NCBI RefSeq assembly: GCF_040782645.1
Contig: NZ_CP160403.1
Location: 930,001-994,000 of the forward strand
From: Streptomyces sp. HUAS ZL42
Lineage (GTDB): Bacteria > Actinomycetota > Actinomycetes > Streptomycetales > Streptomycetaceae
DNA length: 64,000 bases
Reading direction: 5' to 3'
The notes beneath the pieces are model-generated. The model was not told where the DNA came from. It ran no database searches and worked only from the letters and a program-made list of their open reading frames with translations. Position 1 is the stretch's first letter. Every line of letters starts with the position of its first letter. The position numbers and the translations under genes are program-made. Below, in pieces: positions 1-64,000 of the stretch.

Positions 1-495
1 GGTCGGGCCGCGCAGCCGGTCCTCGGCCCCCGCCGGGTCCAGGGTCGACAGGATGGCCTTCCCGGTCGCCGTGCAGTTCGCGGGGAACCGGTCGCCGATG
101 TTGGCGGTGAGGCGCAGCGGCTGGGTGCCGTCGTACCTGGCCAGGTACAGCACGTCCAGACCGTCCAGGACGGCGACCCGGGCGGTCTCCCTGGAGATGT
201 GTGCGCTACGCCGGCACAGCTCGTAGAAGTCACGCAACTGGTCCACTGTGGACAGGTAGCGGCCACCCAGCTCCACCAGCTTGCGCCCCAGGCTGAAGCC
301 GCTTCCATTGCGCGTGATCATGCCCGCCGCCTCGAGGGAGGCGCAGAGGTTGCCCGTCGAGGACTTCGGCAGACCCCGGGCGCGGGCAAGCTCACTCACC
401 GACAGCGGGCGGCCTTCCGCCTCACCGAGCGTGTCGAGGATCGCCACCGCCCGCGTCGCCGCCGGGACAAGACTTCCCGGGTCGCCTGCGCTCAC
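1..495 (-). CDS. IclR-family transcriptional regulator (3' end outside window)
   Basis: DNA-binding regulator of the IclR family, which usually controls aromatic or carboxylate catabolism. The translated part begins with a winged helix-turn-helix: AVAILDTLGE at about residue 15, LSVSELARARGLPKSST at about 31-47, then the IclR effector domain (GRYLSTVDQLRDF, TARVAVLDGLDVLYLARY, FPANCTATGKAIL). About 165 residues are visible of a usual 250. The start is a GTG at 495; an in-frame TGA lies just upstream and a GGGTGGAG-like ribosome site is 10-12 bases away. It is divergent from the cyclase gene at 681, the arrangement of a local regulator, so control of that gene is a fair inference. Confidence 0.85.
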   Translation of the reverse strand, partial: MSAGDPGSLVPAATRAVAILDTLGEAEGRPLSVSELARARGLPKSSTGNLCASLEAAGMITRNGSGFSLGRKLVELGGRYLSTVDQLRDFYELCRRSAHISRETARVAVLDGLDVLYLARYDGTQPLRLTANIGDRFPANCTATGKAILSTLDPAGAEDRLRGPT

Positions 496-680
496 CCACC
501 GTCAACTCCACCCATCATTCTGTTCGTCGTTCAGCATGTTGTTATTGCCCCTCGTGTCTCTCCGAACGACAATGCCGTCGGCGCACGCTTTGCCGTCGGG
601 ACTCACCCTGGTCTCCGACCGTAGCGCGCCTTCCGGGCCGGCCGACGACACCCTCCGAGCCTTGGAGCGCTGAGCAGCAC

Positions 681-1655
681 ATGACCAGCAGCCCGTCCGA
701 TTCCCCGCCGCCTCCTTCCGCCCCCTCGAGCCCCCGCAACGGCCGCCGCCTGTCGCGGGACGAGTTCGACACGCTCTTCGACACACTGCGCACCTGGGGC
801 CGCTGGACTCCCGCCGACCGCGGCGCGTGGAACCGGGTCACCCCGGCCCACGTCCAGCGTGCCACCGCCCTGGTCCGCAGCGGTACCGCCGTTCCGATGG
901 CTCTGCCCTGGAACACCGTGCCCGGCCCGGACAACGGCAAGCCCGCCCTGCACTACATGTCCGACCTCGGCGATGTGGAGGCTCCCGAGCCGTCCTGCCA
1001 CAAGGACTTCATCGCCGTCGACTACCACGGCAAGGGCGTCAGCCACCTCGACGCGCTCTCCCACATCGCCTATCGCGGTCAGCTCTACGACGGCCGCACC
1101 GCCCGGGAGGTCGTCGACGCCGCAGGCGCCCACTTCGGGGCCGTCTCCGCGCTCGGTCCCCTCGTCACCAAGGGCGTCCTGATCGACCTGCCCGCCGTCC
1201 TCGGCACCGACTGGCTCGAACCCGGCACCGCCGTACACGCCGAAGACGTACTCGCCGCCGAAAAGGCACTCGGCGTGAGCATCGGCGACGGAGACGCGGT
1301 GCTGCTGCGCTCCGGCCACTTCCGGCGCCGCGCCGAACTCGGCGCCTGGAACCCGGACAACGCCAGCGCCGGCTTCCACGTGGGCGCCGTACCCCTGCTG
1401 GCCGAGCGCGGGATCGCCCTGCTCGGCGGCGACGGCGACAGCGACGTACGTCCCTCCCCGGTCGAGGGACTGCACTCCCCCGTGCACGCCCTCGCCATCA
1501 CGGCCATGGGCGTACCGCTGCTGGACAACCTCGATCTGGAGGCGCTGTCCGCCGCCTGCGCGGCAGCGGGCCGCTACGAGTTCCTGCTCGTCGTGGCGCC
1601 ACTGAACGTCCCCGGCGGCACGGGCTCGCCCGTCAACCCCGTCGCGGTGCTGTGA
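681..1655 (+). CDS. Cyclase-family protein (kynurenine formamidase-like metal hydrolase)
   Basis: 324 residues matching the cyclase/KynB-type superfamily, zinc- or manganese-dependent hydrolases acting on N-formyl, cyclic imide or lactone substrates. The metal-binding signature appears as GVSHLDALSH at about residues 115-124 (the HxGTHxD-like stretch). Later family features are visible at GVLIDLPAVLG and GIALLGGDGDSDVRPS. Length fits the longer actinobacterial cyclase group. The stop overlaps the ATG of the following chimeric ORF by one base. It is divergent from an IclR regulator. Substrate cannot be assigned from sequence. Confidence 0.8.
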   Translation: MTSSPSDSPPPPSAPSSPRNGRRLSRDEFDTLFDTLRTWGRWTPADRGAWNRVTPAHVQRATALVRSGTAVPMALPWNTVPGPDNGKPALHYMSDLGDVEAPEPSCHKDFIAVDYHGKGVSHLDALSHIAYRGQLYDGRTAREVVDAAGAHFGAVSALGPLVTKGVLIDLPAVLGTDWLEPGTAVHAEDVLAAEKALGVSIGDGDAVLLRSGHFRRRAELGAWNPDNASAGFHVGAVPLLAERGIALLGGDGDSDVRPSPVEGLHSPVHALAITAMGVPLLDNLDLEALSAACAAAGRYEFLLVVAPLNVPGGTGSPVNPVAVL

Positions 1656-1921
1656 TGGCGGGCCTCCGACCGGTCGACGGCCGGTTCACCGTCGGCGTCA
1701 GCCGTGACTTCCTCGACGCGGACGGACGCAACGTCTGGGGCGACATCCGGCTCGGCGAGCTGGACGCCGCCGGAATCGACTGGCACTACCTCCCGCCCGA
1801 CACCGACGAACTCCTCGCCCTGCTGCCGGTGACCGATACGCGGGAGGCGTTCGAACTCGCGGCCGACCCCGCCCGCTCCTGCAAGGTACTGCTGGACTTC
1901 GGCGAGCAAGGTGCGGCCTGA
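1655..1921 (+). pseudogene. Chimeric remnant: hydroxyacid-dehydrogenase N-terminus joined to zinc alcohol dehydrogenase C-terminus
   Basis: 88-residue open frame starting at an ATG that overlaps the cyclase stop. Residues about 12-50 (VGVSRDFLDADGRNVWGDI and following) look like the first strand and helix of a D-2-hydroxyacid dehydrogenase. Residues about 56-84 (VTDTREAFELAADPARSCKV, then LLDFG) look like the extreme C-terminus of a medium-chain zinc dehydrogenase. No catalytic or nucleotide-binding part of either enzyme remains. The most economical reading is an in-frame deletion that fused the first codons of one gene to the last codons of another. Assignment of the N-terminal half is less secure than the C-terminal half. 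Confidence 0.6.
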
Positions 1922-2043
1922 CGCCGTGTCCGACGCCGCCTCCCCGCACTACGGGTAAGGGGCCGTCGGCCGCCGCGCACAGGCGGTCGCACGCATCGCC
2001 CGCTCCCCCGTCCGCCAGTCCCCCTCGTCGCAAGGAGTTCAGC

Positions 2044-2457
2044 ATGTCCGGCACAACCGGCCGCCCCCGCGTCGCGGTCAGCCGCACCGCCCTGCCGGGA
2101 CAGGGCGTCGAGCGCCTCGCCGGCCGCTTCGACGTCACCGCCTGGACGGGCGAGCAGCCGCCGACTCCGGCGGAGCCGGCCGGCCTCGTCGGGGGCTGCG
2201 AGGGGCTGCTCGTCCTCGGCAGCGACCGCGTCGACGCCGCACTGCTCGACGCGGCAGGACCAGGTCTGCGCGTCGTGGCCCTCGCGTCCACGGGCTACGA
2301 CGGCGTGGACGTGGCGGCCGCAGCCGAGCGCGGCGTCGTCGTCACCCACACGCCCAACGTGCTGGCAGACACCACTGCTGACGTGGCGATGGCGCTGATC
2401 CTGATGGCACGGCGCCGCACCCTGGGCCGCCTGTGGGTCTTGAACCCGAGCCGATGA
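2044..2457 (+). pseudogene. Truncated D-isomer-specific 2-hydroxyacid dehydrogenase
   Basis: 137 residues carrying only the N-terminal substrate-domain half of a glyoxylate/3-phosphoglycerate dehydrogenase-like enzyme (usual length about 320). The family landmarks LRVVALASTGYDGVDV and VVVTHTPNVLADTTADVAMA are clear. The protein stops soon after, before the GxGxxG NAD-binding loop and the catalytic Arg-Glu-His residues, so it cannot be active. AAGGAG at 2032-2037 is a good ribosome site for ATG 2044. The 3' end runs into unrelated sequence before the convergent acyl-CoA dehydrogenase. Confidence 0.75.
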
Positions 2458-2504
2458 CGAGGAGGCCCTCTTCACGCAGCCGGCGCTGAAGGGCATGACT
2501 CGCA

Positions 2505-3653
2505 TCAACGCACCAGCGCCTTGCCGATGATCTCCTTCATGATCTCGGTGGTGCCGGCGAACAGGGTGCTGGCGCGGCTGTCGACGAAGTCCCTGGCGAT
2601 CGGGTACTCCGTCATGTAGCCGTATCCGCCGTGCAGTTGCAGGCAGCGGGAGACGAGCCGCTGCTGGCGCTCGGTCACCCACCACTTGGCCATCGCCGCC
2701 TCGGTGGCGGTCAGGCGGCCGGCGGTCAGTTCGCCCACGCAACGGTCGGTGAAGGTCTGGGCGATCTCCGTCTCGGTGGCGAGCTCGGCCAGGGTGAACC
2801 GGGTCGCCTGATGCTCGGACAGCGGGCGCCCGAAGACGACCCGCTCCCGGGTGTAGGCGATCGTCCCGTCCAGGACCCGCCGCATGGTGGCGGCCGCGGT
2901 CACGGCGACACTGACGCGCTCCTGCGGCAGGTTCCGCTTGAGATACTCCATGCCCCGCCCCTCCTCGCCGAGCAGGTTCGCGGCCGGGACGAGTACGTCG
3001 GTGAAGGAAAGTTCGGCGGTGTCCTGGGCGGACAGGCCGAGCTTGTGGAGCCTGCGGCCGCGTTCGAATCCGGGCATCCCCCGCTCCACCACGAAGAGGC
3101 TGAGCCCTTCCTGACCGTCGTCGGCGGTCGTACGGGCCACCACGAGCACGAGGTCGGCGATCACGCCGTTGCTGATGAAGGTCTTCGCACCGTTCAACAG
3201 GTAACCGTCCGCCTGCCGTTCGGCACGCGTGCGTATCCCGCGCAGATCACTGCCGGCGGCGGGCTCGGTCATGGCGATGGCCGCGACCAGGCTGCCGTCG
3301 GCGAGTCCCGGCAGCCAGCGGGCCTTCTGCTCGGGCGTGGCGAGCTCCCGGAAGTAGGGAGCGATCAGGTCGGTGAAGCCGTTGATGTTCATGGAGACCG
3401 AGGTGGCCCCCGCGCGGCACAACTCCTCGATGAGAACCGCGTTGTAGCGGAAGTCGTCCACGCCGCTGCCGCCGTACTCCTCCTCCACACCCAGCCCCAG
3501 CAGTCCGGCGGCGCCCGCTGCCCGGTACAGCGACCGGTCGACCTCGCCCGCGGCCTCCCAGGAGGCGACGTGCGGGGTGACCTCCTTGGCGACGAAGGCC
3601 CGGGCCATGGCCCGGAAGTCCTCGTGGTCGGTGTCGTAGAGAGCGCGCTTCAT
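2505..3653 (-). CDS. Acyl-CoA dehydrogenase
   Basis: 382-residue flavoenzyme of the acyl-CoA dehydrogenase family, full length, catalysing alpha,beta-desaturation of an acyl-CoA and passing electrons to ETF. FAD/substrate motifs are present: IAMTEPAAGSDL (about 130), NGAKTFISNG (about 155-164), LHGGYGYMTEYPIARDFVDS and AGTTEIMKEII near the C-terminus. The usual C-terminal catalytic Glu position reads FAGTTEI, while a Glu-Arg occurs in LPQERVSVAV. That is the arrangement of the long-chain/isovaleryl-CoA dehydrogenase subgroup, where the base sits in helix G. It is divergent from a PaaX-type repressor, so an inducible acid-degradation role is likely. Confidence 0.9.
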   Translation of the reverse strand: MKRALYDTDHEDFRAMARAFVAKEVTPHVASWEAAGEVDRSLYRAAGAAGLLGLGVEEEYGGSGVDDFRYNAVLIEELCRAGATSVSMNINGFTDLIAPYFRELATPEQKARWLPGLADGSLVAAIAMTEPAAGSDLRGIRTRAERQADGYLLNGAKTFISNGVIADLVLVVARTTADDGQEGLSLFVVERGMPGFERGRRLHKLGLSAQDTAELSFTDVLVPAANLLGEEGRGMEYLKRNLPQERVSVAVTAAATMRRVLDGTIAYTRERVVFGRPLSEHQATRFTLAELATETEIAQTFTDRCVGELTAGRLTATEAAMAKWWVTERQQRLVSRCLQLHGGYGYMTEYPIARDFVDSRASTLFAGTTEIMKEIIGKALVR

Positions 3654-3707
3654 ACGGAATGTCTCCTCGATCGTGCGTCAGGCACTGCGCCCAGCGGAAC
3701 ATCAGAG

Positions 3708-3745
3708 TATGTCGGATCTGAATCGTCCGGAAGCCGTCCGACATA
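3708..3745. promoter_or_regulatory. 9-bp inverted repeat between acyl-CoA dehydrogenase and PaaX regulator
   Basis: TATGTCGGA (3708-3716) and its perfect complement TCCGACATA (3737-3745), separated by 20 bases, lie in the intergenic region of the divergent acyl-CoA dehydrogenase and PaaX genes. Position and symmetry suit a PaaX operator controlling both promoters; that role is inferred. Confidence 0.55.
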
Positions 3746-3810
3746 AAATCGGGGGGTGCAGGTCGCGGGCGAGAATGGGGACGCGAAGTCCGCAGGACGA
3801 GAGGCGAGTG

Positions 3811-4671
3811 ATGAGACTGCGCGTGGACCTGCCGCAGGACGTGGCGAAGAACAGCACACAACTGCTGATCCTGGCCGTCTACGGGCACTACTCACGGCTG
3901 GTGCGGGGCTGGTCCTCGGTGGCCGACCTGATCACACTCATGGAGCGGCTGGGAGTGCCGGCCCAGGCGACGCGCTCGGCCGTGACCCGGATGACCCGCC
4001 GTGACCTGCTGGCCCCACAGCGACGCGGGACGGTCCGCGGATACGCCGCGACCTCCAAGGCGCAGCTCATCTTCGAGGAAGGCGACGAAGTCGTCTACGC
4101 CCCGCTGAAACCGGCCCGGCTGGAGGACGGCTGGGTCATCGTCTCGTTCTCCGTCCCCGAAGCCGAGCGGGAGAAGCGGTACACCCTGCGCAAACGACTC
4201 GTCTGGCTCGGCATGGGCCAGCTCGAGAGCGGACTGTGGATCGCTCCCGCCCGCGTCCTTCCCACCGTTCTGAAATGGGTACGCCGGCTCGGCCTTGAGC
4301 AGTACGTCGACGCCTTCACCGCGCACCACGAAGGCCTGGGCGACACCACGGCGCTCGTGCGCCGCGCCTGGAACCTCGAAGAACTGGCCGCCTCGTACGA
4401 CAACTACCTGCGCTCATGGTCTCCGGTGCTGACCTCGGTCAGGGAGCCGGACGGCATCTCCGAACCCGGTGACGCCTTCGCCGTCTACACCCTGGCCCTC
4501 GAGCAGTGGATGCGCTTCCCCTACCTGGATCCGGGCCTGCCGGCACAACTGCTGCCGACGGGCTGGCACGGCGAGGCCGCCCAGGAACTCGCCCATGAGC
4601 TCAGGGAACTCCTCGAGACCATGGCCTTCGAGTACGTCGCCTCCACAGTCGGAGACTCTGCGGAGCCCTGA
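3811..4671 (+). CDS. PaaX-family transcriptional repressor
   Basis: 286-residue regulator with the three PaaX parts: N-terminal winged helix (TQLLILAVYGHYSRL, then VPAQATRSAVTRMTRRDLLA), a central PaaX domain (VIVSFSVPEAEREKRYTLRKR, LVWLGMGQLESGLWIAP) and a C-terminal all-helical domain (FPYLDPGLPAQLLPTGWHG). The family represses phenylacetate and related acyl-CoA catabolic genes and is released by an acyl-CoA ligand. ATG 3811 was chosen because GAGAGGCGAG lies just upstream; GTG 3808 and ATG 3775 are alternatives. Divergence from an acyl-CoA dehydrogenase and the inverted repeat between them suggest it controls that gene and itself. Confidence 0.88.
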   Translation: MRLRVDLPQDVAKNSTQLLILAVYGHYSRLVRGWSSVADLITLMERLGVPAQATRSAVTRMTRRDLLAPQRRGTVRGYAATSKAQLIFEEGDEVVYAPLKPARLEDGWVIVSFSVPEAEREKRYTLRKRLVWLGMGQLESGLWIAPARVLPTVLKWVRRLGLEQYVDAFTAHHEGLGDTTALVRRAWNLEELAASYDNYLRSWSPVLTSVREPDGISEPGDAFAVYTLALEQWMRFPYLDPGLPAQLLPTGWHGEAAQELAHELRELLETMAFEYVASTVGDSAEP

Positions 4672-4688
4672 GCCGACCCCGGCACTGC

Positions 4689-5663
4689 TCAGGCGGACTC
4701 CAGCAGCGTCGTCTCCAGCAGCTCGGCGGCCACCCGGCGGGCGGGCTCACCCGTCTGTTCCGCGATGCGCCGGAAGATCTCTTCCGCCGATCGGGCCGGC
4801 CAGTTGGTCGGCAGGTGCCGGGCGGGCAGCCGGGGATCGGTGCGGATGGTGCCCAGCCACTCCGCGACCAGGCGAAGGTGGGTGGCCAGCGGGTCGCCGG
4901 CGCGATCGCCGACGTGGGTGATCCAGCGTTTCTCGAAGGCCGTGTAGCGGGCGGCGATCGTCTCCAGATCCCACGTGTCGCGGATCATCACGTCGATGTC
5001 GGTGGCGATGTCGGCGCGCGCGTGGAAGATCTTCACATGAGCGGCGATGCCGAGTTCGGCGACGATCCCGGAGATGTCGACGTCGCCCGGGGCGATCCAC
5101 AGCCCGCTGTACAGGGGGCCGAAGCCGGACCAGGTGAGCCGGGAGCGCAGGTCGTGACGCTGGCGCTGCCAGGCTTCGGGCAGCGAGAAGCCGAGCAGGG
5201 TCCAGGTTCCGTCCCAGTCGTTGTTGACCGCGCTGGTGTGCCAGACGCGGGTGCGGCCGTTGTGCAGGATCTGCGCCGCGTGAGGGGTCAGCCCGAAGTA
5301 CATGCGACGCCCTTGCCGCTGCCGCTGCAGCAGGCCGCGGTTCACCATGCGGGTGAGGGTGGAGCGAACGGCCTGCTCCCCGACTCCCACGCGCCCGAGG
5401 GCGTCGATGATGCTGCCCGAGTACACGCACAGCGGACCCTCCTCCAGAACGTGGTCGCCGAAGAAGGCGAGCAGCAGCGACTGGGGGCGCAACTGCGGGC
5501 CGGCCGGGGAGTCCGGGCCGGCGGCACCGGAGAACTCTTCGTCCACGTCGGAGAGGTTCACCTGCGAGAGCGTCACGTCGGCAAGGGTACGGCCGCCCTC
5601 CGTGGACGCGGCGGGCGGCCTGAGCTCAGGGCCGGTACCGGTCGGCGGGGTGGGCGAGGTCAT
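4689..5663 (-). CDS. Second PaaX-family transcriptional regulator
   Basis: 324 residues with the same layout as its convergent neighbour: winged helix (SLLLAFFGDHVLEEGPLCVY, VGEQAVRSTLTRMVNRGLL), central PaaX domain (TLLGFSLPEAWQRQRHDLRS, FGPLYSGLWIAPGDVDI) and C-terminal domain (DPRLPARHLPTNWPARSAEE). It has an unusual hydrophilic extension of about 55 residues before the helix-turn-helix. Starting at ATG 5663 makes it overlap the end of the upstream hydrolase gene by 38 bases. GTG 5576 is a possible shorter start, and no strong ribosome site distinguishes them. Its stop lies 17 bases from that of the other PaaX gene. Overlap with the hydrolase suggests co-transcription. Confidence 0.85.
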   Translation of the reverse strand: MTSPTPPTGTGPELRPPAASTEGGRTLADVTLSQVNLSDVDEEFSGAAGPDSPAGPQLRPQSLLLAFFGDHVLEEGPLCVYSGSIIDALGRVGVGEQAVRSTLTRMVNRGLLQRQRQGRRMYFGLTPHAAQILHNGRTRVWHTSAVNNDWDGTWTLLGFSLPEAWQRQRHDLRSRLTWSGFGPLYSGLWIAPGDVDISGIVAELGIAAHVKIFHARADIATDIDVMIRDTWDLETIAARYTAFEKRWITHVGDRAGDPLATHLRLVAEWLGTIRTDPRLPARHLPTNWPARSAEEIFRRIAEQTGEPARRVAAELLETTLLESA

Positions 5664-7017
5664 AGGGGCGCGGGAACGGTGCGGGGCGGTAGCCGACGTA
5701 GCGCGCGGGTACGGAGGAATCGGCCTGCGCGGCGAGGGCGTTGAGGGCGGCGGAGTCGGTGTCCTTCCAGTGGCCGGTGGTGATGCGGCTCTCCACGGCG
5801 TGCAGGGCGGCGGCCTGCTCGGCGCTGCTGAACGTGCAGTGGCCGGCGTTGTCGACGAAGGCCTGGCGCAGCAGGGGGGCGGAGCCCGCCGCGGTGACCG
5901 CGCGGCGATAAGCGCTCTCCGCCGGTACCGGGATCAGGCCGTCACCCGTGGTGTGCACGGTCAGTTGCGGCTTGGTCAGCCGTCCGGTGAAGGAGCTCGT
6001 GAGGGCCATCCGGGCGACGGCCTTGGTGTCGGCGGCGATCCGCGGGGCGCGGTTCAGCGTGGCGAGGTCCGTCGTCAGGGAGAGACCGGCCTTGCGGTAG
6101 AGCTCACCGACCTCCTTGTAGAGGGGCGAGCGGTGGAGCATCGCGACGTAGTCGACGCCCGTGTTCCAGGACATGTTGCCCCCGACCCGGCTCTCGGCCT
6201 CCTGCCGCCAGGAGAAGGCGGGGAATCGCACCTGGAGCATGAGCGCCTGGTACTGGTTGGCCTGCTGGGCGTCCCAGTCGGTCGGTTCCGGCCGCGTCTG
6301 GGAGAGGTCGTTCCAGCCGGGGATGTCCTGCAGGGCCGCGGCCAGCGCGATACGGGCCCGGCCGGAGGCCGTCTGCTGCGCATCGGTGACGGCCGAGGCC
6401 AGAGCGCCGGCCGCCTGGGCGGCGGCCGTCTGGTTCTCCAGCCCGGTCAGGCGGATGTCCGCTCCGGGGGCGAGAAGGGTCTTGAGCGCGAAGACCGGGT
6501 CCAGGGTGTTGTTCCAGTTGGCCACGCCGCCCTGGAGCAGGCCGCACATGGACAGTGATCCGCTGACGCGGTCCGGATGGCGTTCGGCGATCATCGAGGT
6601 GACGAGCCCGCCGTAGGAGGTGCCCCAGGCGATGGTGTGCCGGGCCGGGCCGAAGCGCGAGGTGAAGGTGTCGAGCGTGGCGAGCTGGTCCGGCACCGCG
6701 TCGGTCACCGCCCAGCCGTTGCTCGCGTACGAGGAGCCGATGAGCGCGTAACCCTCCTTCAGCAGAAGGGACTTGGTGGGCTCGTCGGGGGCGTTGCGCG
6801 CGGGGTTGGGCGCACCGAGCGGGGTGTAGCCGTGGCTGTACAGCAGGACCGTGCCGTTCCAGGAGTCCGGCTTGTCCATCACGTAGGTCGCGCCGGACGG
6901 CAGCGTGCCTTCGACGTGCGTGTCGGTCCCGGCCGCGGCGGCGGACGGGGTGAGCGGTGCGGCGAGCAGGAGTGCCGCCAGGGCGACGAATGTATGTCTG
7001 CGGATGCGGGACTTCAC
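5626..7017 (-). CDS. Secreted alpha/beta hydrolase
   Basis: 463-residue exported hydrolase. GTG 7017 is chosen because AAAGGAG lies 9 bases upstream. It gives a classic signal peptide: basic VKSRIRRH, then a hydrophobic run to about residue 26, with cleavage near SAAAAG. The alpha/beta-hydrolase core has the oxyanion-region stretch LLYSHGYTP (59-67), nucleophile elbow GTSYG with Ser134, a later acid candidate in TTGDGLIPV and the His in NAGHCTF. The family includes secreted Streptomyces esterases and aminopeptidases; substrate is unknown. The 3' end overlaps the second PaaX gene. Confidence 0.8.
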   Translation of the reverse strand: MKSRIRRHTFVALAALLLAAPLTPSAAAAGTDTHVEGTLPSGATYVMDKPDSWNGTVLLYSHGYTPLGAPNPARNAPDEPTKSLLLKEGYALIGSSYASNGWAVTDAVPDQLATLDTFTSRFGPARHTIAWGTSYGGLVTSMIAERHPDRVSGSLSMCGLLQGGVANWNNTLDPVFALKTLLAPGADIRLTGLENQTAAAQAAGALASAVTDAQQTASGRARIALAAALQDIPGWNDLSQTRPEPTDWDAQQANQYQALMLQVRFPAFSWRQEAESRVGGNMSWNTGVDYVAMLHRSPLYKEVGELYRKAGLSLTTDLATLNRAPRIAADTKAVARMALTSSFTGRLTKPQLTVHTTGDGLIPVPAESAYRRAVTAAGSAPLLRQAFVDNAGHCTFSSAEQAAALHAVESRITTGHWKDTDSAALNALAAQADSSVPARYVGYRPAPFPRPYDLAHPADRYRP

Positions 7018-7488
7018 GAAGCGGACTCCTTTGTCCTGGTGACGGCGGCGGAGCGGTGCTCTGCAGCGAGCGACGGGGACACCGTCACTCCCCATGGAGG
7101 GTCCGGCCGGAGAGCGGGATCGAGCCTTCGCGGTCTCTTTCGTCCGGGGGAATGACACCGCGAAGGTAGGCGTGTAGATTGCGGCCGTCAAGAAGATGCA
7201 CAACATCTCGATTCGATGGGCGCCGCGGTCCGCGAACCGCTCGGAACGCCACCAAGGCCCCATCACCCTTGAGCCTCCCGCGATCCACCCGACCCCCATG
7301 GGTCCCGCGCGAGGTGCCACCCCACAACCCGCGCCGACGGAGTCATCGGACACCCCACTCAAAAGTTATGTGGCACCTCATTGACGACTTTCCAGGCAAG
7401 CGCATAACGTCCGCCCAACTCCCTCAATTCAGCATACAAGTGCGCAAAGCGAATCATTCTCACTCACGTTCTCGTCAGGAGGAGCCCC
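7018..7488. other. 470-base intergenic region upstream of the ABC importer
   Basis: No convincing gene. It separates the divergent hydrolase and ABC operons. The half nearest the ABC operon carries a long-spaced inverted repeat (listed separately). Base composition falls towards 7360-7460, as expected for promoter DNA. Confidence 0.6.
7311..7379. promoter_or_regulatory. 10-bp inverted repeat upstream of ABC importer operon
   Basis: GAGGTGCCAC (7311-7320) and GTGGCACCTC (7370-7379) are perfect complements 49 bases apart. They lie 110-180 bases before the substrate-binding protein start. The spacing is too long for a simple hairpin terminator and suits two half-sites bound by a looping regulator. 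Function is inferred only. Confidence 0.4.
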
Positions 7489-8466
7489 ATGCGACGGCGC
7501 ATTCTCGGGCTTGCGATAGCAGTGGTCACGGCCGCCGGTGCGGCCGGATGTGGGTCATCGTCCGCTGACGCCGGCGGTTCATCGGCCTCGGGGAGCGGCA
7601 AGACCACCGAGGTCAAGGTCGGCATCGTCCCGATCGGCGATGTGGCACCGCTCTATCTGGGCCAGAAGAAGGGCTTCTTCAGCAGCCGCGGCATCGATCT
7701 GAAGATGGAGAGCGCCCAGGGCGGCGCCGCGATCATCCCCGGTGTCGTGAGCGGGCAGTTCCAGTTCGGGTTCAGCAACACCACCTCGCTGATGATCGCC
7801 CAGACCAAGGGAGTTCCGGTGACATCGGTGGCCAACGGCTCGGCCACCACCGGCAACACCCAGACCGACGTCAGCGGCGTGGCGGTCAAGAAGGACAGCT
7901 CGATCAAGTCGGCCAAGGACCTCGCCGGGAAAACGGTGGCGGTCAACACCCTGCAGAACATCGGTGACACCACCGTGCGCGAGGCGGTCCGCAAGGACGG
8001 CGGCGACCCTTCCAAGGTCAAGTTCGTCGAGCTGGCCTTCGACCAGATGCCGGCCGCCCTCGACAACGGCCAGGTGGACGCGGCCTGGATGGGCGAGCCG
8101 GCCCTGACCATCGCCAAGTCCCAAGGCGCCCGGGTCATCACGTCGCCGTTCGCGGAGACCGACCCCAAGCTCACGCTGGCGATCTACTTCACCTCGGCCC
8201 AGGTGGCGCAGAAGAACCCCGATCTGGTGAAGAAGTTCGCCGAGGCGATGACCGAGTCGCTCACGTACGCCACCGCACACCCCGACGAGGCACGCCAGAT
8301 CCTCACCACCTACACCAAGATCAACGGTGACGTGCTGAAGAACCTGACGCTGCCGTCCTGGCCCGCCGAGTACAACATGGCCTCTCTGGAGAAGCTGGCC
8401 TCGCTCGGTGAGCAGGACGGCCTCTTCGGCGGCAAGAAGCCCGACCTGAAGGCGCTGTTCAAGTGA
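7489..8466 (+). CDS. ABC transporter substrate-binding lipoprotein (nitrate/sulfonate/taurine type)
   Basis: 325-residue extracellular receptor anchored as a lipoprotein: short signal peptide and lipobox ending TAAGAAGC at about residue 21, then a Ser/Gly linker. The mature part is an NMT1/SsuA-type periplasmic-binding fold (VKVGIVPIGDVAPLYLGQKK, GVAVKKDSSIKSAKDLAGKT, VDAAWMGEPALTIAKSQGAR). It is preceded by a strong AGGAGG site and followed by two permeases and an ATPase on the same strand. The family imports sulfonates, nitrate, pyrimidine precursors or aromatic acids; the ligand cannot be told here. Confidence 0.9.
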   Translation: MRRRILGLAIAVVTAAGAAGCGSSSADAGGSSASGSGKTTEVKVGIVPIGDVAPLYLGQKKGFFSSRGIDLKMESAQGGAAIIPGVVSGQFQFGFSNTTSLMIAQTKGVPVTSVANGSATTGNTQTDVSGVAVKKDSSIKSAKDLAGKTVAVNTLQNIGDTTVREAVRKDGGDPSKVKFVELAFDQMPAALDNGQVDAAWMGEPALTIAKSQGARVITSPFAETDPKLTLAIYFTSAQVAQKNPDLVKKFAEAMTESLTYATAHPDEARQILTTYTKINGDVLKNLTLPSWPAEYNMASLEKLASLGEQDGLFGGKKPDLKALFK

Positions 8467-9314
8467 CACCGTCGGCCATCGCGTCCGTGAAGACGAACTC
8501 CGCCGGGACCGCCACCGGTCCCGGCGGGGCCTCCGCCCGGCGCGGCCCGGGCGCCACCGCCGCACTGCGCGGCCTCGCCGGCCTGGCCGGTCTCGTGGTG
8601 GTCCTGGAGGTGCTGCCCCACACCGGCGTGGTCTCGCCCGCCTACCTTCCACCCGCCTCGCAGACGGGTCGCACCCTGTGGCTCCTGCTCGGCGAGAACA
8701 CGTTCTGGACGGCCCTCGGCGACACCCTGACCGGATGGGGCCTGGGCCTGGCCATCGCGGTCGTGGCCGGTGTGGTGGTCGGTGTGGTGATCGGCTCCAT
8801 CCCGGTGCTGCGCGCGGTAACCGCCTCCACCATCGAGTTCCTGCGCCCCATCCCGTCGGTGGCGCTGATCCCGGTGGCCGTGCTGCTCTACGGCACCGAT
8901 CTGCAGTCGACGCTGCTGCTGGTCGTGTACGCCTCCTTCTGGCAGGTGCTCGTCCAAGTGCTGGCCGGCACGCAGGACGTCGACCCGGTCGCGGACGACA
9001 CCGCCCGCAGCTATCTGCTCGGCAGGTGGGGACGGGTGCGCTACGTCCTGTGGCCCACCGCCCTGCCGTATGCGATGACGGGTGTACGGCTGGCGTCCGC
9101 CGTGGCGCTGGTCCTCGCGGTCACCGCGGAACTCGTCATCGGCTCACCCGGCCTGGGTCACGAGATCGCCGTCGCGCAGAACTCCGGTGCCGTGCCACGG
9201 GTGTACGCCCTCGTGCTGGTCACCGGTCTGCTCGGAGTCGCGATCAACCTGGTGGCACGGGCCGTCGAGCGGCGGGCGCTGCACTGGCACCAGTCCCAGC
9301 GCAGGGAGGGATGA
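8463..9314 (+). CDS. ABC transporter permease (SsuC/TauC type)
   Basis: 283-residue inner-membrane permease of the BPD_transp_1 class. GTG 8463 overlaps the upstream stop by four bases (GTGA), giving translational coupling. About six transmembrane segments are visible (GLAGLVVVLEVLP, LAIAVVAGVVVGVVIGSIPV, STLLLVVYASFWQVLVQVLA, LASAVALVLAVTAELVIG, VYALVLVTGLLGVAINLVA). The EAA-type cytoplasmic loop that contacts the ATPase is around SYLLGRWGRVRYVLWPTALP. It has an N-terminal Gly/Ala-rich tail before the first helix. Confidence 0.88.
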   Translation: MTPSAIASVKTNSAGTATGPGGASARRGPGATAALRGLAGLAGLVVVLEVLPHTGVVSPAYLPPASQTGRTLWLLLGENTFWTALGDTLTGWGLGLAIAVVAGVVVGVVIGSIPVLRAVTASTIEFLRPIPSVALIPVAVLLYGTDLQSTLLLVVYASFWQVLVQVLAGTQDVDPVADDTARSYLLGRWGRVRYVLWPTALPYAMTGVRLASAVALVLAVTAELVIGSPGLGHEIAVAQNSGAVPRVYALVLVTGLLGVAINLVARAVERRALHWHQSQRREG

Positions 9315-9318
9315 CCTG

Positions 9319-10101
9319 ATGACCGTCCTCACAGTGGGCCGACGGATTCTGCTCGTGCTGGGTCTGCCCGCCGTTCTGTTCGCCGTGTGGTGGTTCGCCA
9401 CCGCCGGCAGCACCGACTTCTACGTCCCACCGCTCTCCGCCATCCTGGACAAGTTCGGGGAGGTCTGGGTGGGCGACCGGCTGGTGGCCGACGTCCTGCC
9501 CAGCCTGCTCCGGCTGACCGTGGGCTACCTCCTCGCCGTCGTCATCGGCGTCGGAGTCGGCCTGCTGGTCGGCACGCACCGCGTCGTGAGGGACGTCCTG
9601 GAGCCGGTGCTGGAGCTCTTCCGCGCCATCCCGCCACCGGTACTGGTCCCCGTGATCATGCTGTTCGCGGGCATCGGCGACACCATGAAGGTCATCGTCG
9701 TCGCCAGCGGCTGCGTCTGGCCGATCCTGCTCAACACGGTCGAGGGCGTCCGCGCCGTCGACGAGGTACTCGGCGACACCTGCCGCTCCTACGGCATCAC
9801 CGGTCCGTCCCGTCTGTGGCACCTCGTGCTGCGCTCGGCCAGCCCGCAGATCGTCACCGGCATGCGGCAGTCGCTGTCGATCGGCATCATCCTCATGGTC
9901 ATCAGCGAGATGTTCGCGGCCAGCAACGGGCTCGGCTTCACCATCGTGCAGTTCCAGCGCACCTTCGCCATCCCCGAGATGTGGAGCGGCGTCCTGCTGC
10001 TCGGCCTGCTCGGTTTCGTCCTGTCCTTGCTCTTCCGCCTCGCCGAGAACCGCGTCCTGGCCTGGTACCACGGCCTGCGCCGCGCCCAGCGCAACACCTG
10101 A
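9319..10101 (+). CDS. ABC transporter permease (SsuC/TauC type)
   Basis: 260-residue second permease of the importer, pairing with the preceding one as a heterodimer. ATG 9319 lies 4 bases after the previous stop, with GGGAGGG just before. Transmembrane stretches include LVLGLPAVLFAVWWFATA, LTVGYLLAVVIGVGVGLLVG, SIGIILMVISEMFAAS and VLLLGLLGFVLSLLFRLAE. The coupling loop is seen at SYGITGPSRLWHLVLRSASP. Two different permeases rather than a homodimer is less usual for this family. Confidence 0.88.
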   Translation: MTVLTVGRRILLVLGLPAVLFAVWWFATAGSTDFYVPPLSAILDKFGEVWVGDRLVADVLPSLLRLTVGYLLAVVIGVGVGLLVGTHRVVRDVLEPVLELFRAIPPPVLVPVIMLFAGIGDTMKVIVVASGCVWPILLNTVEGVRAVDEVLGDTCRSYGITGPSRLWHLVLRSASPQIVTGMRQSLSIGIILMVISEMFAASNGLGFTIVQFQRTFAIPEMWSGVLLLGLLGFVLSLLFRLAENRVLAWYHGLRRAQRNT

Positions 10102-10137
10102 CCGGCCGTACCGGTCCGCCCCATGAAGGAGACGTCG

Positions 10138-11001
10138 ATGCTCGACGTACGCAACCTGCAGAAGACCTACACAGGCCGCAACCGCACCGTCGAGGCGCTG
10201 CGCAGTCTCAGCTTCCACATCGACGCCGGCGAACTGGTGTGCCTCGTAGGCCCGTCCGGCTGCGGCAAGACGACCCTGCTGAAGTGCATGGCCGGACTGC
10301 TCACCCCCACCGGCGGCGAGGTGATGCTGGACGGCCGCCCGGTCGGCGGGCCCCCGCCCGGCATGGCGGTGGTCTTCCAGGAGTACGGCCGCTCGCTGTT
10401 CGCCTGGATGAACGTGCGCGACAACGTCGCCCTCCCGCTGCGCCGCAAGAAGCTCGGCAAGGCGCGGGAGAAGGAGCTCGTCGACCACGCCCTGGAGGTG
10501 GTCGGCCTGGCCGACGCCCACCACGCCTACCCCTGGCAGCTGTCCGGCGGCATGCAGCAACGCGTCGCCATCGCCCGCGCCGTCGCCTACGAGCCGAAGG
10601 TGCTGCTCATGGACGAGCCCTTCGCGGCCGTCGACGCCCAGACCCGCGCCGATCTGGAGGACCTCATCCGACGCCTCTGGCACGAACTGGGCGTCACCGT
10701 CCTGTTCGTCACCCACGACATCGACGAAGCCGTCTACCTCGGCCAGCGCACGATCATCCTGTCGAAGTCGCCGACCGTGGTGCAGGAGGATCTGGTCATC
10801 GATCTGCCCGACCAGCGCGACCAGTTGCACACCCGCTCAAGCGCCCGCTTCGGCGAACTGCGCGCGCACGTCTACGAACAGATCCAGCGCGCCAAACACC
10901 ACAGCGGCGACACGGCAGCCGGCGCCGGTGAGCCGACCCCAGCGGACACGGCCCGGGAGCTGGAGAGGGCCGCCCCCGCACCCGGGCCGACGCAGCCGTA
11001 A
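10138..11001 (+). CDS. ABC transporter ATP-binding protein (SsuB/TauB type)
   Basis: 287-residue ATPase energising the importer. Walker A GPSGCGKT (38-45), Q-loop VVFQEYG, signature LSGGMQQR, Walker B VLLMDEP, D-loop and switch His in VTHDIDEA are all intact. ATG 10138 is preferred over ATG 10123 because AAGGAG lies 6 bases before it. The last 30 or so residues are a Pro/Ala/Glu-rich tail beyond the usual family end. It closes a four-gene operon. Confidence 0.93.
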   Translation: MLDVRNLQKTYTGRNRTVEALRSLSFHIDAGELVCLVGPSGCGKTTLLKCMAGLLTPTGGEVMLDGRPVGGPPPGMAVVFQEYGRSLFAWMNVRDNVALPLRRKKLGKAREKELVDHALEVVGLADAHHAYPWQLSGGMQQRVAIARAVAYEPKVLLMDEPFAAVDAQTRADLEDLIRRLWHELGVTVLFVTHDIDEAVYLGQRTIILSKSPTVVQEDLVIDLPDQRDQLHTRSSARFGELRAHVYEQIQRAKHHSGDTAAGAGEPTPADTARELERAAPAPGPTQP

Positions 11002-11010
11002 GTCCGTATC

Positions 11011-11287
11011 TCACAAACGTGGCTGGGCGCTGCCGTTCGTCACGGTGAGCTGCCACAACGTGGCCGAGGGGTCGAGGCTCGACGCGTGGCAGCTGACCTT
11101 GACCAGCAACATGGACACGTGCAGGGACGCCTCCCGGCGCTCCGTCTCTCCCTCCCCGCCCCGCAGCCGTGTCTCCCGCGCGTCCAGTTCCCGGGCCTGC
11201 TGCCGCTGGTACCAGAGCCCGGCGGCCGTCAGCGCCAGTCCCGACACCGATCACCGCGCCGATGACCCCGAACGCGGCCTCCGCCAT
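11011..11287 (-). pseudogene. Small membrane protein with an internal frameshift
   Basis: Reading from ATG 11287, the first residues (MAEAAFGVIGAVIG) form the start of a transmembrane helix. The natural continuation (SGLALTAAGLWYQRQQAREL, then a charged, probably coiled segment) is in another frame, reached by removing one base near 11240. The restored protein would be about 90 residues: one membrane helix, a helical linker and a short tail. It is convergent with the ABC operon. It may be a true lesion or a sequencing error; family not recognised. Confidence 0.45.
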
Positions 11288-11450
11288 GAACGTCAACTGT
11301 GTGAGCTCATAAGGCCGTTGTCCATCGAACAGCGGTCGACCAGGTTGAGTGAGACCGTGGGTAGGCCATCAACCCCACGTGCAGACCAGGGAGACTTGCC
11401 CCTCTCCGACCAGGGCGCGTACCGGACGGGCCTGTGGCACCATTCTCGTC

Positions 11451-12041
11451 GTGGCAGCTGGGGGAACGAGTCTCGCACCGTATCTGATCACCGCGTCCGC
11501 GACGCTCGCAGGCGTCCTGATCACCGCGGCGTTCGCGGAGTTCCGGGAGCAACGGCGGTCCCGCGAGGATCGGCAGCGCGAGCGAGACCGGGTCACCGAG
11601 GAACGCTGGAAGTGGCTTCGCCAGGAGCGGCGCCAGGCCTACGCGGCGCTGGTGCACCTCGGCTTCCAAGCTGCCGCCACGCTTCTGGAGGCAGCCTCCC
11701 GACTGCACGACCGGAAGGACCCCGAAGGGGCACTCGAACTGTGGACCCGGCTCGACGAGCTGGAAGACGCGATCCACGCCCAGGTGGCGGACGTGCAGCT
11801 GGTCGGCAGTGAGGCCGTCCTTACGGCGGCGCACGGGCTGCGCCGATCCGCGCGGCGGACCGCGAGCCTGCTGAGTCAGAGCGTCGACGCCGCCAAGAAG
11901 AACCGGCTCGACAACGGCAACACAAACGACGGCCTGTCGGAGCGAATCCGCATCCTGTACGGGGCAACGAACGACCTGGTGGACGCGGCCACTGCGGACC
12001 TGCGCGTGTCCCCTGAGGCCGACGACGAGGCGAGCACCTGA
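11451..12041 (+). CDS. Hypothetical membrane-anchored coiled-coil protein
   Basis: 196 residues from GTG 11451. The N-terminus is one hydrophobic helix (LAPYLITASATLAGVLITAA, about residues 9-28). A strongly charged helix rich in Arg/Glu (REQRRSREDRQRERDRVTEE) follows and should form a coiled coil. The remainder is helical (AAATLLEAASRLHDR, LWTRLDELEDAIHAQVADVQ). No catalytic motif is seen and I do not recognise the family. Similar one-TM plus helix proteins are common in streptomycetes. No ribosome site is visible before the GTG, so the start could be leaderless or wrong. Confidence 0.6.
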   Translation: MAAGGTSLAPYLITASATLAGVLITAAFAEFREQRRSREDRQRERDRVTEERWKWLRQERRQAYAALVHLGFQAAATLLEAASRLHDRKDPEGALELWTRLDELEDAIHAQVADVQLVGSEAVLTAAHGLRRSARRTASLLSQSVDAAKKNRLDNGNTNDGLSERIRILYGATNDLVDAATADLRVSPEADDEAST

Positions 12042-12146
12042 CCTGGCTTGTTCTCGGCTCAAGGGCGAGCTTGAGACGGAGCCGCGCGTCACGCGGTCAT
12101 CACGGTGTGTCAGACCCGCTGAGCGCGACGGCGAGCCGGCACTACG

Positions 12147-12577
12147 GTGGCGCCCTCACCCCTGGGGCGCCGTACACGTCGGACACGGAGCCCTGGCCGG
12201 TGCCGTCACTTACCTGCCCGCGACGGCCAGCTACGGCTCCGGCAGGGCGGCCAACGGCGACGGCGGCCTCGGGTTGCCGCACACCCTCGTCGGCGAGGAC
12301 ACGGCAAGGTCAGCGGGACGGTGATGGGCGAGCGCGTGACGCTGACGTCGACTTCGAGCTCGGCGACACGGGCTTCAACGGCACACTCACCGGGAGCACG
12401 CTGACGCTCGCGGTGCCTCAGCCCGACGGACACATCGAGGACTACGTCCTCGAGCCGCACGACGCCGCTCACTACAACGAGCGCGTCGTGGCGCTCCAGG
12501 CGAACTCGACGCAGTCATGGGACCCGTCCTGGTTCTTCGACCAGGGCGACCGTAAGCCTCACCGGCTCAAGCCGTGA
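12147..12577 (+). pseudogene. Decayed hypothetical gene with at least two frameshifts
   Basis: Protein-like segments occur in three successive frames: LAGAVTYLPATASYGSGRAA (about 12190-12290), then GHGKVSGTVMGERVTLT (about 12297-12347), then DVDFELGDTGFNGTLTGSTL and LAVPQPDGHIEDYVLEPHD (about 12346-12480) to the stop at 12577. Together they resemble one beta-rich, probably exported protein that has lost its frame twice. The 5' end and a signal sequence are not found. Family not recognised. Confidence 0.5.
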
Positions 12578-13098
12578 GAACGACCGTCCAGGTCATCGCT
12601 CACGAAGCGGTGTTCAGCGTGGTGGGACACCCACAACGGCAGGTCCACCGGTCGCCGGGACGTCACCCACACCACGTGGCACACCGAGCGGCTCGGCCAG
12701 GCACCCACCAGGTGCCTCACAGGTCCCAGCTCATCCGTGAGGCCGTGCGTCTCGTCGGCGTGCACAACCCAGGTGCCGGGGCGGCGTGAGTCCGCTCCCC
12801 ACCCTGTCGATGTCATCCGGCCAGGGTAGGCGAGAGGGGCGCGACGGTGACCACCGCCTGAGAGCGCGTGAGAGCGACGAAGTTCGGCCCACTCTTCGCC
12901 GCGGTGGCGGAAGTTTGCTCGTCACCGTGACGGTCGCGGCGCTGGCCGTCGTCGCCCGACGCACCGCGGCACGGGCATCGTCCGACGGACACGACGTGCT
13001 CCGAGCGCACTGACGGCTGGTGCCGTCGCCCTCCCCACGGGAGGGCGACGGCCCGTGGGATGTCGCCGTGCGGCGCACGGCCTCCCTGCCGGCGTCGG
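12578..13098. other. 520-base stretch without a supported gene
   Basis: Contains the terminator at 13022-13052. On the minus strand, 12813-12890 encodes PNFVALTRSQAVVTV followed by a stop. It recalls the YVALTR motif near the end of UvrD/HelD-type helicases and may be a tiny helicase remnant. Nothing else stands out. Confidence 0.4.
13022..13052. terminator. Hairpin terminator after GH43 operon
   Basis: Perfect 14-bp stem: GCCGTCGCCCTCCC (13022-13035) and its complement (13039-13052) with a 3-base CAC loop, starting 46 bases beyond the stop of the minus-strand GH43 gene. There is no T-tract, as is common in Streptomyces. Confidence 0.75.
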
Positions 13099-14532
13099 TC
13101 AGCTCGTCACACGGAAGGTGGCGTCGCTGCGTCCTGTCGCGGTGGTGATCGGGTCGAGCCGCAGTTGATAGGCGTAGTGGCGGATGTACCGGTCGGGGTA
13201 GTTGTAGGACTGGAACGACGACCATGAGGAGTCGGCGAGGCCGGCGACCTGGCGGAAGCTGGCGTCCTGGGCGAACTGGGTGGTGCCGTCGTTGTAGACC
13301 AGAGCGAAGTCGTAGTTGGAGTGCCGCAGGAAGTACCCGGGGAAGTTCACCGACTCGAAGGAGACGGTGCCGGAGCCGGCCAGGCCGGTCCTCAGCCGGA
13401 ACTGGGCGTCCTCGGCGGGGCTGACGTTGGGGTCGATTCGCACGTCGAAGTTGGTGTGCCGCACGTACCGGTCCTGGAAGTTGTACGACTGGAGCCGGTT
13501 GATCGCCGTGTTGGGCCAGCGCGCGAGCACGCGGCTCTCCTCGGCGGCCGTCAGGTTCAGGATCCAGCCGTGGCGCTTCTTCGTGCCGCCCATGTTGTAG
13601 CTGCCCGACGCCTGCTTCTGGTAGGCCGCGGGATTGGACGGATCGGTGGTCAGGACCGGCATGTAACCGCCGCTTGTGGCGTACTGGTCGAGGTAGAGCG
13701 CCCACTGGTTGCTGCCGTTGACCTTCATCCACATCGGGCCCTCGACCTGCGAGCCGGTCAGGCCGATACCGGAGAGGTCACCGAGCCTGGTCCACGTCCC
13801 CAGGATCGAGTTGCTGCCTTCGAGGGTGATCTGCCCGTCGCCGGAGGCCCGCACGTAGCGGTAGTTACCCACTCCGGAGGGCACCTCGATGATCTGGGTG
13901 TCGATGATTTCCTGGGTGCCGGGGCGCTCGATGTAGGTCTGCGGGGTGGTGACGGTGCGGAAGTCGCTGGTGCGGGCGTAGAAGATGCGGTGCTTCGTCG
14001 CGCCGTTGAGGGGCACGTTCGTCGCCCAGTACAGGACGTAGTCGCCTGTCTGCGGGTCCCAGATCGCCTCGGGCGCCCAGGCGTTGCGGCCGTCGGGGAT
14101 CGAGCCGGCGACGTTGAGCAGCCATGGCTGCGACCAGGTGACCAGGTCGGTGGATTCCCACACCACGAGGTTGCGGCTGCCGTTGTTGATGGCGGTGTCC
14201 CAGTTCTGCCCGCAGCCGATGCACAGGTCGGTCGCGATGATCCAGTACTTGTCACCGCCCGGGGCGCGGACCAGGGCGGGGTCGCGCACCCCGCGTGTGC
14301 CGACCGTGGAGCGCAGGACCATCCCGCCGCCGTTGAGGTCGTTCCAGTGCAGGCCGTCCGTGCTGTGTGAGAGGTACATCTGCTGGTTGGTCGACCCCTC
14401 TCCGGTGAAGTGCACCATCAGGTAACCGGGGTCGGCGGCGGCGGCCCGCTGTGGGGTGGTCAGGACTTGGGATGTGAAGAGCAGGCAGGCGGCGACCAGT
14501 ATCGCCGCAAGCCGGGAGAAGACCGCGGACAT
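13099..14532 (-). CDS. Secreted GH43 glycosidase with AbfB/CBM42-type arabinose-binding domain
   Basis: 477 residues. ATG 14532 gives a signal peptide (MSAVFSRLAAILVAACLLFT, cleavage near RAAAAD). The N-terminal five-bladed propeller is GH43-like: catalytic-base region GVRDPALV, Asp region NAWAPEAIWDPQTGDYVLYW and general-acid Glu in SQVEGPMWM. From about residue 340 come three related repeats (LQSYNFQDRYVRHTNFDVRI, FESVNFPGYFLRHSNYDFAL, FQSYNYPDRYIRHYAYQLRL), the beta-trefoil AbfB domain that binds arabinofuranose side chains. Activity is therefore probably arabinan or arabinoxylan debranching outside the cell. It lies 47 bases after another GH43 gene, likely the same operon. Confidence 0.85.
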   Translation of the reverse strand: MSAVFSRLAAILVAACLLFTSQVLTTPQRAAAADPGYLMVHFTGEGSTNQQMYLSHSTDGLHWNDLNGGGMVLRSTVGTRGVRDPALVRAPGGDKYWIIATDLCIGCGQNWDTAINNGSRNLVVWESTDLVTWSQPWLLNVAGSIPDGRNAWAPEAIWDPQTGDYVLYWATNVPLNGATKHRIFYARTSDFRTVTTPQTYIERPGTQEIIDTQIIEVPSGVGNYRYVRASGDGQITLEGSNSILGTWTRLGDLSGIGLTGSQVEGPMWMKVNGSNQWALYLDQYATSGGYMPVLTTDPSNPAAYQKQASGSYNMGGTKKRHGWILNLTAAEESRVLARWPNTAINRLQSYNFQDRYVRHTNFDVRIDPNVSPAEDAQFRLRTGLAGSGTVSFESVNFPGYFLRHSNYDFALVYNDGTTQFAQDASFRQVAGLADSSWSSFQSYNYPDRYIRHYAYQLRLDPITTATGRSDATFRVTS

Positions 14533-14579
14533 GTGTGTTTCCTGTCTTTCTACGGGTGCCAGGATCGGGTGACGAGGTC

Positions 14580-16127
14580 TCACGTACGTGACCAGTGGAA
14601 GCTGGTGGCTGTGCCGCACGTACGCTGTTCGAGCAGGGCGAGGTCCGCGGTCGAGGCGCCGACGACGTTGACGCACTTGCCGCTGTGGCGGGCCCTGAGC
14701 TGGTGGTATCCGTCGACGGCGACCCATTCGAACTGCTGGTTCGCGCCGGAATGGCAGGGGTACTGGATGATGCCGGCGCCGTCAGCTGTGGATGCGCCGT
14801 TCACGTCCATGCACTTGCCGCTGTTGAGGCTCTCGATCTGGAAGTAGCCCCCGCCCACGTCGACGAAGCGCCACCGCTGCCAGGGCTTGCCGTTCCAGGC
14901 GTACTGGCCGATCTTCACGCCGTTGTCGGTGTTGGGTGCCTGAACGTCCATGACCTTGCCGCTGTTGCGGTTGGTCAGCCGGTAGTAGGTCACCGCCGGC
15001 TCGCCGGACGGCACGGTCAGCGCGGTGCCCGTGGCCACCGGGACGCCGAGGTTCGGCGATCCGTCGGCGTTCCAGGTGATCTTCTGGATCCGGGTGGTGC
15101 GGGTGGTGCCGCAGCCCTGGGTGGAGGAGGAGTTGGCGTGGTAGACGATCCAGTCCTCGGTGCCGTCCGGTGATTTGAAGAAGCCGTTGTGGCCGGGGCC
15201 GTACACGCCGGCCGCGTCGCTGCGCTGGAAGGCCGGCTCGGCGCTCTTGGTCCAGGAGCTCGCGTTCAGCGGGTCGCTGCCGGTGAGGGTGAGCAGTCCC
15301 AGCTTGTAGTCGGGGCCCTGGCAGGCGCTCGCCGAGTAGCTGATGAACGTCTTTCCGCCGTGCTGCAAGGCGACCGGGCCCTCGTTCATCGGGGTGCCCT
15401 GCGTCTCCCAGGAGTAGGTCGGGGTGGAGATCTGCGTGCGGGATCCGGTCACGGTCCACGGATTGCTCAGCGCGACGATGTAGATGCTCGGGTTTGATCC
15501 GGCCCACTGCGGCGTCGGCACGCCCGACCAGATGAAGTACAGCCGGCCGTTGATGGTGACCACGCTGCCGTCGATGCCCCACCAGTCGTTCGCGCCGAAG
15601 ATCATGCCCTTGTACGTGTACGGGCCGAGCGGATCGGTGCCGGCGCTCTCCAGCACGTGCACACGCTGGTCCTCGATGTCGCCCGTACCGGCGGAGTAGT
15701 AGATGTACCAGCGCTTGCCGTTGGGGCCGTCGAGCAGGTGCATCTCCGGAGCCCAGATGTAGTGGTCACGCCCGGCGGCGTGGCCGCTGAACACCGGCAC
15801 CGGCGAGGCGGCCTTCAGCGCCTCGATCGTGGGCGCCTTGCGCATCGTCAGCGGTCCGCTGTACGGCGTCGTCATCAGGTAGTAGTTGCCGTTGTAGTAG
15901 GTCATGTAGGGGTCGGCGCCGGAACCGTTGAGCGGGTTCGTGAACGTCGTCGTGGCCGCCTGCGCCGCGGGCGCGACCACCACCGTCCCGACCGTCACAC
16001 CTCCGACGACGGCGAGAGCCGTTGCCATGGCCCGCAGTCGGCGGACCAGAGAGGAACGCCCCGGCACGCGCCGCCAAGAGCGGCGGCGCAGCCTTTCCAC
16101 ACCGGCGGGCATGGGAGAAATGCTCAT
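14580..16127 (-). CDS. Secreted GH43 alpha-L-arabinofuranosidase-like enzyme with ricin-type CBM13 domain
   Basis: 515 residues. A long basic N-terminus precedes a signal helix (AMATALAVVGGVTVGTVVVA, cleavage near AAQAAT). GH43 catalytic residues are visible: Asp in GADPYMTYYNG, pKa-modulating Asp in WWGIDGSVV and general-acid Glu in MNEGPVALQ. The C-terminal 140 residues are a ricin-B/CBM13 trefoil (YYRLTNRNSGKVMDVQA, WRFVDVGGGYFQIESLNSGK, QFEWVAVDGYHQLRARHSGK). It would act on plant hemicellulose arabinosyl side chains. It is the first gene of a two-gene operon with the AbfB-domain GH43 enzyme; AAGGA lies upstream of ATG 16127. Confidence 0.87.
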   Translation of the reverse strand: MSISPMPAGVERLRRRSWRRVPGRSSLVRRLRAMATALAVVGGVTVGTVVVAPAAQAATTTFTNPLNGSGADPYMTYYNGNYYLMTTPYSGPLTMRKAPTIEALKAASPVPVFSGHAAGRDHYIWAPEMHLLDGPNGKRWYIYYSAGTGDIEDQRVHVLESAGTDPLGPYTYKGMIFGANDWWGIDGSVVTINGRLYFIWSGVPTPQWAGSNPSIYIVALSNPWTVTGSRTQISTPTYSWETQGTPMNEGPVALQHGGKTFISYSASACQGPDYKLGLLTLTGSDPLNASSWTKSAEPAFQRSDAAGVYGPGHNGFFKSPDGTEDWIVYHANSSSTQGCGTTRTTRIQKITWNADGSPNLGVPVATGTALTVPSGEPAVTYYRLTNRNSGKVMDVQAPNTDNGVKIGQYAWNGKPWQRWRFVDVGGGYFQIESLNSGKCMDVNGASTADGAGIIQYPCHSGANQQFEWVAVDGYHQLRARHSGKCVNVVGASTADLALLEQRTCGTATSFHWSRT

Positions 16128-16276
16128 GACAGAGACATCCTTGGTCGTGTCGTGGAGCGGGACCGGAAGGTGGTGAGCGGAACAGATGCGGCGGATGCGG
16201 GTTTGCGGCTACGCGCCTCACATCGATGTCGCATCCCGTCGACTGCATGTGAGGCGCGTGAACACTACGGGTCATT

Positions 16277-16309
16277 GTTCGAAATTTAGGACGTCGTTCG
16301 TAAATTCGG
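16277..16309. promoter_or_regulatory. AT-rich imperfect tandem motif upstream of GH43 operon
   Basis: GTTCGAAATTTAGG (16277-16290) and GTTCGTAAATTCGG (16296-16309), 19 bases apart, form a marked AT-rich patch about 150 bases before the GH43 start. Such motifs in otherwise GC-rich DNA are typical regulator sites; identity of the regulator is unknown. Confidence 0.4.
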
Positions 16310-16442
16310 CCAGACGTTAGAGGGGTTCGTGAGGGGGCGTCAAGAGGGAGGGCCGAAGAAGACTGAGACGAGGAGCGCAACCTCCGGACAGAGACGGCCG
16401 CCGTGGGCCGACAGCCGCCCTGCCCGAAGAGCCGGGTGCCAC

Positions 16443-17009
16443 TCAGGACTGGCTGTTGAGGAACCCGATCGCCACCGCGCCCCACCACCCGATCTGGGAA
16501 ACCACGACGGAGACCGCCCCACGCACCAGCAGCCGTCTGTCCACCTCTCCTCCCACCTGCTCGGCAAGCTCTCGGTGGAGAGCGTGCACGTGCACACCGT
16601 TGAGAGCGACCAGGAGGACCAGCCCGAGCTTCACCCGGGTGACTGCCGACGCCACGTCAGGGCCGAGGACGGCACCACTGATCACCATTCCCGCCAGACC
16701 GGCCCAGACGAGTACCTGTAACGGGCCGGTGAACTCCAGGACTTGACGCAGGCTGCGCCGTCCCAGCAGCCAGAGCAGACCGTAGTAGTCGATGGTCTGC
16801 ACAGTGCCGAACCCCAGGATCAGCGCTGCCAGGTGCACGAAGAGTGCCACGGTGCGCAGCGCGGGACCGGCCTCGAGGTGCACTGCCACCCACACGCCGG
16901 CCGCCCACACCAGACACACCAGCACATCGGCGGCACCTGTCATCCGGCCGCGCCCCGGTGCCCGGAACAGACCCGTGCCACGAAGAGTGCCACGGCGCGC
17001 CCGCCGCAC
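16443..17009 (-). CDS. Five-helix integral membrane protein
   Basis: 188 residues with about five membrane helices (DVLVCLVWAAGVWVAVHL, ALFVHLAALILGFGTVQTID, LQVLVWAGLAGMVISGAVLG, KLGLVLLVALNGVHVHALH, SVVVSQIGWWGAVAIGF). Several helices contain His residues. GTG 17009 was chosen because GAGGAC lies 8 bases upstream, inside the end of the preceding gene; only 3 bases separate the two genes, so translation is coupled. It may be a membrane partner or electron supplier for the copper-protein-like product. A cytochrome- or CopD-like role is possible but not shown. Confidence 0.75.
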   Translation of the reverse strand: MRRARRGTLRGTGLFRAPGRGRMTGAADVLVCLVWAAGVWVAVHLEAGPALRTVALFVHLAALILGFGTVQTIDYYGLLWLLGRRSLRQVLEFTGPLQVLVWAGLAGMVISGAVLGPDVASAVTRVKLGLVLLVALNGVHVHALHRELAEQVGGEVDRRLLVRGAVSVVVSQIGWWGAVAIGFLNSQS

Positions 17010-17012
17010 TGA

Positions 17013-17984
17013 TCAGTCCTCGGCCACCCAGCCGGCCATGATGCCCATGACGCCGCCGTGCGAGTGCGCGCTCTCGTACCTGCTGGTGATCTGCAGGATG
17101 TCACCCCGCCTGATGGTGCCGAGCGGATCGCCGCTGCACGGGGGCATGTCCGAGATCTCCGTGTTGCCGTGGAGGTCGATGAATTCGGGACTTCCCCCCT
17201 CCTCCGCCACGACGGTGCACAGCACCTTTCCCGTGGTGAGGTTCTCCGTACGCACGAAGCGGCCCGCGTGGTGCAGGTGGCCGCGCATGTGGACGAGTCT
17301 TCCGGAGATGGTGGAGCGCCACCGCCTGACCCTTTCACTGACTCCGTCCGGAGCGTCGTACGCACTGCCGAGACAGCCGCCGGCGTCCATCCAGATCGGC
17401 GTCACGGGCTCGAGCCGCGACCCTTCGGCGGGCTCATGGGTGAAGGTGAAGGTGATGTAGACCGTCTTGGGTTGTGGCGCGTGGTTCATGAGGTCGTAGA
17501 GCATGTTCCACCGCTCCCCCCGGCGCACCTTGATGCCGTATCCCGAGGGCAGGACGCTCTCCACTCGCTCGTTCCCGGAGGCGAACATCCGCTGGGGGCC
17601 GCGGCAGACGACATCACTCCTCGCGTGGGTGCCCAGCACCGCGTGGTGGAGCATCGGGCCGGTGTTGACGTTGGCGTTCGACCCGTCCGCATAGACCAGG
17701 TTCGGCTCGAAGCCCGTGATGAAGCAGTCCTCGCACGGTTTCTCGATGTTGAACGCGAGGCGGTTGCCGGTCTCGCCGTGGTCGTGGCCGGACGCGGCGG
17801 GGAGGGTGAAGGGCCCGTAGCGGACGGTCGTTGTCGTCCGGGCATCGGCCATTCGGGTCACCGCAGGCGCGGACGGCGGCTCGGCGGCGGGAACCGGGGC
17901 GGCAGTTGTGACCATCAGTGCCGCACCGACCCCCAAAGCGGTCACGACCACAGGGGCCCTGAGGGGCAGACTCCGATAGGACAT
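17013..17984 (-). CDS. Secreted protein resembling type II copper ascorbate-dependent monooxygenases
   Basis: 323 residues from ATG 17984 (GGGAGAGAG just upstream), with a signal peptide (APVVVTALGVGAALMVTTAA, cleavage near VPAAEP). Potential metal ligands occur in order: His113-His114 (PMLHHAVLG), His168 (YDLMNHAPQ), His236-x-His238 (HMRGHLHHAG) and Met313 (HSHGGVMGIM). This copies the HH, H, HxH, M order of peptidylglycine and dopamine-beta monooxygenases with similar spacing. Six or more Cys residues could form disulfides. Overall similarity is otherwise low, so the fold call is an inference from ligand pattern. Coupled to a downstream membrane protein. Confidence 0.5.
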   Translation of the reverse strand: MSYRSLPLRAPVVVTALGVGAALMVTTAAPVPAAEPPSAPAVTRMADARTTTTVRYGPFTLPAASGHDHGETGNRLAFNIEKPCEDCFITGFEPNLVYADGSNANVNTGPMLHHAVLGTHARSDVVCRGPQRMFASGNERVESVLPSGYGIKVRRGERWNMLYDLMNHAPQPKTVYITFTFTHEPAEGSRLEPVTPIWMDAGGCLGSAYDAPDGVSERVRRWRSTISGRLVHMRGHLHHAGRFVRTENLTTGKVLCTVVAEEGGSPEFIDLHGNTEISDMPPCSGDPLGTIRRGDILQITSRYESAHSHGGVMGIMAGWVAED

Positions 17985-18269
17985 GTCTCTCTCCCGTTCG
18001 TCTGGCAGGAATTGGTTGCCGATCGAGAAAAAGGAACGATGCGAAAATCGGCGCAAGACCGAAAGGAAAGACATTCAGCAGCTTTGCTGCGACGCATCGG
18101 TAGAGTGGCGCGCGCCAATTGCGGAGTCAACGCACCTGGGATACAGGCAGATTGAGGAAATGCATTCGTGCTGCTCTGACCAGCGCCTTCCGCCGGATCC
18201 TGGAGCCGGTGACCAGGGCAGGACCGGTGACTTCACCGATTCGCAGCCGGTATCACCGCCGGTGCGGAA

Positions 18270-18878
18270 TCATTCGGCAGGCCCCAGCCCTGCGAACAGG
18301 ACACGCATCAGCGAGGTCCAGTCGCCGTGGTCCGGGCCTTCCGCCTTCACGGCGGCGAGCACGTCCACTCCCAGCGACACGCACAACACAAGGCGGGCGC
18401 AGGCCGCCGCATCGATCAGCGGCCCGAAGGAGCCGTCCTGCTGGGCGAGTTCCACCAGGTCTCTCAGCTTGGTCTCGACCCGGCCCAAGGCGGCGTGCAC
18501 CCTGCGGGCGACCTCGGCGTCCCGCCTCGCGGCCGTGAGGGCTTCGCTGACCAGGGGCGCCCACGTCTGCTGACGCGGATCGGAGAGATCCGTGACGATC
18601 AACGCGAGGACATCGGCGGGTTGAGCACCACTGCTCAGCGCCTGACCAAGTCGGTGCGAGGCGGCGGCAAGGCCGTGGTCGACCGCCTCGGCGAGCAGTT
18701 CGGCCTTGTTGCGGAAGTTGCCGTAAATCGCCCCGGTGGACAGGCCGGCTCGGCGGGCTATGTCCTGCACCCGTGTGCGGTCGTAACCCTGCTCACCGAA
18801 TTCCTGGACAGCGGCCTCGACCAAGCGTTCACGAATCACGGACCTGGACGGCCTCGCGAAGGAATCAGGCTCTGCCAC
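18270..18878 (-). CDS. TetR-family transcriptional repressor
   Basis: 202 residues. The N-terminal TetR helix-turn-helix is complete (RERLVEAAVQEFGEQGYDRT, VQDIARRAGLSTGAIYGNFR, NKAELLAEAV), followed by a helical ligand domain with TWAPLVSEALTAARRDAEVA. GTG 18878 follows a GGGGG stretch. It is divergent from the large LAL regulator, with a 15-bp palindrome in the 168-base intergenic region. It therefore probably represses itself and the LAL gene; the ligand is unknown. Confidence 0.88.
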   Translation of the reverse strand: MAEPDSFARPSRSVIRERLVEAAVQEFGEQGYDRTRVQDIARRAGLSTGAIYGNFRNKAELLAEAVDHGLAAASHRLGQALSSGAQPADVLALIVTDLSDPRQQTWAPLVSEALTAARRDAEVARRVHAALGRVETKLRDLVELAQQDGSFGPLIDAAACARLVLCVSLGVDVLAAVKAEGPDHGDWTSLMRVLFAGLGPAE

Positions 18879-18995
18879 GCCCCCAGCCTAGCCGCGTCGT
18901 GCGGACGCTCCGCCCGGTCCATGGCCATCGCTCGCCCCTGTTGCCCCGCACGACCACGGTGCGGGCTCGGCCGCCTCTCTTGCGCTTCCGCCCGC

Positions 18996-19010
18996 GAATA
19001 ATGACTATTC
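18996..19010. promoter_or_regulatory. Palindrome between TetR and LAL regulator
   Basis: GAATA (18996-19000), five bases, then TATTC (19006-19010). AT-rich against its surroundings and positioned to block the LAL promoter. A TetR operator is the natural guess. Confidence 0.4.
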
Positions 19011-19046
19011 TTGACTCAGGATCAGTCCATCCAGGAGGCGTACGTC

Positions 19047-21839
19047 ATGACGTACGGCACCGAGCACAGCATCATCGGCAGACAGGCCGAGCGCCGGCAG
19101 CTCGGAGCATGGATCGAGGCCTGCCGACGTGCGAGAAGGGGTGGCGCACTGCTGCTGACGGGGGATCAGGGAATCGGCAAGACGACGCTGATCCGGCAGG
19201 CGGCGCACCTCGCGCAGGGGTTCCACACCGTACGCGCCGACGGAGTGCGGGCGGAACAGGACCTGGGTTACGCGGCGATACAGCGACTGGTCCGCCCCTT
19301 GGCCGTCGGCGTACGGCGTCTCCCGCCCCACTTGGCCGAGGCGCTGGAGCGGATACATCTCGGTCTGCCGCCGCCCCACGACGGATCACTGATCGCCGTC
19401 GGGGTCCTGGCCCTTCTCTCCCGGAGCTCCGCCCGGCGCCCGGTGCTCATCAGCCTCGACGACCTGCAGTGGACCGACAGCGAGTCACGACACGTCCTGG
19501 GTCTTGTGGCCCGCAGGATCAGCACCGAACGGGTCCTGATCCTGGCTGCTGCGGACGGGGAGGCAGCCGAGCTGATGCCGGGTGTACCCGAACTCCGTCT
19601 CACGGGCCTGAGCGACCGCGACTGCCTGCGATTGATCGCGCGGCGCAACCTGTCGGCGGTGGCGCCTGCAGTGAGCGAGGTACTCGTCCACGCTGCCGAC
19701 GGCAATCCGCTGGTCCTTCTGGAGCTCCTGCGGACGCTCAGTCCCGGTCAGCTGGCGGAGCTGCCACGGCTGCCCGACCCACTCCCGCTGGGGCCGCGGC
19801 TCACCCGACTGAGGCTCGCGCCCTTGCGAGGGCTTTCCGACGACTGCCGCCGGCTGCTCATACTCCTGGCCACGGAACCGCGCCTGGATCCCCCCACGCT
19901 GTACCGGGTGGCCCAACTGGCGGCAATCGACCCCACGGCGTTGAAGAGCGCCGAGGCGGCGGGGCTGATCACCCTGTCGAGGACGACCGTAACCTTCTGC
20001 GACGCCGCCCTCGCCCGGGCCATCCGTCACAGCCCCGATCTGGCCGAACGGCACTGGGCGCACGAACTGCTGGCGCGTGCGTTCGCCGCCGACCACGACG
20101 ACCGTCGCGGCTGGCACGAGGCCGCCCTGTCGACGGAGGCAGACGCGGCTCTGGCCGACGAACTGGAGCGCCAGGCCGCCAGGGCGCGCCGGGACGGCGA
20201 GCCGTGCCACGCCGCCGTACTCATGGAACGTGCCGCGGAGCTGACCGTCGAGGACGCTCCGCGGGCCGGTCGCCTCGTCGCCGCCGCCAGCTGCAGCAGC
20301 ATGGCCGGGCGACTGCGGCACGCCGACCGGCTGCTGGAGCGAGCAGAGGTGCTCGGCGGCGCAGAACACCCATCCCTGCGAGGGGACATCGCCTTTCTGC
20401 AGGGCGTCCTCTCGCTTCGCCAGGGCACACCGGACGCCGCCTTCGACGCACTGCTGACCGCCGCGGACGTCCTGGCGGACGGCAACACCCGCCTTGCCGC
20501 CAAGGCACTGGCCGCGGCGGGAGAGGCCGGTCTCTCCACAGGAAACGAGGACTTACCGCAACAGGCGGCCGAGCGGGCGCAGGCGCTGCTCGGTGGCCCC
20601 GCAGTCCCGGACGAGCCCGACGCGCGGCTCGCCACGCACTGCCTCCTCGGAGTCGCCGAGTCGTTACGCGGGCTGCCGACCGCCGCTCCCCGGCTGCGCA
20701 GGAGCCTCGCAGAGGCCGCCCAGGCGACGGACCCCCTCCTGCTCACCTGGGCAGCCCACGGAGCCCTGTTCGTCGCCGACGACTCCCACGCCCGTGCGCT
20801 GGCGGCACGTGCGGTGGCGCTGGCCCGCAGGGCAGGTGACACCCCGACGGTCGCGCATGCCATGCAGTACCTCGCCTACACCGAGTGCTGGCTGAGCGGA
20901 CCGGAGTCTGCGCGGCGCGTCGCGACCGAGGCGCTGCGACTGGCCCGCGGGACGGGTCAGCTCACGTGCGTTCGCAACCTGATGGGGATCCTGATGCTCG
21001 CCGCGGGGCTCGCCGGTGACACCGAGACCTGCGAGGAGTACGCGGACCGGGTCGTCGACCAGGCGGGGGAGCACGGAAACGGGCTCGCCTGCGCTCTGGG
21101 TCTGTGGGGCCTGGCTCATGTGGATCTCGCCTCGGGACACTGGGAGGAGGCGACTGCGAAACTCCGCCGGCTGAGCCGTATGAAGCCGCGGCACCCCGGT
21201 GTCGCTCTCCAGGCGGCTCCCGCTTATGTGGAGGCCGCCGTCCGTGCCGGATTCCGCGTGCGGGCGGAGCGGACCACCGCGGCGTTCGCACGGTGGGCGG
21301 AAGGGGTCGGCCGCGGCTGGCCGATCGCACTGGTGGCCCAGTGCCGCGCGGTCCTGGCAGAGGAAGACCCCGAGGACTGCTTCCGGCTCGCTCTGCGCCT
21401 GCACGAGCCCCGTGACCGCCCCTTGGAGCAGGCGCGCACCGCCCTCCTCTACGGCGAGTACCTCAAGCACGAACGCCGGCGGGCGGAGTCCCGTGTCCAG
21501 TTCCGGGAGGCCGCGGAGATCTTCCGCAGGCACGGGGCCAGACTCTGGCTCGCGCGTGCCCGTGCCGAGCTGCGCGCCAGCGGTGACAGCGCGACTTCCC
21601 GGACCGGAGGCAGATCCCTGCCTGCCGATCCTGTGGGCACGGACGGCCTGACCGCCCGTCAGCTCGAGATCGTCCGGATGGTCGCGGCGGGCGCGACCAA
21701 CAAGGAAGTGGCAGCGCGGCTCTGCCTGAGCCCGCGCACCGTCGACTATCACCTTCGCCGTGTCTTCCAGCAGTTGCACATCACGTCGCGCGTCGAACTC
21801 ATCCGCAGGTTCGGCGGCGCGTCGGTCCGGGGTCGGTGA
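19047..21839 (+). CDS. LAL-type LuxR-family regulator (AAA ATPase plus C-terminal HTH)
   Basis: 930-residue large ATP-binding regulator. The N-terminal ATPase has Walker A GDQGIGKT (about 38-45) and Walker B VLISLDDLQW. A long helical TPR-like middle follows (repeated Ala/Leu/Arg-rich pairs). The last 65 residues are a LuxR helix-turn-helix (LTARQLEIVRMVAAGATNKE, LSPRTVDYHLRRVFQQLHI). ATG 19047 has AGGAGG 8 bases upstream; a TTG at 19011 is less likely. LAL proteins are usually pathway activators for secondary metabolism or sugar use. No obvious target gene adjoins it. Confidence 0.92.
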   Translation: MTYGTEHSIIGRQAERRQLGAWIEACRRARRGGALLLTGDQGIGKTTLIRQAAHLAQGFHTVRADGVRAEQDLGYAAIQRLVRPLAVGVRRLPPHLAEALERIHLGLPPPHDGSLIAVGVLALLSRSSARRPVLISLDDLQWTDSESRHVLGLVARRISTERVLILAAADGEAAELMPGVPELRLTGLSDRDCLRLIARRNLSAVAPAVSEVLVHAADGNPLVLLELLRTLSPGQLAELPRLPDPLPLGPRLTRLRLAPLRGLSDDCRRLLILLATEPRLDPPTLYRVAQLAAIDPTALKSAEAAGLITLSRTTVTFCDAALARAIRHSPDLAERHWAHELLARAFAADHDDRRGWHEAALSTEADAALADELERQAARARRDGEPCHAAVLMERAAELTVEDAPRAGRLVAAASCSSMAGRLRHADRLLERAEVLGGAEHPSLRGDIAFLQGVLSLRQGTPDAAFDALLTAADVLADGNTRLAAKALAAAGEAGLSTGNEDLPQQAAERAQALLGGPAVPDEPDARLATHCLLGVAESLRGLPTAAPRLRRSLAEAAQATDPLLLTWAAHGALFVADDSHARALAARAVALARRAGDTPTVAHAMQYLAYTECWLSGPESARRVATEALRLARGTGQLTCVRNLMGILMLAAGLAGDTETCEEYADRVVDQAGEHGNGLACALGLWGLAHVDLASGHWEEATAKLRRLSRMKPRHPGVALQAAPAYVEAAVRAGFRVRAERTTAAFARWAEGVGRGWPIALVAQCRAVLAEEDPEDCFRLALRLHEPRDRPLEQARTALLYGEYLKHERRRAESRVQFREAAEIFRRHGARLWLARARAELRASGDSATSRTGGRSLPADPVGTDGLTARQLEIVRMVAAGATNKEVAARLCLSPRTVDYHLRRVFQQLHITSRVELIRRFGGASVRGR

Positions 21840-21913
21840 CGCACCATGGCCGTGTCCTGCCGTTCCTGGCAGTCACGCCGAACTCGTCATGCCGACGGCC
21901 GCCTCGGTGGTCG

Positions 21914-22228
21914 TCACACCGCGTCCGACCACTCCCGGATGAGCCGCACGGTGCGCTCGGGTCGTTCCTCGTGCAAGTAGCGCCCGACGCCCGGCCAGTG
22001 CTCCACCCGCGAGCCGGTCACGTGCAGAGTCGAATTCTCCCAGTCCGCAGCCTCGGCCGACGTCCACACCGTCAGTGCCGGGCGGGTACGGCGGCGCAGG
22101 TACGCCAGCCCGCACACCGCGCATTTGCCAAGGCGGCCGAGCAATGGGACCTCGACCGAGTACTGCGGGACTTCGTCGACGCCGCCCGGCGCTGCCTGGT
22201 CCGCAGGGCTCGACGGCATCGAGCTCAT
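21914..22228 (-). pseudogene. C-terminal scrap of an alpha/beta hydrolase
   Basis: Only the last 45 or so residues (to about 22060) are recognisable: HVTGSRVEHWPGVGRYLHEE then RPERTVRLIREWSDAV, the helix and catalytic-His region that ends dehalogenase/epoxide-hydrolase-like enzymes, with His replaced by Arg at the usual GHYLHEE position (GRYLHEE). Everything upstream is unrelated sequence overlapping an opposite-strand fragment. Non-functional. Confidence 0.55.
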
Positions 22229-22391
22229 GGCCTACGGGCGCTTCCTGGACTCGTTCTGGACGCCTTTCTGGAACCACCGTGACGACGAGTACGGAGGCTC
22301 CCACGAAAACCGGATGCGGTTCCCGCTCCAGGTCATTCGAGCCGTCCGCGAAGCGGTCGGTCCGGAGTTCGTCATCGGCGCGCGCAAGTGA
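22130..22391 (+). pseudogene. Internal fragment of an old-yellow-enzyme-family oxidoreductase
   Basis: Two frames together give AAEQWDLDRVLRDFVDAARR then GLDGIELMAYGRFLDSFW and DDEYGGSHENRMRFPLQVI, ending REAVGPEFVIGARK. This is the central barrel of NADH:flavin oxidoreductases (2,4-dienoyl-CoA reductase type), including the conserved DEYGGS and ENRxRF motifs. A one-base shift occurs near 22195-22210. About 85 of some 400-650 residues remain. At 22391 the homology stops abruptly against the tail of the LuxR/AfsR-type fragment on the other strand, marking a deletion junction. Confidence 0.7.
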
Positions 22392-22947
22392 CCTCGAACT
22401 CCGGGCGGCCGGCCGCGACCTGGTCGCGCCGCGGCTCCACGGCGTCGTCCGGCACGGACAGCGGGGGGACGGAGAAGACGTGTTCGCCGGAGATGCCGAG
22501 CGTGTGGCGGCTGGTCGCGAGGATACGCAGGTCGCGAGCAGCGGAGAGAAGGCTGTCCGCGAGTTCGGCGCAGGCGTCGACGAGGTGCTCGCAGTTGTCG
22601 AGAACGATCAGGCACTGGCGCTCGGCCAGATGGTCCGCGAGTTGCTCCAGGAGGGGGTGGGAGGACAGGTCGGGGATGCCGAGGGCGGAGGCGGTGACAC
22701 CCGCCACGGCCGCCGGATCCTGCACCGGTGCCAGGTCCACCAGCCACACCCCGCCGGCGAAGCCCTTGCGGGAGGCGGCGGCCGCCTCGAGCGCCAGCCG
22801 AGTCTTGCCCACCCCGCCCACACCGGTGAGCGTCAGCAGCCGAGCGGTACCGAGGCGGCGGCGGACCTCCGCCATCTCCCGCCGCCTGCCCACGAACGTG
22901 GTGAAGGCCGCCGGGAGATTTCCTCCTCGTCCGGTCGAGCTGCTCAC
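22372..22947 (-). pseudogene. Truncated LuxR/AfsR-type ATPase regulator
   Basis: From GTG 22947 the product starts like an intact gene (VSSSTGRGGNLPAAFTTFVG), then has an NB-ARC-type ATPase: Walker A GVGGVGKT, Walker B LIVLDNCEHL and sensor LATSRHTLGI. It breaks off after PLSVPDDAVE (about residue 170 of an expected 700 or more), losing its TPR region and DNA-binding domain. Without these it is unlikely to regulate anything. Confidence 0.7.
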
Positions 22948-23010
22948 CCGTGAAACACTAAGGAAACCTGTCAATCGACGGCAAGCCCTGGGCGCCCGAT
23001 CGGCATGGAT

Positions 23011-23313
23011 TCAGTGGTCCGTCCGAGCCGCTTCCCTCCGCCCCAGGTCAGTGCGATTGCGAGGGCTTCGCAGCGCGCTGGGATTGTCGTATCCGTGCGC
23101 AGCAAGGTAAGCGGCCGCGTCTTCGTTCTCGGCGAGCCACGCCTCGCAGACCCGGTAGGGCTGGACGGCGTCCTTGGTCTGAAGGTCGGCGACGGCGACG
23201 ATGTCACGGGTGCATGCGTCGCGTCCGTGCGGTGTACAGATCCAGTCCTCGGTCTGTCCTACAGCCGAGTCCAGGCGGACCAGAGCGGTGATTGGCGACT
23301 TCATGTGGGCCAT
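23011..23313 (-). CDS. Small hypothetical protein
   Basis: 100 residues, mixed composition, no signal or membrane helix. The central part (TEDWICTPHGRDACTRDIVA, VQPYRVCEAWLAENEDAAAY) has three Cys and could be a small folded domain. It begins 13 bases inside the end of the lipoprotein gene (overlap 23301-23313), which argues for translational coupling and a real gene. ATG 23304 is an alternative start. No family recognised. Confidence 0.5.
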   Translation of the reverse strand: MAHMKSPITALVRLDSAVGQTEDWICTPHGRDACTRDIVAVADLQTKDAVQPYRVCEAWLAENEDAAAYLAAHGYDNPSALRSPRNRTDLGRREAARTDH

Positions 23314-23912
23314 GGCGCAAAACTAGCGCGCTCAGTCGGCCTCCGCGCAGGAACGCTTGACGAAACATCAGCTCCGCAACCCGCAATGTCGTCCACGCAG
23401 TCCTGAACGTCCTCGGGAGCGACGGTGTTGAGTCGCCAGGCGACGAGGCCGTCGATGTCCCGGTTCGACGGTGCGATCCTGGCGGTGAAAGGGGCACCCG
23501 CGGGAATGTTGAACTGGTCCGCCTCTCGGTCGCCGCACTCCATCTCCCATTCGTTCTGCGCCTCGCCCCGGACCAGGGTCAGGGTGAGCGTGTGCGGCGC
23601 GGGGGTCTGGCAGGCGATGTCGAACGTATAGGGCCTGTCGCCCTTTGCCGTGATGGTCTTGTCCAGCCCTTGCGCCAGGGCTGCCGTGCCCGAGTCCTCG
23701 CGGGAGCCTCCCTCGGCTTCAACGGCGTTCAAGGCGCGCGTGGCGCGCTTTATCGCCGCTTCCTGGTCCTCCTTCCCCTCCCAGGTAGGGGTCCGCGATA
23801 TGGACGGGGTGTCCCCGCTCTTCGGCTCTTTCGGCTCCTGCGTCTGCGCCGTGCAGCCGCCGGTCAGGGCCACGAGGATGAGACCGAGGACGAGAGTGTG
23901 GCGTTCGCGCAT
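23301..23912 (-). CDS. Hypothetical lipoprotein
   Basis: 203 residues. ATG 23912 (GGAG 5 bases upstream) gives a lipoprotein signal with lipobox LTGGC at about residues 16-20. A Pro/Ser/Thr linker follows, then a domain with repeated beta-type segments (YTFDIACQTPAPHTLTLTLV, QFNIPAGAPFTARIAPSNRD) and Cys pairs likely to form disulfides. This type of short surface lipoprotein is frequent in streptomycetes and has no known role. The last 20 residues (SSVPARRPTERASFAPWPT) are of poor quality and may reflect a late frameshift. Confidence 0.65.
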   Translation of the reverse strand: MRERHTLVLGLILVALTGGCTAQTQEPKEPKSGDTPSISRTPTWEGKEDQEAAIKRATRALNAVEAEGGSREDSGTAALAQGLDKTITAKGDRPYTFDIACQTPAPHTLTLTLVRGEAQNEWEMECGDREADQFNIPAGAPFTARIAPSNRDIDGLVAWRLNTVAPEDVQDCVDDIAGCGADVSSSVPARRPTERASFAPWPT

Positions 23913-24254
23913 GGGGCTCCGGTCGAGTGTGGGGACGCGGCGCGGTCTCCGGAGTGGGGGCGCCACGCGCCGAGGAGTGCAATCGAGTGTCGCGGCGGTG
24001 CAGTTCGCTGCCGCCACGCCTGAGGCGGCGGACCACGGCACGTGGAAACGCCTGAGCTCTTCACCTCCTTGGGTCCACGATACGACCGGCGCTCCTTCAC
24101 GCGATCACCACATCTATACTCCGAGCGTGTTGCCGAGGACGGGTGGCGCGAAGGTCTGCGCCAGACACGACCGTTCCTGTAGATCACCGGCGCTCATCCC
24201 GTCGTCGGCACGTGGAGCCCGCGGCAGTCCCGTCGAACCAGCAAGGAGCACGCG

Positions 24255-26609
24255 GTGAGTCTGCCGTCGCGCATCGGTCCCTACACTCCCCTGCGCGCCA
24301 TCGGTGAAGGGGGTATGGGCACGCTCCACTTCGCCTACCACCCCGGCACCGGCGAACCGACGGCAGTGAAGACGATCAGGCCGGAGTTCGCCTCCGACGC
24401 CCACCATCGTGCCCGGTTCACCCGCGAAGTCGCCCTCCTGCGCAAGGTGTCGGGCCCGTACCTGGTCCGGCTGATCGACGCCGACCCGGACGCGTATCTT
24501 CCCTGGCTGGCGATGCCCTACGTACCCGGCAACACACTGCAACGGCAGGTCCAGGTCCATGGCCCGCTGCGCGGCAACAACCTGCTCACCTTCGCCGCCG
24601 CCGTCGCGCACGCCCTCGCCTGCATACACGCGGCGGGCGTGGCTCACCGTGATCTCAAACCGCAGAACGTCATCCTCGCCGCCGACGGTCCACGCATCGT
24701 CGATTTCGGTATCGCCCACCATCCCGACGCCACCGCCATCACCAGGCTCCGGCAGCCCGGCACCGAGGGATGGATGGCACCCGAGCAGCTTCTCCACGGC
24801 AGCAGCGGTCCCGAGTGCGACATCTTCACCTGGGGCATCCTGGTGGCCTACGCGGCTGCGGGCACCCATCCGTACGGGCCCTCCATGGGGCGTGACAGCC
24901 GCATCCTGCACGGCCGGCCGGACCTGTCGTCCCTGCCCGAGCCGCTGCGCGAGCCGGTGACCGCCGCCTTGAACCACACCGCCGAACTGCGCCCCTCGGC
25001 CGCGCAGCTCGCCGAGCAGGTCGCTCAACTGCTGGGAGAGAAGAGCACGGTGGCATTCCCGACGGTCTCCTACACCCGACCGTACGGGGACCCCGACGAA
25101 TGGCCCACAGTGAACCTTCAGGACTCCGAGTGGGACGTTCCGAGCGCCGACACCGACCTGACTGAGATCGTTCCCTTCGTTGCGTCCGGAAACTGGCGGA
25201 GCGGCCAGTCGGCTCACCAAGCGCTGGAGGAGGGAGAAGCCGCGCTGGCGTCGCTCGACACGGCGATCACCGGGTCCCGGGCAGCCGGCCCCGAACGGCA
25301 GCAGGCACGCGCAGCCTTGGACAGGGCCCGCACCGAACTGGACGACCTACGGGCCGAGTTCAACCGCGGCGGCTGGCTCGATCACGGTGACCTGACACGA
25401 ACGATCGATGAAGCCACGGAAAAGGTCAACGACGTCGTCAGGGACCCGGCTCAGCCGTCGGTCTCCGACGCCGACCGACCTCGACCGGAGTCCGCAGCCG
25501 ACCCCGGCCCACTTCGGCCTCGGCCCGCGACCGCCCGACCGCGCCCACGCCCGCGCAAAGGCAGGATCCTGATGGGGGCGCTGCTCGGAGGATTGGTGAC
25601 AACGTGTGCGGTTGCCCTTGCCGCCAACGACCATGACAAGTCGACCGCAAAACCCCCCACTTCCTCACCGGCCGCCACTCGGGCAGCCGACCAACCGGCC
25701 GCCGCCGGTTCACCGCCCACGAGCGCGAGCGCAGGCCCGTCGCTGAGCCCCACCGTCACGCCCACCTCAACACCGTCGATCACCACCCTCTTCGGCGGGC
25801 TGCAGGTCACCATGCCCGCTTCCTGGGACGCCACCCAAGTGCCCCAGGACAGCCTCAACTTCGACGACGGCATGGACAGCAGATACGCGATGGACCTCTC
25901 GCCGGTCGACTCGGCGGACAACGCCGGGCTCGCCATCGAATGGGCGCCGGGGATGAACTCCATCAAAGGCGGCGCCAACGGCACGGAGAACTCCGACTTC
26001 GGCATGTTCGCCAAGCGCTTCTCCACCGGAGGAGCCGACCCCGCCGCCGGCGGCACAGCCGTGATCGACATGGATGTGCGCGAGCAGACCGTCACAAGGG
26101 TCGAACCCGTCAAGGTCATGACGATCGCAGGCACACAGGCGCAGTCGTGGACCGTGCACACGGATGTCCTGCCCGACTACAACCGCACCCGCACCGCCGT
26201 GCACAGGGTCTGGTTCCTGTCCCGCCCCCATTACGTGCTCTACACCTACGGCACACTGACCGAAGCGCAGAACGCCCAGGTCGACGACGTCATCGCTTCC
26301 CTGCGTATCACCCCGGTCGACATGCCCCTGGACTGCGCCGACGCCATCCTCTACCTGGACGCCGCGGCACGCGGCTCCACTCCGGACGGAGAAGACCCCT
26401 CCCAGAGTTGCCTCGACCTCACCGTGAACGCGACCGAGGGCAGCGACCAGTCCGCCGCACTGGATCCGGGAACCATGCGAACCAGCACGGAGGCCGAGTG
26501 CCTGGCAATCGTCAACGAGTACAACCCCACATACCTCCTGAACGGTGGCGCCCTCGAATACGCCACCGCCCGCCGCCGATGCGATGTGCCTCGCCACGCC
26601 TCACCATGA
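24255..26609 (+). CDS. Membrane-anchored Ser/Thr protein kinase
   Basis: 784 residues. Kinase domain at about 8-265: Gly loop GEGGMG (17-22), Lys39, catalytic HRDLKPQN (131-138), DFG (150-152) and APE (175-177), all intact, so active. A coiled helical stretch follows (about 320-390), then a Pro/Arg-rich segment and one transmembrane helix near 437-455 (ILMGALLGGLVTTCAVALAA). The extracellular Thr/Pro linker leads to a C-terminal sensor domain of some 270 residues with no PASTA repeats. GTG 24255 has AAGGAG 7 bases upstream; a good -10 box, TATACT, lies at 24115-24120. It probably senses an envelope signal. Confidence 0.9.
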   Translation: MSLPSRIGPYTPLRAIGEGGMGTLHFAYHPGTGEPTAVKTIRPEFASDAHHRARFTREVALLRKVSGPYLVRLIDADPDAYLPWLAMPYVPGNTLQRQVQVHGPLRGNNLLTFAAAVAHALACIHAAGVAHRDLKPQNVILAADGPRIVDFGIAHHPDATAITRLRQPGTEGWMAPEQLLHGSSGPECDIFTWGILVAYAAAGTHPYGPSMGRDSRILHGRPDLSSLPEPLREPVTAALNHTAELRPSAAQLAEQVAQLLGEKSTVAFPTVSYTRPYGDPDEWPTVNLQDSEWDVPSADTDLTEIVPFVASGNWRSGQSAHQALEEGEAALASLDTAITGSRAAGPERQQARAALDRARTELDDLRAEFNRGGWLDHGDLTRTIDEATEKVNDVVRDPAQPSVSDADRPRPESAADPGPLRPRPATARPRPRPRKGRILMGALLGGLVTTCAVALAANDHDKSTAKPPTSSPAATRAADQPAAAGSPPTSASAGPSLSPTVTPTSTPSITTLFGGLQVTMPASWDATQVPQDSLNFDDGMDSRYAMDLSPVDSADNAGLAIEWAPGMNSIKGGANGTENSDFGMFAKRFSTGGADPAAGGTAVIDMDVREQTVTRVEPVKVMTIAGTQAQSWTVHTDVLPDYNRTRTAVHRVWFLSRPHYVLYTYGTLTEAQNAQVDDVIASLRITPVDMPLDCADAILYLDAAARGSTPDGEDPSQSCLDLTVNATEGSDQSAALDPGTMRTSTEAECLAIVNEYNPTYLLNGGALEYATARRRCDVPRHASP

Positions 26610-26665
26610 CGCGCGGCGACCGACGCGGGTACGGATGATGCGGACGGGGCGAGGAGGACCCCGCG

Positions 26666-26923
26666 ATGTCCGGTCTGGGCGACTGGCACGGCACTGACCG
26701 CGGTTGGCTTCACAACGTCCTGGAGGGCGGCACAGCGGCCGAACGTCGAGCACAGTTGACCAGTGCCGGCCGTACGGCCCTGCAGGGTCGTCCAATGCTG
26801 GAGATGGTCGACGGCGAGGTCGACCTCGGACTGTCCGGCGGCCCAGTGCTGACCTCGACTCGTGCACGACGTCTGAAGGACGAGGCGGCGGAACCTTTGG
26901 ACCGCATCCGCTCCTCAGCTTGA
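26666..26923 (+). CDS. Possible small hypothetical protein
   Basis: 85 residues from ATG 26666, with a good GAGGAGG site 8 bases upstream; it follows the kinase gene by 56 bases on the same strand. Composition is ordinary (LQGRPMLEMVDGEVDLGLSG) with no motif, signal or helix. It could be a short downstream gene of the kinase operon or chance. Confidence 0.35.
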   Translation: MSGLGDWHGTDRGWLHNVLEGGTAAERRAQLTSAGRTALQGRPMLEMVDGEVDLGLSGGPVLTSTRARRLKDEAAEPLDRIRSSA

Positions 26924-26938
26924 ATCGGCCGAAGCAAC

Positions 26939-27704
26939 CTACCGTGGGAGAGGCACCTCACGAGAGGCGCTGTGATGGCGCATGAGGTAGTTCACCACTC
27001 CCGCGATCTGCCCGATGGCGTCTTGGACGGCGCGATCGCCGAGGTGGCTCACCGCCAACGATTCGTTGCTGTCGAAGTTGAGTGTTCCGTACGCCACGTG
27101 GTCTGAGTCGATGAGCGGGTAGGCAAGCACGCAGCGCGTCTCCCTCCAGATCCCTGGCACCCGGCTGCCGTCCCGACCGAGGTCGCGGTTCGAATCATCG
27201 AGGTCAGCCGCGCGCACCGACCGCGTTACGAACGCCTCGCCCGCGACCCCGAAGTCGATAGGTTTCGAGAGGTTGAACTCTGGGTCAGTACGGATGTTGG
27301 CCCCAACTACCGAGGTACGGACCCCCCCTCTTGCGATCCGCAATCGCGACCAGACTTCGATAAACGGGTCCTGGATTCTGGGCGCGAAGCAGGCCGTTGA
27401 CGCCCTCAAGCAACACCTCGGTAAGCTGCTCGCCCTCTGCCTGTTGACGGATGCGTCGTGACTGAGTGCCTGCCTCGGCGAGAACTGCCTGGGCGACGAG
27501 CGCCAGCAGCCCTCCAAGCGCAAGGAAGTTGACGCTACCCAGGTCGGACAGCCTGTCGACAAAGGCCGCGAAGCCGGAGCCGCTGGCGGGCGGGGAAGTG
27601 GTCGCAATACCCGTGTAAATGCTGAACAGCAGCGCAGACGCAGTGGCCGCTATCACGCTCAACCAACGCTCGTTTGACGCGGCCCACCGTGCAGTTGTCC
27701 TCAT
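26939..27704 (-). pseudogene. Two-TM plus GAF-domain protein, frameshifted
   Basis: The 5' frame from ATG 27704 encodes two membrane helices (WLSVIAATASALLFSIYTGI, VNFLALGGLLALVAQAVLAE) and a helical linker (QSRRIRQQAEGEQLTEVLLE). The 3' frame encodes a GAF domain (IRTDPEFNLSKPIDFGVAGE, CVLAYPLIDSDHVAYGTLNF, VQDAIGQIAGVVNYL). One base change near 27340-27390 would join them into about 250 residues. GAF domains bind cyclic nucleotides or other small ligands, so the intact form would be a membrane sensor or effector. It is the last gene of the four-gene low-GC operon, 36 bases after the kinase-like gene. It may be a real lesion or a sequencing error. Confidence 0.6.
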
Positions 27705-27740
27705 AGCTCCTCGATTCTCAGATAGCAGTCCGGATCAGAC

Positions 27741-28424
27741 CTACCTGTGGATCGATGCGACCGCATCGCGCGCCTCGCGGTAGATTCGTTCAGGGAGGCT
27801 CGTCCCGTCAATCACGCGGATCGGTAGATCGAGAGCGGAGGCACAATGCCGCATCTCTGTCAAGTAGCGCCGACTGCGTCGAATCCGTTCGACTAGTGTC
27901 GTCTCTGAATCGTCAGGCCGCCGGGACAGTGCGCCTCCGCAAGTGGCGCAGCGATCGGGGTCAGACGCTGCGGCATGGGCCGGCCTTCTCGGCAATTCGC
28001 TGGGATCACGCTCGCAAGTCTGACATACGCGACGATTTGATCCGCGCTCCAAGAGCACTTCGTCCGGAGTGTCGATAAGCAGGACAGTGAGACGTGCCCC
28101 TGCGTCAGCGGTGAACCTGTAAAGGTCCAGCAATTGCAGTACATCCCAGGGTAGATTCTCGAGGAGTACGTTATCTCGGCTCCTTACAGCGTCCACGGCT
28201 AGACGGACCGCGAAAGCCAGAGCGTAGTCCGACGACCATCCCAGATGGTCGACTGGTCCGAAGAGATCGGCCAGCCCGGGTCGCCACTGGATTGCTCCTC
28301 TGATAGCGTCCCGTGGTCGAATAATGGCCGCAGCGAACTCGTCGCTCAGCTTTGCGGCCAACGTGGACTTCCCAACGTTGGGCGGACCGAGAAGGCTGAT
28401 GAACAAGCGACCGGGCGTCTCCAT
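27741..28424 (-). CDS. Adenylate-kinase-like P-loop kinase with zinc-knuckle LID
   Basis: 227 residues. Walker A GPPNVGKST (13-21) opens a nucleoside monophosphate kinase fold. The LID has the adenylate-kinase zinc pattern, Cys134-x2-Cys137 and Cys159-x2-Cys162, followed by ALSRRPDDSETT, close to the RxDD motif of adenylate kinases. The NMP-binding part (IIRPRDAIRGAIQW) departs from standard Adk, and the usual GxPRT stretch is not evident. It is therefore probably a specialised paralogue with a different acceptor. ATG follows the CYTH stop codon directly, with GAGGAA about 9 bases upstream: strict translational coupling. Confidence 0.75.
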   Translation of the reverse strand: METPGRLFISLLGPPNVGKSTLAAKLSDEFAAAIIRPRDAIRGAIQWRPGLADLFGPVDHLGWSSDYALAFAVRLAVDAVRSRDNVLLENLPWDVLQLLDLYRFTADAGARLTVLLIDTPDEVLLERGSNRRVCQTCERDPSELPRRPAHAAASDPDRCATCGGALSRRPDDSETTLVERIRRSRRYLTEMRHCASALDLPIRVIDGTSLPERIYREARDAVASIHR

Positions 28425-28991
28425 CTATGGTTCCTCGCCTGGCTCTGCCGATGTACTGTCGAAAGTCAACCGCGTCAAGGAACGTAGGTTGATTCCTGCG
28501 GCCGCGTACACACCCATCGTGTTGAGCCCGGTCAACGAATCTTCGTCGTAGCCGAGCTTCGCTGCCACTGAAATGACGGCGTCGCGGGACTCCGCCTCAA
28601 TTTCAAGATACGGTGTCAGCAGGGGCCATTCGTCGATTTCGACCTCTGCTCCGTCCAAGACGAACGAGGTGCGACGATTTTCTTGGTAAGACTTAGGAAT
28701 GAACCCGAGCAACCCGAGTATCACGTTCGCAGTATCGAAGTCGCTGACGCTGATTTCAAATTCCTCAGTACCATCGATGCCGTCATGAAGGATTCGCTTG
28801 ACCGAAATCGTGGCGTCATCGCCGATTGAGCGCAACCGCATCCATGTGGTTTCGTCGCCTGGGACGATGTCGTAAACGTACCGTCGAAGGAGTGCGGTTT
28901 CCCGCACCTGCCGACCGCCGCGCGCGAGGATTCGCTCGCTCATCGCAGCGGGGTCGATATTGAGGATTTTCGCCTCGAATTCCGTAGGCAT
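28425..28991 (-). CDS. CYTH-domain protein (class IV adenylyl cyclase/triphosphatase fold)
   Basis: 188 residues. The signature ExExK is at the N-terminus (TEFEAKIL: Glu4, Glu6, Lys8). The alternating charged strands of the triphosphate tunnel follow (WMRLRSIGDDATISVKRI, TEEFEISVSDFDTANVIL, NRRTSFVLDGAEVEIDEWP, YLEIEAESRDAVI). All the acidic and basic tunnel residues expected for binding a triphosphate with metal seem present. Members either make cAMP from ATP (CyaB) or hydrolyse inorganic or nucleoside triphosphates; sequence alone does not decide. It sits between the cupin-like gene and the kinase-like gene in one operon, in visibly less GC-rich DNA. Confidence 0.82.
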   Translation of the reverse strand: MPTEFEAKILNIDPAAMSERILARGGRQVRETALLRRYVYDIVPGDETTWMRLRSIGDDATISVKRILHDGIDGTEEFEISVSDFDTANVILGLLGFIPKSYQENRRTSFVLDGAEVEIDEWPLLTPYLEIEAESRDAVISVAAKLGYDEDSLTGLNTMGVYAAAGINLRSLTRLTFDSTSAEPGEEP

Positions 28992-29072
28992 CAGCGTGGC
29001 TTAAGGCTCCTGCTTCTCGGATAATGTTGCACCAACGTCTCACGGGGAGAATGGGGCACCCTTGGCTACATG

Positions 29073-29759
29073 TCATTGCCCGCTGATGGCGGCGCGCAGC
29101 ATTTCAGCGGCATCCTGCGGCGGTATTACCGGCCGCAGCCCTACACTCCTTGGCGCTTCTTCAGCCGCGACCACAACCAGGGGCTGGTATGGGCCGACAC
29201 TCCGTCTGTCAGCGACGAGGAAGGTAATCGTCGGTGATTTCACAACCGCACTCCTATGGAGGAGTCGCGGACCAAGTCGGTAGACCAGCGGAGCCGGTAC
29301 GCGTCGCCGACGCACTTCGGTGATACTGCAATTGCCCTCCTGAGTGAAATCGTTACCTTCTGCCGTGTAGGTGACGCGCACGAACGCGACTTCACCGTCC
29401 GGCGAGTTGGCCGCAGTGAAATTTGTCTCCTCCAGCTCACCGATCAGAACTGCACTGGCCATGTTCCAGCCGTGATCGTGCAGGTTCCCGAGACCGTCCC
29501 TACGCGGCTCAGGGTGGTTCCACAGGTGGAGTCGGAACTCGACCTCGTGGGGCGCTCCTCCGAGCGCGGACACGTCGACGTGCAGGAAGCCGACTGGGTG
29601 CCTGCGCACGACGAGTTCACCTTTCTCGACACGCTCCGCGATCCGGAAGACGAGGTCGTTCACGTCGATCTCCGCCGGATGCCCGTCAGGTGTTCGCGCC
29701 ACTAAGTCGGCGGTGGCGGCAACCACGTCGTCAATCGTCATAGCGCGCCACCGAGACAT
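29073..29759 (-). CDS. Cupin-like metal-binding protein
   Basis: 228 residues from ATG 29759 (ATG 29741 also possible; neither has a strong ribosome site). The core has a cupin-type metal set: His94-x-His96 in NLHDHGWN, Glu110 in LIGELEETN and His168 in GPRLLHRSAV, resembling the cysteine-dioxygenase-like branch. The N-terminal 50 residues are helical. The substrate is unknown. First gene of the operon, 81 bases before the CYTH gene, on the same strand and of the same base composition. Confidence 0.6.
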   Translation of the reverse strand: MSRWRAMTIDDVVAATADLVARTPDGHPAEIDVNDLVFRIAERVEKGELVVRRHPVGFLHVDVSALGGAPHEVEFRLHLWNHPEPRRDGLGNLHDHGWNMASAVLIGELEETNFTAANSPDGEVAFVRVTYTAEGNDFTQEGNCSITEVRRRRVPAPLVYRLGPRLLHRSAVVKSPTITFLVADRRSVGPYQPLVVVAAEEAPRSVGLRPVIPPQDAAEMLRAAISGQ

Positions 29760-29918
29760 TCCTGGGCCGGCGATGCCCCAATCCGATGATCACTCCTACC
29801 ACTCCCCACCCGTCACAGTCCAACCTTGTCTTCAAGGGCAGTCGGTGCGTGACGCCGTAGTTCAGGACCGTGTTTGAGATCTGCCAGTCTCTGCGCCGAG
29901 GCGGTCGTTGAGCCTGAC

Positions 29919-30045
29919 GTGAGTGGTTCAGACGGGTAGCCGTCGGACCTGACGGATGAACAGTGGCCATTGGCCGAACCGTTGCTGCCGCCAGTGCGGA
30001 CGGGCCCGAAGGGCGGGCGGCGGGAGAAACATCCGCGACCCGGCT
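29919..30045 (+). mobile_element. 5' remnant of an IS5-type transposase gene
   Basis: From GTG 29919 the frame reads VSGSDG, a TAG stop, then SDLTDEQWPLAEPLLPPVR and TGPKGGRREKHPR, the standard beginning of IS5-family DDE transposases. The rest is absent: homology ends near 30040 where SARP-gene sequence begins on the other strand. The in-frame TAG stands where the family commonly has Tyr. A dead insertion-sequence end; the left terminal repeat may lie around 29855-29900. Confidence 0.65.
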
Positions 30046-30261
30046 CAGCGCTTCCCTGTAAAGGAACTGCGCCCACACGGCATTACGCGCCTCGGCCGGC
30101 GGGTCGTCACCCCGGATCCGGTCGATGAGGGTCTCGATCAGCGCCGGTCGCCCCGGGTCCACGGCCGGCGCCGCGAGAACCGCCTGATACCAGGGCGTCC
30201 CCGCGTCGAGCGACCGACCCGACAGCATCACCCGCACCTCGCCGAGCAGCCGGAACTCCAT
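30046..30261 (-). pseudogene. N-terminal fragment of a SARP/AfsR-type regulator
   Basis: From ATG 30261 the product is MEFRLLGEVRVMLSGRSLDA then ALIETLIDRIRGDDPPAEAR, the first 65 or so residues of a SARP DNA-binding domain. It is cut where the IS5 remnant begins, so the insertion or a later deletion removed the remainder. Non-functional. Confidence 0.65.
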
Positions 30262-30413
30262 CAGCACCTTCGGTGATCGAATCGCTACGGAAAGTTTCTC
30301 GCCAATGCTGCACGGGCCGCAAGGTCGCCGCAAGATGCGCAAGCAGGTCGTGGGGTGACCGTTTGGACATGCCTCACCAATCCGGTGGAACACACGTCCG
30401 CCAAGGGGACACC

Positions 30414-30802
30414 ATGATCGGCCAGCACACTCAGCGGCGACACCACCTCTGGCACGGTGACTGCGACACCGCTATTACGTCAGCTACGCGCCAGTCCTCG
30501 ACCCGCTCACCGGCGCGCCTTGGTACTACGACCTGCATCCAGCGGGATACGAGCCCGTGACACCGCCCGGGACCACGGCGCCTGCCCCCCTCGTGCCGAT
30601 CCCCGGATCGGGTCAGCCCGAACCACTGACCGTCCTCGAGTACCTCGAGGACACCGCCCGCGCCCTGGAGATACCGCTCGACGACTCAGTAGGCACGCTC
30701 ATTCAGCGGTCCTATCAGTCCGCGTTCGGCCGCACTCTGAACCGCTACGTCCTTGCTGACGTGCTGTTCTCTTCACCCAAGCCCGGTGGCGCCGAGTCCT
30801 GA
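30414..30802 (+). pseudogene. Small hypothetical gene with probable frameshift
   Basis: ATG 30414 opens a frame reading MIGQHTQRRHHLWHGDCDT. The more protein-like continuation (RYYVSYAPVLDPLTGAPWYY, then DLHPAGYEPV and TVLEYLEDTARALEIPLDDS) is in another frame that runs to the stop at 30802. A GTG at 30557 could give an 81-residue product by itself. The conserved-looking aromatic stretch suggests a real, about 130-residue protein of unknown role now out of frame. Confidence 0.4.
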
Positions 30803-30926
30803 CGGGGGCGTCCGAGTCGGGTTCGGGCGCCGTGGAGCACTGGGCCCCGTGGGTAACGCGCAGCCGACGGGCCGGACTTTCCTTGATCCGCTTGGATGTC
30901 CCCCGGCGACTTCGCGACGCGAAGCC

Positions 30927-31647
30927 ATGACGCAAAGGGGCGCAACCACCGTGGACTTGCTGAAGGACGCACTGGCAGACAACTCCTACCCCGGCCGCGG
31001 CGTGCTGTGGTGCACAACTGGCAACGGCACCATGCTCGGCGCCTACTTCCTCACCGGGCGCAGCCCCGCCTCCCAGGCCCGCACTCTGCACCTCACACCT
31101 GAAGGCGAGTTGATCGTCGCTCCCTCCGAGGCGCGCGAACACCCGCCTCCGGCACTACGTCGCCGCACGTCAGAGCGGTGCATGGCTGGTCTTCGGCAAT
31201 GGGGAGCAAGTCTCCACGGTGGCCGGCCGACTGGCCTCCGGGCGGGATCCGCTCCTGGCCCTGGAGGGGCTGGACTACGAACCGGACCCGCCGATCTTCA
31301 CTCCCCGTCTGACCGTGATCGCGGACAACCGCGAGGGCGGCGAGGCATGGTTCGGTGCCGCGCGACGCAGCACCGGGGACCGCAGCGCCACGAACCGGCT
31401 CACGCTGCACGTCAGCGCCCTGGCTCCCGGCGAGGGGGTGCTCATGACGACCTACCACTCGGACGGGCAGGAGATCGCCACCGGTGCCCCTTTCCTGGAA
31501 ATCCGCACCACCGCCGAGACCCGCGGTGACCTCCTCGACGAGCTCTGGGCGGCGCTGTCGCCTCAACTCCGCATTGCAGCGGCTTTCTTCACACCCGGGG
31601 ACTTGACGAATTCCGGCATCCGGCACGCCTCACGCACTCGCGTGTGA
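30927..31647 (+). pseudogene. IMP-cyclohydrolase-like (PurO family) gene with frameshift
   Basis: From ATG 30927, LKDALADNSYPGRGVLWCTT and MLGAYFLTGRSPASQ match the start of the IMP cyclohydrolase-like family. After about 31130 the homology continues in another frame: LRHYVAARQSGAWLVFGNGE, GLDYEPDPPIFTPRLTVIAD and ISALAPGEG-type sequence to the stop at 31647. A single base change near 31135-31150 separates the halves. The restored protein would be about 240 residues. The family closes the purine ring of IMP in archaea; bacterial homologues are less well defined. It is just downstream of the nucleotide-gene island. Confidence 0.65.
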
Positions 31648-31656
31648 TCTCCCTCC

Positions 31657-31682
31657 GGTGCTGAGCCCCCGAGCTCAGCACC
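31657..31682. terminator. Bidirectional hairpin terminator
   Basis: Perfect 10-bp stem GGTGCTGAGC (31657-31666) with GCTCAGCACC (31673-31682) and a 6-base loop. It sits between the convergent PurO-like and TetR genes and overlaps the TetR stop codon. Confidence 0.7.
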
Positions 31683-32358
31683 GAGATTCTTGGCCGCGGG
31701 CACTCTCGAGCCCGTCGAGGATCAGGTCGAGCCCGAATTCGAACTCGTTGCCGTAGTCGTAGCCGGGGCGCAGCACGTGCTGGGTCGTCAGCTCGGCCAG
31801 ATGCGGGTACTGGTCGGCCGGGGCCTCGGTCAGGATGGCCTGAGCCAGCTCGGCGGTCTCGGCGGGTGTGTCGAACGGCAGGCTGCTCTCTTGCAGCGCG
31901 AACCCGTAGATGTAGCTGTCGAGGGCCGAGTACGCATGCGCGGTCAGGGCAACGGAGAGGCCGGCCTTGCGGAGGCATCCGAGGACGGCGTCGTGATGCC
32001 GCAGTGTTGCCGGGCCGGGCGAGCGCCGGGACTCCATCAGACCGATCGCCCAGCGGTGCCGTGACAGGGCCCGGCGGACCGAGATCGCGCGCTGACGCAT
32101 CGCCGTCTTCCAGTCGTCGTCACCGGAAGGCAGATCGATCTCTCCGAACACCACGTCGATCATGCCGTTGAGGAGATCTTCCTTGTTGGCCACGTGGGTG
32201 TAGAGCGACATCGCCTCGACCCCGACGGCCTCGCCGAGCTTGCGCATCGTCAGCGCCTCGAGCCCGGTCTCGTCGGCCAGGACGACAGCGGCGTGCAGCA
32301 CTTTCTGGCGGCTGAGCGGGATGCGAGGTGCTCGATCGCGCGCGGTCCGCGGGGTCAT
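31675..32358 (-). CDS. TetR-family repressor
   Basis: 227 residues. Helix-turn-helix at about 15-60 ([53 protein letters not shown]), then the TetR_C-type ligand domain ([35 protein letters not shown]). It is divergent from an oxidoreductase gene. Two tandem palindromes CCTTACnnnGTAAGG in the 90-base gap are almost certainly its operators, so it controls both itself and the enzyme. Confidence 0.92.
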
Positions 32359-32387
32359 GTGGGTCCTCCCGTCGTCGACCTTGACAA

Positions 32388-32422
32388 CCTTACTGCGTAA
32401 GGGCGAACCTTACGTTGTAAGG
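32388..32422. promoter_or_regulatory. Two tandem TetR operators
   Basis: CCTTACTGCGTAAGG (32388-32402) and CCTTACGTTGTAAGG (32408-32422) share perfect 6-bp arms around different 3-base centres, start to start 20 bases apart (two helical turns). TTGACA at 32381-32386 could be a -35 box for the oxidoreductase. Arrangement fits cooperative binding of two dimers on one DNA face. Confidence 0.8.
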
Positions 32423-32448
32423 AGCGCCCCAGGACCCGGAGTGTCGCC

Positions 32449-33489
32449 ATGCAGCGCAAGCAGTTCGACCACCCCGCCCCGCCGGCCGCCGCGCCCGACG
32501 AGGCGAAGACCATGAAGTCGGTCGTCCAGGACCGGTACGGGCCGAGGCCCGAGGACGTTCTCCGGCTCGCGGAGATCGGCAGGCCCACGATTCGGCGTGA
32601 CGAGGTCCTGGTGAAGGTGCGCGCGGCCGGCGTGGACCGGGGCACCTGGCATCTGATGGCCGGCCTGCCCTATCCCGTCCGGTTGGCGGGGTTCGGCCTC
32701 CGGCGGCCGAAGTACGCCAACCCGGGCCGCAGCCTCGCCGGAACGGTCGCGGCCGTCGGCGCCGAGGTAAGGGGCGTCGAGCCGGGAGACGAGGTGTTCG
32801 GCATCTGCAACGGCTCGTTCGCCGAGTACGCACGTGTCCGCACCGACAAGCTCTCCCCCAAGCCGGCGAACCTGTCCTTCGGCGAAGCTGCCGCCGTACC
32901 CGTCTCCGGCCTCACCGCGCTCCAGGCCGTTCGCGACCAGGCACGAGTCCGGGCCGGACAGAAGGTGCTGATCATCGGCGCGTCGGGAGGCGTGGGTACG
33001 TTCGCCGTGCAGATCGCGAAGGCATACGGAGCCGAAGTGACCGCCGTGTGCAGTACGCCGAAGACCGACATGGTCCGCGCGCTCGGCGCCGCCCATGTCA
33101 TCGACTACACCCGGGAAGACTTCGCCGACGGCGCCAACCGGTATGACGTCATCCTCGACACCGGAGGCAACCGCCGGCTGTCCGATCTGCGCCGCGCCCT
33201 CACCCCGAGCGGACGGCTCGTCATCGTCGGGGGAGAGACCGACGGACGCTGGCTGGGAGGCACGGACCGCCAGATACGCGCTCAGCTGCTGTCTCCGTTC
33301 ATCGGCCAGAAGCTTGGGACGTTCGTCTCATCGGAGAACGCCGAAGACCTCACAGCCCTGCGCGAACTCATCGAGTCCGGCAGGGTCGCACCCGCCGTCG
33401 ACCGGACCTACCCGCTCGGCGAGGTCGCCGCCGCGATCCGCTACATGCTGGACGGGCAGACACGCGGAAAACTCGTGATCACCATTTAG
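32449..33489 (+). CDS. NAD(P)-dependent medium-chain oxidoreductase (quinone-reductase/zeta-crystallin type)
   Basis: 346 residues. GroES-like N-terminal domain (DEVLVKVRAAGVDRGTWHLM, GRSLAGTVAAVGAEVRGVEP, GDEVFGI) and a Rossmann cofactor domain (KVLIIGASGGVGTFAVQIAK, GAAHVIDYTREDF, YDVILDTGG). No structural-zinc Cys cluster, so a zinc-independent quinone or enone reductase. ATG 32449 has GGAG 7 bases upstream; ATG 32512 is nearer the conserved start. Expression should be released when the divergent TetR binds its ligand, a pattern typical of xenobiotic or aldehyde stress genes. Confidence 0.9.
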   Translation: MQRKQFDHPAPPAAAPDEAKTMKSVVQDRYGPRPEDVLRLAEIGRPTIRRDEVLVKVRAAGVDRGTWHLMAGLPYPVRLAGFGLRRPKYANPGRSLAGTVAAVGAEVRGVEPGDEVFGICNGSFAEYARVRTDKLSPKPANLSFGEAAAVPVSGLTALQAVRDQARVRAGQKVLIIGASGGVGTFAVQIAKAYGAEVTAVCSTPKTDMVRALGAAHVIDYTREDFADGANRYDVILDTGGNRRLSDLRRALTPSGRLVIVGGETDGRWLGGTDRQIRAQLLSPFIGQKLGTFVSSENAEDLTALRELIESGRVAPAVDRTYPLGEVAAAIRYMLDGQTRGKLVITI

Positions 33490-33729
33490 CCCTCGCTTGC
33501 ATCGGGTTGCCCCGGCATCGTCGCCGAGTCGTCGTGGGAGGCTCTGGTCTCGATCACCGCGGTCTGGCGCGAGGACCCGGAACTTCCGGATACGTCGCCG
33601 CACGCGGATGCTCATGCGTCTTGAAACCCCCGCGGAATTGTCCGTGATCAGTAACAGGCGGATCCCGCAGTGCCCTTCCGTCGTCCTGGCAGGTGCACGC
33701 AAGACCACCGGGACGACAAGGAACAGCAC

Positions 33730-34509
33730 ATGGCGCGGCATGGCGGGCGGGGATGGTACGGCCGGGTACTTGCGGCGGCGGTCGGGGTGACGGCGCTGGC
33801 AGCCGGCGCTTCCGTGTGGACAGCGCAGGCCGGGCCCATAGCCGGACAGCACACGGGGTCGGGCGCGTCGGCGCGACCTGCCGCACCGCACTCCGGCCGA
33901 GCACCGGTGACGGAGAGCATCGCCCATTCCTCGGACCAGGGTGCCCGCGGCGTCAACATCACCATCGACGACGGACCTGACCCCATCTGGACACCGCAGG
34001 TGTTGCAGGTGCTCCAGGACAACGGCGTGAAGGCCACCTTCTGCATGGTGGGCACGCAGGCCCAGGCCCACCCGGACCTGGTCAAGGCGGTGGTGGCGGC
34101 CGGTCACCGGTTGTGCGACCACTCCGTGTCGCACGACACCACCATGGACAAGAAGTCCGACACCTACCAGGCGCAGCAGATCCTGACCGCCGACCGCATG
34201 ATCACCAAAGCCTCGGGAGGTGTCCAGCCGCTGTACTACCGGGCTCCCGGCGGTGCCTTCACGCCCTACAGCCGACACCTCGCCGCTTCCCACGGCATGC
34301 GCCCACTGGGCTGGAACGTCGACTCCAAGGACTTCGAGCGTCCCGGCGCCGACGCCATCATCGCGACCGTCAAGAACGAGCTGGCCAACGGCCCGACCCT
34401 CCTCTTCCATGACGCCGGCGGCGACCGCTCCCAGACCGTGGCGGCCCTGCGCGAGATCCTTCCCTGGCTGAAGCAGCAGGGATACACCTGCGGCTTCCCC
34501 GTGCGCTGA
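33730..34509 (+). CDS. Secreted polysaccharide deacetylase (NodB/CE4)
   Basis: 259 residues from ATG 33730 (AAGGAA upstream). Signal peptide VLAAAVGVTALAAGASVWTA, then a Ser/Ala-rich linker. CE4 motifs are in order: motif 1 NITIDDGPDPIWT (catalytic Asp), motif 2 CDHSVSHDTT (metal His residues), motif 3 YYRAPGGAFTPYS, motif 4 LGWNVDSKDF and motif 5 TLLFHDAGG. The enzyme would remove N-acetyl groups from peptidoglycan, chitin or another envelope glycan outside the membrane. Shorter than many CE4 proteins but complete. Confidence 0.9.
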   Translation: MARHGGRGWYGRVLAAAVGVTALAAGASVWTAQAGPIAGQHTGSGASARPAAPHSGRAPVTESIAHSSDQGARGVNITIDDGPDPIWTPQVLQVLQDNGVKATFCMVGTQAQAHPDLVKAVVAAGHRLCDHSVSHDTTMDKKSDTYQAQQILTADRMITKASGGVQPLYYRAPGGAFTPYSRHLAASHGMRPLGWNVDSKDFERPGADAIIATVKNELANGPTLLFHDAGGDRSQTVAALREILPWLKQQGYTCGFPVR

Positions 34510-34629
34510 GCACCGACAGCGAGGTGCCGAAGGCGCGGGCCGGGAAACCGACTTCCGTCGGCACGATGTCCGGCAGACCCAGCAAGGCGCCTGGGCATCA
34601 AGCCCCGGTCCGACGGCTGGTGTTTCACG

Positions 34630-34673
34630 GACGGCGGGCGGGGGGCGGTGCAGCTGCGCCGCCCCCTGCCGTC
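34630..34673. terminator. Long hairpin between convergent genes
   Basis: Outer stem GACGGC/GCCGTC (34630-34635 and 34668-34673) and inner stem GGGGGCGG/CCGCCCCC (34641-34648 and 34659-34666), between the deacetylase and the PhoX-like gene. Position suits a two-way terminator. Confidence 0.6.
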
Positions 34674-34682
34674 ACCGGCCGA

Positions 34683-35849
34683 TCAGGCGGATGTACGGAA
34701 CGGTCCGGTCACCTCGTAGGTGATGCCCCCGGAGGAGCTGCCGGACGTACCGCGCTGGCTGGAGAAGTACAGCCGGCTGCCGTCCGGGGAGAAGGCCGGG
34801 CCGGTGATCTCCGAGCTGGACTGGCCGGTGATGCGCAGGAAAGGGGCCACGATGTCGTTGGGGGTGATGATGCAGATCTCCATGTTGCCGCCGTCCTCGG
34901 CGACGAACAGGTCGCCCGAGGAACTGCCGGTGACGTTGTCCACGCCGGTCAGCGGTGCGGTGCCGTTGGTGACCAGACTGTCGTCGTAGGCCAGTTCGTA
35001 GGTGCTGTTCAGCAGGTTGAGCTGCCAGACGCGGTTGTCGCCCTTGGTGGTGAACCAGACGGTGTCGCTGGCGTAGTGGCAGCCCTCGCCGCCGTTGAAG
35101 ATCTTGGCGCCGGCGACCTGGTCGCGGGTGTAGGTGGGTGAGCCGTCCGGGTCGGGCACGTTCGTCCAGCTGAAGGAGCCGGACGTGCCGGTGCCGGCGA
35201 CCAGCACCTGGAGGGTGCCGGAGGACAGGTTGCCCCAGGTGGTCGGGATGAATCGGTAGAAGCAGCCGTCCGACTCGTCTTCGGTCAGGTAGATCACCCT
35301 GCGGACCGGGTCGGCGGCGGCCGCCTCGTGCTTGAAGCGGCCCATCGCGTCACGGCGTACGGCCGCCGTCACGCCCCACGGGTCGGTCTCGTAGACGTAG
35401 CCGCGGCTCACTTCCTCACAGGAGAGCCAGGTGTTCCACGGGGTGGCGCCTCCCGCGCAGTTGTTCCGCGTGTTGGAGAGGATGCGATAGGCGCCCGTGA
35501 CCGTGCCCGAGGAGTTGAACTTGACGGCGCCCGCGCCGCCGCCGGTGCCGACCTCGGAGTTGGAGACGTAGATCCATCCCGTGCCGTCGGCGAAGCAGGC
35601 GCCGCCGTCGGGGGCGTTGTGCCAGGTGTAGGAGGTGCCGGGGACGGTCTGGCTGGAGCGGGCGACGACTCTGCTGGTGAAGCCGCTGGGCAGCATGATC
35701 CCGTTGGCGTCGGCTGCCGACAGGCCACCGTACGGGCTCGTGCCGTTCTGGGCGGGGGCCGCGTACGCGGCACCATGCATGAGCGTCCCGCCGAACACGG
35801 CAGCCGATGTGCCGATCACTGCACCGCGCAGGAAGTTGCGACGTTCCAC
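34683..35849 (-). CDS. Tat-exported PhoX-family (DUF839) protein
   Basis: 388 residues from GTG 35849, which has AAGGAG 5 bases upstream. Twin-arginine signal ERRNFLRGAVIGTSAAVFGG, cleavage near AAYAAP. The body is a PhoX/DUF839 propeller (NNCAGGATPWNTWLSCEE, FKHEAAAADPVRRVIYLTED, GDLFVAEDGGNMEICIITPN). PhoX phosphatases are calcium/iron enzymes folded in the cytoplasm and exported by Tat; the TWLSCEE and EDG regions match their metal-binding segments. It may be an alkaline phosphatase, although several DUF839 proteins have no shown activity. Confidence 0.85.
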   Translation of the reverse strand: MERRNFLRGAVIGTSAAVFGGTLMHGAAYAAPAQNGTSPYGGLSAADANGIMLPSGFTSRVVARSSQTVPGTSYTWHNAPDGGACFADGTGWIYVSNSEVGTGGGAGAVKFNSSGTVTGAYRILSNTRNNCAGGATPWNTWLSCEEVSRGYVYETDPWGVTAAVRRDAMGRFKHEAAAADPVRRVIYLTEDESDGCFYRFIPTTWGNLSSGTLQVLVAGTGTSGSFSWTNVPDPDGSPTYTRDQVAGAKIFNGGEGCHYASDTVWFTTKGDNRVWQLNLLNSTYELAYDDSLVTNGTAPLTGVDNVTGSSSGDLFVAEDGGNMEICIITPNDIVAPFLRITGQSSSEITGPAFSPDGSRLYFSSQRGTSGSSSGGITYEVTGPFRTSA

Positions 35850-35910
35850 AGCTACTCCTTCATCAACGAAGGGCGAACGATGACTGGTTGAGCACCGCCG
35901 ACTGGTCACA

Positions 35911-35949
35911 GGGAACGTAGGGCTCGCAGACAGGGGAACGTAAGGCTCC
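35911..35949. repeat. Tandem 16-base direct repeat upstream of PhoX-like gene
   Basis: GGGAACGTAGGGCTCG (35911-35926) and GGGAACGTAAGGCTCC (35934-35949), two mismatches, 23 bases apart, about 60-100 bases before the PhoX-like start. Read toward the gene each contains CGTTCCC, only loosely like a PHO-box half. A regulator site is likely. Confidence 0.45.
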
Positions 35950-36096
35950 TCTTGACCAACTCTTTGAGGCCAACTGGTGAGTAGATGACCTGCAGAAACG
36001 ATTGGCGCGGCACCAAGTGAACGCCTACGGAATCGCCCACAAACCGCCGGATACCCGCTGTTCGAGGATCAACCAAAAAGATCCGGAAGTCACCTT

Positions 36097-36462
36097 TCAA
36101 CGGCGGGCGATGGACTGTTCGATGAGGGCCACGGTGGCGCGGGGATCGTCGACCTCGATGACGAGGCGGTCGTAGTTTTCGGCGTCGGCGAGTTCGATGA
36201 CGACTGCCTTGTCCGGGTTCTTCACGTCCCAGAAGAGGCGTTCACCGTTGCGGCGGTAGCGGCCGGCGGTGATCACCCCGGGGAAGTACGTGCCAACGAC
36301 TCGGATGCCCTTCGGTTCGCGGGCGATACCGGGGTCGTGGGTGGCGCCACGCACGTGCGCGAGGGGGATTTCCAGGCGGCTCTTGAGCGTCCAGAGCTTG
36401 TCGAGGCCCTGGAATTCGGCGGTCAGCAGGCCGCGTTCACGGTCGATGGAGATCAGCGCCAT
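36097..36462 (-). CDS. Small PH-like domain protein
   Basis: 121 residues. ATG 36462 follows the TetR stop by one base, with AAGGAG inside the TetR end, so the two genes are translated together. Beta-rich sequence (LLTAEFQGLDKLWTLKSRLE, LAHVRGATHDP, GVITAGRYRRNGERLFWDVK) ending in a helix (PRATVALIEQSIA) is the pattern of bacterial PH-like domains. Role unknown; the TetR upstream presumably controls it. Confidence 0.7.
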   Translation of the reverse strand: MALISIDRERGLLTAEFQGLDKLWTLKSRLEIPLAHVRGATHDPGIAREPKGIRVVGTYFPGVITAGRYRRNGERLFWDVKNPDKAVVIELADAENYDRLVIEVDDPRATVALIEQSIARR

Positions 36463-36463
36463 G

Positions 36464-36949
36464 TCAGTGCTCCTTGGAGGTGGCCGGCTGAGCGCGCAGG
36501 CGCAGGCGACTACCGAGGACGGTGGAGGCGAGTTGAGGGGCGGCCTCACCGTGGGAGGGGCGTAGAGCGTCCTCCAGCGCGGCGATGCCTTCCGCGACCA
36601 GCGCGGCAACCTCCGGGTCGTGGGGGGCGCGTTCGGCGGCGGCGAGGAGGAGGAGTCCGGCGGCCGGTCCGTTGTCGTACGAGGCGACCGCCGCCGTCAG
36701 TGCCTGCGTGGGGTCGGTGAGGGTGGCGATGGCGGCGGTCGTCGGGTGGATCTCGTGGTCGAGGTGGTCGCGGAGGGCTCTCAGATGCAGGCCCCGTTTG
36801 GAGCCGAAGACTTTGTAGAGGCTGCCTCGGTGGATACCGGTGGCCGTGACCAGGTCGTCCACCGAGGTGCCCTCGTAGCCGTAGGCGGCGAAGAGGGCGG
36901 CCGCGGTACTGACGGCCTGGTCCGTGTCGAAGGCGCGCGGTCGTCCCAT
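36464..36949 (-). CDS. TetR-family regulator, probably from a leaderless mRNA
   Basis: 161 residues with a standard helix-turn-helix (GRPRAFDTDQAVSTAAALFA, TSVDDLVTATGIHRGSLYKV, FGSKRGLHLRALRDHLDHEI) and a short ligand domain. ATG 36949 is chosen over ATG 36961 because a promoter (TTGACC, 18 bases, TATGGT) ends 7 bases before it, so the transcript would begin at or next to the start codon. Followed by the coupled PH-like gene. A palindrome beside the -35 box suggests autorepression. Confidence 0.85.
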   Translation of the reverse strand: MGRPRAFDTDQAVSTAAALFAAYGYEGTSVDDLVTATGIHRGSLYKVFGSKRGLHLRALRDHLDHEIHPTTAAIATLTDPTQALTAAVASYDNGPAAGLLLLAAAERAPHDPEVAALVAEGIAALEDALRPSHGEAAPQLASTVLGSRLRLRAQPATSKEH

Positions 36950-36956
36950 GTCCACG

Positions 36957-36999
36957 ACCATACGCAGTTAAAGAACGATCGGTCAAGAACGAGCGTTCT
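36957..36999 (-). promoter_or_regulatory. Promoter and palindromic operator of TetR/PH-like operon
   Basis: On the minus strand, -35 TTGACC (36986-36981), 18-base spacer, -10 TATGGT (36962-36957). AGAACG-AG-CGTTCT (36986-36999) is a palindrome abutting the -35 box, a good place for repressor binding. Confidence 0.6.
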
Positions 37000-37032
37000 C
37001 TTAACACCGCCGTCCTTGCATGCTTGCGACCG

Positions 37033-37653
37033 TCACGCGCGCGGGGCTTGGTCGGCGCCATGTCGGGGGCCGGTGAAATAGTCCGCGTCCTTGGGGCGCG
37101 CGGCGGCAGGACTGGTGGAGCGGGGAGCTGGTTCCAGGTGGGGTATGTACTTGGAGCAGTGGATATAGGCCTCTTCGACGCTCACACAGACCCACATCTC
37201 GGGGCTGCGCCCAGGCGCGACATCGGTGGGCAGGCCGGGATGGAGGGAGCGTAGGGCCGTGTCGGTGTAGAGCCGGGCTGCGCCGTTGACGTGAAGTCCC
37301 ACGTGATCGTGCGTGAAGTCCACGAAAAGCATGCCGAGATGGGGGTTCTCCGTCATGTTTCCGGTGCTGGCGAGCACTCCGTTGCCGCGGAATTCTGGGT
37401 ACGCGAGCGTATGGTCGTCGATCACGTGGACAAATCCCGGCGGCCCGGCGCGGAAGCTGGCATCGCATTCTCCATGGGAGTCCGCGGTGGCCAGGAATAC
37501 CATTGCCTGGCGGCCGATGAAGTCCCGCATCTGGGGTGTGAGGTGGGAGCGGACCTGCTGATCGTAGAACCGGGCAGCGCGGTCGGCGGTGCCCAGTTGC
37601 TGCTGCAGCCGGTGCTCACCTGCTGATCCGAAGGGGGGCAGGGGGAAGGTCAC
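37033..37653 (-). CDS. Pyridoxamine 5'-phosphate oxidase-like flavin-binding protein
   Basis: 206 residues of the PNPOx-like split-barrel family: FIGRQAMVFLATADSHGECD, GFVHVIDDHTLAYPEFRGNG and NMTENPHLGMLFVDFTHD. These form the strand pattern that binds FMN or F420. An N-terminal helix (GEHRLQQQLGTADRAARFYD) is seen in the group formerly linked to flavohaemoprotein neighbours. It lies beside a decayed flavohaemoprotein gene on the same strand, and the two may once have worked together in nitrosative or oxidative detoxification. ATG 37653 starts 6 bases after an AGGAG-type site. Confidence 0.8.
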   Translation of the reverse strand: MTFPLPPFGSAGEHRLQQQLGTADRAARFYDQQVRSHLTPQMRDFIGRQAMVFLATADSHGECDASFRAGPPGFVHVIDDHTLAYPEFRGNGVLASTGNMTENPHLGMLFVDFTHDHVGLHVNGAARLYTDTALRSLHPGLPTDVAPGRSPEMWVCVSVEEAYIHCSKYIPHLEPAPRSTSPAAARPKDADYFTGPRHGADQAPRA

Positions 37654-37699
37654 GGGCGTTCTCCTGGCAGGACGGGCAAGCGCTTGGGCTCACGGAAAC

Positions 37700-38403
37700 G
37701 GCAGGGACGGGCGTCTCGAACGGGTCGTGGTGGATGCGGTCGGGCGAGGTGCCGCCCGACGTGAGCATGTCATTTGCGCTGGCGACCATGGGGACCGGGC
37801 CGCCTGAGGTGGACGTCGTGAGGTCAGCCAGTGATACCGCTGGGCGATCCGGAGCATGTCGTCGACCCCGTACGGCTCGACGGGGGTTCGGGCGCCGGGG
37901 AACAGGTCGACCTGACGGGGCTCGCCGCGACGGTCGACCTCGCTGCAGGTGGCGGCGTCCAGAACCATGTCTCCCAGCGGAGGCCCCAGTTGGATCACGT
38001 CACCCACCGCGGCCCGGTGCGCCGGCGCGCCGCTGACGGAGCCGCCGGCCACCACGCGTACATGAAAGGTGAGGGTGCCGTCCGCACGGGGCGACCGAAC
38101 CGCTTCGTCCTGCTCGTAGCGGGCCAAGGAGGCGAGGAGACACTCGCCCACGGCCGGGAAATGCGCAAGCGCCCGCAGCAGGCGGCCGCGCCGGGCGTCC
38201 ATTCCCGGCGGGAACAGAGGACGGACCTCGGGGTTGCGGGCGAAGAGGATTGCATGGAAACAGAAGTAGCCCGCCTGCTCGTGAGCCGACAGGCGTGCCT
38301 GGACGACCTCAGGCTCCACGATGTGTTCCGCCGGCGTGGGCGCCGAGGGCTCCGGAGACGGGTGCGCGGATGCGCTGCGAGGCCGTTTGATCCGGAATAT
38401 CAA
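37700..38403 (-). pseudogene. Decayed flavohaemoprotein (globin-FAD/NAD reductase)
   Basis: Fragments of a globin-coupled reductase remain in order: globin start (VVQARLSAHEQAGYFCFHAI, RNPEVRPLFPPGMDARRGRL), then PAVGECLLASLARY, then FAD-domain pieces (GTLTFHVRVVAGGSVSGAPA, VGDVIQLGPPLGDMVLDA), then NAD-domain VDLFPGARTPVEPYGVDD. The last part (PVPMVASANDMLTSGGTSPD, RIHHDPFE) is in another frame. Globin helices with the haem His and most of the FAD/NAD sites are missing through at least two internal deletions plus a frameshift. Intact relatives detoxify nitric oxide. Confidence 0.7.
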
Positions 38404-38796
38404 GGGACCAGCGCTCCCCCACCCGTTGCACGAGATTGCTTCCCGCCGGCGGACCGCGGGCCGGCATCACTCATGGGGCCACGCCCCCGAATCCCGCTGC
38501 AGGCGGGGTCCTTACGGGACGTCCGCCTCGGGAGAGCGGCGATCGGGGCGTCGACATCGGCGAACATGTGTCCTCATCGGGCGGCAACGTTGAGACGGAT
38601 CAAGCCGCTCCGGACGCTACATGACCGCACGGCGCGTGCAAGCCGCAACCTCTGGCACGGGAGCTGGAGTTCGACTCCTGGCAGACGTACTGACGCAGGC
38701 TCGAGCGGTGGCAGCAGGTCGGTGTCCGCGACGAACTGCACCGCATTGCGCGCGGTGCGCAGGGCGGGCAGGCGCCCGGGTGAGGCTCACAGGCTC
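38404..38796. other. 390-base region without a supported gene
   Basis: No frame on either strand has protein-like character. A tRNA T-arm-like string near 38669-38682 was examined and rejected. It separates the flavohaemoprotein remnant from the toxin-antitoxin pair. Confidence 0.5.
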
Positions 38797-39174
38797 TCAC
38801 GTGGCCTGCGGCCACCCGCGCAGCAGTGCGGCGATCCTCGTGGAAGTGCAGGCCGGATCACGAAGGAGTTCGCGCAATGCGACGGCGTCTTCGCGGGTCG
38901 GCTTGACCGGGAGCCCGGAGGCTTCCAGGTACATGACGCCCGTCGCGGCGGCGACGGCCATGTTGGAGCGCTCCAGCCAGCGGCAGCGGCCGAGGATGTG
39001 CACCAGCGCGGCGGCACGGGCGTAGGGGCCGTCGTACACGGGCTGCTCCAGCAGTTCGGCGCGGTGGCATGCGACTGCCGCCACCGGCACGCCGTAGTCG
39101 TCGGGGGCGGGGTCGCCCGCGCCGGCGATCTCTGCGACCTGCAGGATCCAGGGGACGTCGATGTACAGGTCCAT
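38797..39174 (-). CDS. Fic/Doc-like toxin with degenerate active site
   Basis: 125 residues resembling short actinobacterial Fic/Doc toxins: YIDVPWILQVAEIAG start, GVPVAAVACHRAELLEQPVY, YARAAALVHILGR, then VAAATGVMYLEASGLPV and EDAVALRELL. The usual HxFxDGNKR active-site string corresponds to CRWLERSNM here: the catalytic His reads Cys or Arg and the anion-hole residues differ. Doc-type phosphorylation or Fic-type AMP transfer would therefore be unexpected. ATG 39174 overlaps the antitoxin stop by one base, the normal toxin-after-antitoxin order. Assignment rests on fold-pattern and context. Confidence 0.55.
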   Translation of the reverse strand: MDLYIDVPWILQVAEIAGAGDPAPDDYGVPVAAVACHRAELLEQPVYDGPYARAAALVHILGRCRWLERSNMAVAAATGVMYLEASGLPVKPTREDAVALRELLRDPACTSTRIAALLRGWPQAT

Positions 39175-39413
39175 TACGCGGCGTGCGCCCCGGGAGCGGG
39201 ACTGTCACCGTCCTCGACCTCGTCGAAGACGGCCTGATGCTCGTCGAGGAAGCGTCGTGCCGCGTCCAGGCCACGCTGGCGCAGTCCGCCGGCGTCGTCC
39301 ATGACGAGGGCAGCGATGTAGTCGCCGAGAGGCAGGCCGCGGTCCTTCGCGCGGGCCTTGGCCAGCTCGGCGATCTCACTGTCCACGCGCGCACCCAGCT
39401 GAGTCTTCGCCAT
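39174..39413 (-). CDS. Ribbon-helix-helix-type antitoxin
   Basis: 79 residues: a short strand then two helices (MAKTQLGARVDSEIAELAKA, DRGLPLGDYIAALVMDDAGG), matching a small RHH/Arc-type DNA-binding dimer, then a helical and acidic C-terminus (RRFLDEHQAVFDEVEDGDSP) that could mask the toxin. It is translated just before the toxin, with stop/start overlap. An 18-bp perfect palindrome 8 bases before its ATG should be its autoregulatory operator. Confidence 0.7.
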   Translation of the reverse strand: MAKTQLGARVDSEIAELAKARAKDRGLPLGDYIAALVMDDAGGLRQRGLDAARRFLDEHQAVFDEVEDGDSPAPGAHAA

Positions 39414-39420
39414 ACCCTGA

Positions 39421-39438
39421 TGGTAACAGCTGTTACCA
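39421..39438. promoter_or_regulatory. Perfect 18-bp palindrome, antitoxin operator
   Basis: TGGTAACAGCTGTTACCA is fully self-complementary and lies 8 bases upstream of the antitoxin start, where toxin-antitoxin complexes normally bind to shut off their own promoter. Confidence 0.75.
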
Positions 39439-39610
39439 ACGACGGAAGTCCCTCGTTCAGCGAAGCCACGGGAGGGCGGGCCGGACGAAGCCGGAAGCCT
39501 CCGGCGTCGTCTTCGGAGGCGGCTTCCACACGGAACTTGGGCTTCGAACCGAAACGTCGGCCGGGTGATCGCTGGGGGCGTTGTCAGTGGTGGCGTGCAG
39601 GATTACGCCC

Positions 39611-41728
39611 ATGACAACACCTGCAGCTGTGATCGTGGATGCCGCCGCCTACGCCCAGGCGGTCGAGGACGCGGTGAAGGCGTCGGCCGCCTACTACACG
39701 GGCGGCACCTCGCCGCTGGACGACGACGCCTACGACCGGCTCGTGCGAGGCATCGCAGCGTGGGAGGCCGATCACCCCGACCAGGTACTGCTCGACTCGC
39801 CGACCGGGAAGGTCGCAGGCGGCGCCGTGGAGGGCGATGTCCCGCATACCGTGGCGATGCTGAGCCTGGACAACGTGTTCTCGCCGGAGGAGTTCACCGC
39901 GTGGACCGCCTCGCTGGCCAGACGTATCGGCCACGACGTCACCCGGTTCAGTGTCGAGCCGAAGCTGGACGGGCTGGCGATAGCGGCCCGCTACACCCAC
40001 GGCCGCCTGACACAGCTGATCACGCGGGGCGACGGCACGGCCGGGGAGGACGTCTCGCACGCCATCGGCACCATCGAGGGTCTGCCCGAGCAGCTGACCG
40101 AGCCGGTCACGATGGAGGTGCGCGGCGAAGTCCTGATGACCACCGCCCAGTTCGAGCACGCCAACGAGGTGCGCACCGCGCACGGCGGGCAGCCGTTCGC
40201 CAACCCCCGCAACGCCGCGGCGGGCACCCTGCGCGCCAAGGACCGTGCCTACACCGTGCCGATGACGTTCTTCGGCTATGGCCTGCTGCCCCTGGCGGAC
40301 ACCGAGTACGTGCTCGCCGCCCGGCTGGGTGAGAGCGCGCACAGCGACCTCATGGTCCAGGCCGCCGACCTCGGGGTGAACACAACCGCCGCGACCGCGG
40401 TGCCCGGCATCACCGCCCACACCGTGGAGGAGGTCCTGGCCCGCGTACAGGAGATCGCCGCCCTGCGGCCGGGGCTGCCGTTCGGGATCGACGGAATCGT
40501 CATCAAGGCCGATCTGGCCGCCGACCAGCAGGCCGCCGGATCGGGTTCACGGGCCCCCCGCTGGGCGATCGCCTACAAACTGCCCGCCGTCGAGAAGATC
40601 ACCCGCCTGCTCGAGGTGGAGTGGAACGTGGGCCGCACCGGCATCATCGCCCCCCGCGCCGTCCTGGAACCGGTCGAGATCGACGGTTCCACCATCACGT
40701 ACGCCACCCTCCACAACCCCGCCGACATCACCCGCCGCGACCTGCGCCTGGGCGACCACGTCATGGTCCATCGGGCCGGCGACGTCATCCCCCGCGTCGA
40801 AGCCCCCGTCGCCCACCTGCGCACCGGCGACGAACGGCCCATCGCCTTCCCCGAAGCGTGCCCGCGCTGCGGCTCCGCCATCGACACCAGCGAGCAGCGC
40901 TGGCGCTGTGAGAACGGCCGCAACTGCCACCTCGTGGCGTCCCTCTCCTACGCCGCCGGCCGCGACCAGCTCGACATCGAAGGCCTCGGCCACACCCGCG
41001 TCGTCCAACTCGTCGACACGGGCCTCGTCGCCGATCTCGCCGACCTGTTCACCCTCACCCGCGAGCAGCTCCTCGGCCTGGAACGGATGGGTGAGACCAG
41101 CACCGACAACCTCCTCGCCGCGATCGCCGCGGCCAAGAGCCGGCCGCTGTCACGTGTGCTGTGCGCCCTCGGTGTCCGCGGCACCGGCCGCTCCATGTCC
41201 CGCCGCATCGCCCGGCACTTCGCCACCATGGAGACCATCCGCGCCGCCGACGCCGAATCGATGCAGCAGGTCGAGGGCATCGGCACCGAGAAGGCCCCGT
41301 CCATCGTCGCCGAACTCGCCGAACTCGCCCCGCTCATCGACAAACTCGCGGCAGCCGGGGTGAACATGACCGAGCCCGGCGCCACGCCGCCCGCCACGGC
41401 GGACACCGGCGCCACCCCGCCCGCCACGGCGGACACCGGCGCCGACGGCAGCGCTGTGGCCGCGGAAGGCGCAGGCGGTCCGCTCGCCGGGATGGCGGTG
41501 GTGGTCACCGGCGCGATGACCGGTGCGCTGGAGAAGCTCAGCCGCAACGAGATGAACGAGCTGATCGAACGCGCCGGCGGCCGTGCCTCCTCCAGCGTCT
41601 CGAAGAAGACCACCCTGGTCGTCGCCGGAGAAGGCGCCGGGTCCAAGCGCGCCAAAGCCGAAACCCTCGGCATCCGGCTCGCCACCCCCGACGACTTTGC
41701 CGCCCTCGTCGCCGACTACCTCAACTGA
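39611..41728 (+). CDS. NAD-dependent DNA ligase (probable second LigA)
   Basis: 705 residues from ATG 39611 (AGGA upstream). Domain order is complete: Ia domain ([20 protein letters not shown]), nucleotidyltransferase with nucleophile Lys118 in [21 protein letters not shown] fold ([20 protein letters not shown]), four-Cys zinc finger ([18 protein letters not shown]), helix-hairpin-helix repeats and C-terminal BRCT ([12 protein letters not shown]). A Pro/Thr/Ala linker with a 30-bp duplicated unit precedes the BRCT. The KLDG in place of the more common KxDG variant and sequence divergence suggest the accessory ligase many streptomycetes carry besides the essential one. It neighbours a toxin-antitoxin pair, so a mobile origin is possible. 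Confidence 0.92.
41381..41440 (+). repeat. 30-bp tandem duplication inside ligA-like gene
   Basis: Two adjacent 30-base units (41381-41410, 41411-41440) differing at one position. They encode [10 protein letters not shown] twice, in the linker before the BRCT domain. The unit is in frame, so copy number can change without breaking the gene. Confidence 0.85.
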
Positions 41729-42059
41729 CCTTCCCGGCAAGGAAAGTGCGTCAGCTCACAGTCGCCGCTTGGACTGACGGGGAACAACCCGAGACGGTTG
41801 GCCGTTCCCCTACATGTGGCTGCGGAGGGGACAGTGTCTCCGGGCCTCACCCATAGCTCATGGGGACGATCGTCCGGCTGAAGCCCCATGAAGCCTCCCG
41901 CCGAGAGGCGACCGCCCTCCGCACCACCACCACACGGCCCCGGCTGGCCTCCCCCGTCCAGCCGGGGCTTTCACGTTCCTGCTGACCAGCAAGACGCCCC
42001 GCCCCTACCAGCCCGGCACGAGGAGCCTCCTCGGGTCGCCCTCCGCGCTGACGGGGTGT
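41729..42059. other. 330-base intergenic region after the ligase
   Basis: No gene. GGGGAAC (41779-41785) and GTTCCCC (41804-41810) form a 7-bp inverted repeat, and the strong terminator at 41937-41968 serves the two convergent genes. Confidence 0.5.
41937..41968. terminator. Strong hairpin terminator
   Basis: Perfect 11-bp stem GCCCCGGCTGG/CCAGCCGGGGC with a 10-base loop, followed by TTTC on the plus strand. Lies between the convergent ligase and DinB-like genes. Confidence 0.75.
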
Positions 42060-42716
42060 CTACCGCCTTTCGCCGGCGGGCGCGCCATGCCAACGCCATG
42101 CCGTCAGCCGTGGCCGACCCGGGATTTCCGCGCGGCCGGTGGCCCACAGGAGGGTGGGCCAGCGGTCGCTGTCTGTCGGGGCGTACGGGAAGAGCCGGGT
42201 CAGCACCCGGTGGCACACATCGGCGTCCGGCGTCCAGCCGAAGCCGAGACCCTCGGCGATATCGTGCATGTGCACCAACGTCTCCACAACCCCCATGGCG
42301 GCGAACCCCTCGGCGTCGGCTGCACCGAAGACGTGGTGCGACCTCACCGTCGGCGGCGTGGTCCGCACGATGGCCGTCAGCAGGGCGCCGCTGGCCTCCA
42401 GTACCTGCAACAGGCCGGCCGTACCGGCGTCACGGTCGGCGAAGACGACGTTCGCCGGACCGCCCGGCTTCTTCCGGCTCCAGACGAACGGCACGTGTGT
42501 GTCCAGCGGCGGGCTTTCAGGGCCCAGTTGGGCAGCGTAGGAGAACAGATCGTCGGCGAGGTGCTCGACGGTCTCCCAGCAACTCCACTCCAGGGAACCA
42601 GCCTTCGCATCCCAGTCCGGCGCTTCCACCCCGCGCAGGGTGGTCACCGCCAGGCGAACGGCGTACTCGACATCGGCCGCGGTGACGGAATCGCTCGATC
42701 CGTGCTCTTCAGGCAT
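42060..42716 (-). CDS. DinB-like, maleylpyruvate-isomerase-family protein
   Basis: 218 residues resembling the mycothiol-dependent maleylpyruvate isomerase/DinB helical-bundle family. Metal-ligand His positions are in LEWSCWETVEHLADDLF and VVETLVHMHDIAEGLGF, with a C-terminal part (DADVCHRVLTRLFPYAPTDS). These enzymes use the actinomycete thiol mycothiol for isomerisation or thiol transfer. It starts at ATG 42716. No partner gene nearby reveals the substrate. Confidence 0.8.
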   Translation of the reverse strand: MPEEHGSSDSVTAADVEYAVRLAVTTLRGVEAPDWDAKAGSLEWSCWETVEHLADDLFSYAAQLGPESPPLDTHVPFVWSRKKPGGPANVVFADRDAGTAGLLQVLEASGALLTAIVRTTPPTVRSHHVFGAADAEGFAAMGVVETLVHMHDIAEGLGFGWTPDADVCHRVLTRLFPYAPTDSDRWPTLLWATGRAEIPGRPRLTAWRWHGAPAGERR

Positions 42717-42792
42717 GGCGGGACCGTATCAATGATCACCCCGGTCGAAGATCGCATCGACGAGGACCGCCTGAGAACAGCAGATCGCAGCA

Positions 42793-44307
42793 TCACAGTC
42801 GCAGGAGGTCGAACGAGACTTCCCGCCACAGGGCGCGCACGTCGGAGGTGCCGTCGTCGGCCAGGCAATCGCCCGGAACGGCCCAGACGTTCACAGTGGT
42901 GGTGTCGGCGGTGACCGGAGGCCAGCCCGGCTCACCGCAGGCTGCGAAGTCGGCCCATGCGCGAAGCATGCGCCGCGACAGGGCTCGGTCCTGTTCGTCG
43001 GGGGCGCCACCGATGAGGAAGGCGGCGCCGTCGGCGTCCAGGTTGCCGAAGACGAACGGTATGTCCGCGGTATGCCAGGGCCTGGCCTCGCCACTCGGAG
43101 TTACGCGCCGGCGGGCGAAACGGGAGAGATACGCTCGGCCGCCGGCTCTGGCGTGGCACTCGGCAAGCCGACTGCTGTACTCGCCGAATTGCGCGTCGCC
43201 GAAGAGCGCGAGGTAGCGGTCAAGCACCGGAGCATCGGGCATCAGAGCACGGTAGCCGGCGACCAGACGGGAAGGGAGACGGAGGGCCTTGGCGAAATCC
43301 ACGAGTTCCGTCTCCGAAGTGACCTCCCGCACGCCTCCGATCTCGTGCAGGAACCAGCACTCCTCCACGGTGTGGCACACGAGGAGGTCCACGTCACGGG
43401 AGGCGCCGGCGGCCAGCGCGGAAAGGGGATCCACGGGCAGCACGTCACCGTCGACGACGGGCTGGAAGACCACCGGGTCGAATGCCTGAATCTCCGTTAC
43501 GGGGTCGGCGGCGCACTGTCCGGCGACCTTGTCGGAAGCGGCCACCAGTTCCTGCGGCGAGGCGGAGAGCAGTCCGTCGCCGGTCGGCGCCACCCCGGCC
43601 TCGGCCGCGATCCTCGATGCGACCGCCTCAGCGACGTCGACGGTGAAGAAGGCATTGGGCACGCTGTGTGTGATGGCCCTCCGGAACAACCCGTGTGCCT
43701 GCTCCATGGCCATCAGGCAGGCAACCGATCCCGCTCCGGCGGAGTGCCCGGCGACCGTGACGTTGTCGGGATCGCCACCGAACGCGGCAATGTTCTCCCG
43801 AACCCAGCGCAGTGCGGCCGCTTGGTCGAGCAGTCCGCGGTTGTCGGGGAAGCCCGGCACATGGCCGAAGCCCTCGAAGCCGACCCGGTAGTTGCAGCTG
43901 ACCACGACCACCCCGGCAAGGGCGAGCGCGGTGCCGTCGAAGTCGGGCTGGGCGGAGGAGCCGAAGGTGTAGGCGCCGCCGTGGATCCAGCACAGCACCG
44001 GCAGCGGGCCGCCGTCGGGCTGCTGATGCACCCACACATTGAGGGTGAGAATGTCTTCGTCTCCGGGGCGCCACAGCGGCGAACCGGGCAGTTCGGCGGA
44101 CTGAGGCGCGATGGGCCCGAATTCCGTGCAGTCGCGTGATGCGCTCCAGCCCTGAACAGGCCGAGGCTCGCGGAAACGACTGGTGCCGAAGGGCGGAGCA
44201 GCGTACGGAATGCCGAGAACAGCTACCACGCCGCCGGCCGATCGTCTGCCGCGCACATATCCACTCGTCGTCCGGAACTCCGAGCCCGCCCATGACCGGT
44301 CACCCAT
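42793..44307 (-). CDS. Type B carboxylesterase
   Basis: 504 residues from ATG 44307 (a GTG at 44325 would add six). Family motifs are complete: GIPYAAPPFGTSRF, EDILTLNVWVH, oxyanion hole WIHGGAYTFGS (HGG 109-111), nucleophile Ser189 in AGHSAGAGS, later acid in the CHTVEECWFL region and His in RPWHTADIPFVFGN. No signal peptide, so intracellular. Such enzymes hydrolyse aryl and alkyl esters (para-nitrobenzyl-esterase group). Confidence 0.9.
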   Translation of the reverse strand: MGDRSWAGSEFRTTSGYVRGRRSAGGVVAVLGIPYAAPPFGTSRFREPRPVQGWSASRDCTEFGPIAPQSAELPGSPLWRPGDEDILTLNVWVHQQPDGGPLPVLCWIHGGAYTFGSSAQPDFDGTALALAGVVVVSCNYRVGFEGFGHVPGFPDNRGLLDQAAALRWVRENIAAFGGDPDNVTVAGHSAGAGSVACLMAMEQAHGLFRRAITHSVPNAFFTVDVAEAVASRIAAEAGVAPTGDGLLSASPQELVAASDKVAGQCAADPVTEIQAFDPVVFQPVVDGDVLPVDPLSALAAGASRDVDLLVCHTVEECWFLHEIGGVREVTSETELVDFAKALRLPSRLVAGYRALMPDAPVLDRYLALFGDAQFGEYSSRLAECHARAGGRAYLSRFARRRVTPSGEARPWHTADIPFVFGNLDADGAAFLIGGAPDEQDRALSRRMLRAWADFAACGEPGWPPVTADTTTVNVWAVPGDCLADDGTSDVRALWREVSFDLLRL

Positions 44308-44462
44308 GCGCCACCAACCTGCCACAGCTTCTTACGGCTTCGCGAGCGAGTTGTCGGTCCGCACACACGACGAACAAGGACAGACGTCTGGCCCGTCACC
44401 ACGGGGGAAAGCGACGGGCCAGAACACCTCCACCATGCCACACCAGCGCGACAGGCGCCCGG

Positions 44463-44804
44463 ATGTCGGAGTATCGATGCTCCGCAGGCCCTCCTGCTCT
44501 CTCGCAGCGGGTCGTCCCATCGGATCGGAGCGAGATACTGGCCCGACGGCATGCAGAGGTGGCCACCGCCACAGAGCTTTCGGCACGACTGCAGCACGTC
44601 TTCTGGATCGGTGGCGGGAGTGGTGCAGGCAAATGGACGATCGCCCGTCGACTCGCCGACCGCTACGGTTGGCGCGTCTACGCGACCGACGACGTGATGC
44701 GGGATCACGCGGGGCGGACCACCCCCGAGGAGGCACCCCTTCTGCACAGGTTCATGTCCATGGACGTGGACGTGGACGTGGACGAGCGATGGGTGAACCG
44801 GTGA
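44463..44804 (+). pseudogene. Truncated P-loop kinase-like gene with damaged Walker A
   Basis: 113 residues from ATG 44463. HVFWIGGGSGAGKWTIARRL is a P-loop, but the residue after the essential Lys is Trp where Ser/Thr is needed to bind magnesium. DRYGWRVYATDDVMRDHAGR follows the loop as in small kinases. The frame then enters a triplicated GACGTG repeat (Met, then Asp-Val three times, Asp-Glu, then RWVNR) and ends. Intact relatives seem to be about 200 residues. Truncation plus Walker damage indicates a dead gene. Confidence 0.6.
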
Positions 44805-45335
44805 TGCGGACGAGTACACGTCCGCCAACCGTCCGGTCATGCGATAGGCCATGGCGAATCCGCAGCGCCCCGGCTGCGCACCACGGGCGAAGCCGCAGCC
44901 GCCGCCTGCCCTGCAGACCGTACCTGCACAGATCAACTACCCACTGCGCACAGGATGGTGAGCGCGCGGCCGCGTCCTGTTCGGAACCGGGTTCGGGTGA
45001 ATGGCCCTCCCACCCAGGTCGGCCCGCGATCGGGAACGCAATGCACGCAAGTACGTCGGATCGTTGCCGTTCACGCCCTTGTCCGCCCAGTGATCACTGC
45101 GGCACGGTTGGCGCCGATGAGGCGAGGACGCCGCAAGGACATGGCACGACTCCGTCGGCGAACTGAGCGCATGGCTTCGGGGCAGGTCCGGTATGCGTTT
45201 CGGGTCGCCGTCCCTGTCGAGCGTCTTCACCACTGACATCGGCCCCCATCCGCGGGCCGGGAGAACGCGCGCGGCCACAAGCCCTCGTATGACGCGCTCT
45301 CCATATTCCGCGCCACTCCTTGCCGAGGAGTACTC
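44805..45335. other. 530-base region without a supported gene
   Basis: Neither strand shows a convincing coding frame or RNA gene. It holds the leader of the DUF485/symporter operon at its right end (GAGGAG at 45324-45329). Confidence 0.5.
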
Positions 45336-46025
45336 ATGGATTCCCGCACTCGCTTCCCCGATCAAGACCCTCCCGCGGCTGCCGCCCTCTACCTCAGTGC
45401 TCTCGACCACGAACGCCCCTACTCCACTGCCGAGTTGCGCCATGCCGTATCCCGCACCTTCACGGCTGTCACCCAACCGGCCGCGCTCCTTGACCTGTAC
45501 CAACGGTCCGTTCAGGGGGCCCATACCGCCGCCGAGCTGGAAGTTCGCGCCAGACGAAGATCCTGGGCCCTGCACATGGCCCGGCACCTGGCCCTGAACG
45601 ACGACCGGCCCCTTGCCGCGGCCGCGGCGCGGCCGGCCTGGGAAGAGTCGGTCACGGCCTTCTCCGAGCCGCCCCCGCGCATGCACGCGACGTCACCGTC
45701 CGATCAGGCAGGCCCGGGACACTCCCCCGCCACCAGCCGGACCACGACGCTGCGCGAACTGCGTGCCGCACGCCGCCGCCCCGCCGAGGTCGCCGCCGCG
45801 GTTGTCGGCGCCCAGATGGCCGGCGTCGTCGCGGCCAACGAGGCGCCCGGTCTCTTGGCGGTCTCGTGGGCGGGTCCGCTGAACATCGGGCTCACGCTGG
45901 TCCTGGTGCAACTGGTGATCACCGGTTTGGCGGTCCTGTGGCACACGCGGTACGCGCGGAACTCGCTGGACCCCATGGCCGAGCGTCACAGCACATCCTT
46001 CGCCCAGTTGGAGAGCCATCGGTGA
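45336..46025 (+). CDS. DUF485-type small membrane subunit with long N-terminal extension
   Basis: 229 residues. The C-terminal 90 match DUF485 proteins: ANEAPGLLAVSWAGPLNIGL, a clear membrane helix LVLVQLVITGLAVLWHTRYA and NSLDPMAE. These partner sodium/solute symporters of the acetate/pyruvate type. The first 130 residues (AELRHAVSRTFTAVTQPAAL, Pro-rich linker) are a soluble helical extension not usual in the family. ATG 45336 has GAGGAG 6 bases upstream, and the stop overlaps the symporter GTG by four bases. Confidence 0.75.
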   Translation: MDSRTRFPDQDPPAAAALYLSALDHERPYSTAELRHAVSRTFTAVTQPAALLDLYQRSVQGAHTAAELEVRARRRSWALHMARHLALNDDRPLAAAAARPAWEESVTAFSEPPPRMHATSPSDQAGPGHSPATSRTTTLRELRAARRRPAEVAAAVVGAQMAGVVAANEAPGLLAVSWAGPLNIGLTLVLVQLVITGLAVLWHTRYARNSLDPMAERHSTSFAQLESHR

Positions 46026-47626
46026 ACCACGTCCTCGCGCTTTCCGGTCCCGGCGGCGTCTTCCCCGTCCTCGTTGTCTTCGGCCTCTGTGTCGTCCTTA
46101 CGCTGCTTCTCTCGATCGGCTCGATCCTCCCCGAAGAGGACGAGCTGAGCGGGTTCTACCTCGGCCAGCGGCGGCTGTCGTCGGCGATCAACGGGCTGGC
46201 GATCTTCGGTGCTTACATGTCCGCTGCGGGGATGCTGGGCAATCCCGGTCTGATCGCACTCACGGGTTACGACGGCATCGCCTACGTCCTGGCCCCGATG
46301 GTCGCCTGGTCCGTACTGGTGTTGCTGGTCGCCCAGCCGTACCACAGCACCTCACGGTTCACCATCGGCGACTCCCTTGCACTGCGGCTGCACGCCCGGC
46401 CCGCACATCTGGCGGCAGGCATCACGAGCGTGGTCGTCTGTCTGCTGTATCTGACCGCTCAACTCGTCGGCGCCGGGGCGCTGTCGGCGACGGTCCTGGG
46501 TGTCGACGGCGACGGCGCCCAGCGGATCGTCGTCGCCGGCCTCGGTCTGCTGATGGTGCTCTACGTCCTGATCGGCGGTATGCGGGCGGCCACTCTCGTG
46601 CAGACCATCAAAGCCGTGGTTCTCCTCGCCACAGGTCTCCTGGTCGTGCTGATGGTTCTTTCGGAGTTCGGCTGGAGTCCGGGGCGTCTGCTGGATGCGG
46701 CCGTCCGGCGAAGCGGCTTCGGAGGCCCTTTCCTGGAGCCCGGCATTCGTTTCCACGACCGCACCAGCAAGACCGACCAGATCAGCCTGCAACTGGCGTT
46801 CGTCCTCGGAGGGGCCGCCCTGCCGCATGTCCTGATGCGTATCGGAGCGGTCTCCAGCGGGCGCAGAGCCCGCAAGTCCGCGGCCTGGGCGGCGGGCATG
46901 ATCATCGTCTTCACCCTCTTCGAGGTGCTCACGGGCCTGGGCTCCGCAGCGCTGATCGGCACGGAGGCCATCGCCGCGGACGCCGCCTCCGGCAACACGG
47001 CCGTTCTTCTGCTGGCCGAGCACCTGGGCGGTTCGTTCCTGCTGACCGTGGTCTCCTGCGTCGCCTTTGTCACGATCGTGGCCGTCGTCGCCGCTCTCAC
47101 GCTCACCGCGGCGGCCTCCCTGGCCCACGACGTCTACGGTGCGGTGATCATGCGGGGCAGGGCGTCCGAGAAGAGCGAACTCCTGGTGGCACGGCTGGGC
47201 GTGGGGCTGATCGGTGTGATCGCGATCGCGCTGTCGATGCTGGCCCAGCATCTCAACATCGCCTTCCTGGTCAGTCTCGCCTTCGCCATCGCGGCCTCCG
47301 CGATCCTGCCCGCGCTGCTGTTCAACCTGTGGTGGAAGGGCTTCACGACCAGGGGGGCGGTCTGGAGCATGTACGGCGGTCTGCTGGTCGCCGTACTGCT
47401 GACGACGCTGTCTCCGGCGGTCTCGGGGAACCCGGCAGCGCTGCTGCCCGGTAGGGACTTCGCGGTCTTTCCGCTGCGAAATCCCGGACTCCTCTCCATT
47501 CCCGTGGGATTCCTGCTCGGCTGGGCCGGTTCGCGATTCGACCGGCGCCAGCCGGGCGGGGCCGACTACGCGGAGACGGAGCTGCGTGTTCTCACCGGCG
47601 CAGGCACCGGACGTCGCGACGGTTGA
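46022..47626 (+). CDS. Sodium/solute symporter (SSF family, ActP/MctC-like)
   Basis: 534 residues with about 13 membrane helices. SSF features are present: SGFYLGQRRLSSAINGLAIF, GAYMSAAGMLGNPGLIALTG, GDSLALRLHARPAHLA, ALPHVLMRIGAVSSGRRARK and a late ATG-free helical core (AALTLTAAASLAHDVYGAVI). Close relatives carry acetate, propionate or pyruvate with sodium or protons. GTG 46022 overlaps the DUF485 stop (GTGA), as in other actinobacterial monocarboxylate systems. It ends with a short polar tail. Confidence 0.9.
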   Translation: MNHVLALSGPGGVFPVLVVFGLCVVLTLLLSIGSILPEEDELSGFYLGQRRLSSAINGLAIFGAYMSAAGMLGNPGLIALTGYDGIAYVLAPMVAWSVLVLLVAQPYHSTSRFTIGDSLALRLHARPAHLAAGITSVVVCLLYLTAQLVGAGALSATVLGVDGDGAQRIVVAGLGLLMVLYVLIGGMRAATLVQTIKAVVLLATGLLVVLMVLSEFGWSPGRLLDAAVRRSGFGGPFLEPGIRFHDRTSKTDQISLQLAFVLGGAALPHVLMRIGAVSSGRRARKSAAWAAGMIIVFTLFEVLTGLGSAALIGTEAIAADAASGNTAVLLLAEHLGGSFLLTVVSCVAFVTIVAVVAALTLTAAASLAHDVYGAVIMRGRASEKSELLVARLGVGLIGVIAIALSMLAQHLNIAFLVSLAFAIAASAILPALLFNLWWKGFTTRGAVWSMYGGLLVAVLLTTLSPAVSGNPAALLPGRDFAVFPLRNPGLLSIPVGFLLGWAGSRFDRRQPGGADYAETELRVLTGAGTGRRDG

Positions 47627-47716
47627 CCCGGTGGAGTCGAGCACGACTGGCCGGACAAGACGCCCTTTCAGCACATGGCTGTGCCGGGGACCGCCTGAAT
47701 GTCTGCGGCCCGGCCG

Positions 47717-48562
47717 TCACAGAATGTCGGCGAGGCGGTCCACCTGGTTCGGGTCCAGGCCGTAGCAGTAGAGCATGACCTCGTCGGCGCCGAGGCCGGC
47801 GAAGGCGGCGATCACATCTCTGATCCGGGCAGGCGTGGTGAGCATCCCGGCGACCATTCGGTCGGCCATACCGGTGAAGGTGTAGTAGGCGTGCATGGCG
47901 GCCCGGGCGTCGTCGATCACACTGTGCGGGCCGAGCGCGACGTTGGCCTGCGCGACGATGCGGGGTTCGCCGTCGCGGCCGTATTCCTTCCAGAATGTGC
48001 GGACGGTGTCGAACAGGCCGCCTGCCCAGGAGGGCGCGGCGGCTGCGAGGAATCCGTCGCCCCAGCGTGCGACGCGTTCGAGCGCGGCGGGCTTGAAGCC
48101 ACCGAAGAGCACTTCGGGGCCGCCGGGCCGGGCCGGTGCCGGCCCGATGGGGCCGGCACCGGCACCGTAAGGTTCGCCGGACCACAGGCGGCGCATCACC
48201 GCCATCTGCTCATCCAGACGCCGCCCTCGAGTGCGTTTGTCGGTGCCCGTGACGAGGTGGTCGTCGTCGCGCCCGCCGATGCCCAGGCCGAGGACCAGGC
48301 GGCCACCCGTCATCCGATCCACGGTGGCGGCCTGCTTGGCGAGCAGGGTGGTGTCGCGCAGCGGAGCGAGCAACACCTCGGTCTGGACCCGGATCCGGGA
48401 GGTGGCGCCCGCGAGAACGGCGAGGGCGACCAGGGGTTCGGGGTTGTCGTACACGAGCCGGTCGAGCAGACCGAGCGTGCTGAAGGGCCCGGCGTCGGCG
48501 CGCTGGGCCCAGGTGAGCAGGGTGGCAGGGTCGCCGATGGGCAGACCGATACCGACGTTCAT
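47717..48562 (-). CDS. Luciferase-like monooxygenase (probably F420- or FMN-dependent)
   Basis: 281 residues from ATG 48562 (GGAGG 8 bases upstream). TIM-barrel flavin enzyme: VGIGLPIGDPATLLTWAQRA, AGATSRIRVQTEVLLAPLRD, LLAKQAATVDRMTGGRLVLG, LGIGGRDDDHLVTG and GGFKPAALERVARWGDGFLA. All are standard positions of the bacterial luciferase family. Actinobacterial members commonly use F420. The substrate is unknown and neighbours give no clue. Confidence 0.88.
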   Translation of the reverse strand: MNVGIGLPIGDPATLLTWAQRADAGPFSTLGLLDRLVYDNPEPLVALAVLAGATSRIRVQTEVLLAPLRDTTLLAKQAATVDRMTGGRLVLGLGIGGRDDDHLVTGTDKRTRGRRLDEQMAVMRRLWSGEPYGAGAGPIGPAPARPGGPEVLFGGFKPAALERVARWGDGFLAAAAPSWAGGLFDTVRTFWKEYGRDGEPRIVAQANVALGPHSVIDDARAAMHAYYTFTGMADRMVAGMLTTPARIRDVIAAFAGLGADEVMLYCYGLDPNQVDRLADIL

Positions 48563-48889
48563 GAAGGAGACCTCCGAATGGAAGGGTCGGCAAAACTGCT
48601 GCCGCCCCTCCGGCACCTCAGTGAGGTGGGACGCTTCCGTTCTGCGGCGTGCATCTGGGGAAGGTCGCATCGAAGTGATCTCACCGTAGGGCGAGGCGGC
48701 TTCGTGAACAAACCCTTTTCTGGGCCGCCTCTGACTCCCGCTCACCAGGGCCACCCCTCACGGCGGCCCGTACGTGCCTCGGCGGAGGCGGCGTCTTGGC
48801 GGGGCGCCTTCCCAACCGCTCCGGGGCACACTCGCACGGATCGTCACCACCTCGATGCGCAGCGTGGTCGCGGGTGGTTCACTGTCGGC
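48563..48889. other. 327-base divergent intergenic region
   Basis: Leader DNA between the luciferase-like and DUF2278 genes. No gene or clear operator found. Confidence 0.5.
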
Positions 48890-49561
48890 ATGCCCTTTGA
48901 ACACTACGGCGTGCTCTCGGGAACCCTGTACCGGCACTATCGCGACCGGCCGGACAACCAGGGCCGCTGGTTCCACGTCAACGTGGAGGTGGATGCGCCG
49001 GATGGGCGCTACCACTGTGCCGTCGACGTCGACAGCCACAAGTCCAACGTGGGTGTGCAGTGGAAGGCGTTCACCCTGGACACCATCGATCTCGGGCCGG
49101 TCCATGCCTTTGCCCCCGGCTACCACGACCTCGCGTCCACGCCGGACTCCGGAGCCCTGGACTATCTGCGCCATCCGGCACTGGTGGACCGGTCCGGCGT
49201 CCTGTTCCAGCGCAGGCCACCCTCCTGGCTGCAGGACCTCCTCGACCTGGTCGGCTCGCGGCCGTGGCAGGCGGGCTCCAATGCCGACGCCGCCACCGCG
49301 TTGGAGGCGATCCTGGTAGCCGGGCAGCGCATCCTCGTCTTCGGCGAGCCGTTCGACAACGATCCCGAGGGGGACCTCGGGATGCACAACGTCCACCAGA
49401 ACCAAGGCGACCCGGCCGGTTCCCAGTGGTGGGCGGAGAACGGGATCTGGCAGGACGGCGCGACGCTGACCCAGCGCTCCGACGGCCGGTACGACGTCTT
49501 CCTGAACAAGTTCTCCAGCCAGGCGGGCCACACGGACAGCGCGGGCCACCCCGTCGCGTGA
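48890..49561 (+). CDS. DUF2278/YukJ-family protein
   Basis: 223 residues resembling Bacillus YukJ-type DUF2278 proteins: EHYGVLSGTLYRHYRDRPDN, GRYHCAVDVDSHKSNVGVQW, ILVFGEPFDNDPEGDLGMHN, VHQNQGDPAGSQWWAENGIW and DGRYDVFLNKFSSQA. These motifs run in family order and length is normal. YukJ occurs near type VII secretion genes in Bacillus, but none is seen here and its biochemical function is unknown. ATG 48890 has no strong ribosome site. The gene is convergent with the P450 gene (stops 10 bases apart). Confidence 0.8.
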   Translation: MPFEHYGVLSGTLYRHYRDRPDNQGRWFHVNVEVDAPDGRYHCAVDVDSHKSNVGVQWKAFTLDTIDLGPVHAFAPGYHDLASTPDSGALDYLRHPALVDRSGVLFQRRPPSWLQDLLDLVGSRPWQAGSNADAATALEAILVAGQRILVFGEPFDNDPEGDLGMHNVHQNQGDPAGSQWWAENGIWQDGATLTQRSDGRYDVFLNKFSSQAGHTDSAGHPVA

Positions 49562-49570
49562 ACACCGCGG

Positions 49571-50938
49571 TCAGTGGTGGGTCCCGTGGCGTCGTTCCAG
49601 TCGCAACAGCGGGCTGTTGGGGACCAGACTTATTCGGATGCGTGGTCTGATCGGGCGGTGCGAGACGGGCTTCATCTTCCAGCCGGCGGCGATAGTTGAC
49701 AGGGCGAGGGTGGCCTCGGTGAGGGCAAAGGTGTCGCCCATGCATTTGCGGGCGCCTTCGCTGAAGGGAATGTAGGTACCGCGAGCAGGGCGCGGTCGCC
49801 CAGCCCACCTGTCCGGATCGAACCGTTCCGGCTCGGGGTGGGCGCCGGGCTGGTGATGGACCATGTACGGGCTGTAGACGATGGTCCGGCCGGCGGGGAT
49901 ACGGCAACCGCCCAAGGTGGTGTCGGTGGTGGCGGCCCGGGTGAAGACCCAGCCGATCGGATACTTGCGCAGGGTTTCGTCGATGATCTGCCGGGTGTAC
50001 GCCAGCCGGGGCAGATCGTCGGCTGTTGCGGCCCGGGCGCCCAGCACCGTGTCGACCTCGGTGTGCAGCCGCTGCTCGACATCGGGGTGACCGGCCAGGA
50101 TGTGAAAGACCCACGCCAGCAGATTCGCGCTGGTCTCTGCCCCAGCGATGTAAAGGGTGGTGATCTGGTCGACGAGTTCGTCGTCGCTCAGAGCCGAGCC
50201 GTCCTCGTCGCGGGCGGCCAGCAACGCGGACAGCGCATCACCGCGGTCGGTACCGGCCTGTCGGCGGTCGGCGATGATGCGTGCGCTGAGCGCGCGCACA
50301 CGCCTGCTCGCCTGCGCGAAACGTCGTTTGCTGCGCAGCGGAATCCAGTCCAGCGCCACCGGAGTGAGCATCCGCGGAATCATCAATGACATCAACTCGT
50401 CGACACTGTCGATGAATTCGCTGGTCGTGGTGTCGGACTCGCGGGTGGAGAACAAGCACTGGGTCAGGACTCGGGAGGTCAGCCGCGCCATCGCGCGGCG
50501 TACGTCGAGGATGTGCCCGTCGGCCCAGTCGGCTGTCTCCCTCACTGTCTGTTCGACCATCACCTCCGCATAGCCGGGAAACCGTGCGGGATGGAAGGCC
50601 GGCTGCACAAGGCGCCGCTGTCGGCGGTGATCGGCGCGCGGGCACGTCCCTACGCCGTTTCCGGTGAACGCACGCACCCGCTCGAAGAACGGGCCTCCTT
50701 TGTCGAAGTCCTTGTCGCTGAGCAGCATTTGGTGCACCAGCTCCGGATGGCACACCACACTCACCCGCATCGCGCCGATCGTGATGTCGACGATGTCTCC
50801 GTGGGCCGGCAGACCGGTCAAGAAGCCCAGCGGGTCCCGCATGAGTCGCGGCGCGTGCCCCAGCAACGGCCATGCGCCGGGGGCGGTCACCGCGGTGTAG
50901 GCGGTCGCGGTATCCGGCACGTCGGACGAGGCGGCCAC
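49571..50938 (-). CDS. Cytochrome P450, terpene-tailoring type
   Basis: 455 residues from GTG 50938 (GGAGG 5 bases upstream). Oxygen-activation motif AGAETS (265-270), ExxR as ETLR (321-324), PERF-like EPERFDPDRW and haem loop FSEGARKCMG with Cys399. All catalytic features are intact. The C-terminal part (GDTFALTEATLALSTIAAGW) resembles pentalenene-oxidising P450s. It lies 93 bases downstream of a terpene synthase on the same strand, so it very likely oxidises that synthase's product. Partner ferredoxin genes are not present in the window. Confidence 0.9.
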   Translation of the reverse strand: MAASSDVPDTATAYTAVTAPGAWPLLGHAPRLMRDPLGFLTGLPAHGDIVDITIGAMRVSVVCHPELVHQMLLSDKDFDKGGPFFERVRAFTGNGVGTCPRADHRRQRRLVQPAFHPARFPGYAEVMVEQTVRETADWADGHILDVRRAMARLTSRVLTQCLFSTRESDTTTSEFIDSVDELMSLMIPRMLTPVALDWIPLRSKRRFAQASRRVRALSARIIADRRQAGTDRGDALSALLAARDEDGSALSDDELVDQITTLYIAGAETSANLLAWVFHILAGHPDVEQRLHTEVDTVLGARAATADDLPRLAYTRQIIDETLRKYPIGWVFTRAATTDTTLGGCRIPAGRTIVYSPYMVHHQPGAHPEPERFDPDRWAGRPRPARGTYIPFSEGARKCMGDTFALTEATLALSTIAAGWKMKPVSHRPIRPRIRISLVPNSPLLRLERRHGTHH

Positions 50939-51031
50939 GGTTTCCTCCAGTAGGCGTCTTTGGTGCTGGGAGCATGGGGCACTTGCGGTGCCGGTCGGCC
51001 GCCGGGCGGCGGGGACCACCTCCGACCGGGT

Positions 51032-52180
51032 TCAAAAGAGGTTCTGATCGGCTGGGTGGCACACGACCCGGCCGCCTGTGAACTCCCCGTTGAAGTCGTT
51101 TCCGTGGTAGCGAGGGTTGATCATCAGGAAGCGGAGGTTCCCGGCCTGGATGGACTCCAGCGCCCGGCAGTACTCGCGTACGGCGGGAGAGGCGCCCTCG
51201 GTGAACCAGGCGTCGCGGACCCGCAGATACTCGGCCTGCTGGTCATGGATCATGCCGACGGTGTAGTTGACGGCCTGTTGCCAGGTGTGTCCGTGGCCGA
51301 ACCTCAGGACCGGGATCACGTTGAGCTGCCGCCGCAGGTGGTCGCGCCGGTAGGTGACTTCCTTGCGGAAGGAGTACAGGTCGTTGGCGAGCCCGCAGTG
51401 GAGGCTGATGGCGAGCCGCATCTGTTCCATGCGCGGATCGGTGATTTCATGCGGTGCCAGCGGGGTGGTCGTTTGGTCCAGGGCTCCGGCCATGAAGACC
51501 TGGATGGAATACGAATGGTCCCGCCAGGCCAGGTAGTCCGCGAGGCTGATGGTGGCGGCGGTGTCCGGGGTGTCGAAGCCGGCCTCCTCGCGAACGAAAG
51601 AACGAGTCATCTGCGCCATTGCCCGGCAGAACAGGTCACGGGCTGCCGGGGACATCAACTGCGTCAGCTCCAGGGTGACGAGTGCAGTGGCCTGGACCGC
51701 CTCGGAGAGCCCGAGCTCGGTGATGGCCTGGGCCGGGTCGGCGGAGTCGGTGATGATGTCCAGACAGTGCAGCAGTTCCTGCCAGGGTGCGGACCGTTCC
51801 TGGGCTGTGGCCCGGTCGCGGGTCATGCGCCGTTCGTTGATGTCGTCGATCATGACCCACGCCATGATCTTCCGATTCCATGCCGTCAAGGTGGTCCGGT
51901 CGATACGTGGGTAGACCAGCGGCCCCCACATGTGCAGCAGGGAGTTACGGATGTGCTGCCACCAGCCGGTCACGTGGGGATAATCGGCGAACGTGTCCTG
52001 CAGCCATCCGTACAGATCTTGTTCCAGGTCCTGGTCACAGTGCGGGTTGAGTTCCCAGGCGAAGGCCGAGGTGACGGCGGGTAAGTTGTAGGAGATCACG
52101 TCGGTGGTCGTGTCGGTCGCCGCGCCCCTTGCCAGGGGTGAGCGGGGCCGGGGCAGTGACCGCGGGACGATGTCGGGCAT
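51032..52180 (-). CDS. Class I terpene synthase (probable sesquiterpene cyclase)
   Basis: 382 residues from ATG 52180 (CGGAG 6 bases upstream). Magnesium-binding motifs are the aspartate-rich MIDDINE (DD at 112-113) and the NSE triad NDLYSFRKE (266-274). Arg and Tyr residues near the C-terminus (RFLMINPRYHGNDF) match the usual RY-type effector region. It would ionise a prenyl diphosphate, most likely farnesyl diphosphate, and cyclise it. With the adjacent P450 it makes a two-gene terpenoid cluster. The product cannot be predicted by eye. Confidence 0.9.
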   Translation of the reverse strand: MPDIVPRSLPRPRSPLARGAATDTTTDVISYNLPAVTSAFAWELNPHCDQDLEQDLYGWLQDTFADYPHVTGWWQHIRNSLLHMWGPLVYPRIDRTTLTAWNRKIMAWVMIDDINERRMTRDRATAQERSAPWQELLHCLDIITDSADPAQAITELGLSEAVQATALVTLELTQLMSPAARDLFCRAMAQMTRSFVREEAGFDTPDTAATISLADYLAWRDHSYSIQVFMAGALDQTTTPLAPHEITDPRMEQMRLAISLHCGLANDLYSFRKEVTYRRDHLRRQLNVIPVLRFGHGHTWQQAVNYTVGMIHDQQAEYLRVRDAWFTEGASPAVREYCRALESIQAGNLRFLMINPRYHGNDFNGEFTGGRVVCHPADQNLF

Positions 52181-53187
52181 CGACAGCTCCGTTCGCGCGT
52201 GCGAGTGGTCCGTGGATTCCGTGAGCGGTCGGCTGGGCCAGGCGGTGAGGCGCTCGGTGGCGCGGGGGTGGGCGGCCACGGCAGGGTCCAGCGCGATGCG
52301 GAGCCGGCGGATGGTGTCCCCTGACGTCCCAGCTCCGGCAGCCGGCCGACCGCCGCCCGAAGGCCCGGTTCGAACCGGAGACAGCGCGTCGCCCCGAACG
52401 CCTGCCCCATCCGGCACGACCAGATTCTCCCCTTCATACGGCGACTCCGGCTCCCCCCTCAAGAACTCCTCAGCCGTGATCACGCCCACTCTGCCCCGGC
52501 AAGCCGCTGGTCGCCCTCGCAGCCAGGGCCCGACGGGGACGCCGAGAGCCGACACAAAGCCTTCGAACACCAGTCATATAACCAGCAGTTGGGCCGCAGC
52601 ACCACGGCCGGATCGCAGAGCGCGCGAGATCCGCAAGGCTTGCCGAGGCCGTAACCACACAGAACCCCCAGGGGAACGCAGCCCCGGCGGCCCTAGGCGT
52701 AGCCCGGAGTCGGGGCGAGACCTGGGCGCGTCCCCTCACCCGCGCCGCCCCTGACGCGCACGAGCAGCCACGGCACCGAACCGCCGCGCTTGGCCCCTGC
52801 ACCACACCGCCGACGAGCGGTATGCGGCAGTGGCCTGTCCTGTCGGACTGTGGTGCGGCATCAGCCGCTGCGGATCCACTGCCCAGGCCCGCGCGGCCAG
52901 TTGTTCCCACACCCGAGCCGCTGAGGAGACCGGCACGGGCCCCAACCTCGCCACAAGGACAGCTCCCACACCGAGGCTGAGACCCAAGCCCACGTACCCC
53001 CGCACGGGACGGCGATGGGACCGACTGAAGTTTCTCGACATGGCCGCACGTTACGGCCGCACATGCTCCACCATCATGCGTCCCCGTACTCAAAGATCCT
53101 CTAGGTATTCGGTGAGCCGCACCGCCGTGCTGTGAACCGGCCGCAAATGCCCGGTGCGTAGCGGCCGATCAGGCGTGGGGCGACGCG
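52181..53187. other. 1-kb region upstream of the terpene cluster, no supported gene
   Basis: The terpene-synthase frame stays open upstream to 52570 (for example VITAEEFLRGEPESPYEGEN) but has no recognisable domain, and no gene there is convincing. A 101-residue minus-strand frame at 52736-53041 with one hydrophobic stretch was judged too weak. The terpene promoter must lie in the left part. Confidence 0.45.
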
Positions 53188-53290
53188 CTATTCGGCGAAC
53201 GAGAAGTACAGGGTGAGCTCGTGGTCGCCCGTCGCCGTGGTGGGGCCGCTGCTCGGGCCGAGCGCTGCCGGCGCGTCGAACCAGGAGTAC
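53188..53290 (-). pseudogene. C-terminal scrap of an unidentified gene
   Basis: About 34 residues ending in a normal stop: GYSWFDAPAALGPSSGP then TTATGDHELTLYFSFAE. It reads like the compact C-terminus of a small-molecule or lipocalin-like protein, but I cannot name the family. Upstream it stops where the truncated MFS gene begins on the opposite strand. Confidence 0.3.
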
Positions 53291-53986
53291 CCCTGGGCTC
53301 GTGGCTGGGGCAGGTGTCCGACGGGCGAGGGCCGTTCTGGGTGCCGGCAGTGCTGTCAGCCTGCGCCGCGGCCGTCGTCGGCCGGTTCGTCCCCGACGAG
53401 CCGAAGCGGCAACCGCCCTCCGTCCGGGCGGAGTTCGCCGCGCTGCGACAGTTCCGCGTCTGGCTGATGCTCGGCTTCACAGCCCTGATGCTGGGAGGTG
53501 TCCTGGCGACCTACAGCTGCTTCTCCCCTGCTCACCGATCGGGCCGGCGTTCCTGCCGGGGCCGTGCCCCTGGTCCTGGCCGGCTACGGCGTGGGCGCCC
53601 TGCTGGGCACCACGCTCGGCGGGCGCGTGGGCGACGAGCGGCCACTGGCCACCCTGGTCACGGCGGCCACCACGACCACGCTGATCCTCGTCCTGCTGGT
53701 GTTCTTCGCCACCACTCCGGTGGTCACCGTCGTCCTGCTGACCCTCCTGGGAGTGACCGGCTTCGCGGCGACCCCGGTGCTCGGCGCACTCGTCATGCGC
53801 TTCGCCGGCTCCGCACCCACCCTCGCCTCCGCACTGAGCAGCGCGCCGTCCAATGTGGGAGTGACGATCGGCTCCTGGGTGACAGGCATCACCCTGGCCT
53901 CGTTCCCGCGGCAGACCGGCCCCCCGCTGGTCGGCGCAGCGGCGGCCGCACTGGCCGCCGTACCACTGACCGCCCCCTTGTGCTGA
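53288..53986 (+). pseudogene. MFS transporter lacking its N-terminus, with a frameshift
   Basis: The first frame reads GVPLGSWLGQVSDGRGPFWV (around TM5 of the arabinose-efflux-like MFS group) through FRVWLMLGFTALMLGGVLAT. After a one-base shift near 53515-53530, LLTDRAGVPAGAVPLVLAGY, GALLGTTLGGRVGDERPLAT and later helices continue to a normal stop at 53986. TM1-4 are missing, so the transporter is dead. The break coincides with the C-terminal scrap on the minus strand, as if one deletion removed the 5' ends of two divergent genes. Confidence 0.7.
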
Positions 53987-54453
53987 TGGGCGCCATCCGC
54001 TTCGAGAAACGCCCGCCTCACCCCGCTGAGCCGCAGCGTCCGTAAGGCCGTCGCACACCTTCCAAGCCAACCGGTTCACGGTGATGTCTCGGGCGCGTCC
54101 CCAGCGGCGTGGTCACTGCCCAGGAAGACACGGAGCCGACCCCGTGGGGGCCTGATGTCCGGTCCGGATCCCGGTCCCGCCCCGGGCCTCCGGGAAGACG
54201 GGCAGCAAACGGGCACACCCCGGTCGGCAAGCGGGCAGCAGCCTCCCGAGCCGCGAAGCCATCCACCGCATTGTCCAGGGGCTCCGCACTTTGGAAAACG
54301 GGCGCATTCGGTCATGAACTGCTCTACGACGAACCTGGTCAGTACGGGCAATCGCCTTGTAGAAATTTGGCCATCGGAGCCCGAACGGGACGGGCTCCGG
54401 AAATTCAGCCGGCGCGGGCACAACGCGCAGAGCCGTGAAACGGAGGTGTCGCC
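53987..54453. other. Intergenic region before the sugar-alcohol operon
   Basis: No gene. Carries the 25-bp symmetrical element at 54375-54399, flanked by AAATTT and AAATTC, about 55 bases before the DeoR start. Confidence 0.5.
54375..54399. promoter_or_regulatory. Palindrome upstream of DeoR-type regulator
   Basis: CGGAGCCCG (54375-54383), 7 bases, CGGGCTCCG (54391-54399): perfect 9-bp arms. It could be the DeoR operator or a leader hairpin; location before the first gene favours an operator. Confidence 0.5.
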
Positions 54454-55215
54454 GTGGACGCCGAGGAACGAAGACGCGGAATTCTGGAAGCGGCACGCCG
54501 TTCCGGATCCGTGGATGTCGGAAAGCTCGCCGCCGACCTCGGAATCTCCAAGGAGACCGTGCGGCGCGATCTGAACCTCCTGGAGGCACACGGGCTGGTC
54601 CGCCGTACCCATGGCGGCGCCCATCCCGTGGAGAGCGCGGGCTTCGAGACCACGCTCGCCTTCCGAACCACCATGCACGTCCCCGAGAAGTCCCGGATCG
54701 CGGCCGCCGCGGCCGCACTGCTCGGGGACGCCGAGACCGTCTACCTCGACGAGGGCTACACCCCGCAGCTCATCGCCGCAGCCCTCCCCCGCGACCGGCC
54801 ACTGACCGTGGTCACCGCCTCGCTCACCACCGCAGGTGCGCTGGCTTCCGCCGAGAACGTCACCGTGCTGCTGCTCGGCGGCCGGGTGCGTGGCGGGACG
54901 CTGGCCACGGTCGACCACTGGGCGACCCGCATGCTGTCCGACTTCGTCATCGACCTGGCGTACGTCGGCGCGAACGGGATCTCCCGCACGTACGGACTCA
55001 CCACGCCCGATCCCGCGGTCAGCGAAGTAAAGGCCGAGGTCATGCGGGTCGCCAAACGCCGGGTATTCTCCGGCGTCCACACGAAATTCGGCGCCGTAAG
55101 TTTCTGCCGATTCGCCGACGTAACGGATTTTGAGGCCATCGTCACCGACACGGGGCTGCCCACATCCGAGGCCCACCGTTACTCGCGACTGGGTCCCCAG
55201 GTCATCCAGGCCTGA
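54454..55215 (+). CDS. DeoR-family regulator of the sugar-alcohol operon
   Basis: 253 residues. N-terminal DeoR winged helix (RRRGILEAARRSGSVDVGKL, AADLGISKETVRRDLNLLEA, HGLVRRTHGGAHPV), then the DeoRC sugar-phosphate-sensing domain (ETVYLDEGYTPQLIAAAL, PLTVVTASLTTAGALAS, DLAYVGANGISRTYGLTTPD). GTG 54454 has GGAGGT 7 bases upstream. First gene of a co-directional set encoding an ABC importer and a dehydrogenase; it should repress them until a phosphorylated sugar or sugar alcohol appears. Confidence 0.9.
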   Translation: MDAEERRRGILEAARRSGSVDVGKLAADLGISKETVRRDLNLLEAHGLVRRTHGGAHPVESAGFETTLAFRTTMHVPEKSRIAAAAAALLGDAETVYLDEGYTPQLIAAALPRDRPLTVVTASLTTAGALASAENVTVLLLGGRVRGGTLATVDHWATRMLSDFVIDLAYVGANGISRTYGLTTPDPAVSEVKAEVMRVAKRRVFSGVHTKFGAVSFCRFADVTDFEAIVTDTGLPTSEAHRYSRLGPQVIQA

Positions 55216-55306
55216 GCCGCAAGTTCATCTCCGTTCATCTCCACATCCCACCCCGCAAGGCCGGGGCCCTGGTTCCCCACGCTCTCGAACACCCCTGGAG
55301 TCAGTC

Positions 55307-56662
55307 ATGCGCACACGAAGAGTGATCCACGTCCTCGCCACGGCCACGGCCGCGGGCTCGCTGCTGGTCGCCTGTAGCGGGGCGGGCGGCTCCTCGAGCT
55401 CCGGTGGCGGCGGCAAGAGCATCAACGTGCTGATGGTCGGCAATCCGCAGATGGAGGACATCGCGAAGCTCACGAAGGACACCTTCACCAAGGACACCGG
55501 CATCAAGGTCAACTTCACGGTCCTGCCCGAGAACGAGCTGCGCGACAAGGTCACCCAGGACGTCGCCACCCAGGCCGGCCAGTACGACGTCGCCACCATC
55601 GGCGCCTACGAGGTACCCATCTGGCAGGAGAACGGCTGGCTGCACGAGCTCGGCTCCTATGCCGACAAGGACGCGAGCTTCGACAAGGCCGACCTGCTCA
55701 AGCCGATGGTCACATCCCTGTCCGGCTCCGACGGCAAGCTGTACGCCCTGCCGTTCTACGGCGAGTCGTCCTTCCTCATGTACAACAAGGACGTCATGCA
55801 GGCCAAGGGCATCACGGTGCCCGAGCACCCCACCTGGCAGCAGATCGCCGACATCGCCGCCAAGGTCGACGGCGCCGAGCCCGGCATGCGGGGCATCTGC
55901 CTGCGCGGCCTGGCCGGCTGGGGCGAGCTGGGGGCGCCTCTGACGACCATGGTCAACACCTTCGGCGGCACCTGGTTCACCAAGGACTGGAAGGCGCAGG
56001 TCAACAGCCCGGCGTTCAAGCAGGCCACGAACTTCTACGTCGACCTGGTCCGCAAGCACGGTGAGGCGGGCGCGGCGCAGGCCGGGTTCACCGAGTGCCT
56101 GAACGCCATGAGCCAGAAGAAGGTCGCGATGTGGTACGACGCGACGAGCGCGGCCGGGTCGCTGGAGGACTCCTCCTCCAGCAAGATCGCCGGGCATGTC
56201 GGCTACGCCTACGCGCCGACCATGGCGACCAAGTCCAGTGGCTGGCTGTGGGCGTGGGCGTGGGCCATGCCCAAGACCACGAAGAACGCCGACGCCGCCT
56301 CGAAGTTCATGCTGTGGGCCTCCAGCAAGGAGTACGAGAAGCTGGTCGGCGAGAAGCTGGGCTGGTCGCGGGTTCCGGCCGGCAAGCGGGCGAGCACGTA
56401 CCAGATCCCGCAGTACCAGAAGGCGGCCGCGTCGTTCGGTGACATCACCCTGAAGTCCATCGAGGGCGCCGACCCGGCCAACCCGGGCGTGCAGCCCCGG
56501 CCGACCGTGGGCGTGCAGTACGTGGCCATCCCCGAGTTCCAGGACCTGGGCACCAAGGTCACCCAGGAGATCTCCGCCGCCATCGCCGGCAAGGCAAGCG
56601 TGGACAAGGCACTCGACGACGGCCAGAAGCTCGCCGAGGACGTCGCCAAGAACTACCAGTGA
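55307..56662 (+). CDS. ABC transporter sugar/sugar-alcohol-binding lipoprotein
   Basis: 451 residues. Lipoprotein signal with lipobox LLVACS at about 19-24, then a Gly/Ser spacer and a family-1 extracellular sugar-binding fold (FTKDTGIKVNFTVLPENELR, YDVATIGAYEVPIWQENGWL, YALPFYGESSFLMYNKDVMQ, VPEHPTWQQIADIAAKVDGA, FGGTWFTKDW). Sequence is closest in feel to sorbitol/mannitol binding proteins (SmoE type). Together with the two permeases it forms the importer. Confidence 0.9.
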   Translation: MRTRRVIHVLATATAAGSLLVACSGAGGSSSSGGGGKSINVLMVGNPQMEDIAKLTKDTFTKDTGIKVNFTVLPENELRDKVTQDVATQAGQYDVATIGAYEVPIWQENGWLHELGSYADKDASFDKADLLKPMVTSLSGSDGKLYALPFYGESSFLMYNKDVMQAKGITVPEHPTWQQIADIAAKVDGAEPGMRGICLRGLAGWGELGAPLTTMVNTFGGTWFTKDWKAQVNSPAFKQATNFYVDLVRKHGEAGAAQAGFTECLNAMSQKKVAMWYDATSAAGSLEDSSSSKIAGHVGYAYAPTMATKSSGWLWAWAWAMPKTTKNADAASKFMLWASSKEYEKLVGEKLGWSRVPAGKRASTYQIPQYQKAAASFGDITLKSIEGADPANPGVQPRPTVGVQYVAIPEFQDLGTKVTQEISAAIAGKASVDKALDDGQKLAEDVAKNYQ

Positions 56663-56740
56663 CCGTCACCGCCCGGCCGGCTCCGACGCCGGCCGGGCAC
56701 CGATTCCCCACCCCGGCCGTCACCGGCAGAGGAACCTCTC

Positions 56741-57700
56741 ATGACCACGCTCACCGCTCCCCCCAAGACAGCACCACCACCCAGTCGCCCGCGCCTTGCA
56801 ACCAGCGTCAGCAAGTGGCGGCGCCGTGTCCCGCTGCTGCCGGCGCTGGTGTTCACCATCGTCGTCACTCAACTGCCCTTCGTGGCCACGCTCGTCATCT
56901 CCACCCTCCAGTGGAACGTTCTCAAGCCGGGCGAGAGGCACTTCGTCGGGCTGTCCAACTTCAAGTTCGTCTTCACCGACGAGCGGCTGCGCAACGCGGT
57001 GCTCAACACCGTCGTGCTCACCGCGTCGGTGGTGCTCATCAGCGTGGTCCTGGGCCTTGGTCTGGCAATGCTGCTCGACCGCCGGTTCATCGGTCGCGGG
57101 CTTGCGCGGACGATGCTCATCGCGCCGTTCCTCGTCATGCCGGTCGCGGCGGCGCTGCTGTGGAAGCACGCCCTCTACAACCCCGACTACGGCCTGCTCA
57201 ACGGCACTCTCAACGCCGTGTATCGGCTGTTCGGGGCCGCCAACGGTCCGACGATCGACTGGGTGTCGTCGTACCCCATGCCCGCCGTCGTGATCTCGCT
57301 GGTGTGGCAGTGGACCCCGTTCATGATGCTCATCCTGCTGGCCGGACTGCAGGCCCAGCCCGGTGACGTCCTGGAGGCCGCGAAAGTCGACGGCGCGTCG
57401 GCCATGGCCACCTTCAGGCACATCACCCTGCCCCACCTGCGCCAGTACATCGAGCTGGGCATCCTGCTCGGCACGATCTACGTCGTGCAGACCTTCGACG
57501 CGGTCTACACGATCACCCAGGGCGGCCCCGGCTCGCAGACCACCAACCTGCCCTACGAGATCTATTTGACCATGTTCCGCAAGTACGAGTACGGCCAGGC
57601 GGCCGCCGCCGGAGTCGTCGTCGTGCTCGGCTCGATCGTGATCGCGACCTTCGCGCTGCGCACCATCGCGTCGCTGTTCCGCGAGGAGGTGTCCCGATGA
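56741..57700 (+). CDS. Sugar-alcohol ABC transporter permease 1
   Basis: 319 residues, MalF-type permease with six helices (LLPALVFTIVVTQLPFVATL, LVLGLGLAMLLDRRFIGR-type region, VVVVLGSIVIATFALRTIAS). The EAA loop is around GDVLEAAKVDGASAMATFRH. GGAACC-type site precedes ATG 56741. No dedicated ATPase follows. Streptomyces CUT1 importers commonly share the multitask ATPase MsiK encoded elsewhere, which is presumed here. Confidence 0.9.
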   Translation: MTTLTAPPKTAPPPSRPRLATSVSKWRRRVPLLPALVFTIVVTQLPFVATLVISTLQWNVLKPGERHFVGLSNFKFVFTDERLRNAVLNTVVLTASVVLISVVLGLGLAMLLDRRFIGRGLARTMLIAPFLVMPVAAALLWKHALYNPDYGLLNGTLNAVYRLFGAANGPTIDWVSSYPMPAVVISLVWQWTPFMMLILLAGLQAQPGDVLEAAKVDGASAMATFRHITLPHLRQYIELGILLGTIYVVQTFDAVYTITQGGPGSQTTNLPYEIYLTMFRKYEYGQAAAAGVVVVLGSIVIATFALRTIASLFREEVSR

Positions 57701-58584
57701 CCGCTCACGCAGCAGTCGCCGCGCCGGGCGCGAGGCTGAAGAAGCTCGTCCGCCGCCACGACGACCCCGGCGGTGCACCGCGACTGTCGCCTCTGTGGAC
57801 GTTCGTCGCCTGGCTGGCCACCCTGGCGTTCTTCGCGCCGGTGGCGTGGATGGTGCTCACCTCCTTCCACCAGGAGGCGGACGCGGCCACCAACCCGCCG
57901 ACCCCCTTCGCCCCGCTCACCCTCGACCAGTACGAACTGCTGTTCAGCCGGGACATCACCCCCTTCCTGCTCAACTCGGCCATGGCCAGCGTGATTTCGA
58001 CGCTGCTGGTGCTCGCCCTTGCGGTACCGGCGGCCTACGCGCTGTCCATCAAGCCGGTCAAGAAGTGGACCGACGTGATGTTCTTCTTCCTGTCCACCAA
58101 GTTCCTGCCGGCCATCGCGGCCCTGCTGCCGGTGTACCTGATCGTCAAGGACGCCGGGATGCTGGACAACGTATGGACGCTGATCGTCCTCTACACCGCC
58201 ATGAACCTCCCCATCGCGGTGTGGATGATGCGCTCCTTCCTCGCCGAGGTCCCCAAGGAGATCCTCGAGGCCGCCGAGGTCGACGGCGCCAACCTGCTCA
58301 CCGTCCTGTGGCGCATCGTCGCCCCCGTCGCCATGCCCGGACTCGCCGCCACCTCGCTGATCTGCTTCATCTTCAGCTGGAACGAGTTCATGTTCGCCGT
58401 CAACCTCACCGCCACCCAGGCATCCACCGCACCGGTCTTCCTCGTCGGCTTCATCACCAGCGAGGGCCTGTTCCTCGCCCGGCTCTGCGCCGCCGCCACG
58501 TTGGTCTCCCTGCCGGTACTGATCGCCGGTTTCGCCGCCCAGGACAAGCTGGTCCGGGGCCTGTCCCTAGGAGCAGTCAAGTGA
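57697..58584 (+). CDS. Sugar-alcohol ABC transporter permease 2
   Basis: 295 residues, MalG-type permease. ATG 57697 overlaps the previous stop by four bases (ATGA). Helices include PLWTFVAWLATLAFFAPVAW, SAMASVISTLLVLALAVPAA and LPVLIAGFAAQ. The EAA loop is visible at KEILEAAEVDGANLLTVLWR. Completes the importer. Confidence 0.92.
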   Translation: MTAHAAVAAPGARLKKLVRRHDDPGGAPRLSPLWTFVAWLATLAFFAPVAWMVLTSFHQEADAATNPPTPFAPLTLDQYELLFSRDITPFLLNSAMASVISTLLVLALAVPAAYALSIKPVKKWTDVMFFFLSTKFLPAIAALLPVYLIVKDAGMLDNVWTLIVLYTAMNLPIAVWMMRSFLAEVPKEILEAAEVDGANLLTVLWRIVAPVAMPGLAATSLICFIFSWNEFMFAVNLTATQASTAPVFLVGFITSEGLFLARLCAAATLVSLPVLIAGFAAQDKLVRGLSLGAVK

Positions 58585-59570
58585 AAGCCGCTGTCATCGA
58601 AGCCCCCGGCAAGGTCACCGTCACGACGGTGCCCGACCCCGCTCCCGGGCCGCGCCAGGTCGTGGTCGATGTGGCGGCCTGCGGGCTGTGCGGGACCGAT
58701 CTGCACATCCTGCAGGGTGAGTTCGCACCGACCCTGCCGGTCGTGCCGGGGCACGAGTTCGCCGGGGAGGTCGTGGGTCTCGGCAGCGAGGTGACCGAAC
58801 TCGCGATCGGTGACCGGGTCGCTGTGGACCCCTCGCTGTACTGCAACGAGTGCCGGTACTGCCGGGCGGGACGCAACAACCTCTGCGACCGGTGGCAGGC
58901 GATCGGCGTGACCGTGGCCGGTGGCGCCGCCGAGTACGCCGTGGCGCCCGTGGCCAACTGCGTACGGCTGCCGGATCACGTGGACGTCCAGGACGCGGCG
59001 CTGATCGAGCCGCTGTCCTGCGCGGTGCGCGGCTACGACGTGCTCAGCAGCAGGCTCGGCTCCCATGTGCTGATCTACGGCAGCGGGACGATGGGCCTGA
59101 TGATGCTGGAGCTGGCCAAGCGCACCGGTGCCGCCTCGGTGGATGTCGTCGACGTCAACCCGGAGCGGCTGGCGACGGCTCAGAAACTGGGCTGCTCCCA
59201 GGCCGGGCTCTCGGCCGACGAGTTGGGGCGACCGGGTGGCTGGGACGTCGTGGTCGACGCGACCGGCAACGCCGCGGCCATTCAGGACGGCCTGGAACGA
59301 GTCGCCAAGGCCGGAACATTTCTGCAGTTCGGGGTCTCCGACTACGCGACGACGGCCACCATCTCGCCGTACCGCATCTACAACCAGGAGATCACCATCA
59401 CCGGCTCCATGGCCGTCCTGCACAGCTACGAGCGCGCGGCGGAACTGTTCGCCACCGGGGTACTCGACCCCCAGGTGTTCATCAGCCATCGGCTGCCCCT
59501 GACGGAGTACCCGCAGGCACTGGACCAGTTCGCAGCCGGCCAGGGACGGAAGATCGTCGTGCTGCCCTGA
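58581..59570 (+). CDS. Zinc-dependent medium-chain dehydrogenase for sugar alcohols
   Basis: 329 residues from GTG 58581 (four-base overlap with the permease stop). Catalytic zinc ligands: Cys in ACGLCGTDLHILQG, His-Glu in PGHEFAG and Glu in IEPLSCAVRG. Structural zinc Cys cluster CNECRYCRAGRNNLC is complete. Rossmann part: LIYGSGTMGLMMLELAKRTG, then VDVVDVNPERLATAQKLG. The family oxidises sorbitol, ribitol, arabinitol or threonine. Translational coupling to the importer indicates it oxidises the imported polyol to the corresponding ketose. No kinase gene follows. Confidence 0.92.
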   Translation: MKAAVIEAPGKVTVTTVPDPAPGPRQVVVDVAACGLCGTDLHILQGEFAPTLPVVPGHEFAGEVVGLGSEVTELAIGDRVAVDPSLYCNECRYCRAGRNNLCDRWQAIGVTVAGGAAEYAVAPVANCVRLPDHVDVQDAALIEPLSCAVRGYDVLSSRLGSHVLIYGSGTMGLMMLELAKRTGAASVDVVDVNPERLATAQKLGCSQAGLSADELGRPGGWDVVVDATGNAAAIQDGLERVAKAGTFLQFGVSDYATTATISPYRIYNQEITITGSMAVLHSYERAAELFATGVLDPQVFISHRLPLTEYPQALDQFAAGQGRKIVVLP

Positions 59571-59687
59571 CCTCGGCCTGGCGCTGCCGCACCACCAGGT
59601 CCTCCTGGCGCTCCGGATCGCGATGCGGGCCGGAGCGGTCAGGAGGCCCTGTGCGAGGCCCGATGGTGGGGGCGAGGGCCGTTCATT

Positions 59688-59990
59688 GATGCGTACGATC
59701 TTCCACTGCTGGTCGTCGACGTTCAGGTCGTTCCACTGGACCACGGCGGCGCCGTTGCTGGTGGAGGACTGGGCGACACCGGCGTTGAGGCCGCTGTTGA
59801 CGTTCCTCAGTTCGTAGTAGCCGTTGCCCGCGTCGGTGAGGGTCCACTTCTGCGAGTCGGCGGTGGAGGACGTCTTCTGCACGACGGCGGCTCCGGCGGT
59901 GGTGGAGCCGTTACGGATGTCCAGGTTGAGGTTGCTGTTGACGTTCTTGATGGTCCAGGCCCCGCCTCCGGCGGACTGGAAGGTGAACAG
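59688..59990 (-). pseudogene. Ricin-B-type lectin domain fragment
   Basis: About 95 residues: FTFQSAGGGAWTIKNVNSNL, NGSTTAGAAVVQKTSSTADS, QKWTLTDAGNGYYELRNVNS, SNGAAVVQWNDLNVDDQQWK then IVRIN. These are repeats of a CBM13/ricin trefoil that normally ends a secreted glycosidase. The frame has no stop at the natural end and runs on antisense to the dehydrogenase gene, and the N-terminal side is cut. A leftover of a lost exported enzyme. Confidence 0.65.
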
Positions 59991-60038
59991 CCGGCAGAAG
60001 CAGGCCGAGTTCGCCGTGGCCCGGTTCGGTGTCCGGCA

Positions 60039-60690
60039 TCAGGACTGGCCGTTGCCGGCGATCCCCAGCGCAGTCCGCGTGGCCGTGGGTTCGTACTCCG
60101 GGGCGATGTCCGCCAGGCTCCGGGTCCCCCAGGCGCAACGCCTCCAGCAGCGCTTCGTGGTCCGTGCGCGCCCGGGCCCACGAGCTGGGCATGCCCAGCT
60201 GGGCCAGCCGGATGTAGCGCTCGCTGTGCTCGCCGAGCGACGCCAGCATGCGCTGCAGCTGCGGCCCCACGGCCTGGGTCGCGATGCCGTGGAACTCCTT
60301 GTGCGCGGGCCATTCGTCCGGCCGGTCCTGGCCCGCCAGTTCCTGCATGCGCTTCAGCGCTTCCCCCATACGCTCGAGGTCCCCGGACGCGAGCGACTTC
60401 ACCGTCACGCTCACCGCGAGGGTCTCGAGCATGATGCGAGCCCCGTAGACGCCGTCCAGGTCCTCGGGGACGACTGTCCGCACCCTCGGCCGCTGATCGG
60501 GCCGCGCGTCGATGAGCCCCTCCTCCTGGAGCAGCCGGAACGCCTCACGCATCGGCGTACGGCTGACGCCCAGCCTCCGTGCCATCTCGGCCTGGGGCAG
60601 CACCGACCCCGGGGGCAGCTCACCGCTGAGGATCATGTCCCGCAGCCGACCGTGAACATCGAGGACCAGCCGGCGTCCGCCCGCGGCCTG
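60039..60690 (-). pseudogene. GntR/FadR-type regulator lacking its N-terminus, with a frameshift
   Basis: Homology begins at VHGRLRDMILSGELPPGSVL, continues through the helix-turn-helix (EMARRLGVSRTPMREAFRLL) and the FCD effector domain (DLDGVYGARIMLETLAVSVT, WPAHKEFHGIATQAVGPQLQ, ERYIRLAQLGMPSSWARART). Near 60117-60126 a G/C run shifts the frame; SLADIAPEYEPTATRTALGI then leads to a stop at 60039. The first 10-20 residues and the promoter are missing, replaced by truncated MFS sequence on the other strand. Probably not expressed. Confidence 0.7.
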
Positions 60691-61629
60691 CCGATCCTCT
60701 TCAGCGGCTTTCCCGAAGGCGGCATCATCGCCGCTTTCGCCGCCATCTTCGCGATTCCGCGCTTCGGCTGGCAGGCGATGTTCCTGATCGGCCTCCTCCC
60801 GCTCGTCCTGGTCGTGCCACTCGCCCTCAGGTTCCTGCCCGAGTCGATCGCCTTCCTCGTGGCGAAGCGGCGCCACACCGAGGCGGAGAGGACGGCCGAC
60901 CGCTGGAACATCGCCCTGGACGAGACGAAGACGGCCGCACCGGAGTCGGGCACACCCCGGTCCGGGGACAGCTCGGGCGGCATGTCGTCGGTCAAGGCCC
61001 TTTTCTCGCGCGCCCACGTCGTGGCGACTCTGTGCTTCCTGCTGATGACGTGCCTGTGCCTGTTCATGATCTACGGCTTCAACACCTGGCTTCCGGAGAT
61101 CATGCATCGCGCCGGCTACTCCTCTGGCTCCGCACTGGGCTTCCTGCTCGTGTTCAACCTCGGGGCCGTCGTCGGCACACTCGCCATCTCTCCGGCAGCC
61201 GACCGACTCGGCTCCAAGCCGATCATCACCACGACACTTCTGGTATCCAGCGTGTCAGTGATCCTGCTCAGCCTGCGGCTGCCCACGACGGTGCTGTACG
61301 CCGCCGTCGCGTTGGGTGGCGTCGGGGCGATGGGGACGCAGACGTTCGTCCTGGCCCATGTCTCCGAGCACTATCCCGTTCGCATGGGCGCCACGGCGAT
61401 GGGCTGGACGCTGGGCTTCGGCCGTCCGGGCTCGATGCTCGCCCCGCCGTTGCTCGGGCTCATCATCGGAGCCGGGCCGGCGTTCCAGTGGAACTTCTAC
61501 GCACTCGCCGTACCCGGCGTCATCGGCGCCGTACTGATCGGGCTGGTTCCCCGCGCACCGGAAACGGAAGCTCGGGCCGAGCACGGGGGTGCGGGCGGGA
61601 CCGCACGTCCCCTCGCGGAGCAGACGTGA
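60690..61629 (+). pseudogene. Aromatic-acid-type MFS transporter lacking its first third
   Basis: Homology starts mid-protein at SGFPEGGIIAAFAAIFAIPR (TM5 of the aromatic acid:H+ symporter group) and runs to the normal end: LGLLPLVLVVPLALRFLPES-type TM6, loop with AERTADRWNIALDE, FMIYGFNTWLPEIMHRAGYS, SPAADRLGSKPIITTTLLVS and FGRPGSMLAPPLLGLIIGAG. About 170 N-terminal residues with TM1-4 are lost. It was once divergent from the GntR gene; the junction near 60690 joins both genes head to head. Its former role may have been uptake of an aromatic acid for the beta-ketoadipate genes nearby. Confidence 0.75.
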
Positions 61630-61733
61630 GTCACCGGCGGGCACTCCCTTGACGGACCGTGCGCGAGGGCAGGGGCCTCCTGGCAGCTCGGACTGCGCGA
61701 CGCACCGAGTGCCCGAAGGCCCTGCTGCCCTGC

Positions 61734-62621
61734 TCAGCGCCTCACACATTTCTCGATGACCGCCGCGACCTGTTCCGTCGCCGCCGAGCGCCGGCCTGCT
61801 CGGCGCGCCAGCCCCAGTTCGACGGTTTCGGCCTCGACGAGCGGCAGGTACGTCACACCGTCGACGCGCAGACTCTGCACCGACTCCGGGACCAGGGCGA
61901 CGCCATGACCCGCGGCGACGAACACGACCAGAGTCGCCGTCTCGCCGACCTCGACCAGAGCGGAGGGTTCGAAGCCGGCACGGGCGCAAGCCGCAAGGAC
62001 ACGGCCGTGCATGGAGGAACGGTCGCGGGAGGGATGGACGACGATCGGCTCGTCCGCGAGGGCTGCGAGAGGGATCTCGCGGCGGCCCGCCAGCGGATGC
62101 CCGGTGGGCAGGACGGCCACCAGGCGTTCGGACCGGAGGGCGGTGACCTCGACGGCGGCGTCCACCGGAGTGCCGCTCCGCAACAGGGCGAGGTCGTAGG
62201 TGCCCTGGAGCAGGCCTTCGACCAGCTCGGGGTTCAGCAGCTCGCCGCGCAGCTCCAGGGACACGCCCGGCAGTTGCGCCCGTACCGTACGAGCGATCTG
62301 CGGCAGGACGTCGTAGGTGGCGGTTCCGACGAACCCGACGGACACGCGTCCGGCCCGGCCGGTGGCGAGCAGTGCCATCTGGTCCTCCGCCCGCTCCACT
62401 TCGGCCAGGATCGACCGCGCGTGGGGGACCAGATGACGGCCGGCCTCGGTGAGCTCCACGCGGCGTGTGGACCGGGTGAAGAGCGGCGTCCCGAGCTGTC
62501 GCTCCAGCTGTTTGAGCTGCTGGGAGAGGGCCGACTGGGCCACGTGCAGACGCTGGGCGGCGCGGCCGAAGTGGCGTTCCTCGACGAGAGCGAGGAAGTA
62601 GCGGACATGCCGGAGTTCCAT
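61734..62621 (-). CDS. LysR-family regulator of the beta-ketoadipate genes
   Basis: 295 residues from ATG 62621 (or 297 from ATG 62627). LysR helix-turn-helix MELRHVRYFLALVEERHFGR, RLHVAQSALSQQLKQLERQL, then the two-lobed effector domain (GRVSVGFVGTATYDVLPQI, VEGLLQGTYDLALLRSGTPV, VVFVAAGHGVALVPESVQSL). It is divergent from the thiolase gene with a 76-83-base gap holding a perfect palindrome, the usual LysR arrangement, and is probably activated by a pathway intermediate such as beta-ketoadipate or protocatechuate. Confidence 0.92.
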   Translation of the reverse strand: MELRHVRYFLALVEERHFGRAAQRLHVAQSALSQQLKQLERQLGTPLFTRSTRRVELTEAGRHLVPHARSILAEVERAEDQMALLATGRAGRVSVGFVGTATYDVLPQIARTVRAQLPGVSLELRGELLNPELVEGLLQGTYDLALLRSGTPVDAAVEVTALRSERLVAVLPTGHPLAGRREIPLAALADEPIVVHPSRDRSSMHGRVLAACARAGFEPSALVEVGETATLVVFVAAGHGVALVPESVQSLRVDGVTYLPLVEAETVELGLARRAGRRSAATEQVAAVIEKCVRR

Positions 62622-62643
62622 GACCACATCTTATCTGTGTCAG

Positions 62644-62653
62644 TGATTAATCA
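62644..62653. promoter_or_regulatory. Palindrome in LysR/thiolase intergenic region
   Basis: TGATTAATCA is perfectly self-complementary, AT-rich and 60 bases upstream of the thiolase start. It suits a LysR recognition site. Confidence 0.5.
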
Positions 62654-62667
62654 AGCAGAACTGAATA

Positions 62668-62697
62668 TTGGACGAGAACAATCCCGGAACCTACGTT
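62668..62697 (+). promoter_or_regulatory. Thiolase promoter, probable leaderless start
   Basis: TTGGAC (62668-62673), 18 bases, TACGTT (62692-62697), then 6 bases to ATG 62704. Transcription would begin at the start codon, and no ribosome site is present before it, which fits a leaderless mRNA. Confidence 0.5.
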
Positions 62698-62703
62698 GGG
62701 ACC

Positions 62704-63906
62704 ATGGTTGCAAGCTTCGTTTACACCGCAGTGAGAACGCCTTTCGGGCGGTTCGGTGGAGCGCTCGCCGAGGTCCGGCCCGACGACCTCGCCGCCGTCG
62801 CCCTCTCAGGAGCCCTGGCCAAGGCGCCGTCGCTGGACCCCGCGCTGATCGAAGACGTGGTCTGGGGCAACGCCAACGGCGCGGGCGAGGACAACCGGAA
62901 CGTCGGTCGCATGGCGGTCCTTCTGGCGGGGCTGCCGACGTCGGTGCCGGCCACGACCGTCAACCGGCTGTGCGGCTCCTCGCTCGACGCGGCGATCATC
63001 GGCTCGCGCGCCGTCGAGAGCGGTGACGCCGACATCGTCCTCACCGGCGGGGTGGAGTCGATGACGCGTGCGCCGTGGGTCCTGCCCAAGCCGTCACGCG
63101 CCTTCCCCGCCGGCAACGTGACCGCCGTGTCGACCACCCTGGGATGGCGGCTGGTCAACGAACGCATGCCGAAGGAATGGACCGTCTCCCTGGGCGAGGC
63201 GAACGAGCAGCTGGCCGAGCGGTTCACCATCTCCCGGGAGAGACAGGACGAGTTCGCCGCCCGCTCGCACCAGCTCGCGGACGACGCCTGGAACTCCGGT
63301 TTCTACGACGACCTGGTGGTTCCCGTCGTACAGGACGGCGAGGCACTGCTCGCCCGCGACGAGGGCATCCGGCCCGGCTCCACGCCGCAGAAGCTGGCCG
63401 GCCTCAAGCCGGCGTTCCGCCCCGACGGAGTCATCACCGCCGGGAACGCCTCACCACTGAACGACGGTGCCTCTGCCGTGCTGATCGGCTCGGAGCAGGC
63501 GGCGTCCCGCATCGGCCTCGCACCGCTGGCTCGCATAGCGGGCCGCGGTGCATCGGCACTGGAACCGCAGATGTTCGGATTCGCGCCGGTCGAGGCGGCC
63601 GAGCGGGCGCTGAAGCGGGCCGGGATCTCCTGGTCGGAGGTGTCGGCGGTCGAACTCAACGAGGCTTTCGCCGTTCAGTCGTTGGCCTGCGTGGATGCCT
63701 GGAAGATCGATCCGGCCATCGTGAACGCCAAGGGCGGTGCGATCGCGATCGGCCATCCGCTCGGCGCCTCCGGCGGCCGCATCCTGAGCACCCTCGCCGC
63801 CCGGCTGCGCGAGTCGGGGCAGCGGTGGGGCGTCGCCGCGATCTGTATCGGTGTCGGACAGGCCCTGGCGGTCGTCCTGGAGAACGTTGCGGAGCAGGCC
63901 CGATGA
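62704..63906 (+). CDS. pcaF: Acetyl-CoA acyltransferase, probable beta-ketoadipyl-CoA thiolase
   Basis: 400 residues, full thiolase. Nucleophile Cys90 in VNRLCGSSLDAA, His351 in AIAIGHPLGASGGR and acid/base Cys381 in AAICIGVGQ are all present; NEAF motif at 319-322. It would split beta-ketoadipyl-CoA into succinyl-CoA and acetyl-CoA, the last step of protocatechuate/catechol breakdown. The symbol rests on context: the next gene, overlapping by four bases, starts like a 3-oxoacid CoA-transferase subunit, and a LysR regulator is divergent. Other degradative thiolases remain possible. Confidence 0.85.
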   Translation: MVASFVYTAVRTPFGRFGGALAEVRPDDLAAVALSGALAKAPSLDPALIEDVVWGNANGAGEDNRNVGRMAVLLAGLPTSVPATTVNRLCGSSLDAAIIGSRAVESGDADIVLTGGVESMTRAPWVLPKPSRAFPAGNVTAVSTTLGWRLVNERMPKEWTVSLGEANEQLAERFTISRERQDEFAARSHQLADDAWNSGFYDDLVVPVVQDGEALLARDEGIRPGSTPQKLAGLKPAFRPDGVITAGNASPLNDGASAVLIGSEQAASRIGLAPLARIAGRGASALEPQMFGFAPVEAAERALKRAGISWSEVSAVELNEAFAVQSLACVDAWKIDPAIVNAKGGAIAIGHPLGASGGRILSTLAARLRESGQRWGVAAICIGVGQALAVVLENVAEQAR

Positions 63907-64000
63907 CTGTTCAGGTGTGCGCGGATGCGGACGAGGCCGTGGCGGGGATCAAGGACGGCTCAACGGTGCTGGTCGGAGGGTTCGGCATGGCCGGCATGCC
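63903..64000 (+). CDS. pcaI: 3-oxoacid (probably 3-oxoadipate) CoA-transferase subunit A, cut by window end
   Basis: The visible 32 residues, MTVQVCADADEAVAGIKDGS and TVLVGGFGMAGMP, are the standard start of the alpha subunit of family I CoA-transferases, including the glycine-rich GGFG CoA-binding turn. ATG 63903 overlaps the thiolase stop (ATGA). It would activate beta-ketoadipate with CoA from succinyl-CoA, feeding the thiolase. Confidence 0.8.
   Translation, partial: MTVQVCADADEAVAGIKDGSTVLVGGFGMAGM

Follow-up and report, generated by a model that had tools for sequence, protein, structure and literature searches.

Gene content and base composition of the cassette

The window analyzed here, a stretch of 64,000 nucleotides, corresponds to positions 930,001-994,000 of the 9.87-Mb single-contig genome of Streptomyces sp. 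HUAS ZL42. Positions 26939-29759 of the window hold a cassette on the minus strand which, as read from its open reading frames (ORFs), runs in the order cupin, CYTH, adenylate-kinase-like kinase, and TM-GAF; successive genes are 81, 0, and 36 bases apart. The first gene encodes a thiol-dioxygenase-like cupin of 222 aa (29073..29741; the ORF reaches 29759, and relatives suggest the start at 29741) and is followed by genes for a CYTH/TTM protein of 188 aa (28425..28991) and an adenylate-kinase-like protein of 227 aa (27741..28424), all three of them intact. The initial annotation had described four tightly spaced minus-strand genes; the spacing and the first three genes stand as described, but TM-GAF is split over two frames. 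Its two-TM N-terminal part (27285..27704, minus strand) has its own frame, and its GAF-like C-terminal part (26939..27334, minus strand) lies in another, inside ORF 26939-27607, with the change of frame near a run of seven G (27322-27328); the split may reflect an error of sequencing or a genuine frameshift. Neither piece matched a Pfam family, the TM segments and the GAF resemblance being recognized by eye, and no relatives of TM-GAF were found on plasmids.

The cassette has a G+C content of 61.0%, versus 69.0% for the remainder of the window, and none of 1111 stretches of equal length outside the cassette was as low, in agreement with the earlier remark that these genes are GC-poorer than their flanks. 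This low GC suggests that the cassette is of foreign origin, probably a rare, horizontally acquired unit. On its left lies a Ser/Thr kinase gene on the opposite strand, and on its right, outside the module, the remnant of a SARP regulator (29731..30393, minus strand). This is the SARP debris of the initial annotation: the N-terminal remnant scores 31 bits against the AfsR model, far below the whole-protein cut-off of that model, and an 83% copy of 30083-30470 is present elsewhere in the same genome. The IS debris also mentioned there is unconfirmed, inspection of the flanking ORFs by eye having revealed no transposase, and DNA comparison with 41 genomes (this one included) gave no clean empty site for the cassette. 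Low GC, the adjacent SARP remnant, and a split gene would also be expected of a foreign fragment in which functionally unrelated genes travelled together and are now decaying. We consider that explanation unlikely, as the gaps are only 0, 36, and 81 bases and the three intact genes have conserved active-site residues.

The CYTH protein

The CYTH protein matched Pfam PF01928 (29.5 bits; cut-off 23.2) and, by profile, 1yem and SaTTM (7ns8). It carries the motifs ExExK (E4/E6/K8), WxRxR (W50/R52/R54), and ExE (E130/E132). A search gave 526 relatives, and among those listed many bear the source label of adenylate cyclase (class 2 or IV); the initial annotation had likewise entertained a CYTH enzyme that makes a cyclic nucleotide, in a logic resembling Pycsar defense. 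Published marks of class IV cyclases are an HF motif before ExExK, extending to HFxxxxExExK, a small residue where (W/Y)xRxR has its first Arg, and Ala where ExE has its second Glu (PMC8233210). Among 120 relatives listed of the 526, W50, R52, R54, E130, and E132 were each kept in 120/120, the opposite of the cyclase marks at the first Arg and second Glu, and HF preceded ExExK in none of the 117 that have ExExK within their first 40 residues. The NCBIfam cyclase model TIGR00318 scored the window protein at 24.9 bits, under its cut-off of 57.95, and a class IV cyclase (CyaB) was rejected as a candidate on these grounds. Because the protein fails the published class IV cyclase marks and has triphosphatase marks, both the cyclase and the Pycsar-like readings fall; PADLOC returned no Pycsar match among the cassette proteins, its Csx3 match to the kinase (E 0.024) being at chance level.

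Judged by these motifs, the protein is probably of the triphosphatase type, a predicted triphosphate-cleaving enzyme with the Trp that, in ThTPases, packs against the thiazole ring, and the actinobacterial family often labelled class IV adenylate cyclase is more likely to consist of triphosphatases. The family is not housekeeping, a possibility raised in the initial annotation, since at E 1e-25 it occurs in only 15 of 296 class genomes (own included). ExExK, W/YxRxR, and ExE are common to the window CYTH, SaTTM, ThTPases, and plant TTM1/2, and W/YxRxR is reported only for ThTPases and for the cluster of plant TTM1/2 (PMC8233210). With the motif invariant among the relatives listed, the comparison with plant TTM1/2 drawn at the outset has some basis. 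Plant TTM1/2 fuse CYTH to a kinase-type domain, a phosphoribulokinase (PF00485) (PMC8233210), whereas the window genes are separate and the window kinase is of the adenylate-kinase type.

Pairing a kinase with a ThTPase-like protein could also serve a thiamine triphosphate (ThTP) cycle, in which the CYTH enzyme would remove ThTP formed by the adenylate-kinase-like enzyme. Adenylate kinases can make ThTP. WxRxR is the published ThTPase motif, but it is also found in plant TTM1/2, which prefer pyrophosphate (PMC8233210). With no thiamine gene recognized by eye in the neighborhoods read and no place for the cupin in such a cycle, we regard it as very improbable.

The adenylate-kinase-like protein

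The kinase matched Pfam AAA_33 (34.3 bits; cut-off 27) and has the adenylate kinase fold, a P-loop, and a lid with four Cys; it retains the ATP side of adenylate kinase. Its scores against Pfam ADK (20.9 bits) and NCBIfam adk TIGR01351 (51.1 bits) are under the respective cut-offs of 26.8 and 168. In adenylate kinase, Arg88 of the DGFPR motif holds the AMP phosphate. At the DGFPR position the window kinase reads ENLPW, with Trp93 in place of the Arg, and the Arg is absent throughout the aligned kinase rows (Trp in 12/14, Gly in 2/14). The same position is Gly in all nine further kinase loci, which comprise six from one search plus L037, L002, and L003, twelve weaker matches from the genus being left out. 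The protein thus looks like a remodelled adenylate-kinase-like enzyme that, by the Arg88 mark, would not be AMP-specific. Together with the CYTH protein it upholds the view that the parts of the cassette are phosphate- and triphosphate-handling enzymes. Carriage of the kinase by phages or plasmids was not retained: viral contigs gave no match, and plasmids gave one distant match (29.5% identical).

The cupin family and its link to nucleocidin fluorination

No Pfam family matched the cupin, the identity of which is borne out by its predicted fold, a thiol-dioxygenase-like double-stranded beta-helix with three His; the key residues in the 222-aa numbering are W74, H88, H90, and H162. Streptomyces antibioticus carries a cupin that is 79% identical. 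Profile searches of 392 genomes of the genus yielded a match in 52 (own included), and we compiled 56 cupin loci, 54 from the other matches in the genus and two from plasmids, a locus with a broken cupin (L109) included. CYTH profiles run on 40 of these 56 loci, together with as much as 10 kb of flank, gave no match. At one locus (L124) a protein with the motif VEIERK is encoded 5 bases upstream of the cupin; no model, those of Pfam and NCBIfam included, recognizes it, so that it is called CYTH-like from the motif as seen by eye.

Nucleocidin is a fluorinated antibiotic, and knockout strains of S. calvus and S. virens showed that orf(-3), orf2, and orf3 are all essential for its fluorination; in the authors' model Orf(-3) is thiol-dioxygenase-like, with Tyr73, Trp100, His115, His117, and His200, and Orf2 is a TTM, while Orf3 carries a histidine phosphatase annotation (PMC10946740). 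According to a 2024 review, it is still unclear which enzyme makes the 4'-C-F bond of nucleocidin and by what mechanism (PMC11188666). Among the 392 genomes, three (G018, G198, and G211) encode an Orf2-type protein, followed in each case by a histidine phosphatase gene and with a cupin within 10 kb; G198 has another copy where one of its contigs ends, and the broken cupin of its locus L109 lies near the Orf2-type protein, which is Pfam-unmatched, and the phosphatase. The TTM label of the Orf2-type protein rests on the published model, because Pfam and NCBIfam do not recognize it; an AvrPto match (E 0.074, below cut-off) was taken as chance. PDB sequence searches with the cupin profile, the L124 protein, and the Orf2-type protein gave no match.

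The cupins of L149 (G211) and L152 (G018) have all five published Orf(-3) residues at the published numbers when Met11 or Met41 is taken as the start; the start Met is one free choice, after which four spacings fit in two loci. This spacing occurred in none of the 56 other cupins of the family, the broken L109 cupin included. On the strength of the residues and of their neighbors, L149 and L152 were taken as Orf(-3)-type loci. Window-type cupins aligned with the group of five cupins that holds L149 at HH E 1e-13 (probability 98.1, 129 columns, 22% identity), and in this alignment the three His and the Trp line up. The six aligned cupins of the window type lack the stretch with Tyr that precedes the first conserved His, and Tyr73 of Orf(-3) is not conserved in this type.

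The window resembles the nucleocidin set (PMC10946740) in combining a cupin of the three-His, thiol-dioxygenase-like superfamily with a protein of the TTM fold, a fold that Orf2 has in the authors' model. It differs in that its CYTH protein appears to belong to another subfamily than Orf2 (the Orf2-type proteins, a set of four rows, show no hhalign profile similarity to it) and in that an adenylate-kinase-like gene is present instead of a histidine phosphatase, none of which was found by Pfam among the 8 operon and flanking ORFs. No sulfamylation genes were recognized in the window. By sequence, the window cupin is tied to nucleocidin through superfamily homology, not through membership of the set. 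One of the three genes essential for nucleocidin fluorination is now tied to a large cupin family.

Neighborhoods of the cupin, kinase, and CYTH families

At 32 of the 56 cupin loci, a gene next to the cupin and on its strand encodes a protein predicted to have two or three TM segments, versus 25 of 543 control genes, as counted with a hydropathy window and a custom gene picker. This pairing had first been noticed through distant cupin matches on two plasmids. IMPase-like genes lay within 2.5 kb of the cupin at 22 of the 56 loci. Because the cupin family pairs so often with 2-TM proteins, a role in signaling or defense was kept as a rival explanation, in which a membrane protein would respond to a nucleotide signal produced or cleared by the enzymes. 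Two cupin/2-TM pairs on plasmids, each beside a recombinase gene, point the same way, as do a single locus at which the cupin, an Orf2-type protein, and a histidine phosphatase are encoded beside BrxD and BrxHI, and the two-TM, GAF-like protein at the end of the window operon. That protein is, however, in two frames here, the CYTH protein is without cyclase marks, and PADLOC gave no convincing match for the cassette or for six 2-TM proteins scanned. The published knockouts, moreover, tie Orf(-3) to biosynthesis (PMC10946740), and a signaling or defense role appears doubtful.

Four of the nine further kinase loci, namely L037 (Nocardia farcinica), L160 and L161 (both G378), and L165 (G395), have kinase, radical SAM, and cupin genes in a row with a NUDIX gene opposite, and three of the four also have PfkB; L162 holds a radical SAM piece, and L163 and L164 have neither radical SAM nor cupin. 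These rows share with the window the same kinase profile (A1) beside a cupin, here of the Orf(-3) type: their cupins align better with the Orf(-3)-type group (HH E 2.1e-14) than with the window type (E 4e-4, probability 35%). They differ in having radical SAM, NUDIX, and, in 3/4, PfkB in place of the window CYTH, and in kinases that read DNFPG versus ENLPW in the window. At two loci from Micromonosporaceae (L002 and L003) the kinase shares a row of genes with a divergent CYTH-like protein (22.2 and 22.0 bits, under the Pfam cut-off of 23.2), NDK, an HD-like protein (18.8 bits, under the cut-off of 22), and two NUDIX genes.

In metagenomes, cupin P0148, CYTH P0003, and kinase P0122 each came from a contig of 5,723 bases, and CYTH-kinase pairs came from contigs of 48,934 bases (P0036/P0125) and 8,218 bases (P0064/P0126). 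Source contigs of equal size were treated as the same contig, which suggests that cupin, CYTH, and kinase occur together on one metagenome contig and CYTH with kinase on two more; the complete trio is thus known from the window and from one contig inferred from equal size. At least three of 12 close kinases had a CYTH on an equally sized contig among the CYTH matches listed, several contigs being too short for two genes.

Neighbors of the CYTH family were drawn from the 296 sampled genomes, two genomes of the 41-genome DNA comparison, and one plasmid. Four loci of the family have an adjoining radical SAM gene, and a fifth has a remnant of one; in four loci a NUDIX gene is no more than about 3 kb away. 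A search of 20 other CYTH loci with wide flanks (15 close, 5 weaker), following the co-occurrence test proposed in the initial annotation, found the cupin in 0/20 and the close kinase family in 0/20, with two weak matches to the kinase profile (E 3e-5 and 6e-5). The claim that CYTH and kinase belong together therefore holds for some organisms (the three equal-size contig sets and the two Micromonosporaceae) but not for these 20 loci. Varying CYTH partners, and a Rhodococcus ruber plasmid on which the CYTH gene stands amid transposases without any partner, are what a decaying fragment would predict; the recurrence of CYTH with kinase and of kinase with cupin in other organisms argues against it. 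No described CYTH-kinase-cupin operon was recognized in literature searches, and none appears in the passages of PMC7824862 and PMC2922099 that were consulted.

A candidate role in phosphate-tagged tailoring

Taken as a whole, the cassette resembles a module for modifying a small molecule, probably a nucleotide, more than it does an alarm system based on cyclic nucleotides. We propose, with about an even chance of being right, that it tailors a phosphate-carrying small molecule, probably nucleoside- or nucleotide-like. This reading is favored because phosphoryl-transfer and phosphate-removing parts surround an oxygenase-type cupin, and because the best-studied cupin relative serves nucleoside biosynthesis. 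From the computed folds and motifs, the homology between the cupin and the Orf(-3)-type proteins, and the recurrent neighborhoods, we infer a substrate class, direction, step order, metal, and possible TM-GAF role as follows. The adenylate-kinase-like enzyme would phosphorylate, at the expense of ATP, an acceptor other than AMP; the three-His cupin of the Orf(-3) superfamily would carry out an iron-dependent oxidation or other functionalization; and the CYTH enzyme would cleave tri- or diphosphate from the product or a by-product. TM-GAF, which lies in two frames here, may have been a membrane sensor.

A broader version, which is speculative and less likely than any but the ThTP cycle among the readings considered here, would make Orf(-3)-related cupins the exchangeable core of a wide actinobacterial family of nucleotide-tailoring modules. 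In these, a remodelled adenylate kinase would add phosphate, the cupin would perform a C-F-type or other unusual functionalization, and a TTM, NUDIX, IMPase, or histidine phosphatase would remove the phosphate. If this were true, the 4'-fluorination of nucleocidin would exemplify a general phosphate-tagged chemistry, of which the window would be a new instance. The cupin family, with its recurrent partners (remodelled adenylate kinase, radical SAM, NUDIX, phosphatases, and 2-TM proteins), offers simpler members to assay. AdeV, which catalyzes the 2'-chlorination of dAMP, likewise halogenates a nucleotide while it bears its phosphate (PMC11188666), a likeness to the logic proposed for the cassette.

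Gene neighborhoods of the cupin, CYTH and kinase relatives

Across the 56 loci that carry a family cupin (54 from the genus and two from plasmids), the cupin was paired with a protein having two or three transmembrane (TM) segments, as predicted by a hydropathy window, at 32 loci versus 25 of 543 control genes. These cupin and 2-TM pairs were seen at L104, L106, L112, L115, L131, L137, L141/L071, L087 and others, as well as at the plasmid loci L035 and L036; the paired 2-TM proteins that were scanned received no convincing Pfam or PADLOC name. An IMPase-like gene was also a frequent companion of the family cupin (22/56 loci). At one of these loci, L109 of genome G198 (positions 671-10360), a broken cupin gene stands together with genes for an Orf2-type protein and a histidine phosphatase, next to the BREX genes BrxD and BrxHI and a third gene that weakly matched defence models.

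Four loci, L037 from Nocardia farcinica, L160 and L161 from G378, and L165 from G395, encode in a row an adenylate-kinase-like kinase, a radical SAM protein and an Orf(-3)-type cupin. An HTH-type regulator lies near these rows, and opposite them are NUDIX (4/4) and PfkB (3/4) genes. The Orf(-3)-type cupin of G211 (L149, L154) is surrounded by genes that by eye resemble those for a purine nucleoside phosphorylase, a sulfotransferase and a radical SAM enzyme, a set that might fit expectation for a nucleocidin cluster.

Among the CYTH family loci, a radical SAM gene adjoins the CYTH gene in L038, L041, L047 and L049, with a remnant in L039, and NUDIX genes are near it in L038, L040, L041 and L045. 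In the two Micromonosporaceae loci (L002 and L003) the row runs from NDK through divergent CYTH-like and HD-like genes and one for an unknown 460-aa protein to the kinase, then to HTH-NUDIX and NUDIX, with a GGDEF gene in the vicinity.

Repeats flanking the window cassette

DNA comparison with 41 genomes, the window's own included, placed two short repeated stretches in the region of the SARP regulator remnant (29731..30393, minus strand) that flanks the cassette. Window positions 29866-30037 have a 78% copy at 9,640,678 of the same genome and are also present in G013, of the same genus, and positions 30083-30470 have an 83% copy at 9,405,593 in the same genome.
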